DNA of 32,146 nt from Candidatus Uhrbacteria bacterium (GTDB taxonomy: Bacteria; Patescibacteriota; Patescibacteriia; UBA9934; GWF2-40-263). Shown here piece by piece: positions 1 to 32,146 of this stretch. How positions within the stretch are numbered: position 1 is the stretch's first letter; each line of letters begins with the position of its first letter. The notes beneath the pieces are model-generated. The model saw only the letters and a program-made list of their open reading frames with translations, was not told the DNA's origin and did no database searches. The translations under genes were made by a program, and so were the position numbers. The stretch spans positions 1-32,146 of the forward strand of contig JACRJU010000010.1 of the NCBI GenBank assembly GCA_016219925.1. The letters are read 5' to 3'.

Positions 1-61
1 AATGTGGAGATGGAAGGAGGAGGAATTGTTGCGACATTCAACCGCCGGCAAACAACCCGTC

Positions 62-134
62 GGTGCGATGATATGAACATAGGGGAATCCATAGGGTTCC
101 TCCCGTGATTCACCTGTGTTCATATCATCGCACC
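62..134. repeat. 73-nt long inverted repeat (hairpin)
   Basis: An 18-bp perfect inverted repeat has arms at 62-79 and 117-134 (arm GGTGCGATGATATGAACA). The pairing nearly extends through the next few bases, and a second G/C-rich partial stem lies inside the loop. No T-run follows on the plus strand. It sits just upstream of the promoter of the secreted protein at 192 and resembles in size the hairpin at 1044-1115 behind that gene. It could be a terminator of an upstream gene, a processed RNA stem, or a small palindromic repeat. Confidence 0.6.
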
Positions 135-154
135 CCAGGGGTCTGTATCTCCTG

Positions 155-163
155 TGATATACT
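155..163 (+). promoter_or_regulatory. Extended -10 promoter element
   Basis: TGATATACT is an extended -10 (TG-N-TATACT) about 28 nt before the ATG at 192. It predicts a start near 170 and a leader of roughly 20 nt with no Shine-Dalgarno site. Confidence 0.5.
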
Positions 164-191
164 ATCCATGCTATTTCTTAACTTCGTCTCT

Positions 192-1004
192 ATGACTAAA
201 CGCCTTTCTCTTATTTCGATCCTCGCGACAGCAATCGCGCTTGCGACGCTGGTTGCCTTCGCCACGTTCACCCGCCCTGCGAGCGCCGCCACGCTCGTCA
301 CTCCAGAAGCGCTTCAAGCAGGCGACCTGATTCGCGGACAAAGTTATGCGGCCGTCTATTACTATGGCACCGATGGCTTCCGCTACGTCTTCCCCAACGA
401 CAAAACGTATTTCACCTGGTACAAAAACTTTGACACCGTCAAATGGCTTTCGGATGATGATCTCTCAACGATCCAAATCGGTGGAAATGTCACGTATAAG
501 CCGGGGATAAAAATGATCAAGATTAATTCCGATCCGAAAGTGTATGCGGTCGGTGCGAGCGGAACCATCCGCGCTGTGACTTCAGAAGCCATCGCCTCCG
601 GACTCTACGGCAACGACTGGAACAAAAAGATTGATGACATGCCAGATGGATTCTTCTCAAACTATAAGATGGGCAAATCCGTTGAGGCCGTCTCGGGCTT
701 CAGCGTCACGGGCGAAATGGCTGATGCGACTGACATCAACACAGACAAAGGCCTCAAAGCCGCCACTAAAATTACGATCAGTGCAAGTGGCTTTAGCCCG
801 TCGTCAGTGACGATCCAAGCCAAAACCGCCGTGCGTTTTGTGAACATGGACTCGGTCAAACACTCTGCCAGCTCCGACAACGGGACCTGGGGAACGGGAA
901 CCCTGCCCGCTGGCAAACACTTCTCCCGCTACTTTAAAGAGGCCGGCACTTTCACCTATCATGATGCCTACGGGAATTATCTTGGAACGATCATTGTGCA
1001 ATGA
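192..1004 (+). CDS. Secreted protein with CPR-type envelope domain and cupredoxin-like C-terminus
   Basis: A signal peptide (MTKRLSLIS..., hydrophobic core, cleavage after RPASA) leads into a region with the pattern GxxYAAVYYYGTDGFRYVFP and NVTYKPGxKMIKI. From memory, this kind of region recurs in secreted proteins of Patescibacteria, and its function is unknown. The last ~80 residues (KITISASGFSPSSVTI ... GTIIVQ) look like a cupredoxin/plastocyanin fold. A His is kept (VKHSAS), but the loop that normally carries the Cys-x-His-x-Met copper ligands reads TYHDAYGNYL, without Cys or Met. Type-1 copper binding is therefore doubtful. The start at 192 is chosen because it opens a clean signal peptide and fits the promoter. 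GTG 105 and ATG 168 are in-frame alternatives. A large hairpin terminator follows. Confidence 0.75.
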   Translation: MTKRLSLISILATAIALATLVAFATFTRPASAATLVTPEALQAGDLIRGQSYAAVYYYGTDGFRYVFPNDKTYFTWYKNFDTVKWLSDDDLSTIQIGGNVTYKPGIKMIKINSDPKVYAVGASGTIRAVTSEAIASGLYGNDWNKKIDDMPDGFFSNYKMGKSVEAVSGFSVTGEMADATDINTDKGLKAATKITISASGFSPSSVTIQAKTAVRFVNMDSVKHSASSDNGTWGTGTLPAGKHFSRYFKEAGTFTYHDAYGNYLGTIIVQ

Positions 1005-1043
1005 TTTGAACCGCGTGAGTGTCGACATTGAATAGACGAATCG

Positions 1044-1131
1044 GTCAGGATGATGTCCTGTCTCCGGGCCAACGGACTCGTCGCCGTTGTTCCCTCCGAC
1101 AGGCATCATCCTGACTAATCATCTCTTTTTT
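1044..1131 (+). terminator. Long-hairpin terminator
   Basis: Arms at 1044-1062 and 1098-1115 pair over 18 bp with a single-base bulge (GTCAGGATGATG / CATCATCCTGAC core). The loop contains a smaller AACGG/CCGTT stem. A T6 run follows at 1126-1131. It most likely ends transcription of the secreted protein gene, although the arms are longer than in a typical intrinsic terminator. Confidence 0.55.
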
Positions 1132-1182
1132 CACTCGACAGAACTCCCGCGGTTTTATAATTCCAGGATCTGACCTTTGTGT

Positions 1183-1188
1183 TACAAT
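1183..1188 (+). promoter_or_regulatory. -10 box of the transketolase operon
   Basis: TACAAT ends 9 nt before the ATG at 1198, so the predicted transcript begins at or within a few nt of the start codon (leaderless or nearly so). No Shine-Dalgarno sequence is present. Confidence 0.45.
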
Positions 1189-1197
1189 GACTGCGTT

Positions 1198-2094
1198 ATG
1201 CCGAACCTCACTCTTGGGCCTCGAGTACGAAAACCTCTACACTTGCACGATCGCGCGCTCAAAAAGCTTGAAGAGCGCGCTCTCACCATGCGCAAGGACC
1301 TCATCACCATGCTCGTCGAAGCGGGCTCCGGCCATAGTGCCGGACCGCTTGGTATGGCCGATATTTTTACGGCTCTATACTTTCATATCATGGTGCATGA
1401 TCCAAAAAAACCAAACTGGGAATTGCGCGATCGACTCATTTTGTCCAACGGACACATCTGTCCGATCCGTTATGTCGCCATGGCACACGCCGGATACTTC
1501 CCCAAATCTGAACTCATGACCCTGCGTAAGTTCGGCACGCGCCTGCAGGGCCACCCCGAGCGCAAAAAATTGCCCGGCGTGGAAACGACATCGGGCCCGC
1601 TTGGTTCGGGTTCGTCCCAAGCCGTCGGGATGGCTTATGTCGGTCTGCTCGACCGCCGGCCTTGGCGGGTTTATTGCGTGATGAGCGATGGAGAACTCGA
1701 AGCAGGGCAAACGTGGGAAGCGATGCTTTTTGCAGGACGCAATAAACTCTACAACTGCACATTCATCATTGATCGCAACAACATTCAGATTGATGGACAG
1801 ACAGAGGAAGTGATGCCACTGGAACCTCTGCAAGCTAAGTTTGAAGCGTTCGGACTCAATGTGATCCGATGCGCCGGCAATTCTATTCGAGAGTTTGTTT
1901 CATCCGTTGAACATGCCCATGGGGTGAGTGAAAAACCCACCGTCATCATCGCCGACACGGTCCCGGGTTACGGTGTAGACTTTATGGAATACGATTTTTC
2001 CTGGCACGGGAAACCCCCCACATTCACCGAAGGAAAAGAAGCGCTCGCGTGGTTGCGAACCCTTGGCGGAAAAATTAAGAGCGAACACGAATGA
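1198..2094 (+). CDS. Transketolase, N-terminal (TPP pyrophosphate-binding) subunit
   Basis: This is the PP-module half of a split transketolase, which moves two-carbon ketol units between sugar phosphates in the non-oxidative pentose phosphate pathway using thiamine diphosphate and Mg2+. The GxGHSAGPLGMADI segment (~43-56) and the metal/TPP motif SDGE (163-166) followed by NN (194-195) are visible. The usual first Gly of GDGE is Ser here. Length is 298 aa, normal for the small subunit. ATG 1198 is preferred over an upstream TTG because the TTG lies before the -10 box. The C-terminal subunit follows one base after the stop, so the two are almost surely co-translated and form one enzyme. Confidence 0.93.
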   Translation: MPNLTLGPRVRKPLHLHDRALKKLEERALTMRKDLITMLVEAGSGHSAGPLGMADIFTALYFHIMVHDPKKPNWELRDRLILSNGHICPIRYVAMAHAGYFPKSELMTLRKFGTRLQGHPERKKLPGVETTSGPLGSGSSQAVGMAYVGLLDRRPWRVYCVMSDGELEAGQTWEAMLFAGRNKLYNCTFIIDRNNIQIDGQTEEVMPLEPLQAKFEAFGLNVIRCAGNSIREFVSSVEHAHGVSEKPTVIIADTVPGYGVDFMEYDFSWHGKPPTFTEGKEALAWLRTLGGKIKSEHE

Positions 2095-2095
2095 T

Positions 2096-3109
2096 ATGAC
2101 ACCGCGACGAACACAAACAGGCATCAACCACGAAGCGTATCTCGTACGCCATCTGTTTGATCCAGATAAACTCAAACAAATCCCAACACGAAACGGCTAC
2201 GGAGAAGGTCTCGTTGAAGCAGGCAAAAAGGATAAAAATATCATGGTGCTCTGCGCCGACCTCACCGAATCCACCCGATCGCTCGCGTTCAAAGAGGCCT
2301 TTCCGGATCGCTTCGTACAACTTGGCGTTTCCGAGCAGTCTATGGCTTCGATCGCGGCGGGCATGGCGATCACTGGCAAGGTGCCGTTTATCTCAAGCTA
2401 CGCGTGTTTTTCTCCCGGCCGCAACTGGGAGCAGATCCGAACAACAGTTGCCCTTCAAAACAGCAACGTCAAGATCGCTGGCGCTCATGCGGGTGTTTCC
2501 GTTGGGCCAGACGGCGCGACTCACCAGATGATCGAAGACATCGCGATCATGCGGGTGATGCCCAACATGCGCGTAATCGTTCCTTGTGACTCGGTCGAAA
2601 CAAAAAAAGCGACTCTTGCCATAAGTGCCGCAGTCGGCCCGTGCTATTTTCGATTCGCCAGGGAAAAATCCCCGGTCTTCACGACCGACAAAACCCCGTT
2701 CAAAATAGGACACGCGGAAACGTATCGCTTCGGCGCGGATGTGACGATCATCGGAACTGGCCCATTGTTATACGAAGCGCTGTTGGCCGCACAAGTCTTG
2801 TCCGTTGATCACGGCATTGAAGCGCGCATCATCAATCTGCACACCATCAAGCCACTCGATGAAAAAACGATCGTCAAAGCGGCAAAAGAAACCGGGGCGA
2901 TTGTGACGGTCGAGGAAGCCCAAGCGGCCGGAGGTCTTGGAGGCGTCGTGGCCGAAACACTCGCCCTGCACACCCCGGTTCCAATGGAACGCATCGGCGT
3001 GCAAGACCGATTTGGAGAGTCTGGAGAGCCTCGCGAATTGCTCGAAAACCTGGGTTTGACAGCTCCATCTATCATTCAAGCCGTCCTAACCGTTCTTAAA
3101 CGTAAGTGA
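2096..3109 (+). CDS. Transketolase, C-terminal (pyrimidine-binding) subunit
   Basis: This is the partner of the preceding gene. It supplies the pyrimidine-binding domain (~33-190) and the transketolase C-terminal domain (~200-320). The conserved Glu that activates the thiamine ring is in GVSEQSMASIAAGMA (E80), and the VGPDGATHQMIEDIAIMR loop is intact. It begins one base after the stop of the N subunit at ATG 2096. An in-frame TTG at 2063 lies inside the upstream gene and is less likely. Length is 337 aa. Split transketolases are common in archaea and CPR bacteria. Confidence 0.93.
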   Translation: MTPRRTQTGINHEAYLVRHLFDPDKLKQIPTRNGYGEGLVEAGKKDKNIMVLCADLTESTRSLAFKEAFPDRFVQLGVSEQSMASIAAGMAITGKVPFISSYACFSPGRNWEQIRTTVALQNSNVKIAGAHAGVSVGPDGATHQMIEDIAIMRVMPNMRVIVPCDSVETKKATLAISAAVGPCYFRFAREKSPVFTTDKTPFKIGHAETYRFGADVTIIGTGPLLYEALLAAQVLSVDHGIEARIINLHTIKPLDEKTIVKAAKETGAIVTVEEAQAAGGLGGVVAETLALHTPVPMERIGVQDRFGESGEPRELLENLGLTAPSIIQAVLTVLKRK

Positions 3110-3115
3110 TCCCCT

Positions 3116-4087
3116 ATGTTTGATCTCATCACCATCGGCGACATTAAACTCGACGCCTTCATTTCGCTTGATCGGTGTAAAGATAAGTGCGACTTGCGTT
3201 TAAAAAAAATCGAGTTTGCTTTCGGGGAAAAAATCTCCGTGGATTTGCTGTCCCAACAAATCGCCGGCTCGGCGCCAAATGTCGCCACCGCGTTAAGCCG
3301 AATGGGAAAGCATACCGCAATCATCAGCCACATGGGAGACGACCAAACCCGTGATCACGCGATGGATATCTTAAAAAAAGAACAGGTAGAAACAGATTTC
3401 GTAGCGTCCTACCGTCGGACTTCGAGCGCTTATTCAACGGTTCTTTCCTTGCAAGGAGAAAAAACTATTCTCGTTTCTTATCTTCATAAAATTCTCAAAC
3501 TCCCCCACCCTTTTCCAAAAACCAAATGGATCTATTTGTGCGAAATGGGAAATGCTTATGAAAAAACTTATCGGCAACTTCTGCGCGAACTCAAAAAAGA
3601 TCACGTTTTGCTCGGGTACAATCCGGGGAATGAGCAGATCCGCGATCGCAAACCGGAATTATTCGACATGATCGCCCGCGCCAATGTGCTTTTTGTCAAC
3701 GTCGAGGAGGCCCAGCGCATTGTGGGTAACACGCGGCTCAAGGTGAAACATCTCGCCGAAGCGCTCTTTGCCATGGGCCCGTCCGAAGTCGTCATTACGG
3801 ATGGAAAAAACGGTTCCTACGGATATAACGGGACGTGTCTTTTTTTCTGCCCGGTCTTTCCGGGAGAACGGATTGAATCAACGGGCGCTGGCGACTCCTT
3901 TGCCTCCGCCTATATTGGCGCCAACATGAACGGAGGGTCCATGCAAGAAGCCCTGCGCTGGGGATCGGTCAACGCGGCATCTGTCGTGCACGAGATCGGG
4001 CCGACCCAAGGACTCCTCACACAAAAACAAATCCAGAAACGTCTACGGACCGCAACGGATTTCACTGTTTCAATGATCGCTGAATAA
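3116..4087 (+). CDS. PfkB/ribokinase-family carbohydrate kinase
   Basis: This ATP-dependent sugar or nucleoside kinase of the ribokinase superfamily starts MFDLITIGDIKLDAF. It has the substrate-side GSAPNVATALSRMG segment and the C-terminal anion-hole/catalytic motif STGAGDSFASAYIGA, where the GAGD Asp is the catalytic base. Length is 323 aa. The substrate cannot be read from sequence; a sugar phosphate or ribose-type substrate fits the transketolase neighbours. It follows the transketolase C subunit by 6 nt in the same operon. Its 3' end overlaps the converging reverse-transcriptase remnant by 26 bp. A paralogue lies at 7372. Confidence 0.88.
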   Translation: MFDLITIGDIKLDAFISLDRCKDKCDLRLKKIEFAFGEKISVDLLSQQIAGSAPNVATALSRMGKHTAIISHMGDDQTRDHAMDILKKEQVETDFVASYRRTSSAYSTVLSLQGEKTILVSYLHKILKLPHPFPKTKWIYLCEMGNAYEKTYRQLLRELKKDHVLLGYNPGNEQIRDRKPELFDMIARANVLFVNVEEAQRIVGNTRLKVKHLAEALFAMGPSEVVITDGKNGSYGYNGTCLFFCPVFPGERIESTGAGDSFASAYIGANMNGGSMQEALRWGSVNAASVVHEIGPTQGLLTQKQIQKRLRTATDFTVSMIAE

Positions 4088-5067
4088 TTTTTGTGCGTAG
4101 GGTGTGACCCTGACAATGCTTCAACAAGCCGAAATAGGATTGGATGTTCGAGCAGTCAACTCGCCTCAACATCCTCCGCTTTGTCTTTGTCCGAAGCACA
4201 CGGTAATGCGGAAGGGTCACGTAACCCAAAAAATCTATCCCTTGCCTAAGTTTACGAATCTCCACTTTATTTGGATGGAGCCTAAGCCGCCGTTCATGCC
4301 ACAGCCACTGTTCGATGATTGGAACAAGTAAAGATAACTTTTGATGGTCGGAATCAAGAATCACCGCGTCATCGGTATACCGAATATAATACGGGATCCT
4401 AAGCTCATCTTTGATAAAATGATCAAATGCATCCAAGTAGACGTTTGCAAATAGTTGGGAGGTTAAATTGCCGATGGGAAGCCCTGTCGGTTGTTTTGTT
4501 TCAATTAACGACCCCCCCCCCGACGGCGTTTTGTCTTGAAAAGCTTGAGACAACTTCTTGTAGCAAGTCGATTACTCCCTGAGCTTGTCGAAGGGCTAAT
4601 CGACTTCTTAAAACATTCAACAAAATCTCGTGATCCACCGAATCAAAAAATTTCTTGATATCGAACTTCAACGCCCAACAAGGTTTCTGATAATTACGAC
4701 TTACTTTCCGAGCAAACATCTCAAGACGATCAACGGCGGCGTGTGTTCCTTTTCCAATCCGACAAGAATAGCTATCAAAAATAAATGAACGATCTAACAC
4801 CGGATAAAGAACACGATAAATCGCATGATGAACAAGACGATCACGCACAGTTGCTTTGTGAATGATGCGGTGCTTGGGATCAAAAATGTGGAACCGCTGA
4901 TAGGAACCGTGTCTGTAACGACCGCATCGCAAATCATCGTACAACTGAAAAAGATAATCCTCGAGATCGCGTTCGAACTCCTGAACATCTGCTCTGCCAC
5001 GCTTCCCGCGACGAAACTCGTACCAGGCAGAAAAGAGATTCTCTAAACTGACTATTTGTTCAAACAT
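4062..5067 (-). pseudogene. DGR-type reverse transcriptase, frameshifted at a G10 tract
   Basis: The two reading frames together give a complete DGR/group-II-like reverse transcriptase. The first part (188 codons from ATG 5067) has a full N-terminus (MFEQIVSLENLFSAWYEF), the HKATVRDRLVHHAIYRVLYP region and motif A LKFDIKKFFDSVDHEIL. The second frame has GLPIGNLTSQLFANVYL, a signature of DGR RTs, the catalytic YTDD and the C-terminal FLGYVTLPHYRVLRTKTKRRM and SYFGLLKHCQGH. The break is at ten Gs (4512-4521). Nine or twelve would restore one frame: ...NAVGGGSLIETKQPTGLPIGN. A REP-like repeat (LRQAQGV, residues ~159-165) has also entered the gene. The cause may be decay, phase variation or a homopolymer sequencing error. 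Confidence 0.85.
4577..4595. repeat. REP-like palindrome inside the RT gene
   Basis: CCCTGAGCTTGTCGAAGGG is a widely dispersed bacterial short repeat. On the coding strand it is read as LRQAQGV within the reverse transcriptase. Confidence 0.7.
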
Positions 5068-5357
5068 ATTGGTATCTCAATCTTCGCAATATCCCAAAGC
5101 GTGATCGATTTACATGGGGCGAACACTGTGAAAATTTAGCTCTGAATCTTCTGAAGATAATCACCAATGCTCCATACCTGTCTCGAAACCAAAAACAAAT
5201 TGAAATTTTTACAGCCAGTCAACTCGTTGATCAACTCAAAGTATTTTTACGGCTTGGACATGACCTTCATATTCTGCCAACAAAACATAGTATTCCACGA
5301 CAAGCCGACTTGCAAGAAATCGGGCGCATGCTTGGTGGTTGGATAAAAACATTTTGA
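5052..5357 (+). pseudogene. 5'-truncated Avd-like four-helix-bundle protein (DGR accessory)
   Basis: The plus-strand frame from the stop at 5049 to TGA 5355-5357 reads a 101-residue helical protein ending LQEIGRMLGGWIKTF. That is the characteristic C-terminus of bacterial Avd-type proteins, which bind the DGR reverse transcriptase. The segments KRDRFTWGEHCENLALNLL and DQLKVFLRLGHDLHIL match the family pattern. There is no ATG, and the expected first ~15-20 residues are missing where the RT gene begins in the opposite direction. In most DGRs avd lies on the same strand as target and RT. Here it is inverted and its 3' end runs antisense into the target gene. This looks like a remnant left by rearrangement. 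Confidence 0.72.
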
Positions 5358-6252
5358 GAACAGCCAGGACGCGGAAAGCAATGTTGTCGTTCGGATTGTC
5401 GTGCCAGTTCCTGTTCACGTCCGCAAGACCACCAAGGTCACGGTAACCGACGACGAGGAAATAGCCAGCGTCGTACGAGTTGAGGCACCCCTCCCAGGAG
5501 TTGGTGGAGCCGAGGTCCGGCAGGCTCATGTTCCTGTTGACGTTCAGCCACAGGAACAGGTTGCCGATCAGGTTCCACTCCTCGGAGGTCGGCAGGCGAA
5601 GAGCGCGATTGGGGAGGCCGAAGAGCTTCACCGCCCTGGGCAGGATCGTCGCGGTCAGATGATCCCATGAGATCTTGAAGCGCGTCGTGATCTGAAGATC
5701 CTGACCGAGCAGGTCACCCTCGTAGCCCTTGGGGTCTCCCCAGTTGGGCTTCGCGATCATCTCGATGAGAACCCACCGACCGGGAAGAGGCTTGTGCTCG
5801 ATCTTGCTTCCATCGATGTGACGACCCCAGGCAGGCTTCACGAAGCTGTCAGGATAGTCGTTCTCGGTGATGGAGGGCAGGAAGACGAGCAGGAGCCTGT
5901 AGCGTTCGATCGCTTTCCTCGTCTTGCCCTTGATCTTGGGAACGGACGGGATGTTGATCTTGCGGCCGAGGATTGCCTCCCAGCACTGCTCCCAGAAGGC
6001 GCGCGGATCGATGTCGTAGGCGGCCCAGCCGTCGGTCGGTTCCGTCGCAGTGGGACGCGTGCGCTCGTTCACCTGCTCAGCAAGCCAGTTAGCGAGCACA
6101 TCCGGCGTCAACTTCCCCTGAGCGAAGAGTTCGCCCAGAGTGTTCGTGACCGTGTGATGGTCGAGCAGACCGTTGAGACCCGCGGAGGTGAAGTGAAGAC
6201 GGTGCTCGAGAACCTTCTCGAGCCAGGAAGGCAATGGCATCAACTGATTCAT
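5236..6252 (-). CDS. DGR-type target protein with C-type-lectin/FGE-like fold
   Basis: The protein has 338 aa from ATG 6252, which is preceded by GGTGGGAGA at a good distance; an upstream in-frame start at 6363 is less likely. The N-terminal ~110 residues are helical and unrecognised. The C-terminal half carries formylglycine-generating-enzyme/C-lectin features: RLPTSEEWNLIGN, NSWEGCLNSYDAGYF, then a Gly/Asn-rich segment GGLADVNRNWHDNPNDNIAF followed by RVLAVL. Variable regions of DGR targets end with this kind of NRNW...N(I)xFR stretch. After RVLAVL the frame continues for ~40 residues antisense to the avd remnant, so the natural C-terminus may have been lost. Composition differs from the flanking metabolic genes (few A-runs, many GAG/CTC/GTC), which suggests transfer. 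Confidence 0.7.
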   Translation of the reverse strand: MNQLMPLPSWLEKVLEHRLHFTSAGLNGLLDHHTVTNTLGELFAQGKLTPDVLANWLAEQVNERTRPTATEPTDGWAAYDIDPRAFWEQCWEAILGRKINIPSVPKIKGKTRKAIERYRLLLVFLPSITENDYPDSFVKPAWGRHIDGSKIEHKPLPGRWVLIEMIAKPNWGDPKGYEGDLLGQDLQITTRFKISWDHLTATILPRAVKLFGLPNRALRLPTSEEWNLIGNLFLWLNVNRNMSLPDLGSTNSWEGCLNSYDAGYFLVVGYRDLGGLADVNRNWHDNPNDNIAFRVLAVLKMFLSNHQACARFLASRLVVEYYVLLAEYEGHVQAVKIL

Positions 6253-6420
6253 CTTGTCATCTCCCACCTTGCTCTTCAGAACCGCTTCACCACTAGTGAC
6301 TCGATCCTGACATTCCAAGGTGCAAGTTGTGCACGGTTCCGTCGTGCGGCGGGCCACAGGCAAGGTGCCTGATGAACTGAAATAAGATACAGAAATATAG
6401 CCAAAAAGTCAATAGACCGA

Positions 6421-6426
6421 TATACT
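6421..6426 (+). promoter_or_regulatory. -10 box for aldolase operon (leaderless)
   Basis: TATACT ends 7 nt before the ATG at 6434, placing the predicted transcription start on or next to the start codon. There is no Shine-Dalgarno site and no convincing -35. Confidence 0.5.
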
Positions 6427-6433
6427 TCGTAAT

Positions 6434-7357
6434 ATGCTCACCTCCCTTTCTTCCATTCTCACAAAAGCCCAGCGCGGCCGTTATGCGGTCGGTGCTTTTA
6501 ACATCAACAACCTGGAAACACTCCAAGCGGTCATGGATGCCGCACAGGCCGAGCGCTCGCCGGTCATTGTGCAAACCTCCGAGGGGGCGATCGACTATGC
6601 GGGGATGGACGAACTCGCCGCGCTCGTTCACTTAGCCGCCAAGCGCACGAGCCGGCCGGTCGTTTTCCATCTTGACCATGGGAAAAATTACGACCTTGTG
6701 GTCAGAGCGATTATAAGCGGTTTCTACACGAGCGTGATGTTTGACGGATCTTCCCTCCCCTATAAGGAAAACGTACGCCGCACCAAAAAACTCGTCGAGA
6801 TGGCACACAAAAAAGGGATAAGCGTGGAAGCAGAACTCGGGCTTATCGCCGGCAAAGAAGATTTCGTCTCCGTCGCCGAACATGAAGCGGCCATGACCCA
6901 ACCGGCGCAGGCGGCTGACTTTATCAAACAAACGGGATGCGATGCTCTTGCGGTTGCGATCGGCACGCGTCACGGGGCTTTCAAAATGAAAACAGAATCC
7001 ACTCTCGACTTTGAACGTCTCAAACAAATTGCCGAAGCGGTCAGTGTTCCACTTGTCCTTCACGGCGCCTCGGGAGTTCCCTCACGCATCAAAACCCTCT
7101 GTACAAAATACGGCTGTGAGATCGCTTCGGCTAAAGGGATCCCCGATATTCAAATTAAAAAAGCCGTGTCGCTTGGAATTTGCAAAGTGAACATTGATAC
7201 CGATTTAAGAATTGCCTTTGACGCCGGTATTCGAAAATTTTTGAAAGAAAAGCCTGGGGTCATTGATCCGCGCGAAATTTTGAAACCTGCCAAAGCCCTC
7301 ATCACACAGGTCGCCCGCCACAAAATGAAACTGTTTGGATCATCAGGAAAAGCTTAG
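6434..7357 (+). CDS. fba: Class II fructose-bisphosphate aldolase
   Basis: This zinc-dependent aldolase interconverts fructose 1,6-bisphosphate with glyceraldehyde 3-phosphate and dihydroxyacetone phosphate. Visible elements are the N-terminal GRYAVGAFNINNLET, the catalytic/zinc pair in FHLDHG (D81, H82), the VEAELG metal-site segment (~131-136), GTRHG (H180), LHGASG (H210; usually LHGGSG), and KVNIDTDLR, which binds the substrate phosphate. Length is 307 aa, typical for the family. It opens the second half of the carbon-metabolism cluster, followed at 15 nt by a PfkB kinase. Confidence 0.92.
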   Translation: MLTSLSSILTKAQRGRYAVGAFNINNLETLQAVMDAAQAERSPVIVQTSEGAIDYAGMDELAALVHLAAKRTSRPVVFHLDHGKNYDLVVRAIISGFYTSVMFDGSSLPYKENVRRTKKLVEMAHKKGISVEAELGLIAGKEDFVSVAEHEAAMTQPAQAADFIKQTGCDALAVAIGTRHGAFKMKTESTLDFERLKQIAEAVSVPLVLHGASGVPSRIKTLCTKYGCEIASAKGIPDIQIKKAVSLGICKVNIDTDLRIAFDAGIRKFLKEKPGVIDPREILKPAKALITQVARHKMKLFGSSGKA

Positions 7358-7371
7358 ATTTGTATCCCCCT

Positions 7372-8343
7372 ATGTTTGACATCATTACCATCGGAGGTGC
7401 CACGCGAGACGTCTTTTTGGTTTCCGACAAATTTCTCTCCATTCGATCCAAAAAAATTCCAAGCGGAGTTGGTGAATGTGTGGCGCTTGGGAGCAAAATC
7501 GAAGTGGACCAACTCGTTTTAACGACCGGCGGCGGGGCAACAAACGCGGCCGCGACATTTGCTTCTCTTGGTTTCCATACCGCAACCATGACGCGCATTG
7601 GGGACGACTCGACCGGAAAAGACGTCATCGATGATTTGAGTGCTTTCGGTGTTAGCACCCATTTTGTTCGGATGATAAAAGGCGGACAAACCGGCTATTC
7701 GGTTTTGCTCACCATGAGGGACGGCGAACGAACGATTTTGACGTTTCGTGGAGTCTCTTCACAGTTCGAACAAAAAGATATCCATTGGGGTGGTTGCGAA
7801 CAAACAAAGTGGATCTATCTGACATCGCTTGGAGGGAATCTCGCCTTATCAAAAAAAGTGATCGAAAACGCTCGTCGGTGCAACATTAAGGTGGCATGGA
7901 ATCCTGGAAAAGGAGAATTGAAATCCGGCATGAAATCGTTTTTAGCTCTTCTGCCGATGATCGATATTCTGACTATGAATCTTGAAGAGGCGAAACTGTT
8001 GACGGGGAAAAAACACGTGACTGGAATATTCAAAATGTTACAGAGCGACGGCAAAATTCGTCTCATCACAGATGGCACAAACGGATCGCATGTCTGGCGC
8101 GATGGGTGGATGGCACATGCTGGCACGACCGGAGTAAAAGCCGTGTCGCGCACGGGAGCCGGCGACGCGTTTGGATCTGGATTTGTCGCGGGATTTATTA
8201 AAAGAGAGGATATCAGATACGCGCTCGCCATCGGTACCTTAAATGCAGAGTCTGTCGTGCAACAATTTGGCCCAAAACTCGGTATCTTAAAAAAATGGCC
8301 TGGCACGCTAACGACCAAAAAAATCAAAATTCAAACCTTATGA
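7372..8343 (+). CDS. PfkB/ribokinase-family carbohydrate kinase (second copy)
   Basis: This paralogue of the kinase at 3116 has a near-identical opening (MFDIITIGGATRDVF), a GGGATNAAATFASLG substrate-binding segment and the catalytic motif RTGAGDAFGSGFVAGF near the C-terminus. Length is 323 aa. ATG 7372 is chosen by homology with the paralogue over TTG 7360. Lying directly after aldolase, it could be a fructose-phosphate kinase or a kinase of another sugar; specificity is not visible. Its stop codon overlaps the next gene's start (ATGA). Confidence 0.88.
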   Translation: MFDIITIGGATRDVFLVSDKFLSIRSKKIPSGVGECVALGSKIEVDQLVLTTGGGATNAAATFASLGFHTATMTRIGDDSTGKDVIDDLSAFGVSTHFVRMIKGGQTGYSVLLTMRDGERTILTFRGVSSQFEQKDIHWGGCEQTKWIYLTSLGGNLALSKKVIENARRCNIKVAWNPGKGELKSGMKSFLALLPMIDILTMNLEEAKLLTGKKHVTGIFKMLQSDGKIRLITDGTNGSHVWRDGWMAHAGTTGVKAVSRTGAGDAFGSGFVAGFIKREDIRYALAIGTLNAESVVQQFGPKLGILKKWPGTLTTKKIKIQTL

Positions 8344-9326
8344 GTTATGCTGTCTTCGTCACGCGCGATATCCCAGATCGGGGACTTCAGATGCTTCGCG
8401 CAAACAAAAAAATCAAACTCGACATTTATGAAAAAGACGAACAGATCCCGCGCAAAGAACTGTTGCGACGAGTAAAAGGCGCGGACATCATCCTTTCCAT
8501 TTTAACGGAACGAATGGATAAAGAAGTGTTCGATGTGGCCGGAACTCAACTCAAAATGATCGCCAACTACGCGGTCGGCTTTGATAATGTGGATCTTGCG
8601 GAAGCAAAACGTCGAGGACTTGTGGTCACAAACACTCCTGGAGATCTCATTTCCGAATCGGTCGCCGAGCATACGATCGCGCTCATGTTCGCGCTCGCAC
8701 ACCGGGTCTGCGAAGGCGATCGTTATACGCGCGCAGGAAAATATAAAGCGTGGGGACCAAAACTCCTCCTGGGAACAGACTTCTACGGCAAAACGGTTGG
8801 AATTATCGGAAGTGGCCGAATTGGAGCTGGTGTTGTCAGACGTCTCCATGACGGCTTCAATATGAAAATTGTCTACAATGACGTGAAACGAAATAAAGAG
8901 CTTGAACTGAAAACCGGCGCCAAATACAGAACACTCGAACAACTTCTCAAAGAATCTGACTTTGTATCTGTGCATGTTCCTTTGCTTGCTTCAACGAGAC
9001 ATCTCATTGGCACAAAAGAACTCAAGCTCATGAAAAAAACCGCGTTTCTTATTAACACGGCGCGCGGACCGATCATCGATGAAAAAGCCCTCTTGCAAGC
9101 GCTTGCAAAAAAAGAAATCGCCGGAGCCGGACTTGATGTGTACGAATGCGAGCCCCTTATTGATTGCGATCCAAAGGACAATTTAGACTTACGAAAAATG
9201 GACAATGTCGTTCTCACTCCACACACCGCCTCGGCTATAGAAGCTACACGTCAACAAATGAGCGAAATCGCTGCAAAAAATATCCTCGCGTTCATCGTCG
9301 GCAAAACGCCCCCAAATATTATTTAA
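8340..9326 (+). CDS. D-isomer-specific 2-hydroxyacid dehydrogenase (glyoxylate/hydroxypyruvate reductase-like)
   Basis: This is an NAD(P)-dependent oxidoreductase of the D-2-hydroxyacid dehydrogenase family. It has a catalytic domain at both ends and a central Rossmann domain with GSGRIGAGV (GxGxxG). Catalytic residues are visible: Arg in NTARGPIIDE, Glu in LDVYECEP and His in LTPHTASA. Length is 328 aa. It starts in a 4-nt overlap (ATGA) with the preceding kinase, so it is translationally coupled. The likely reaction is reduction of glyoxylate, hydroxypyruvate or a related keto acid. D-lactate or 3-phosphoglycerate dehydrogenase activity cannot be excluded. Confidence 0.87.
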   Translation: MSYAVFVTRDIPDRGLQMLRANKKIKLDIYEKDEQIPRKELLRRVKGADIILSILTERMDKEVFDVAGTQLKMIANYAVGFDNVDLAEAKRRGLVVTNTPGDLISESVAEHTIALMFALAHRVCEGDRYTRAGKYKAWGPKLLLGTDFYGKTVGIIGSGRIGAGVVRRLHDGFNMKIVYNDVKRNKELELKTGAKYRTLEQLLKESDFVSVHVPLLASTRHLIGTKELKLMKKTAFLINTARGPIIDEKALLQALAKKEIAGAGLDVYECEPLIDCDPKDNLDLRKMDNVVLTPHTASAIEATRQQMSEIAAKNILAFIVGKTPPNII

Positions 9327-9889
9327 TAATAGTGTCCCCCTTTTATTTCCGGAAACTTTCGCTTTTGAAATGTCACAACCATATACCATCCCCACGAAAC
9401 AATTTTGTTATCTTTGCCGATAAAATCAAACCAGATACGTGGAAAAACCGACCGATCTAACCAACGAGTCGGTTCTTTTTCTTGTGGATCACACAAAATA
9501 ATATTTTTATCGGTGACGTTCACCACCACGCTGTAGTGATCTTCATCTTCAGAAAACCAACCGATGATAACAGGCAATTTTTCTTTTTTGACAAAATATT
9601 CGAGTTCTTCAATCGAGCCCTCTTCTTTCACAAAAACAAATCCGTTCAATTCCTTGATCGTCGAGATCATTCCTTCATGTTCGGTTCCCTGTTCCAAAGT
9701 CGCTTAACCCAATTTTGCGAGTTCTTCTTCCGAATATGTTTTTGCAAAATAGGACAAAAGAATTTTAAGCGACGCCGGTCCGCACAGACCGGCTGTCTGC
9801 AGAAAATGTTGGACATGAACGTTATCAGACGGTTCTGTCAACCGCTCAATTGATATCATGGGTTCACTTTTTGGGGCTTCGTCTAACAT
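9323..9889 (-). pseudogene. Peptidase C39-like protein interrupted by an in-frame TAA
   Basis: Read through, this is a papain-fold C39-like protein: Cys in QTAGLCGPASLKILLSYF, His in SEDEDHYSVVVNV and Asp in ILCDPQEKEPTRW, in the order expected for the catalytic triad. The first part ends ...EELAKLG at TAA 9704-9706. The same frame resumes immediately with ATLEQGTEHEGM, the expected continuation, so a single-base change (for example from a Lys or Glu codon) explains the break. The start is uncertain: ATG 9913, 9889 or 9859, the last lying 4 nt after the upstream gene's stop. It is likely coupled to the gene at 10538. Confidence 0.75.
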
Positions 9890-10538
9890 AGTATTTTTCT
9901 CGAATCTGATCATCCGTCAATTTCGACCAAGGGTAATGATCGTCGAGTGGATAAAAGCCTCCGTATGCGCGCCGCATTTCCTTTTCAGCTGCCGTTGCAT
10001 ATTCGTGCGCGATATCATAACTCTTTCCTTTAAACATCATCTTACGTTCAATGGTTTCATGATGGATGGCAAAAGGAATCTCTTTGGGGTGAAGCGCACA
10101 TTCAATCCAAATCTCCCCTTTTGGCACATAACGGTACACTTTTTCATGCCCTCCTTGGGTAAATTCAGGATCAAGGTACTGCCGGACCACCTTTCCGTCA
10201 ACCAAAACGATGCGAGACCCGAGGCGCCAATGAGTTTTGACACGAAAATTTGGAATCGGTCCTTTCTTGCACAGTTTTGCCTTCAAATATTCATGAAAAT
10301 CTGCGGAAGTTTTTATGGTTTTCGGATGCACAATCGCTTCGCTCTTTAAAAAGAAATCCATCTCATCTTTTAATCGGACATCCAGCCACCATTCTCCTTG
10401 AGGGATATAATACTTGGGCGTGTAGTATTTATGGATGGCCGTGGAATGACAATGAAGCGCCGAAAAATCCGGATCCAGTGTTTGCCGAATCTTGAAAGCG
10501 TCAACAAGACGAACCAACGATGGATCAATGCGTGGCAT
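9864..10538 (-). CDS. Hypothetical protein with two homologous half-domains
   Basis: I do not recognise a named family. The 224-aa protein shows an internal duplication. Residues ~12-60 (VDAFKIRQTLDPDF ... YYIPQGEWWLDVRLKDEMDFFLKSEAI) parallel ~114-165 (VDGKVVRQYLDPEF ... YRYVPKGEIWIECALHPKEIPFAIHHETI). The second half ends with HHETIERKMMFKGKSYDIAHEYA, whose HHExxER spacing hints at a metal-binding helix. The first half has lost those residues. An AAGGAGG sequence lies only 2 nt before ATG 10538, unusually close. It precedes the C39-like gene in the same direction, which may make a small operon. Confidence 0.7.
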   Translation of the reverse strand: MPRIDPSLVRLVDAFKIRQTLDPDFSALHCHSTAIHKYYTPKYYIPQGEWWLDVRLKDEMDFFLKSEAIVHPKTIKTSADFHEYLKAKLCKKGPIPNFRVKTHWRLGSRIVLVDGKVVRQYLDPEFTQGGHEKVYRYVPKGEIWIECALHPKEIPFAIHHETIERKMMFKGKSYDIAHEYATAAEKEMRRAYGGFYPLDDHYPWSKLTDDQIREKYYVRRSPKK

Positions 10539-10578
10539 ATCCTCCTTTTGATTGATTCATTGTAAACAAATTCTCAAC

Positions 10579-10599
10579 AAAAAAACACCCATGAGGTGT
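10579..10599 (-). terminator. Intrinsic terminator after tRNA-Ala
   Basis: On the minus strand, ACACC-TCATG-GGTGT is followed by seven Ts, directly behind the encoded CCA end. Confidence 0.6.
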
Positions 10600-10675
10600 G
10601 GTGGACCTGAAGGGGCTCGAACCCTTGACCTTCTGCTTGCAAAGCAGACGCTCTAGCCAACTGAGCTACAGGCCC
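10599..10675 (-). tRNA. tRNA-Ala (anticodon UGC), CCA encoded
   Basis: The acceptor stem GGGCCTG/CAGGTCC, a D-arm TAGCTCAGTTGGCTAGA, an anticodon stem TCTGC/GCAGA around loop TTTGCAA, and a T-arm GGGTTCGAGCCCC are all present. The 3' CCA is encoded (10599-10601). Confidence 0.95.
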
Positions 10676-10770
10676 AAAATCAGAAGAAGAACGCTGCGGA
10701 TCTTAACAATCCATACCCCTCTTGTCAATTTCACTCACGACGATAGCCGAGGTATCATATCGGAACAAAT

Positions 10771-12090
10771 ATGCAACGAATCATTCTCTTGTCGATCTTT
10801 CTCTCCACCGCCATTTTTCCGCAAATCGCTCTTGCTTCTCATGGTCAAACGAATCCTCTTATTGTCGATCTCAAGAAAGATGTCCAGATTCAAACTCCTT
10901 CAGGAATGGGAGTCTCTGTTGCGGTTGCCGATCTTGGTGAAGACGGCGTGCCGGAGCTCATTGTCGCAAACGGTCTGGGTCAAGAACCTCGAGTCCGTGT
11001 GCTTCGACAAGACGGAACGGAAATTGGCAGTTTCCTTGCCTATGCTCCGACGCTTGGCGTGGGCATTCACGTGGTGACGTGCGATTTAAACGGCGATGGT
11101 AAACCAGAAATCATCACAGCGCCCGAACGTGGCGGCGGACCGCAGGTACGCGTGTTTGATCACCTCGGCAAAACCATCGGGGTTGGCACATTTGTCTATG
11201 ACCAAACGTTTCGCGGTGGAGTAAATCTGGTTTGCGGAGATGTGCTCGGTGATGCACGCGATGAATTGATCACTCTGCCTGAAGCCGGAGGAGGCCCTCA
11301 TGTGCGCGTGTGGAATCTGGAAAAAGAATCGCTTGCTCTCACGACCGAATTTTTTGCTTTCGACGCTACAGATCGTCACGGACTTACGGGAACCATCTTT
11401 GATCATCAGCTCATCGTCTCGCAACAGCATACGCACACCCCGATCATACGAACATTTTCTCTTACACAATCTTCGACGAAACGCATGGATGAACAATCTT
11501 TTTCTGTTGAAGCAACAGGAATCTCGTCCATGGTTATCCACAACCATCATCTGCTTGCCTCAACAACATCAAACGCAACCCTTGTTGATCTGACGGCGCA
11601 TACAACAAAAAAAATTTCGGATACGATTGCAAGCGTTGTGCTTGTCTCTGCTGACCTGAACACGGACGGCGAACCGGAATTGATTCAAGCGCAAGCGCGA
11701 CCTTCTTTCGATAATCAAGATAAGACACGTATTCTTGTCGATCTTTCTCAACAACGTTTATACGCTTACACGGATGGAATTTTAGAAAATAGTTTTCTTA
11801 TTTCTAGCGGAAAAAACAATGCAACACCAATCGGAAATCATTCAATTTTAGCCAAAATTCCTAAAGTCAGGTATCGATGGGTCTACGGACCCGGTGATCC
11901 GCGCAACTATGATCTCGGTTTAGTCCCCTACAATCTTAGATTCAAAGAACATCTCTACATCCACTATGCCTACTGGCACAATAATTTTGGCCATCCCATG
12001 TCGCGCGGTTGCGTGAACGTCTCTTTGACAAACATAAAGTGGCTCTACGATTGGGCGACGCCCGGAATGGCTGTTGATATTGTGAAGTAA
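10771..12090 (+). CDS. Secreted FG-GAP repeat protein with C-terminal L,D-transpeptidase (YkuD) domain
   Basis: The 439-aa exported protein has a signal peptide with cleavage near FPQIALA-S. Residues ~35-190 carry FG-GAP/VCBS-type beta-propeller repeats with Ca-binding-like DLNGDGKPEIITA and related DLGEDGVPELIVA segments. Residues ~310-439 form an L,D-transpeptidase domain, beginning ILVDLSQQRLYAY and containing HPMSRGCVNVS with catalytic Cys ~414 and His in IHYAYWH. Such enzymes make 3-3 peptidoglycan crosslinks or attach proteins to the wall. The propeller may bind surface ligands. It stands alone between tRNA-Ala (opposite strand) and a histone-like gene. Confidence 0.88.
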   Translation: MQRIILLSIFLSTAIFPQIALASHGQTNPLIVDLKKDVQIQTPSGMGVSVAVADLGEDGVPELIVANGLGQEPRVRVLRQDGTEIGSFLAYAPTLGVGIHVVTCDLNGDGKPEIITAPERGGGPQVRVFDHLGKTIGVGTFVYDQTFRGGVNLVCGDVLGDARDELITLPEAGGGPHVRVWNLEKESLALTTEFFAFDATDRHGLTGTIFDHQLIVSQQHTHTPIIRTFSLTQSSTKRMDEQSFSVEATGISSMVIHNHHLLASTTSNATLVDLTAHTTKKISDTIASVVLVSADLNTDGEPELIQAQARPSFDNQDKTRILVDLSQQRLYAYTDGILENSFLISSGKNNATPIGNHSILAKIPKVRYRWVYGPGDPRNYDLGLVPYNLRFKEHLYIHYAYWHNNFGHPMSRGCVNVSLTNIKWLYDWATPGMAVDIVK

Positions 12091-12151
12091 CTGGTTTACA
12101 CAAAAAACTTTTTCCCGCATGCTGTGTTCAACTTTTTTTTCTACTTTTCTC

Positions 12152-12179
12152 TTGTGACTTTTTTGTAATGCGCTATACT
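12152..12179 (+). promoter_or_regulatory. Promoter of the histone-like gene
   Basis: TTGTGA (12152-12157) and TATACT (12174-12179) are separated by 16 bp. Start is predicted near 12186, giving a leader of about 140 nt. Confidence 0.65.
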
Positions 12180-12185
12180 ATTTAC

Positions 12186-12324
12186 ATCGTTGAGCATCGC
12201 GCCATGCAAACGATGACGAATCTGCAATCATTTGCAGTGCTCGATCGAGCACATTAAGTAACTAAGGAATGTAAGGAGGACTTTTTAAAACTTTCATTCC
12301 ATCCCTAAGGAGGTGACTCACCAT
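12186..12324 (+). promoter_or_regulatory. Structured 5' leader with repeated SD sequences
   Basis: The leader holds a CTGCAA/TTGCAG hairpin (12222-12237), a 16-nt perfect palindrome GTGCTCGATCGAGCAC (12237-12252) and a GGAATG/CATTCC stem enclosing a TAAGGAGGAC sequence. A second, perfect AAGGAGGTGA lies before the start codon. The first SD-like site has no start codon behind it. This arrangement suggests translational control or RNA stability control of an abundant protein. Confidence 0.45.
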
Positions 12325-12456
12325 ATGCCAGCAAAGAAAAAAGCCAAGAAGCCAGCAAAGCGCAAGGCCGCTCCAAAGAAGCATAAGGCCAAGAAGCCAG
12401 CAAAGCGCAAGGCCGCTCCAAAGAAGCGTCGCAAGGCTGCAAAGAAACACAAATAA
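12325..12456 (+). CDS. Small histone H1-like DNA-binding protein
   Basis: This 43-aa, extremely basic protein starts MPAKKKAKKPAKRKAAPKK and consists of Lys, Ala, Pro, Arg and His almost exclusively. It is built from a 15-residue unit (AKKPAKRKAAPKK plus two) repeated twice in tandem with nearly identical DNA. Such Lys/Ala/Pro-rich tails resemble eukaryotic H1 and chlamydial Hc1/Hc2 proteins, so nucleoid binding is the likely role (inference). A strong SD (AAGGAGGTGA), a good promoter and a strong terminator indicate high expression. It was identified by direct translation because of its short length. Confidence 0.8.
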   Translation: MPAKKKAKKPAKRKAAPKKHKAKKPAKRKAAPKKRRKAAKKHK

Positions 12457-12470
12457 GATTTGAGAAAATA

Positions 12471-12504
12471 AAAATCTCCCGACGGCGCGATCGGGAGATT
12501 TTTT
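12471..12504. terminator. Bidirectional terminator
   Basis: AAAATCTCCCGA pairs with TCGGGAGATTTT around an 8-nt loop, with T-runs on both strands. It lies between the convergent histone-like and endonuclease Q genes. Confidence 0.85.
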
Positions 12505-12505
12505 G

Positions 12506-13813
12506 TTACAACAGATTTGCTTGTTTGGGTTTAGGCGCTCCGTGTTCGCCAAAAATTTTTACCTGACCATAAAGACCATCGTAGCCGGGCTTGATCGTAA
12601 GATGACCCGTCCGCATGCGATCAATGGCTTCAGCAAGAAGCGGATCAGAAGCCCAACGGCGGATATCTTCTAAAGGGGTGTCGAGCAAGAGAGTAAATTC
12701 GTTTGCGTGGTGATCGGTCAGACGGAAGTACTCTTCTTGAACACGCTTCGATGTGGTTGAAGCAACGCCGAACACTTCGGCGATAATTTCTGCAAGGGGA
12801 ACAATGGAACGAAATGGAATGTGTCCCTTTGCAGACGAGTGAGGACGATCAGCCAGCGCCTCAACCCGATGATGCACTCCCAGCGTCAGTGGTCGTTTAC
12901 AGTGCGGACAACGATAATCGATCTTTTTGCTTTCTGAAGGAGCACACGAAAACTGGCAGGCGGCGCACCCATCAAAATGATATTTGCCTTCTTGTGGATA
13001 GAACTCAATTGTATACAAAAACTTCGACGCATCTTTCTCTTTCAACACACGAACAAAGTCATCAAACGTCGGCGGCTCATCAAATGAAAAAACATTTGCC
13101 TCGCGACCCAGATTGCGCGGAGAATGGGCGTCCGAATTTGAAATCATGACAACCGAATCCAAAGCCGAGAGCTTCCAGTTCATTGCCGGATCAGAAGAAA
13201 GCCCTGTCTCAATCGCATAAATGTAAGGAGTCATGGAACCAAAACACTCCTCAATCGAATCAAATCCGGATTTGCTTCCAAAAATGGCGTACCAAGGTGT
13301 CCACGCATGAGCTGGGACCACGATCATTTTTTCATCGATCTCTTTAAGCCGCACATAAAGTTCCTCGGAATCAATCCCCAAAATCGGACGACCATCGGCC
13401 TTGAGATTGAATCCACGCGCTTGCATCATCGCGATCACCTTCTCGCATGTCTCGATTGAGGGAGAAAAAATAAGATTATGAACTCGTCTCGTTTTGTCGC
13501 CTTTTTTATATATTTGCGAGACTTCTTGAACCAACATGAATTCCGTTTCTTTCCCCTCGACTCGCTTCGCTCGCTCGGGGGATAACATTGTACTGCCTGA
13601 GCCTGTCGAAGGCCGTAGTCGAAAAATTCCTTGTCTTTCTTCGACTAAACATTCTTTGATGTGTTTAAACCACTCGGGATGTGTCCAGTCACCGGTTGTA
13701 ACCACATCAATCCCCTTACGCACACACCACGGGGCAATCGTCGGCAAAACAAGATCTTTTGAACAGGCGCGCGCATACTTGGAATGGATGTGCCAATCAA
13801 CAATGGTGCGCAT
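12506..13813 (-). CDS. Endonuclease Q-like PHP-domain DNA repair nuclease
   Basis: EndoQ cuts DNA 5' of deaminated bases (uracil, hypoxanthine) and abasic sites. The 435-aa protein opens with a PHP metal site (VDWHIHSKYARACS, H8xH10), and has TTGDWTHPEWF, VVPAHAWTPW, ETGLSSDPAMNW and SNSDAHSPRNLGREAN, all typical of this family. These are followed by a Cys cluster (CAACQFSC ... CPHC, ~283-305) forming the zinc finger. Residues ~67-88 (LRPSTGSG...SPERAKRVEG) are an insertion encoded by REP-like repeats and are not part of the family. ATG 13813 is chosen because it begins the conserved sequence. It lies 11 nt after the P-loop kinase gene and also has its own -10 box. Confidence 0.85.
   Translation of the reverse strand: MRTIVDWHIHSKYARACSKDLVLPTIAPWCVRKGIDVVTTGDWTHPEWFKHIKECLVEERQGIFRLRPSTGSGSTMLSPERAKRVEGKETEFMLVQEVSQIYKKGDKTRRVHNLIFSPSIETCEKVIAMMQARGFNLKADGRPILGIDSEELYVRLKEIDEKMIVVPAHAWTPWYAIFGSKSGFDSIEECFGSMTPYIYAIETGLSSDPAMNWKLSALDSVVMISNSDAHSPRNLGREANVFSFDEPPTFDDFVRVLKEKDASKFLYTIEFYPQEGKYHFDGCAACQFSCAPSESKKIDYRCPHCKRPLTLGVHHRVEALADRPHSSAKGHIPFRSIVPLAEIIAEVFGVASTTSKRVQEEYFRLTDHHANEFTLLLDTPLEDIRRWASDPLLAEAIDRMRTGHLTIKPGYDGLYGQVKIFGEHGAPKPKQANLL
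13553..13613. repeat. Two REP-like palindromic inserts in the EndoQ gene
   Basis: One element (13553-13581) has CCCCTCGA/TCGGGG ends. The other (13595-13613) is GCCTGAGCCTGTCGAAGGC. In the coding frame they give the tell-tale peptides SPERAKRVEG and PSTGSG. Confidence 0.75.
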
Positions 13814-13821
13814 ATAAAATG

Positions 13822-13827
13822 ATTCTA
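13822..13827 (-). promoter_or_regulatory. -10 box for EndoQ (leaderless)
   Basis: TAGAAT on the minus strand ends 8 nt before the ATG at 13813, again predicting transcription starting at the initiation codon. It overlaps the stop of the upstream kinase gene. Confidence 0.4.
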
Positions 13828-14370
13828 ACCGACAAAACGACAAATTTCTTCTTGATCGACAGCGTCGAAATCCGTTGTATCGACAACAAGAGTTTCCCCC
13901 TTGAGCGGAAGTGGATCGAATCGATGTTGAAAATATTTTTGATCAAATTCCTCCATGACGTGATCAACCTGATCATTATGTCCAGGATGGCGTTCGGTCT
14001 GCGCGCGGCGGATAAAACGTTCGCGTGCTACCACAGGATCCGCGGTGAGCCAAATCTGATAAAGTTCTGCGCCAAAAGTTTGAGCCGCCTCATGAATCCA
14101 ATCAGCATCACCGGGCCAAAGAAACGTGGCCTCGGCAATCACATCGTTGTGATGCTCCAAATGCAATTCGATCAATTGACGAAACGCTTGCCAAGCAATG
14201 TGACCGATGCGCTTGGACCACGCGCGATCACGGTTCCCTCCCACATCAAACAAATGCTCTTTAAGTACATCCATAGACACACAGGTGATCTGTGTCTTGT
14301 TTGAAAGAGCGGCGGCGATCGTTGTTTTCCCGGTTGCAAGAGATCCTCCAACAATAATCAGCTTAGACAT
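13825..14370 (-). CDS. P-loop kinase/ATPase (AAA_33, zeta-toxin-like fold)
   Basis: The 181-aa protein starts MSKLIIVGGSLATGKTTIAAAL, a clear Walker A motif (GGSLATGKTT). It has IAEATFLWPGDADWI (Walker-B-like strand) and an Arg-rich lid WLTADPVVARERFIRRAQTERHPGH. Relatives include gluconate kinase-, chloramphenicol phosphotransferase- and zeta-toxin-like proteins, so it probably phosphorylates a small molecule; the substrate is unknown. ATG 14370 overlaps the end of the upstream nucleotidyltransferase gene by 8 nt, indicating translational coupling. Confidence 0.75.
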   Translation of the reverse strand: MSKLIIVGGSLATGKTTIAAALSNKTQITCVSMDVLKEHLFDVGGNRDRAWSKRIGHIAWQAFRQLIELHLEHHNDVIAEATFLWPGDADWIHEAAQTFGAELYQIWLTADPVVARERFIRRAQTERHPGHNDQVDHVMEEFDQKYFQHRFDPLPLKGETLVVDTTDFDAVDQEEICRFVG

Positions 14371-15115
14371 AACGCTTCTCAAAAAGTTTTTCCGCGATCT
14401 CTTTATCTTCCGGCGTATTAATTCCAATGACTTCCTCCGGGGCAATATCAATAGAGGAAAGTTTTTCTCCTTGCTCGACCGCCATTTGGACGAGATCCGT
14501 AAGATAGTATTCTTTTTGCGCATTGTCGTCCTTGAGACGCGAAATATTTTTCCAAAGCCAGGAAGCTTCGAAACAAAACAGTGCGGGATTTATCTCACGA
14601 ACGGCTCTTTCTTCGTCTATGGCATCCTTGAACTCTCGAATACCGCTGATGTGCCCATTGTCACCCCGCAAGATGCGCCCCCAGTGCCAAAAAGTTTGAT
14701 ACCACCCTTCAAATGAAGGAACCGTGGTCGTCATCATGGTGATGACATTTTCACGCTCCTCATGCTTTTTGGCTAAAGCTTGAATGGATGCTGTTGAAAT
14801 AAATGGATGATCTCCATACAACACAACGACCGCATCAGTCTTTCCGACCTGCTCTTGAGAAACCATTACAGCATGTCCTGTTCCTAACTGTTGTTCTTGA
14901 ACAACATAACGGCATGATCCACCAAATGTCTCGCAAAGTTTGATCCTTTCAGGACCGATAACCACAACGGGTTCCTCTCCAAGACCACTTCCAATAACGG
15001 ATTCATAAAGATACTGCAAAATAGGCCGTCCTCCGACGAGCGTAAGTGTTTTAGGGAGATCCGAGCGCATGCGCTTCCCTTTCCCAGCGGCAAGGATAAC
15101 AAATGTGAATGTCAT
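14363..15115 (-). CDS. Sugar nucleotidyltransferase (GlmU N-terminal domain-like)
   Basis: The nucleotidyltransferase (Rossmann-like) starts MTFTFVILAAGKGKRM, the GxGxRM nucleotide-binding loop, followed by LPKTLTLVGGRPIL. It has QLGTGHAVM and LYGDHPFIS (metal-binding Asp), then INPALFCFEA and QKEYYLTDLV, as in UDP-GlcNAc pyrophosphorylase. It ends at 250 aa after VIGINTPEDKEIAE, so the left-handed beta-helix acetyltransferase domain of bifunctional GlmU is absent. It likely makes UDP-N-acetylglucosamine or a related sugar nucleotide for wall or glycan synthesis. Another UTP-sugar specificity is possible. Confidence 0.82.
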   Translation of the reverse strand: MTFTFVILAAGKGKRMRSDLPKTLTLVGGRPILQYLYESVIGSGLGEEPVVVIGPERIKLCETFGGSCRYVVQEQQLGTGHAVMVSQEQVGKTDAVVVLYGDHPFISTASIQALAKKHEERENVITMMTTTVPSFEGWYQTFWHWGRILRGDNGHISGIREFKDAIDEERAVREINPALFCFEASWLWKNISRLKDDNAQKEYYLTDLVQMAVEQGEKLSSIDIAPEEVIGINTPEDKEIAEKLFEKRYV

Positions 15116-15141
15116 AAAAGCGTCTGCATGATAACAAGCGC

Positions 15142-15270
15142 CTATATTTTGACAAGGTCGAACACTAAAACAACAAAAGTCAAAAGAATCCCCGTCAGCA
15201 CTCCCACACAAAAAAGGAGGGCTCTCCTAAACAATCGACACAGGGGACATTCTTCATTCTGATCTTTCAT
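15142..15270 (-). CDS. Small CxxC single-pass membrane protein
   Basis: A 42-aa ORF starts MKDQNEECPLCRLFRRALLF and continues into a ~20-residue hydrophobic helix. GGAGG lies 3 nt upstream of ATG. The CPLC pair may bind metal with another subunit. It ends 26 nt before the nucleotidyltransferase gene and is likely co-transcribed with it. Function unknown. Confidence 0.55.
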   Translation of the reverse strand: MKDQNEECPLCRLFRRALLFCVGVLTGILLTFVVLVFDLVKI

Positions 15271-15315
15271 AGACCTCCACCGTATCAAATGTTTGGGAAC
15301 AAAAAAAGTTCTCTG

Positions 15316-15426
15316 TCCTGGCGCCTACCTACTCTCGCGCAATCGCACTACCATCGGCCCGAGGGGGCTTAACGACTGTGTTCGGGATGGGAACAGGTGT
15401 GACCCCCCAAGGAAATGGCACCAAGA
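15316..15426 (-). rRNA. 5S ribosomal RNA
   Basis: The minus strand shows the 5S core (CCCATCCCGAACACAG, then CGATGGTAGTGCGA and GCGAGAGTAGGTAGGCGCCAGGA). A perfect inverted repeat (GTTCTCTGTC at 15308-15317 and its complement at 15425-15434) clamps the ends, a processing stem. It follows the 23S gene by ~80 nt. Confidence 0.93.
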
Positions 15427-15704
15427 CAGAGAACTCTTTTGGAGTTCTCTGATTTGAAGATGATGTAAAGAAAACCGATGAGGATTCTTTCAAATCCATA
15501 AATGGTTGCAGAGCTTGACCGATTAGTACCACTCCGCTCAACGCCTTACAGCGCTTTCACGTATGGCCTATCAACCTGCTCGTCTCGCAGGGGTCTCAAA
15601 TGAAGACCAATCTTGGGAACGGCTTCACGCTTAGATGCTTTCAGCGTTTATCCGCACCGAACGTCGCTACCCGGCAATGCTCCTGGCGGAACAACCGGTA
15701 CACG

Positions 15705-15740
<36 letters not shown>

Positions 15741-15776
15741 TGGATTCCCTCAATCTTCGAAGCCCATGGTAGATAG

Positions 15777-15809
<33 letters not shown>

Positions 15810-15814
15810 ACTCA

Positions 15815-15850
<36 letters not shown>

Positions 15851-15888
15851 AACCTTCTTCAGCTCCAGGATGCGATGAGTCGACATCG

Positions 15889-16718
15889 CTGTCGATAATC
15901 CATCATTACTGATGGCGCGGACTATATCTTCATCCTTCTGCAATTTCTCGCAGTGAGGAGATGGCGTGTTAGCATTCCGTACAGGGAACACTCGGGAAAC
16001 TTTCGTTTCCACAGTCTCTACGGGGTCATGACCAACTTGTAGCGCATGCTTGGAACGACATGTTTCTTTATCATTTTCATGAAGGAAGGGATGGACTCTT
16101 TAAGAATCCTGATTCGATAGTATCGCTTATCCTTGTTCAGACGAGCTAATACTCCTACCTCACGCAATTGATAGAGTAATCGTTTTTGATCCTGCAAAGA
16201 AAACTGTTGGGTATTGAGATAAATATCGGATGCGCGGGATTTGCTCCCATCATCCATATACCAAATCGCCAACATCAAGTGATCTATTTTAAGATCAGTT
16301 GGAATTATTTTCTTCCCGTTTTTATAAAATCGACCGTAGAGCTGTGTGAGCTCATGGGTTTGATTCGTAAAAAAACGGTATGCGCGACGACCTTCAGAAC
16401 CGGATGATCTTTCTTTCGATGGCGAAGTACAGATTCTCCGCAAGCCAGAATATTTGCTATCGACATACTCGCGAGCCTTGTTGGAATGATTAATTTCCAA
16501 AAAAGCATCGCGTCGTCCTGGAATGATTCGCAAATACCCATCACCAAGAAGACTTCCGATAATAATTGATCGTTCACGTTGTGTCAGACTTCCCACGGTA
16601 TTGTCCATATTCGTCTCTATTTTAACATGGAGTTCACCGTTATAAGCCATGATTTTACAAGAGCTCTGTGCTCTTGATCCAGACTGCATCATTTCTGATG
16701 CCGCACCCCGATGTATTA
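15889..16718 (-). mobile_element. Group I intron at 23S position 2500 (L2500) with homing endonuclease
   Basis: The 830-nt insertion lies between exon ...GGCACCT (ends at U2500, E. coli numbering) and CGATGTCG.... The intron start carries ACATCG (16714-16709), pairing with the 3' exon CGATGT (P10), next to GGGGTGC, which pairs with exon GCACCT to give P1 with the required U-G at the splice site. The last intron base is G. The conserved core element GAAGATATAGTCCG (P7 region) is present near 15935. It contains a LAGLIDADG ORF. The site lies in the peptidyl-transferase centre. Confidence 0.93.
16018..16608 (-). CDS. LAGLIDADG homing endonuclease (intron-encoded)
   Basis: A two-motif single-chain LAGLIDADG enzyme, expected to cut intronless 23S genes at the insertion site. 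Motif 1 is SIIIGSLLGDGYL and motif 2 is LMLAIWYMDDGS; the acidic residues (GDG and DDG) are conserved. The intervening HSNKAREYVDSKYSGLRRI, YRFFTNQTHELT and the C-terminal DKRYYRIRILKESI match the family. The start is taken as ATG 16608 (MDNTVGSLTQRERS, 196 aa); ATG 16650 and 16692 are in-frame alternatives. The frame is intact, so the intron may still be mobile. The stop is followed by the core of the intron. Confidence 0.9.
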   Translation of the reverse strand: MDNTVGSLTQRERSIIIGSLLGDGYLRIIPGRRDAFLEINHSNKAREYVDSKYSGLRRICTSPSKERSSGSEGRRAYRFFTNQTHELTQLYGRFYKNGKKIIPTDLKIDHLMLAIWYMDDGSKSRASDIYLNTQQFSLQDQKRLLYQLREVGVLARLNKDKRYYRIRILKESIPSFMKMIKKHVVPSMRYKLVMTP

Positions 16719-17266
16719 AGGTGCCGAACCTCCCCGTCGCTGTGGACGCTTGGGGGAGACTAGCCTGTTATCCCCGGAGTAGCTTTTATCCGTTGAGCTT
16801 CCGCCGTCCTATTTCGTACGGTCGGATCACTAACTTCTGCTTTCGCAACTGCGCGACGTGTCAGTCTTGCAGTAGAGCCGGCTTCTGCGTTTGCACATCC
16901 AGCGCGATTTCCATCCGCGCTAAGCCGACCTTAGTAAACGCCTCCGTTACATTTTGGGAGGCACCCGCCCCAGGTAAACTACCCGCCAGATCCTGTCCCG
17001 GATACCGGTTTCACGGCGTCCAGTTAGAATTCACACAGCACAAGGGTGGTATCTCACTGGTGCCCGAAGGCTCCCACCTATGCTGAACAAGTGAAGCGTG
17101 AACCCAAGACCAAGTTGTAGTAAAGCTTCACGGGGTCTTTTCGTCTAACCACGGGAAGTGAGCATCTTCACTCACATTGCAATTTCGCCGAGTCCATCGT
17201 TGAGAGAGTCGTCAACTCGTTATGCCATTCGTGCAGGACGGAACTTACCCGTCAAGGAATTTCGCT

Positions 17267-17540
17267 TATGTTGTTCTTCACTTTTTGAAATGAATGGTCG
17301 ACCAAGTTCGTCGACTCCTGCATGTCACCATGCAGATCGGACTATATCTTCACTCAGTTATCACTGAGGTTCGGCGTGTAGTCTCTGAGGATTCCCTTCG
17401 ATTTCTCTCAGGGTCTTTCCTGCTGATTGTCTGACGTTTGTCAGAGTTTCCAGCATATAGCCAAATTTTTCACTTACGTCTTCTTCGGCACAAAGAAGTT
17501 CAATGAGAGGTCTTACACCTCACTAAGGCAGCTTGTGTCC
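17267..17540 (-). ncRNA. ORF-less group I intron at 23S position 1931 (L1931)
   Basis: The 274-nt insertion splits CCTAAGGT|AGCGAAATT after U1931. The IGS GCCTTAG (17529-17523) pairs fully with exon CTAAGGT, including the splice-site U-G, and the preceding GCT can pair with 3' exon AGC (P10). The core has AATCAGCAGG, CCTCAGAGACTACACGCC and GAAGATATAGTCCG, a canonical P4-P7 set. The predicted final intron base is A instead of the near-universal G. No ORF is present, so the intron is immobile or depends on a trans-acting endonuclease. Confidence 0.88.
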
Positions 17541-18389
17541 ACCTTAGGACGATTATAGTTATCGCCGGCGTTCATCCGCGCTTCAGTTAGAGGCTTCGCC
17601 CTTGCGGGCTAACCCCCTCCCTTAACGTTCGGACACTGGCCAGGCATCAGCCCCTATACATCACCTTGCGGTTTAGCAGGGACCTGTGTTTTTGATAAAC
17701 AGTCGGTTGACGTCTTTCGCTGCGGGTCACCCTCTCCCGAGGGCAACCAGGCCTTATCCCGAAGTTACGGCCGTTGTTTTGCCGAGTTCCTTAACGATGG
17801 TTCTCTCGTACACCTTAGTGCATTACGCACCCACCCACCTGTGTCGGTTTGCGGTACGGGTCTCTCTCACATAATCCTAGCGGCTTTTCTTGGCTCCCCA
17901 TCCTTTCCCCTTGCCCGCCCGTGAAGGCAGACTCGCGATGATGCCCGTGTTCGGGGTCGAACCCCAGTCTGACGGATTTGCCTATCAGACACCAAGACAT
18001 CCCCAACGTCATAGCCATAGGACGCGGGAAATTGAAGGAAGCGTCCCCACATCGGTGTGAAAGAGAGTGCAGGAATATTAACCTGCTGTGCATCGACTAC
18101 GCCTTTCGGCCTCGCCTTAGCTCCCGACTCACCCTGGGACGATTCACGTTGCCCAGGAAACCTCGGGTTTACGGTGGACGGGATTTGCACCCGTCTTTGT
18201 GCTACTCATGCCAACATTCTCCCTTCGCATCGCTCCACCAGTGGTCACCCACCAGCTTCAGTGCAATACGAATGCTCCCCTACCGCTCTTGGTCCAAAGA
18301 CCAAAAACCCTCAACTTCGGCACGCCATTTAGCCCCGGTACATTTTCGGCGCAGGAAAGCTTGACCAGTGAGCTGTTACGCTATCTTTA

Positions 18390-18427
<38 letters not shown>

Positions 18428-18817
18428 AGCCTTCCCACCACCTTTTACACTTAATGGCGATTTAGGGGCCTTAGTTTGAGATCTGGGCTGTTACCCTTTT
18501 GACGGATGGAGCTTAGCCCCCATCGTCTGACTGCCGGGAACGTGTGTTGGTATTCGGAGTTTGGTTAGGTCCGCTAGCCGAAGCCGCAAGACCCATTCAG
18601 TGCTCTACCCCCAACACACTATTTACCGACGCTAGCCCTAAAGCTATCTCGGGGAGAACCAGCTATTACCGAGTTCGATTGGAATTTCTCCGCTATCCAC
18701 GCGTCATCCCCGTGTTTTGCACAGCACGTGGGTTCGGGCCTCCACGGATTGTTACACCCGCTTCACCCTGCACATGGATAGGTCACCCGGTTTCGGGTCG
18801 TGTGCGCGCCACTCTCT

Positions 18818-18875
18818 ATCTTTCTACTCGACATCCTGCTGTAAACAACAAGATGGATCGAGTAGAGAGAAAGAT
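18818..18875 (-). other. Extra stem-loop/possible intervening sequence in 23S
   Basis: Arms ATCTTTCTACTCGACATC and a complementary GATGGATCGAGTAGAGAG-type sequence form a long imperfect hairpin. It extends a 23S helix beyond the usual bacterial form. It may be an expansion or an excised IVS. Confidence 0.4.
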
Positions 18876-19043
18876 CACGCGGATTAACGCTCGCTTTCAC
18901 TTTGGCTCCGTCCCGGAGGACTTAACCAAGCGACGCACAGCACACTCGTTGGCTCATTCTTCAATAGGAACGCCGTCACCCACCCGAAGGCAGGCTCCGA
19001 CTCCTTGTAAGCATACGGTTTCAGATACTATTTCATTCCCCTT

Positions 19044-19077
<34 letters not shown>

Positions 19078-19845
19078 GTTCACTATCGATCAGAACGTGT
19101 ATTTAGTCTTGCCAGATAGTCCCGGCAGGTTCCTACAGGGTTTCTCGAGCCCCGTAGTACTCAAGGATGATCATCACAACAGTGTCGTGTATTTCGCGTA
19201 CAGGACTTTCACCTTCTGTGGTGCGACGTTCCAGTCGCTTTCGCTATACAAGACATCTGCGGTCTGTCCTTGGAAGTGGACAACATGACCACCTTACAAC
19301 ACCGACGATCGCAACGGCTTCCACCTTTCACCACCGCTTGCACTTCAACTTGCGTCTCTGTGCTTGCCATGGTTTCACGATCATGGTTTGGACTGTTCCC
19401 TTTTCGTTCGCCACTACTTAGGGAATGGATTCGCTCTTCGTTTCCACGCGACGTGCGTGACCGGCAAAGCCGGTCGAGCGTGAAAACGCAGAGTGAATTA
19501 ATACTTTTTATTTTCCTCTGGGTACTGAGATGTTTCACTTCCCCAGGTGCCCTCCTTGTACCTATGAATTGAGTACAAGGCGATGCGGCATTCCCCGCAT
19601 CGGGTTTCCCCGTTCGGACATCTCCGGATCAAAGGTTGCTTGCCACCTCCCCGAAGCTTATCGCAGGCTGCTACGTCCTTCATCGGCACGTTCTGTCTAG
19701 CCATCCTCCGTATGCTCTTATATGCTCTGCAACCATTTATGAATTCGATTCACAAATGATTGTTCATTTTTTTATTCATGGTTCTCTTCTTCATCTTCAG
19801 TTGTAAGGAACTTCCTGTCCGATATTCCTCTTAGAGCCATTCTTC

Positions 19846-19883
19846 GGATCAGAGTTCCGTGTGATGACACGCTGCTCTGATCC
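19846..19883 (-). other. Hairpin in the rRNA leader
   Basis: GGATCAGAG/CTCTGATCC arms (9 bp) enclose CGTGT-GATG-ACACG. It lies ~110 nt before the 23S start and could be a processing or antitermination element. Confidence 0.45.
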
Positions 19884-19891
19884 CAAGGACC

Positions 19892-19986
19892 AAAAAACCG
19901 CCTTGCGGGCGATCTCGTCTGTGTAAATAAGGACGACGTTGGATCGCTGGTTTAGCCAATGATGGTCGTTTTGTTACACATATTTC
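19892..19986 (-). ncRNA. Structured leader RNA ending in a GC stem plus T6
   Basis: Just after the predicted start, TGTGTAA (19980-19974) can pair with TTACACA (19926-19920), and ACGAC with GTCGT inside it. After this 61-nt fold comes a short GC stem (GCGG/CCGC) and six Ts (19897-19892), like a weak intrinsic terminator, ahead of the 23S gene. It may be an attenuator, an antitermination site or an independent small RNA. I do not recognise a known family. Confidence 0.35.
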
Positions 19987-19992
19987 ACGAGA

Positions 19993-20021
19993 AGTTTAAT
20001 GGAAGTCACAAACCCTGTCAA
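19993..20021 (-). promoter_or_regulatory. rRNA promoter
   Basis: On the minus strand TTGACA (20021-20016) and TAAACT (19998-19993) are separated by 17 bp, near-consensus sigma-70 spacing. Transcription should start near 19986 and run into 23S-5S. Confidence 0.75.
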
Positions 20022-20054
20022 GAGCCTTATCCCGACTCCTTCCACAGCAAAAAA

Positions 20055-20645
20055 TCAGGAAAAATCATCCTCGAGACTTTTCCCAGGGGCATATTCAAAC
20101 GGACGTCCGGCGATCTCTTCGATAGTCTCAAACAAAATCGGATACTGCTCCCCCATAAAATGTCCGTCGTGTTCAGTTTCAACCAGACGAGCTTTAAAGG
20201 TCTGGGCGAGTCGCTTGCCATGTTCAAAAGGCACAAGCGTATCATCTTTTGAATGAACAACAATAAACTCGCGCGCCTTCCACATCAATACGTCTGCATC
20301 CAAATCCACTAAAAACAGACGGCGTAATTCGGGGCGCGACACATTCCAAGGCGCCGCGACCATAATGAATGCGCGCGGGGTCTCGGTCATTTCCACCGCT
20401 TCGAGATATTGCAAAATAATAAAAGCCCCAAGGGAATGTCCGAGCAAGATGTCATCATTTTTGAGATAGCCCACTTGGGATTTCATCTCTTCAATAATGA
20501 GAGGCAGATTCAATTCTTCCGTGGTTGATAACGACAGTTTAGGAACAACCACTTCAACTCCGCGGCCACGCAGCTGCTCTGCGAGCCAGGGATGGAAGTT
20601 GGTCTGGGGACTGGCGTTAAAACCGTGAACAAGGATCACACGCAT
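20055..20645 (-). CDS. Alpha/beta hydrolase, RBBP9/YdeN-type serine hydrolase
   Basis: The small 196-aa alpha/beta hydrolase starts MRVILVHGFNASPQTNFHPW (oxyanion HG motif). The nucleophile elbow is LLGHSLGAF, the acid SKDDTLVPFEHG and the His is in TEHDGHFMG; the triad is complete. This matches the RBBP9/YdeN group of cytosolic serine hydrolases with unclear substrates. ATG 20645 is selected because it starts the conserved strand. The rRNA promoter lies just downstream of its stop. Confidence 0.82.
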   Translation of the reverse strand: MRVILVHGFNASPQTNFHPWLAEQLRGRGVEVVVPKLSLSTTEELNLPLIIEEMKSQVGYLKNDDILLGHSLGAFIILQYLEAVEMTETPRAFIMVAAPWNVSRPELRRLFLVDLDADVLMWKAREFIVVHSKDDTLVPFEHGKRLAQTFKARLVETEHDGHFMGEQYPILFETIEEIAGRPFEYAPGKSLEDDFS

Positions 20646-20701
20646 AGATGGATGCAAAGCGTACCTTCTCTGAAATGATTTGTCGAGACAAGGCATTTGC
20701 A

Positions 20702-20730
20702 TTGACAAAATAGGCACAATACGGTACGCT
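20702..20730 (+). promoter_or_regulatory. Promoter for the PD-(D/E)XK-like gene
   Basis: TTGACA (20702-20707) and TACGCT (20725-20730) with a 17-bp spacer. Start is predicted ~20737, about 22 nt before ATG 20759. Confidence 0.6.
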
Positions 20731-20758
20731 CTGTGGTCCGTCTCAAGGGTACGGATCG

Positions 20759-21682
20759 ATGGAGGCTGACGTGAAAAGACACCGACTCGCAGCAAGGCGC
20801 GTCTCGGTGGTCATCCCCGCGTCGTGCCCGTCTGTCCAGTGGGACAAAAAGTTCATGAGGTCCCTACAACTCGCGTTCCTCTGGGGAAAGCGTGCCGTGC
20901 CACGCTTCATGATGAAAGAGACCACTGAGAAAGAGCTCGAACGAGCCTTCCCGGAATCCTTCATCGAGCGGTCGAATGGACACCGCGGTCGTCAACACCT
21001 CATGAATGCGTTTTTCCTGGCCGGAATGAGCATCGAGATCAATGAGGCCATCCAAAGGGCACAAGAGCCTCACGATGGCATCACCCCACTGTTCAATCGG
21101 GAAGGTCCACTCAAGAACCTGTTCCTGTCGGCCGCCCTGGCCAACAGGGAGCTCATTCTCGCACAGATTCAGTGCACGCCGGAAGACAACACCTTCATGG
21201 GGGCACTGGCACGACGCATCACGGAGCTCCCGTACCGGTGGTGGATCGCTCATTTCTCCGGAGCTCTCGCGGTGGGACGGCTTGCCGCATTTCTCATCGC
21301 GGAAGGATACAAAGTCTATCTTCCTTTCCTGAATGAAGATGTCGAATGGAAGATCGACTTGATTGCCAGACACTCTGGAGACCCCTTCGGTATCTGCTTC
21401 CAAGTCAAAGGAAGTGAAGCTGTCGAGTGGGTCGAATGCCGGGCACTGGGCCAAGAGTTGGGACCACACAGCGACGACATGACACGTCGTTTCTGGAACG
21501 GCGTCCGCGCATTTCAGCACACAACCCATGGTTTGTACGTGCCGGTCGAGCTCACTCTGGGCTCCCAGCACTTCCAGCAAGGCCAAATCATCGCCAAAGG
21601 ACACATCATCGACGCCCTGCGTGACGGCCTGACGCGAGCCCTGCTCTCGTATCAAGAACCATCCATGGCGGCCAGCCACTAG
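20759..21682 (+). CDS. Hypothetical protein with PD-(D/E)XK nuclease-like core
   Basis: I do not recognise a named family. Residues ~170-220 read AFLIAEGYKVYLPFLNEDVEWKIDLIA...FGICFQVKG. This strand-strand pattern with Asp200 and a Q-x-K (215-217) resembles a PD-(D/E)XK fold, as in Holliday-junction resolvases or restriction-like nucleases. The N-terminal 160 residues are helical with HLMNAFFLAGM and FLSAALANRELILAQI. The gene has its own promoter and terminator. Codon use (few A-runs, many GAG/CTC/GTC) is unlike native neighbours, suggesting transfer. A role in defence or mobile-element biology is possible but unproven. Confidence 0.6.
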   Translation: MEADVKRHRLAARRVSVVIPASCPSVQWDKKFMRSLQLAFLWGKRAVPRFMMKETTEKELERAFPESFIERSNGHRGRQHLMNAFFLAGMSIEINEAIQRAQEPHDGITPLFNREGPLKNLFLSAALANRELILAQIQCTPEDNTFMGALARRITELPYRWWIAHFSGALAVGRLAAFLIAEGYKVYLPFLNEDVEWKIDLIARHSGDPFGICFQVKGSEAVEWVECRALGQELGPHSDDMTRRFWNGVRAFQHTTHGLYVPVELTLGSQHFQQGQIIAKGHIIDALRDGLTRALLSYQEPSMAASH

Positions 21683-21698
21683 ACTCTGTTTCTCTTCG

Positions 21699-21719
21699 AG
21701 CCCAACGTGGGCTTTTTTT
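21699..21719 (+). terminator. Intrinsic terminator
   Basis: AGCCCA-ACG-TGGGCT followed by a seven-T run, ending the gene at 21682. Confidence 0.85.
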
Positions 21720-21758
21720 CTTGAGCAAGAGATAAAATTCGGATAGGATAATCGCGAT

Positions 21759-21843
21759 GGGCGGGTGGCGTAATTGGTAGCCGCGTCAGCCTTAGGAGCT
21801 GATACCGCAAGGTGTGAGAGTTCGAGTCTCTCCCCGCCCACCA
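21759..21843 (+). tRNA. tRNA-Leu (anticodon UAG), CCA encoded
   Basis: Acceptor GGGCGGG/CCCGCCC, anticodon stem TCAGC/GCTGA around CTTAGGA, a long variable arm (ATACCGCAAGGTGT) and T-arm GAGAGTTCGAGTCTCTC. CCA is at 21841-21843. Confidence 0.93.
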
Positions 21844-21856
21844 CAAATATATAAAG

Positions 21857-21898
21857 ACTCCCCCGAATGGATGTGCGATCCGTTCGGGGGAGTTTGTG
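21857..21898 (+). terminator. Strong hairpin after tRNA-Leu
   Basis: A 16-bp stem (ACTCCCCCGAATGGAT pairing with ATCCGTTCGGGGGAGT) followed by TTGTGTTG. The T-run is imperfect. Confidence 0.7.
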
Positions 21899-21929
21899 TT
21901 GTGAGTGTCCGACCTTTGTGAAGCTGGAG

Positions 21930-22511
21930 CTAGAGATTGAGGACGAGACGTGCCCAGAACTGCCGATCGCCCTTGGTGTGGAACTGGTAGGCTCCCACAA
22001 GCGCCACCCGCCCCATAGGAACAACGATGTGCGGGCCGGCTGACAGATCGGCCGCATCTGTGTTGATCACGTTCTCGGTCTCAGCACCGACGAGCGCCAC
22101 CTCTTTGGACAGGACGTAGTCAGCCTGCACGTAGGAGTAGGACGTGCCAGCGTCACCGGTCGCGATCCATTGCAGGTTGGCCCAGGTGTAGAGCGGGACT
22201 CCGAATCGCTTGGGGGTCAACTCGAGCCGAGCGTCGACGAGTGGTATGGTCTTTCCGGATTTCACGATCGCCCCGCCCATGAGCTCGAGGTTCCAGCCTT
22301 TGGCGCTGTAACGAGGACCAGCAATCATGAGCCACTTGTCGGAAGCGTCGGTGATCGAGGGTGCGACGACCCAGCCGGACACTCCCAGTCCGGACTCGTG
22401 AACCTGCTTGTGAGTGTGCACGAGCACACGCATGTGCGAGGTCTGGGCATGAGCTGAAACGGCCATGAAGATCACCGCCAGGACGGTGACCACTTGCGTA
22501 CACTTCTGCAT
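21930..22511 (-). CDS. Secreted hypothetical protein, beta-rich
   Basis: The 193-aa protein starts MQKCTQVVTVLAVIFM with a clear signal peptide (cleavage after SAHA). AAGGAGG lies 9 nt upstream of ATG 22511, so the upstream in-frame ATG is rejected. The mature part alternates hydrophobic and polar residues (GWNLELMGGAIV, YSYVQADYVLSKEVALVG, RQFWARLVLNL ending in Leu), like an outer-membrane or extracellular beta-barrel. CPR cells are not known to have an outer membrane, so the barrel idea is uncertain. Composition differs from native genes. No family recognised. Confidence 0.6.
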   Translation of the reverse strand: MQKCTQVVTVLAVIFMAVSAHAQTSHMRVLVHTHKQVHESGLGVSGWVVAPSITDASDKWLMIAGPRYSAKGWNLELMGGAIVKSGKTIPLVDARLELTPKRFGVPLYTWANLQWIATGDAGTSYSYVQADYVLSKEVALVGAETENVINTDAADLSAGPHIVVPMGRVALVGAYQFHTKGDRQFWARLVLNL

Positions 22512-22591
22512 CTTCTGCTTCCTCCTTGCAGTGTCTCTCAAAACAATCGAAGTGAATGGTGATTCCACCCACGGTGAATGAACGTCGTCCC

Positions 22592-22645
22592 TTGATCTTC
22601 AGGACGAATTATGTTATCATAAAAGTAGTGAGTGGTAAATACCAC
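22592..22645 (+). promoter_or_regulatory. Promoter and candidate operator of the TrmB-type regulator
   Basis: TTGATC (22592-22597) and TATCAT (22615-22620) lie 17 bp apart. Just after the predicted start is the inverted repeat GTGGTA-AA-TACCAC (22632-22645), well placed for autorepression by the encoded HTH protein. Confidence 0.5.
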
Positions 22646-22661
22646 CACACTAAAAACTGCT

Positions 22662-23408
22662 ATGTTTGTTGAGTTATTTCAAAATCTGGGCCTTTCTAAA
22701 AACGAAGCGGAAATTTATGAGGCCCTGCTTGAACTTGGAGAAGCTTCTGTCTCCACTATATCAGCCAAGACAAACGTCAATCGCCGCAATGTCTATGATG
22801 TGCTTGACCGACTCATGGATAAAGGCCTTGTCTTTCCCCTGCTTCAAAAAGGCGACAACCGTTACAAGCCAAGCGAACCGGCCAAACTCATGGAAATGGT
22901 CAAAGAAAAAGAGACCATGCTTGACGACAACCTCCCCGAACTTGAAAAACTGTACCGATCACAACCAAAGGAGGACGAGGTGTACATCTACCATGGTCCG
23001 GAGGGATGGAAAAATTACATGCGTGATATGATCCGTCTTGGGGAACCTGCTTATTTCATCGCGGCCAAAGGAGCTTGGCTCGATGCCCGCGTCAAAAACT
23101 TCTTTCCGCAATTCTACAAAGAAGCTAAGCGCAAAAAAATCCCATTTCAGCACCTGTTCGATCACGAAGTAAAAACCGACTTTCCGCAAATCCTTAAATA
23201 TGTCGGCACGAATTACAAATTCCTCCCCAAAGGCTATTCTGCCCCAGGGGCGATTGATATCTTCGGCAATCAGGTCAACATTCTCTCCAATATTCGCCTT
23301 GGCGGCTTCGATGAAGAATTTCGTTTTACTGTAATTGTCAATGAACAGATCGCTGAATCATTTCGCATTTGGTTCCGACTCATGTGGGACAAGGCGGCGA
23401 GCAAATAA
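22662..23408 (+). CDS. TrmB-family transcriptional regulator
   Basis: The 248-aa protein has an N-terminal winged HTH of the TrmB type (LGLSKNEAEIYEALLELGEASVSTISAKTNVNRRNVYDVLDRL, residues ~9-52) followed by a coiled linker (KEKETMLDDNLPELEKLY). A C-terminal sensor-like domain includes VYIYHGPEGWKNYMRDMI. TrmB proteins control sugar uptake and central metabolism in archaea and are frequent in CPR. The ligand is unknown. ATG 22662 is preferred to GTG 22632, which lies in the palindromic site. A strong terminator follows. Confidence 0.88.
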   Translation: MFVELFQNLGLSKNEAEIYEALLELGEASVSTISAKTNVNRRNVYDVLDRLMDKGLVFPLLQKGDNRYKPSEPAKLMEMVKEKETMLDDNLPELEKLYRSQPKEDEVYIYHGPEGWKNYMRDMIRLGEPAYFIAAKGAWLDARVKNFFPQFYKEAKRKKIPFQHLFDHEVKTDFPQILKYVGTNYKFLPKGYSAPGAIDIFGNQVNILSNIRLGGFDEEFRFTVIVNEQIAESFRIWFRLMWDKAASK

Positions 23409-23462
23409 TCCACAACAAGTCCATTGACATAAACAGATTATTGTGATGAAATAAAATCAATA

Positions 23463-23500
23463 AAGAACCTCCCTGCTTCGATGCTGGGAGGTTCTTTTTT
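23463..23500 (+). terminator. Intrinsic terminator
   Basis: AGAACCTCCC and GGGAGGTTCT pair, followed by TTTTTT. Confidence 0.88.
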
Positions 23501-23538
23501 CGTCACGTGGCGCGGCTTTCGCGAAAGCTCTTTCATTC

Positions 23539-25242
23539 ATGAAACATCCCTCTATGAAACGATTCCTCGGATCGCTTGGCGTGATCGTAGGCGTGCTTTG
23601 TATTGGTCTCATTCCGGCTCGGGCGGCTGAACCCAATGTCTTACTGATTTCTGATACGCAAGAATCGCAGCGGGAACAGATCATCATCATCGCCTCTCCA
23701 AAAGCTTTTTCCGATCCTCTCTTTTATTCACTGCTCTCAACCTATGGCAAACCCTTCGTCTCCTCTTTCTTTGTCGATACCACCGGACTGCGTAACCTTG
23801 ACCAAGACGCTCGTCCTGCCGCGCAAGTTGTGGGAGCAGATGAGCCAGACACTCAGCCTGCAAGAGCTGACGGAGTTCGAGTCGTTGTTGAGCCACCCGT
23901 CATGGGAGCCACAGGAGGAATAACGTCTGAACAAGACGCCTCGGCGACCCAACCAACAACCTCAACACCATCGTCTTCAGATACTCAACCCTCCGTCACA
24001 ACACAACCGACTCCTGTGCCATCTCCAACCACACTCCAACTAATCGAACTTTACCCAAACACGACCGGAGACGATAAACTTGAAGAGTATATCAATATCA
24101 AAAACGTGGGCGAGGCTCCTGTTGAGCTGTCGGGGTGGACGGTAAAAGACGCCTTGGGAAAAACGTTTGCGTTTGACCAAATGTCGCTGGCACCAAACGT
24201 CACCTATCAATTGCTACGAACCCAATCAAACATCGCACTCAATAATGATACAGACACGATTTCTCTCATTGCACCCGACCTTCATGTTGTTGATGCGGTG
24301 GCTTATGAGAAACCCAAGCAAGGCGATAGGCTCATGCGACAAGATGAAGTCTGGCGCTGGTCGTCTGATCCGGCGTCCGCAACAGAGACAAACGCTGGTG
24401 CTGGAGCGCATGAAGACCAAGCCCAAACACCTGACACATCACAACCAGCCAATCAACCAATCGAAGAAACCGCACCTGTCGTGATCACAGATGCGCCAAT
24501 TGCCCAACCGGAGGTTGTTTCTTTACCAAACAGTCCTCCCGCATCACCCCCTGCAACCATTCCAGCAGTCGATCAACCGTCCTCCTATACATCCTCCGCC
24601 GCAGACCACTCCATAGTTCCACACACTTTGATGATCTCTCAAGCCAAACAACTCGAGGATGATACGCCTGTGGAAATTCACGGGATCGCGAGCGTATCCC
24701 CGGGAATACTTGGAAAACAATTCTTCTACATTTCAGATGAAAGCGGAGGCGTCCAAATCTATAAGTATGATGCCGACTTCCCGGCCATCACGGTTGGGAC
24801 ACCGGTCGTCGTGCACGGAATCATGAGCACATCCGCAACGGAACGGCGTGTAAAGGTAGATAAAACCGGTTCGATCAGCACACAGGCCGATGGTCCCGCG
24901 CCAGACGCCATGACAAAACGTGTAAGCGAGCTTGAAACAAATGATATCGCATCGCTTGCGCGCGTTGAGGGCATACTCGTGACGACCGCGACGGATCATA
25001 TGCAGATTGAATCAGAAGGGGTGGCGCTCGAAGTTGCCATCGCAAGCTACACAAATATCGACAGCACCGCGTTTCATCCGGGTGATGAACTCATCATCAC
25101 CGGCATCGTCCGACCGTTTGGTGACAAACTTAAACTCACCCCCCGTTCTCAACAAGACATCGTCGTGAAGGAAAAACCGGCACCCGTGGCAAGCACGGCG
25201 ACGATGGGAACCGGCAAACAACAAGGCGCACGCACAGATTAG
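23539..25242 (+). CDS. Secreted protein with lamin-tail domain and OB-fold domain
   Basis: The 567-aa exported protein has a signal peptide (cleavage after PARA). An acidic/Pro-Thr-rich linker precedes a lamin-tail domain (~170-275) beginning LQLIELYPNTTGDDKLEEYINIKN and containing ELSGWTVKDALGKTF. A second Pro/Ser/Thr-rich linker leads to an OB-fold domain (~375-560; VEIHGIASVSPGILGKQFFYISDE, GDELIITGIVRPF). LTD plus OB-fold combinations occur in surface proteins and secreted nucleases of bacteria; no nuclease motif is visible here. It may bind extracellular DNA or glycans (inference). Three short ORFs follow closely. Confidence 0.82.
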   Translation: MKHPSMKRFLGSLGVIVGVLCIGLIPARAAEPNVLLISDTQESQREQIIIIASPKAFSDPLFYSLLSTYGKPFVSSFFVDTTGLRNLDQDARPAAQVVGADEPDTQPARADGVRVVVEPPVMGATGGITSEQDASATQPTTSTPSSSDTQPSVTTQPTPVPSPTTLQLIELYPNTTGDDKLEEYINIKNVGEAPVELSGWTVKDALGKTFAFDQMSLAPNVTYQLLRTQSNIALNNDTDTISLIAPDLHVVDAVAYEKPKQGDRLMRQDEVWRWSSDPASATETNAGAGAHEDQAQTPDTSQPANQPIEETAPVVITDAPIAQPEVVSLPNSPPASPPATIPAVDQPSSYTSSAADHSIVPHTLMISQAKQLEDDTPVEIHGIASVSPGILGKQFFYISDESGGVQIYKYDADFPAITVGTPVVVHGIMSTSATERRVKVDKTGSISTQADGPAPDAMTKRVSELETNDIASLARVEGILVTTATDHMQIESEGVALEVAIASYTNIDSTAFHPGDELIITGIVRPFGDKLKLTPRSQQDIVVKEKPAPVASTATMGTGKQQGARTD

Positions 25243-25374
25243 ATGATCGCGCTCTCGCTTCTGGCAACAACGGGGGTGATCTTCGCTGTCTGGATCACTC
25301 GATCATTTATTCATCAACGCCGCACGCTCTATGCCAAACACGCTCTGGGCGTCCAAGCTGAAACAATCCGTTGA
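25243..25374 (+). CDS. Small single-pass membrane protein
   Basis: A 43-aa ORF whose ATG directly follows the TAG stop of the LTD gene (TAGATG), so it is likely translationally coupled. It starts MIALSLLATTGVIFAVWITR, a transmembrane helix, then a basic tail. Unknown function. Confidence 0.5.
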   Translation: MIALSLLATTGVIFAVWITRSFIHQRRTLYAKHALGVQAETIR

Positions 25375-25525
25375 ACGCAAGGCCTTCGCCTTCGGCGTCT
25401 CACCAGCCGTTTCATCTTTGCTTTCCGAATACGTTTTAGAACTTCTCACTCACCCCTCTTATGTCAGAACCACAAACAACCAACTGGTACAAAACCCTCG
25501 CCGACAACGCCAACTCACTCTGTGA
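25331..25525 (+). CDS. Small helical hypothetical protein
   Basis: A 64-aa ORF (MPNTLWASKLKQSVERKAFAFGVSP...) overlaps the end of the preceding small gene and the start of the next. The helix-forming SLLSEYVLELLTHPSYV looks protein-like. No family recognised; expression is uncertain because both overlaps are extensive. Confidence 0.4.
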   Translation: MPNTLWASKLKQSVERKAFAFGVSPAVSSLLSEYVLELLTHPSYVRTTNNQLVQNPRRQRQLTL

Positions 25526-25688
25526 AGAATTCGGCCTGAGCGACACTCAAACCAATCGCTTACGCGACTTCGTCGTTACGGTTGCCAAAAATCAGTATCG
25601 TATCGGCAATAAATCCGGCGCCGCCTGGGCATTCAAACAAGCCCGCGAAGGCACAGCTGAACATTCCCCTGCGCGCGTATCGGTGTAA
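25461..25688 (+). CDS. Small helical hypothetical protein
   Basis: A 75-aa ORF starts MSEPQTTNWYKTLADNANSL and contains LSDTQTNRLRDFVVTVAKNQYRIGNKSGAAWAFKQA, an amphipathic helix-rich protein. It ends shortly before a terminator and appears to be the last gene of the LTD operon. Function unknown. Confidence 0.6.
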   Translation: MSEPQTTNWYKTLADNANSLCEEFGLSDTQTNRLRDFVVTVAKNQYRIGNKSGAAWAFKQAREGTAEHSPARVSV

Positions 25689-25694
25689 CATCAT

Positions 25695-25726
25695 CCCCGC
25701 CCTGATCAAAAAGGGCGGGGATTTTG
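25695..25726 (+). terminator. Intrinsic terminator
   Basis: CCCCGCCC (25695-25702) and GGGCGGGG (25713-25720), followed by ATTTTG. Confidence 0.82.
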
Positions 25727-25728
25727 TC

Positions 25729-25757
25729 TTGCAAGCCGCAAAAAACCGTGTTAGACT
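25729..25757 (+). promoter_or_regulatory. tRNA-Gly promoter
   Basis: TTGCAA (25729-25734) and TAGACT (25752-25757), spacer 17 bp. Start is predicted just before the tRNA. Confidence 0.55.
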
Positions 25758-25771
25758 CACAAGCGCAAAAT

Positions 25772-25847
25772 GCGGTAATAGCTCAGTTGGTAGAGCGTCT
25801 CCTTGCCAAGGAGAAGGTCGCGAGTTCGAGTCTCGTTTACCGCTCCA
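25772..25847 (+). tRNA. tRNA-Gly (anticodon GCC), CCA encoded
   Basis: Acceptor GCGGTAA/TTACCGC, D-arm TAGCTCAGTTGGTAGA, anticodon stem CTCC/GGAG around TTGCCAA, T-arm GCGAGTTCGAGTCTCGT, CCA at 25845-25847. Its last 21 bases recur at 26010-26030. Confidence 0.95.
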
Positions 25848-26030
25848 TATCAAAGCTCCAGTTCATCTGGAGTTTTTATATGGATGGACGCAAGCAAGCC
25901 ACCTGCGTGGCTTGCGGCGAGACTCGAACGCCGGAGCCTTGTGCAGCCAGCAGGCTGCACAGGCGAGGCGGTGCCCAGCCCGAGCCGCTGCAGCGGCGAG
26001 AGGCGCGGGCGAGTCTCGTTTACCGCTCCA
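25827..26030 (+). repeat. Direct repeat of tRNA-Gly 3' end bracketing palindrome-rich DNA
   Basis: The tRNA's last 21 bases (25827-25847) recur exactly at 26010-26030. The 162-nt spacer contains a terminator and then perfect palindromes: GCAAGCCAC-CTGC-GTGGCTTGC, GTGCAGCC-AGCA-GGCTGCAC and GCCGCTGCAGCGGC. It also has an inverted T-arm-like GCGAGACTCGAACGCC. Each repeat copy is followed by its own hairpin terminator. This is consistent with an att-type footprint, a MITE, or a corrupted tRNA duplication. Confidence 0.6.
25856..25878 (+). terminator. tRNA-Gly terminator
   Basis: CTCCAG-TTCAT-CTGGAG followed by TTTTTATA. Confidence 0.75.
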
Positions 26031-26032
26031 AC

Positions 26033-26061
26033 AAAAAGCCCCAGCGTGTCTGGGACTTTTT
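26033..26061 (+). terminator. Terminator behind the duplicated tRNA end
   Basis: AAAAAG and CCCAG pair with CTGGG and CTTTTT, with one mismatch between them, ending in a T-run. It directly precedes the polX -10 box. Confidence 0.6.
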
Positions 26062-26065
26062 GTTG

Positions 26066-26071
26066 TATACT
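26066..26071 (+). promoter_or_regulatory. -10 box for polX (leaderless)
   Basis: TATACT ends 8 nt before ATG 26080, so the transcript should begin at the start codon. Confidence 0.5.
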
Positions 26072-26079
26072 GGCCGCAT

Positions 26080-27804
26080 ATGAGCCGACGTTTGACCAAT
26101 CGAGAAATCGCGAACCGCTTCGATGAAATCGCTCTCTATCTACGAGCGCAAGATGTGGCCTTCAAGCCACAAGCATTCGAAGTGGCGGCCGAAGGAATTC
26201 GTAGTCTTTCGGAAGAACTTGTTGATCTCTACAAGCGTTGCGGAAAAAAATGTGTTGATGACATCCCCGGAATCGGAAAAAGCCTTGCGGACAAAATCAT
26301 CGAGGCGATAACCACTGGCCACATGAAGGAAGACAACGAGCTTAAAAAGAAATTTCCTTTTGATATGCTCGGGATCACACAAATCCCAGATGTTGGACCC
26401 AAAACAGCGCTCCTTCTTTACAAACATCTGCATGTCAAAACTCTGACACAGCTCGAACGCGCGGCAAAGACAGGAAAAATCGCCGGCCTGCCACACCTCG
26501 GGACTTCAAGCCAACGCAACATTCTGCGTGGAATTCAGTTTCTCAAAGGAGGACAAGGTCGACGCATCATTCACGAAGCTCTCCCCTACGCGCGCCTGAT
26601 CGTTGACTCCCTAAAAAAAATCCATGGCATCACCCATCTCGATATCGCCGGTTCCCTCCGACGGCGCAAAGAAACGATCGGCGACATTGACCTTATTGCC
26701 ACTACATCAAAACCCGCTGACCTTGCGCACGCATTTGTTCGCCTGCCACAAATCGAGCGGGTCATAGAACAAGGCCCAACCAAAATTGCCGTGCGCTACA
26801 AAAACGGCATGGCCGGTGATCTACTGATCCTCCCACCGGATGAATACGGAGCCGCTCTAGTTCACTTCACGGGTTCACGCGAACACAATATCCTTCTTCG
26901 CGAACGCGCCAAGCGTCGAGGATTAAAGCTGTCTGAACACGGATTATTCAAAGCAGAGAAACGAATCACAAACCGGACAGAAAAACAGGTGTACGCCTCG
27001 CTGGGACTTCAAGAAATTCCACCCGAGATGAGAGTTGGGAGTGATGAAGTCGATCGCGCCGCGCAAAAAAAAATCCCATCGCTCATTGCGTATGGAGCGC
27101 TCAAAGGGGATTTGCAAGTCCAAACAAACTGGAGTGATGGAGACGCCTCGATCGAACAGATGGCACAAGTCGCCAAAGCGATTGGATTATCCTACTTGGC
27201 CGTGACTGATCACACCCAGTCGCTGACGATCGCCCATGGCCTGGATGAAAAACGCCTTCTCGCCCAAGGGAAAGAAATCGATAAAATCAACAAAAAACTC
27301 AAAGGATTCCGCATTCTTAAATCAACCGAGTGCGACATCAAAAAAGACGGTTCACTTGATTTGAAAGATGAGGCCCTCAAGACACTTGATCTCGTTTGCG
27401 TTTCCATACACTCAAACCGCGCCATGAAAAAAAACGAGATGACACAGCGCATTATCCATGCGCTCAAACATCCGTTGGTGAACATCTTCTTTCATCCGAC
27501 CGGACGTATTGTCAATGTGCGCGACGGATACGAAGTCGACATGGACCTCATCATCAAAGTCGCCAAACAGTATGGGGTGGCGCTTGAAGTAAACGGCTCA
27601 CAGCGACTTGATCTGCATGAGGGCTATGTGAGACAAGCTCTCGAAGCCGGAGTGAAATTGGTTGTGAACTCGGATGCCCATTCTCCAGAGCAATTTGCCA
27701 ACCTCGAATATGGTCTTGCTCAAGCCAGGCGCGGCTGGGCGAAAAAGGTGGACGTGCTCAACACAAAAACCGTTACCGAATTCCTTCGCTCCTTGTCATC
27801 CTGA
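26080..27804 (+). CDS. polX: DNA polymerase/3'-5' exonuclease family X (PolX)
   Basis: The 574-aa protein has N-terminal helix-hairpin-helix regions (DDIPGIGKSLADKIIEA ~60-76, QIPDVGPKTALLLY ~101-114), a Pol beta-like palm with GSLRRRKETIGDIDLIAT (~191-208; metal Asp pair GDID) and FTGSREHN. A C-terminal PHP domain follows, with AVTDHTQSL, HPTGR and NSDAHSPEQF. The first PHP motif, usually HxH, reads DLQVQTNWSDG (Gln346, Gln348), so two expected metal ligands are Gln. PolX fills short gaps in repair. ATG 26080 begins the conserved sequence and follows a -10 box; the frame stays open upstream but is non-coding there. Confidence 0.92.
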   Translation: MSRRLTNREIANRFDEIALYLRAQDVAFKPQAFEVAAEGIRSLSEELVDLYKRCGKKCVDDIPGIGKSLADKIIEAITTGHMKEDNELKKKFPFDMLGITQIPDVGPKTALLLYKHLHVKTLTQLERAAKTGKIAGLPHLGTSSQRNILRGIQFLKGGQGRRIIHEALPYARLIVDSLKKIHGITHLDIAGSLRRRKETIGDIDLIATTSKPADLAHAFVRLPQIERVIEQGPTKIAVRYKNGMAGDLLILPPDEYGAALVHFTGSREHNILLRERAKRRGLKLSEHGLFKAEKRITNRTEKQVYASLGLQEIPPEMRVGSDEVDRAAQKKIPSLIAYGALKGDLQVQTNWSDGDASIEQMAQVAKAIGLSYLAVTDHTQSLTIAHGLDEKRLLAQGKEIDKINKKLKGFRILKSTECDIKKDGSLDLKDEALKTLDLVCVSIHSNRAMKKNEMTQRIIHALKHPLVNIFFHPTGRIVNVRDGYEVDMDLIIKVAKQYGVALEVNGSQRLDLHEGYVRQALEAGVKLVVNSDAHSPEQFANLEYGLAQARRGWAKKVDVLNTKTVTEFLRSLSS

Positions 27805-27826
27805 GGCCTTGAACCTGTCGAAGGGC
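27800..27826. repeat. REP-like repeat between polX and the AlkD-like gene
   Basis: CCTGAGGCCTT...CCTGTCGAAGGG, a member of the same dispersed repeat family seen at 4577 and 13595. It overlaps the polX stop codon. Confidence 0.7.
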
Positions 27827-27841
27827 CGAAAAATTTCTTCT

Positions 27842-28555
27842 ATGCCTCAATTTCTGCTCGAAGTCGAACGCGAGCTCAAGAAACTCGCGGATCCCGCCTA
27901 CAAAACATCCAATGACCACTTCAACGTCCCGCGCTCGGTCGGCGTTTCTTCAATAAAACTCAAGAGTCGAATCAAGCATAGCTTTTCATTTTCAAAACAG
28001 CCTGAAACCGAACAGTGGAAAATCTGGAATTTCATTTTTCGCAATAGCCACCAACATGAAGCACAAATGGCGGCACTGCGTTTTGCGGAAGATCGTGTGC
28101 AAACTAATGGTAAACGCGAATGGAACGTCGTACGTGGTTGGGTTGATTTCATTGATAACTGGGCGCATTCGGACGTCCTTTCTAAAATTTACTCTTTCCT
28201 GCTTGAACAACATCCTGATCTTGTTCTTCCGCAACTCAAAAAATGGAACCACTCTTTCAATCCATGGAAGCAACGCGCCTCGCTGGTCTCTTTGATCTAT
28301 TACGCTTCACCTAAACGCAAAACCCCGAGCGTAAAAACCGTCCTCGAATTTGTTGAGCCACTCATCAAGAGTCGCGACAAATACGTTGCCAAAGCGGTTG
28401 GTTGGACCCTGCGAGAATCGTACAATGTGTATCCCAAAGAAACACTCGCGTTCATTCGTCTGCACGTTCGTGATCTTTCAGCCGATGCCTTCTCTTATGC
28501 AACGGAAAAACTCAATAACAAAACCAAAGAGGAGTTGAAGAAACGACGCAAATAA
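27842..28555 (+). CDS. DNA alkylation repair protein (AlkD-like HEAT-repeat glycosylase)
   Basis: The 237-aa all-helical protein is of the AlkC/AlkD type, which removes N3/N7-alkylpurines from DNA without base flipping. Recognisable segments are WKIWNFIFRNSHQHEAQMAALRFAE, GWVDFIDNWAHSDVLSKIYSFL (with the conserved Trp-His/Asp area), WNHSFNPWKQRASLVSLIYYA and KDKYVAKAVGWTLRESYNV. The start is ATG 27842 (MPQFLLEVERELKKLADP). The open frame extends upstream into polX but contains REP sequence and is not coding. It is likely in one transcript with polX. Confidence 0.8.
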   Translation: MPQFLLEVERELKKLADPAYKTSNDHFNVPRSVGVSSIKLKSRIKHSFSFSKQPETEQWKIWNFIFRNSHQHEAQMAALRFAEDRVQTNGKREWNVVRGWVDFIDNWAHSDVLSKIYSFLLEQHPDLVLPQLKKWNHSFNPWKQRASLVSLIYYASPKRKTPSVKTVLEFVEPLIKSRDKYVAKAVGWTLRESYNVYPKETLAFIRLHVRDLSADAFSYATEKLNNKTKEELKKRRK

Positions 28556-28572
28556 GTTATCTTCGTTTGCGT

Positions 28573-28658
28573 GGGCGAGTGGCGGAATGGCAGACGCGTG
28601 GGACTTAAACTCCCTTGGCCGCAAGGCCGTGTGGGTTCGACCCCCACCTCGCCCACCA
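28573..28658 (+). tRNA. tRNA-Leu (anticodon UAA), CCA encoded
   Basis: Acceptor GGGCGAG/CTCGCCC, anticodon stem GGGA/TCCC with loop CTTAAAC, long variable arm (TTGGCCGCAAGGCCGT), T-arm GTGGGTTCGACCCCCAC, CCA at 28656-28658. Confidence 0.93.
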
Positions 28659-28662
28659 GAGT

Positions 28663-29271
28663 ATGATTGAAGTGGAACGAAAATTTCTTCTTACAGACGA
28701 TGAAATTGAGCGGCTCACGGCAGACGCTCAATTTTTTGGTGTCGTGGTCAATGTCGACACTTACTTCGATACTCCGACATTCGACCTCACAATAAAAGAC
28801 ATTTGGCTGCGACAGCGAGGCGAGCGGTTCGAAATAAAGATGCCAATGCACACCAAGCTCGACCGCATCGCAAATCAATACGACGAAATCGAAGATGAAA
28901 TGAAGATCAGGGAAATTCTGAACCTCTCAACCGCAGGTAAAATGGCCGATGCTCTTGCGTCTTCGGGCTATGTTCCGTTTGGCTCACTCAAAACGACACG
29001 AAAAAAATACCGCAAAGGAGACTTCACGATCGATCTGGATCTCGCAGACTTCGGCGACTGGACATATCAAATCGGCGAGGTGGAACTGATGGTTTCGGAC
29101 CGATCAGAAATCGAATGGGCTCTGCAAAAAATGTCTGACTTCATCCAAAAACACAGACTTGAAGAAGCCCCGGTGCGTGGAAAAATTATTGAATTTCTCA
29201 AACAAAAAAGACCGGCGCACTACCGGACGCTCGTCGAAGCTGGAGTCGTAAAATCTGGCGAGTGCCAATAA
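28663..29271 (+). CDS. CYTH-domain protein (thiamine-triphosphatase-like)
   Basis: The 202-aa protein begins MIEVERKFLLT, the signature ExExK start of the CYTH tunnel fold. It continues with DTYFDTP, IWLRQRGERFEIKMP and KTTRKKYRKGDFTIDLDLADFGDWTYQIGEVELMV, supplying the Lys/Arg/Glu metal and polyphosphate ligands. Family members hydrolyse thiamine triphosphate or inorganic triphosphate. The ATG lies just 5 nt after the tRNA-Leu CCA end, so it may be co-transcribed with the tRNA and freed by tRNA 3' processing. No SD is visible. Confidence 0.85.
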   Translation: MIEVERKFLLTDDEIERLTADAQFFGVVVNVDTYFDTPTFDLTIKDIWLRQRGERFEIKMPMHTKLDRIANQYDEIEDEMKIREILNLSTAGKMADALASSGYVPFGSLKTTRKKYRKGDFTIDLDLADFGDWTYQIGEVELMVSDRSEIEWALQKMSDFIQKHRLEEAPVRGKIIEFLKQKRPAHYRTLVEAGVVKSGECQ

Positions 29272-29293
29272 AAAAAGCAGGTTAAAGACCTGC
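29271..29293 (-). terminator. Intrinsic terminator for the minus-strand gene
   Basis: On the minus strand GCAGGT-CTTTA-ACCTGC is followed by a T-run of seven; it overlaps the CYTH stop codon. Confidence 0.75.
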
Positions 29294-29333
29294 GAGTGGG
29301 AGCTTATGTGTGCATCCACGGAATGTCCTTAGG

Positions 29334-30350
29334 CTAGCGATCCCGCTTGCGCGTGCGAGCGCGATCAAGGTCGTCCCGCGCTTCGGTCAGGCGGCGCTTG
29401 GCCGATTTCGATCGTTCGTCGAGGTCCGTGTAGAGCTTCGCAAGTCCTCCCAAAACCTGGACGAGGAGCTCCTTCCCTTCGATCGTCGTCTTGAGCCTTG
29501 TGGTCTGACGGATCGCGTCCTCAAGTCCGCTCAGCTCCTGCCTGGCGTTCTCGAGCCGATCGAGAGCCTGCGTGAGGTCGTGAACGGCCGTCAGGCGATC
29601 ACCTTCGATGCTCTCAACCTCTTTGCGGCTGGCCTCCAGCTCGTTCTTGTACTTCAGAAGCGCGTCCGAAATGCTCATGACGCCAGTGCCCGGCGAGTTG
29701 GCAAGCACGAGCAGTCGGATCGCCTCATCCACCGGCAGAACGATCCGTTCGTGTCTACCGTCCGAGGACGGATGTGTGTAACGCAGTTCGACGAGCACAG
29801 CTCCGGTGTGCCAGTGGATCGTGTGGAGTCGAACGCTCCAGTTGCGCAGAAGGCTCTCATGCGTGATTGCCTTGCTGTCCTTGCGGATGCCCGTTCCAGC
29901 GAATTGGATCCATCCACCGAGTCTGAACTCGAGCTCAAGGGCGCCGAGCATTCGAACGAAGGAAGGGTCTAAGCTCGAGTCGGATTCAGATGGCACGACG
30001 TAAACGCGCCAGAGCCGCACCTTCTCATCTGATGACATCCAGAATCGCACGAGGTAGCCACGGACGTTGCGCGTGAAGTAGGATTCGATCCAGTTGCACC
30101 TGGCACCCGTGACGAAGTAGAGCGGAATGGTAATCAGAAGCGCACCTCCGCCGAAGATGCCAATCGCGCGCCTCGCTTCTTCGGACAGATAGGTGTCGGC
30201 CGTGAGGACGAAATATATCCCGAAGGACACGACCACCATCAGCACGAGCGCGTTCATGAGTCCCGCGAAGAACTTCCACCCTCCGTGGGGGATGGGCATG
30301 TACCACTTGAGTTGCGTGAAGTCCGAGGAATCGATTGTACGAACAGACAT
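29334..30350 (-). CDS. Two-TM membrane protein with C-terminal coiled coil
   Basis: The 338-aa protein has two transmembrane helices (~27-50 and ~62-81) after a short cytosolic N-terminus (MSVRTIDSSDFTQLKWYMPI). A beta-rich middle domain (VRLWRVYVVPSE, LELEFRLGGWIQFAG, VLVELRYTHPSSDG) and a long C-terminal coiled coil (~228-338, rich in E/R/L) follow. AAAGGAG lies 8 nt before ATG 30350. The middle part slightly recalls PH-like domains on membrane anchors, but no family is certain. Codon use (GAG/CTC/GTC, few A-runs) differs from neighbours, as in the other three atypical genes. Confidence 0.65.
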   Translation of the reverse strand: MSVRTIDSSDFTQLKWYMPIPHGGWKFFAGLMNALVLMVVVSFGIYFVLTADTYLSEEARRAIGIFGGGALLITIPLYFVTGARCNWIESYFTRNVRGYLVRFWMSSDEKVRLWRVYVVPSESDSSLDPSFVRMLGALELEFRLGGWIQFAGTGIRKDSKAITHESLLRNWSVRLHTIHWHTGAVLVELRYTHPSSDGRHERIVLPVDEAIRLLVLANSPGTGVMSISDALLKYKNELEASRKEVESIEGDRLTAVHDLTQALDRLENARQELSGLEDAIRQTTRLKTTIEGKELLVQVLGGLAKLYTDLDERSKSAKRRLTEARDDLDRARTRKRDR

Positions 30351-30504
30351 GATGGTTCTCCTTTCGGCCTTGCTATTGGCAAGGCGGATAGTGGGCGGCA
30401 CTTGTGCGCATTCACACGCAACTGACGGCCCACAGTGGGAGACGCATCGAGCTAAGCTCGATGGCCACGGAAACATTCCGTAACCTGAAAAACTTAAGGA
30501 TTTT

Positions 30505-30532
30505 TTGCGAAAAAGTCAAGACGAGATAAGAT
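30505..30532 (+). promoter_or_regulatory. Probable ruvB promoter
   Basis: TTGCGA (30505-30510) and TAAGAT (30527-30532), spacer 16 bp. Start is predicted near 30539, about 20 nt before the ATG at 30558. Confidence 0.45.
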
Positions 30533-30557
30533 GGGTCCAATAAGACCTCCAGGATCT

Positions 30558-31589
30558 ATGCTTGAACGCGAAGAAAACAATATCCCATCCATTCTCTCCC
30601 CTTCTACCAGCTCGGGGGATACGGAAATCGAAGTGACTCTGCGCCCGCAGACGCTTTTGGAATTCGTCGGGCAAGACGATCTTAAAGAAAATCTCTCCGT
30701 CTTCTTGCAGGCGGCCAAAAAACGAAACGAGCCAATTGAACATGTGTTGCTGTATGGCAATCCGGGGCTTGGGAAAACCACGCTCGCCCACATCATCGCA
30801 AACGAAATGGGCTCCCAGATTCGTGTGACCTCCGGCCCCGCCCTCGAAAAAGTCGGAGACCTTGCGGCAATCATTTCTAACCTCGGACGAGGCGACATTT
30901 TGTTCATCGATGAAATCCATCGTATGAACAAAACTATTGAAGAAATTTTGTATCCCGCCATGGAAGACTACGCGCTCGATCTCATCGTCGGCAAAGGACC
31001 GACCGCGCGTACACTTCGGCTTAATCTCGAAAAATTCACGATCATCGGAGCGACCACGCGCCTCTCGCTTCTCACCTCTCCTCTGCGCGATCGCTTCGGC
31101 GCGGTTCATCATCTGAACTTTTACACGGATGCGGACATCGCCAAAATCCTTCAGCGCAACGCCGACTTGTTGCAAATCGCGATCGACCCCGAAGCTCTTC
31201 AACTGCTCTCTGTGCGGGCACGACGCACCCCACGCATTGCCAACCGCCTCTTGCGGCGCGTACGCGATTACGCGCAAGTCAAAGGCAATGGGGAGATCAC
31301 CACAGAACTGTGCGCGCAGGCTCTCAAAATGTTGAGTATCGATCAGGAAGGGCTTGATCAAACGGACCGACAAATTTTGCAAACGATCATCGAAAAATTC
31401 GCCGGCGGGCCGGTCGGCCTTTCAACCATCGCCGCGGCCACCCAAGAAGAAGTGGAAACGATTGAAGAAGTCCATGAACCGTTTTTGCTTCAGATTGGAT
31501 TTTTACAACGCACCCCACGTGGCCGCATCGTGACAGACCGAGCCTATCAACACCTTGGACACGACATTCCGACACAACGACTGGTATAA
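30558..31589 (+). CDS. ruvB: Holliday junction branch migration helicase RuvB
   Basis: The 343-aa hexameric AAA+ motor drives branch migration of Holliday junctions together with RuvA. Walker A is [18 protein letters not shown], Walker [12 protein letters not shown], sensor 1 [13 protein letters not shown], and the arginine-finger region [15 protein letters not shown]. The C-terminal winged-helix DNA-binding domain ([12 protein letters not shown]...[13 protein letters not shown]) is complete. The N-terminus contains an inserted [12 protein letters not shown] peptide encoded by a REP-like repeat (30598-30617). ATG 30558 is favoured; an in-frame ATG at 30531 lies in the promoter. Confidence 0.95.
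30598..30617. repeat. REP-like insert in ruvB
   Basis: CCCC(ttctaccag)CTCGGGG element, translated as SPSTSSG near the RuvB N-terminus. Confidence 0.55.
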
Positions 31590-31590
31590 T
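31582..31590 (+). promoter_or_regulatory. Perfect extended -10 box
   Basis: TGGTATAAT (TG-N-TATAAT), overlapping the ruvB stop codon. It probably drives the membrane-protein genes downstream. Confidence 0.6.
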
Positions 31591-31600
31591 GACGCTGCCA

Positions 31601-31617
31601 CCCCGACAAGCTCGGGG
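31601..31617. repeat. REP-like hairpin in 5' leader
   Basis: CCCCGA-CAAGC-TCGGGG palindrome, in the leader of the following small gene. Confidence 0.6.
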
Positions 31618-31644
31618 AATAAAATGCGGCTCGGGGATATCTCT

Positions 31645-31929
31645 ATGTTTGAGCTCCCGCAATTTTCTTTGCCCCTCTCCATCTTTTTGTACGTCTACAG
31701 CGCCTACATGCTCTTTTATGTTCTCTATAGCTTGTTCAACATCTACCATCTCATTCGCTATGGCGTTTATGGCTTTGGACTCTATCTCATAGTAACCTTA
31801 TTTACCGGCGGCACGATTCTTCTTGTTGGTGGCTCCTTGTATCTGCTGTTGGGCTACGATTGGACACAAATAGTTTCGCTCAATGCGTTGTTTGAAAAAA
31901 ACGCGGGCGGCATTTTTCCCGGACTTTAA
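31645..31929 (+). CDS. Small polytopic membrane protein
   Basis: The 94-aa protein starts MFELPQFSLPLSIFLYVYSAY and has about three transmembrane helices (residues ~11-33 and ~42-73 in total). No charged active-site motif is visible. ATG 31645 is chosen over upstream in-frame codons because it begins the hydrophobic protein directly. It lies 5 nt before the next gene and is probably in operon with it. Function unknown. Confidence 0.65.
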   Translation: MFELPQFSLPLSIFLYVYSAYMLFYVLYSLFNIYHLIRYGVYGFGLYLIVTLFTGGTILLVGGSLYLLLGYDWTQIVSLNALFEKNAGGIFPGL

Positions 31930-31934
31930 TCGTT

Positions 31935-32146
31935 ATGTTTCATCTTGACCACCTCCCAGATCAAAGAGAAAACGAAAAAGTGGTGCTGTTTTTGCGGCGC
32001 CACTGGATTTCCGTGTTGGTCATTGTGGTGGCCTTTCTGTTTCTCACAGGAGTCCCTCTTTTCATCGGTTGGTTTTTTTCTGATGTGATGGAAACATGGC
32101 TTGCCTCACCTACGTTGGGCCCCATCGTTGTTGTTGCGGCAAGCAT
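31935..32146 (+). CDS. Membrane protein, cut by window end
   Basis: The open frame starts MFHLDHLPDQRENEKVVLFL and continues through a hydrophobic helix (HWISVLVIVVAFLFLTGVPLFIGW) to the window edge; no stop is reached. The start and spacing to the preceding gene suggest an operon. An RRHW-type N-terminus before TM helices resembles bacterial PH-domain membrane proteins, but the diagnostic part is missing. Confidence 0.55.
   Translation, partial: MFHLDHLPDQRENEKVVLFLRRHWISVLVIVVAFLFLTGVPLFIGWFFSDVMETWLASPTLGPIVVVAAS

Follow-up and report, generated by a model that had tools for sequence, protein, structure and literature searches.

In the DGR of Bordetella phage BPP-1, the components follow one another in the order mtd-avd-TR-brt, all on one strand. 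Other arrangements are known: Schillinger et al. 2012 (PMC3521204) described inverted DGRs as their group 4, where, in three gammaproteobacteria, the RT is the only inverted part, and the same study reported isolated RT frameshifts that were interpreted as inactivation. More recently, Roux et al. 2021 (PMC8144416) delineated in their main text a DGR clade 2 that is cellular and restricted to Patescibacteria. In a term search, that main text was found to mention neither strand nor orientation nor accessory gene and, as far as the text was searched, DGRs are not joined there to frame-switching repeats. Clade 2 is very probably the same set as the divergent cassettes described below. How do DGR-bearing cells keep a working variant and yet produce new ones?

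The locus considered here lies on contig JACRJU010000010.1 of a Candidatus Uhrbacteria bacterium, in a stretch of 32,146 nucleotides (the window), and its cassette comprises the following features:

4062..4553, minus strand: second part of the RT, in another frame; ORF matching RVT_1, model positions 173-300
4501..5067, minus strand: first part of the RT, with its ATG at 5065-5067; ORF matching RVT_1, model positions 1-179
4512..4521, minus strand: G10 tract (RT strand) marking the RT frame break; relatives have G9-12 at the same place
4577..4595, no strand assigned: CCCTGAGCTTGTCGAAGGG repeat, an in-frame insertion in the RT
5052..5357, plus strand: avd fragment, a stop-to-stop frame including the TGA at 5355-5357; ORF with a profile match
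5064-5351, plus strand: bAvd domain within the avd fragment, lacking the start codon and the first 17 codons
5236..6363, minus strand: DGR target ORF, running past its natural end into the antisense of avd
5358..5482, minus strand: the single remaining repeat (VR), with a TR-like 3' end GGCTGTTC adjoining the avd stop; probably a TR/VR fusion

The two RT frames meet at the G10 tract and both match RVT_1; the gene is out of frame in this assembly. In the RT tree the window and five further rows, including L053, L054, and L046, form a clade with a support of 99, and the window RT is nested among RTs that have adenine-type TR/VR pairs. The CCCTGAGCTTGTCGAAGGG element, beside the G tract, is an interspersed repeat; elsewhere in the genome it occurs once more as an exact copy and twice with one mismatch. 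On the plus strand, the 101 aa encoded by the frame at 5052-5357 match Pfam PF22296 bAvd (E=1.7e-14, profile 12-106/107) and, under the cut-off of 80, NCBIfam DivGenRetAVD (E=5e-17, 62 bits); no ATG, GTG, or TTG start was found in this frame. The sequence-only reading of the window had placed an avd fragment at these coordinates, and the profile match bears it out. The same reading was right that avd lies on the strand opposite to the RT and the target, which are both on the minus strand, and that its end is antisense to the target ORF over 122 bp.

Is a divergent avd unusual in these bacteria? Among 40 loci from the same family and order, avd is antisense to the RT, start-to-start, in every cassette with both genes. 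A wider set with a class-wide sample gave 85 divergent avd-RT pairs out of 94, with four on the same strand, like BPP-1, and five in other arrangements. In named Patescibacteria genomes, which include Uhrbacteria, Kaiserbacteria, Nomurabacteria, Peribacteria, Kazan, Moranbacteria, and Microgenomates, all 76 pairs are divergent (80 loci, 76 with an avd in reach). L074, L075, and a few others, which have an avd-like protein with no RT nearby, were left out of the comparison. At L120 and L123, two avd genes lie around or beside one RT. Thus, the alternative offered by the sequence-only reading, that this lineage normally carries a divergent avd, stands.

On the RT strand, the elements usually follow one another as target (with its VR), TR, avd in antisense, and RT. 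In relatives the 3' end of the TR lies between -5 and +48 bp from the avd stop and that of the VR 341-717 bp away. At more than 30 loci TR and VR differ by 11-29 mismatches at adenines of the template, against at most eight others. The genome of the window itself contains a second DGR on contig C13, in which the RT and target are on the minus strand, a full-length avd diverges on the plus strand, and the TR/VR pair is clear. This second cassette is exceptional in having its TR beyond the RT and its VR 33 bp from avd, the only VR found in such a position. In this cassette (L012, 8095-8236 and 9885-10026) the position of the TR is unlike that in nearly all relatives, and the RT sits on a long branch.

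What has happened to the copy in the window? The locus is likely to be a decayed copy of an ordinary DGR of the Patescibacteria type, in which the RT frame break is probably a switch and not a sign of decay. One lesion is a net deletion of 46 nt that took the avd ATG and the first 17 codons and spared the RT ATG. In L053, L054, and L046, the palindrome CATATG holds the overlapping start codons of the RT and avd; in the window, CATATT stands where these closest relatives have CATATG, and the 51 nt that lead up to avd codon 18 in relatives correspond to 5 nt. The avd start and the following codons are gone, and the overlapping ATG of the RT is retained. The sequence-only reading had remarked that avd lacks its N-terminus where the RT begins; the observation is correct, and the apparent end falls exactly at the RT start because this small deletion removed one start codon and spared the other.

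A second lesion would be the loss of the interval between VR and TR, which are direct repeats and probably recombined with each other. A direct-repeat search found no TR in the window, an adenine-aware diagonal scan found none in positions 1-12000, and whole-genome BLAST with the VR found no second copy in the assembly; a TR/VR pair with mismatches at template adenines is thus absent from the locus, which is a decayed remnant and not a working DGR. The remaining repeat starts at the base after the avd stop (0 bp), the position of the TR in relatives, and its 3' end, GGCTGTTCT, resembles that of the TR of L053 and L054. The VR of these two loci terminates in GGCGTTCTC, followed by the target stop. 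Adenines are retained at 6/13 positions in the 5' half of the window repeat and at 12/13 in the 3' half, a pattern that agrees with a TR/VR hybrid and points the same way, and is not significant (permutation p=0.11). One deletion between TR and VR would account together for the absence of a TR, the absence of a target stop, and the overlap of 122 bp, since loss of the interval leaves the target without a stop and lets it run into the antisense of avd. We infer this route; the window cassette may instead once have had a layout like that on C13 and have lost a distal TR. Recombination inside the cassette, which had been proposed earlier as the origin of the avd orientation, does not explain that orientation and enters only as the probable cause of the lost interval. 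The third lesion, the shift of the RT out of frame at the G10 tract, is probably not decay. Because the TR and the avd start are gone, a restored RT frame would be insufficient in cis at this locus.

Could the lesions have been produced by the assembly, with TR and VR merged, the G tract miscounted, the avd truncation unreal, and the real cassette intact? The assembly consists of 15 contigs and is 93% complete, TR and VR are near-identical repeats, and homopolymers are error-prone, and a collapse of TR and VR is possible. However, the 46 nt lost from avd lie in unique sequence without a repeat, and the G tract is common to relatives in different frames. It is improbable that the cassette as a whole is intact, and the reading of a decayed copy is preferred.

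Tracts of this kind are not peculiar to the window. In a pooled set of 155 non-redundant divergent cassettes, 99 have a simple-repeat tract in the avd leader only, 15 in the RT only, none in both, and 41 have none of the sizes scanned. The leader tracts, C8-13 or (CT)n, (CA)n, or (GA)n, lie between the avd ATG and the conserved domain, and the unit is replaced at the same place, from C to CT, CA, or GA. The RT tracts fall in a loop of the RT; in other lineages they are G9-12 or (CT)8-12/(GA)16, at about nt 540-650 of the RT. Besides the window (4512-4521), RT tracts are found at L046, L053, L054, L067, L124, L128-L130, L132, L143, L144, L148, L154, and L179; the RT tree requires at least three changes to explain this location, and the tract-free cassettes include a supported clade of 20 rows.

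The repeats are concentrated in the cassettes. A tract lies in or just before a frame in 114 of the 155, and there are 116 repeats in 216.5 kb of cassette compared with eight in 851 kb outside, a 57-fold difference in density. In the genome of the window, two of the only four G/C runs of at least nine in 874 kb fall in its two DGR cassettes. No such repeats were found in 65 same-strand viral DGRs used as a control, and three of 14 divergent viral contigs have one. These 14 IMG/VR contigs (L259, L261-L271, L276, L294), 11 of them without a repeat, are classed as viral and carry a divergent cassette of the Patescibacteria type; they are either phages of Patescibacteria or misclassified host contigs. 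Outside the two main positions, a (CT)18 stands just before the RT start of a same-strand cassette (L127, 4354-4389), and (CCAT)5, G8, and G9 occur near or beyond the 3' end of the RT (L236, L133, L049 7248).

How does tract length relate to the reading frame? In 99/99 leader-tract cassettes an upstream ATG is open into the tract, and in 99/99 the avd frame is open back to it; for the remaining two frames the figure is 156/198. The sequence ahead of the tract encodes peptides that reappear in different genomes (MSQLNFHN-like), which indicates that this upstream part is coding. With tract lengths taken as one assembly value per genome, which may contain assembly errors, 26 leader tracts keep avd in frame and 73 do not, a split that agrees with an in-frame share of one third (p=0.17). 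The complete domain is retained in 97 of the 99, most of which are out of frame. No alternative ATG, GTG, or TTG follows the tract in 50 of the 73 out-of-frame avd genes; in the other 23 a TTG or GTG after the tract might start Avd. In a first sample, 39/42 cassettes that lacked a leader tract had an in-frame ATG, against 14/42 of those with one (Fisher p=1.3e-8). The RT-tract cassettes divide into seven in frame and eight out, so that both frame states occur with an intact downstream gene for avd and RT alike. The G10 tract is common to the window, L054, and L067, all with the RT out of frame, and the RT is in frame in L046 (G9), L053 (G12), and L179 (G11). Two paralogous cassettes of one genome share a leader but differ in tract length: one has C10 and is in frame, the other has C8 and is out of frame.

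Taken as a reading of sequence, these patterns suggest, with a probability of roughly 0.8, that slipped-strand mispairing makes the DGR of Patescibacteria phase-variable: a hypermutable tract, located in avd or in the RT, would stochastically and heritably toggle targeted hypermutation, and would have been acquired repeatedly, at different cassette positions. The length of the tract would set whether Avd or the RT is made. Slipped-strand mispairing in living cells would alter this length and return a fraction of cells to the in-frame state; these cells would then undergo mutagenic retrohoming, and the remainder would keep the current variable protein. As retrohoming requires Avd in the systems characterised (PMC10053308), diversification should cease when avd or the RT is out of frame, and retrohoming would be lost in OFF cells with the target still expressed. 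If this is true, the majority of cells would hold the current variant and few would diversify, and a contingency repeat in an essential component would answer the question posed above for a lineage rich in cellular DGRs. The seemingly broken avd and RT genes of Patescibacteria would then be reversible OFF states. Surveys that discard frameshifted RTs or assume a same-strand avd would misjudge the cassettes of this group.

Homopolymers of such length can cause transcriptional slippage. An alternative is that polymerase or ribosome slips on C9-11/G9-12 in a programmed manner and supplies every cell with a little Avd or RT at all times. The 73/99 cassettes that are out of frame would fit this, but in-frame and out-of-frame tracts occur side by side at close to 1:2, as expected if tract length drifts, and the homopolymer gives way in some cassettes to long dinucleotide repeats, for instance (CT)n; programmed slippage is an unlikely explanation. 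Still less credible is that the tract has a structural function in the template RNA, such as in cDNA priming, for which the coding phase would be irrelevant. The tract is on the RT strand downstream of the TR in most cassettes and its homopolymers are always G in the sense of that strand; however, it moves between the avd leader and the middle of the RT, its unit changes to CT, CA, or GA, and it is absent from 41/155 cassettes, among them the 20-row clade. The weakest proposal, made in the sequence-only reading, was an inversion in a canonical, BPP-1-like cassette that turned avd around and removed its N-terminus, which would suit an antisense gene truncated at the RT start and the few Patescibacteria with same-strand cassettes; it is refuted by the comparison of order and strand, since relatives and the C13 cassette of the same genome carry a divergent, full-length avd, and the RT junction of the window is that of its relatives minus 46 nt.

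Phase variation of the DGR thus remains the preferred reading. Literature searches that combined DGR with phase variation or slipped-strand mispairing returned only papers on BPP-1 adapting to the phase variation of its host; the switch is apparently unreported, and the divergent avd layout is possibly known. Compared with BPP-1, the relatives of the window share an RT, Avd, an adenine-directed TR/VR pair, and a C-terminal VR in the target. They differ in that avd is antisense to and divergent from the RT, that the TR lies between target and avd, and that the cassettes carry simple repeats in avd or RT, which the same-strand viral DGRs lack. As in group 4 of Schillinger et al. 2012 (PMC3521204), the parts of the cassette are spread over two strands, but here the RT, TR, VR, and target share one strand and avd is opposite. 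The contingency loci of Neisseria, Campylobacter, and Helicobacter are similar in having a poly-C/G or dinucleotide tract in coding sequence, the length of which sets the frame, with the gene intact on both sides. There, the switched gene encodes a surface structure or a modification enzyme, whereas the switched DGR gene would drive targeted hypermutation of another gene.

Follow-up and report, generated by a model that had tools for sequence, protein, structure and literature searches.

In the single-stranded DNA of CTXphi, the attP1 and attP2 sites face opposite ways at a distance of about 90 nt and hybridise into a forked hairpin for the host Xer recombinases (PMC3089051). Integron attC sites are palindromic folded single strands whose units may stand in tandem (PMC4792948). 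Genomic islands targeted to tRNA genes have their tyrosine-integrase att sites in the T loop. The Islander paper describes the 3' half of a tRNA gene as the target, with the tRNA kept intact and a 3' fragment displaced (PMC4383910). Short, GC-rich, non-coding hairpins dispersed through genomes are also known, namely MITEs, REP sequences, Rickettsia palindromic elements, mitochondrial GC clusters and double-hairpin elements. Here we describe a segment behind a tRNA-Gly gene of a Candidatus Uhrbacteria bacterium that shares traits with these systems and belongs to an apparently undescribed family: neither a description of the family nor a described element with both inverted and direct arms derived from its target was found in the open-access literature.

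The window, i.e., the whole stretch of 32,146 nucleotides that was analysed, carries a tRNA-Gly(gcc) gene whose last 21 nt, CGAGTCTCGTTTACCGCTCCA, are present as two exact copies separated by 162 nt rich in palindromes (Table 1). The original prediction of a 21-bp repeat of the tRNA-Gly 3' end around a palindromic segment was thereby confirmed, as were an inverted piece resembling a T arm, which in reverse complement matches the T arm exactly over 12 nt, and a separate terminator hairpin behind each copy (at about 25852-25877 and 26029-26065). In tRNA orientation, the order is tRNA (with T1), terminator, T', core and T2. Such a direct repeat of a tRNA 3' end around an insert that leaves the tRNA intact is characteristic of tRNA-targeted integrative elements, and the host tRNA-Gly(gcc) is intact because its 3' half is supplied or kept by the element. 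However, no ORF was found within the unit and no element-encoded integrase, the insert being only 162 nt. The hp2 hairpin is a frequent but optional module of the family, missing in a minimal member (L225) that also lacks the terminator. Judging from its sequence, H2 is probably the native terminator adjoining polX; the final terminator before polX at a related locus (L029) is like H2, with the form ACAAAA..CCCCAG..CTGGG. A DNA search of the own genome found no further copies, so the element is single-copy there. In a congeneric genome (G001, locus L212, G001:C14), the tRNA-Gly gene and the element are inverted relative to polX when compared with window 25772-26030, which suggests a local inversion of the whole cassette.

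Table 1. Features of the tRNA-Gly gene and the inserted segment, in window coordinates.
Feature	Position	Strand	Basis
tRNA-Gly(gcc), host gene	25772-25847	+	ARAGORN; Rfam RF00005, 73 bits
T1, tRNA 3' half from T loop to CCA, first copy, within the functional tRNA	25827-25847	+	exact 21-nt direct repeat
H1, hairpin like an intrinsic terminator, between tRNA and element	25851-25880	+	sequence, fold
hp2, perfect 9-bp hairpin GCAAGCCAC-CTGC-GTGGCTTGC	25894-25915	+	sequence, fold
T', inverted T loop and 3' T stem, CGAGACTCGAAC	25918-25929	+	reverse complement of 25824-25835 at 12/12 positions; family members match their own tRNA
Conserved core, GAACGCCGGAG-hp3-CGAGGCGGTGSCCAG-hp4-GAGnCGmGG	25926-26009	+	43-row alignment, RNAalifold, covariance model 100.7 bits
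P2 (25929-25932 / 25967-25970), closes hp3; tandem G.A motif	25929-25970	+	fold, RNAalifold
hp3, GTGCAGCC-AGCA-GGCTGCAC	25941-25960	+	fold, RNAalifold
P2', GCCC/GGGC (25973-25976 / 26007-26010), around P4 and hp4	25973-26010	+	alignment, RNAalifold
hp4, CCGCTGCAGCGG	25985-25996	+	alignment, RNAalifold
T2, tRNA 3' half repeated distally (second copy); partner of T' when the strand folds	26010-26030	+	direct repeat, fold
H2, second terminator hairpin, 16-nt arms 94% complementary	26029-26065	+	sequence

A degenerate pattern of the core recovered at least 118 loci of the family in a collection of named genomes. Among the matches listed, record names were those of CPR/Patescibacteria or unspecific ('bacterium'), and the groups included Uhr-, Kaiser-, Taylor-, Moran-, Nomura-, Yanofsky-, Magasanik- and Woesebacteria, among others. 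DNA searches matched 29 of 60 genomes of relatives (up to 8 matches each), a covariance model detected the element in 34 of 287 genomes across the phylum (1-13 copies per genome), and 16 of 40 close relatives carry it. Matches of the covariance model that fell outside the exact pattern also adjoin tRNA genes, and they include a diverged branch of the form GAAAGCCGGAG...GAGGCGGGGTCGCG...TGTGACC. No core matches were obtained in viral contigs (searched with two core patterns), phages or plasmids. Elements measure about 100-185 bp, with a conserved core of ~85 nt between T' and T, and units can stand in tandem (L035, L036 and L244). The search for the palindromic block that the original prediction had proposed thus yielded a single copy in the own genome and many tRNA-adjacent copies in the phylum; similar elements do exist elsewhere, and the segment is not conserved in all relatives.

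A tRNA gene on the same strand lies at most 2 kb upstream of 103 of the 129 distinct cores, and 16 isotypes are represented. Most of the other 26 cores are no more than 400 nt from the start of the locus, whereas about seven stand as orphans in the interior. The gap between tRNA and element is 100 nt or shorter in 89 of the 99 elements analysed. Within this same set, T' matches the host tRNA at 6/6 positions in 60% of elements (3.5% with shuffled tRNAs), T2 matches at no fewer than 13/14 in 66% (1.3% shuffled), and the inverted acceptor end matches at 7/7 in 27% (1% shuffled). Since direct and inverted copies fit their own tRNA far better than others (n = 99), a chance origin of the arms is excluded. 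T' often has GA (17/99) where there is no Watson-Crick pairing with R57-A58 of the T loop, which gives a tandem sheared G.A. In some cases (L036 and L037) the direct repeat runs on beyond the terminator and takes in part of a second unit, and no third T follows the array in G001; neither would be expected from a clean att reaction. At a further locus (L219, G164:C18), three tandem cores with a 100-nt period and small palindromes between them lie inside the T loop of a tRNA-gene copy, and the T-H-T' spacer is not of tRNA origin.

The segment folds at -121.5 kcal/mol, compared with -83.7 +/- 4.7 kcal/mol for dinucleotide shuffles (z = -8.0). Folding of the 43-row alignment with RNAalifold yielded the T'/T2 stem, P2 with hp3, and P2' with P4 and hp4, such that the core and the T'/T stem make up a three-way junction, and double compensatory changes were detected in 21 of its 32 pairs. 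Specifically, P2' covaries with GGCC/GGCC in relatives (alignment columns 78-139: GC 25, CG 18, G-U none). The plus strand gave the better fold in 111 of 117 elements, and 2x2 loops across the family were GA/GA in 256 cases and TC/TC in one; the folding strand is therefore the tRNA sense strand, to which the sheared G·A pairs are confined. Among the inner pairs of the element (n = 1061), G-T (11) and A-C (9) were similarly rare, whereas tRNA stems of the same loci (n = 3312 pairs) contained 171 G-T and 4 A-C. This scarcity of G-T points to folded single-stranded DNA, not RNA, although a genuine RNA subject to quasi-palindrome correction could also come to be low in G-T. On these grounds we lean towards single-stranded DNA as the active form.

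Insertion polymorphism was seen at orthologous tRNA loci. The tRNA-Ala(cgc) and tRNA-Asp(gtc) genes of the own genome are empty and both are occupied in congeneric G001; the syntenic tRNA-Ala(cgc) holds no element in the own genome, one of a different subfamily in G005 and two in G001. The cores also hop between isotypes: those standing beside tRNA-Ala, -Glu and -His are 94-97% identical, with arms that fit each tRNA, so the arms must be renewed when a core moves. Core lineages specific to a tRNA isotype were unsupported, as the nearest core was of the same isotype in 13 of 95 cases versus 7.3 in shuffles. Because cores hardly follow isotype and orthologous tRNA loci may be empty, single or double, the segment is very probably a mobile element. 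The suggestion that it might be a MITE held in kind, as regards its short, dispersed, non-coding copies, its insertion polymorphism and its specificity for tRNA 3' ends. However, it has no terminal inverted repeats in common with an autonomous transposon: the inverted arms reproduce the host tRNA and vary from site to site, and no transposase gene recurs next to the copies. The scar of a lost element, also suggested, does not agree with the recurrence of the same core at 16 tRNA isotypes phylum-wide.

Among the neighbours of the element, no recurrent gene or integrase appeared as an autonomous partner: these were scattered, mostly housekeeping-type genes and a few xer ORFs. At least one tyrosine recombinase was present in all 19 carriers tested, often exactly one, but this is weak evidence because nearly all genomes, carriers or not, have one. 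Three of four recombinases examined were nearest to XerC/XerD and the fourth was weaker, all four falling below the cut-offs of those models; three of the four scored 102-136 with TIGR02249 (integron integrase), whose cut-off is 265. From this analysis, a tyrosine recombinase of the Xer type is a tentative candidate for the mobilising enzyme. Y1_Tnp and RVT_1 were rejected as necessary enzymes, since several carriers were without them: Y1_Tnp occurs in some carriers but was absent from G001, G083, G144, G037, G287, G113, G323 and G205, and RVT_1 was not found in G083 (9 copies), G107 (10 copies), G144, G323, G339, G212 or G001.

We give about even chances to an overall explanation in which tiny, non-coding, non-autonomous elements, distributed CPR-wide, insert at the tRNA T loop, probably as folded single-stranded DNA and with a tyrosine recombinase as the putative enzyme. 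The tRNA sense strand would become single-stranded and fold, with T' and T2 forming a duplex tRNA 3' half beneath the forked core. Recombination of the duplex with a tRNA gene at the T loop would then be the work of a tyrosine recombinase, probably the Xer of the host. Simple site-specific recombination does not explain why T' is complementary to the new tRNA; the likeliest addition would be a re-matching of the arm at that tRNA, through template-switch copying or quasi-palindrome correction.

The strong covariation, the fold, and an end in a tRNA 3' half with CCA plus a terminator would also suit a conserved structured RNA in the tRNA 3' trailer, a mimic or regulator inherited vertically whose arms co-evolve with the tRNA. 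A structured RNA, as raised in the original prediction, has been weakened as a reading and we consider it unlikely: the element is located behind a terminator, it is patchy within the genus with orthologous tRNAs empty, its cores do not go with isotype, its helices have nearly no G-U, unlike the tRNA stems of the same locus, and no Rfam family matched it at the gathering or the E-value threshold. The order T-H-T'-...-T, on the other hand, corresponds to an inverted triplication, and distal repeats frequently end inside hairpins (L036, L037 and L007), in keeping with palindrome-driven template switching during replication. In that case, the T-T'-T (direct-inverted-direct) triplication would have arisen at the hairpins of the terminator and the T arm, and no element as such would be involved. 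An origin of the segment as such a by-product is largely refuted by the core of invariant sequence between T' and T at more than 100 loci phylum-wide, and we hold it to be quite unlikely, although the arms themselves may be copied by template switching.

Two further explanations invoke enzymes encoded by some of the carriers. In a retro-element, reverse transcription from tRNA 3' ends would make a PBS-like inverted arm and the cDNA would enter the tRNA gene. T' does resemble a tRNA 3'-end cDNA halted at the T loop, the arm fits the host tRNA, and the own genome has reverse transcriptases, one of them in the window; with several carriers devoid of RVT_1 proteins, including those with 9 and 10 copies, we regard this as very improbable. 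The hairpin character in single-stranded DNA and the Y1_Tnp proteins of some carriers are likewise compatible with a palindromic repeat mobilised as single-stranded DNA by an HUH/Y1 enzyme (RAYT- or IS200-like), but eight carriers without Y1_Tnp make this the most far-fetched of the explanations.

If the preferred mechanism of folded DNA and a tyrosine recombinase is compared with the known systems, it resembles CTXphi attP(+)/IMEX and integron attC. In CTXphi attP(+)/IMEX, inverted target-like copies on one strand form a stem equivalent to the duplex target, without an integrase of their own (PMC3089051). The modelled stem of the folded element would likewise recreate the target site, and it may serve as a substrate. 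Unlike CTXphi/IMEX, the element has target tRNA 3' halves instead of dif, arms that vary with each insertion and no phage genome, with a putative role for Xer; its copies were found at tRNA genes and not at dif. With attC it has in common a palindromic folded single strand and tandem units (L244 and L219), but it differs in its highly conserved core sequence, its sense-strand tandem G.A and its lack of cassette genes; no attI platform was found, and the recombinases examined were far below the cut-off for integron integrases. It shares with tRNA-targeted islands (PMC4383910) the tRNA 3' half as target and the preservation of the tRNA, but it measures only about 160-185 bp and is gene-less, with many isotypes per family and an inverted target copy. 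Strict tRNA targeting and direct plus inverted arms derived from the target separate it from MITEs, REP sequences, Rickettsia palindromic elements, mitochondrial GC clusters and double-hairpin elements. It is possible, although we put it at somewhat less than even, that the family represents a new class of mobile DNA that is gene-less and phylum-wide, with arms built from the target tRNA, a folded single-stranded form and reliance on host enzymes only.

Other inserts were also observed at tRNA genes. A second hairpin family is present at the tRNA-His of the own genome (L189 1500-1790, G000:C6) and, in two copies, at the tRNA-Gly that precedes polX in G026 (L029 1000-1540). In this family, an inverted 5' T-arm side is followed by GGTACGATGCTTGAAGTGAGCGAGCGG-like sequence and then by the tRNA 3' end in direct orientation. 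A third type of insert was seen in the own genome (L183 2290-2580, G000:C14), where structured sequence of about 95 nt splits the T loop of a partial tandem copy of tRNA-Arg(gcg). As the second-family and tRNA-Arg inserts lie at the same place, the T loop seems to be a general entry point. An apparent relic, consisting of an inverted T arm without a core, stands after the terminator TGGGAATCGAACGCGAAAGGATTC at tRNA-Glu(ctc) (L190 about 840-930, G000:C12), and an apparent group I intron occupies a tRNA gene directly upstream of one element copy (L084 about 5555-6700). Elsewhere in the window, on the minus strand, a reverse transcriptase split over overlapping ORFs (4062-4553 and 4501-5067) lies beside ORF 5236-6363, and the region 4062-6363 looks like a putative diversity-generating retroelement with a frameshifted reverse transcriptase. 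Also on the minus strand, the 23S rRNA gene (15505-19731) is interrupted by a group I intron at 17318-17506 according to Rfam, and its ORF at 16018-16692 resembles a homing endonuclease.

Few mobile elements have been described in the small genomes of CPR bacteria. For this group, a gene-less family found next to tRNA genes, with 16 or more isotypes among them, would mean a new way in which genomes change, and it would also give rise to tandem 3' fragments of tRNAs. In practice, it accounts for the spurious ORFs and the contig ends that are met at CPR tRNA genes. The family would also allow ideas on how folded single-stranded DNA undergoes site-specific recombination to be tested, and it raises the question of how the arms of an element are re-tailored to each new target.
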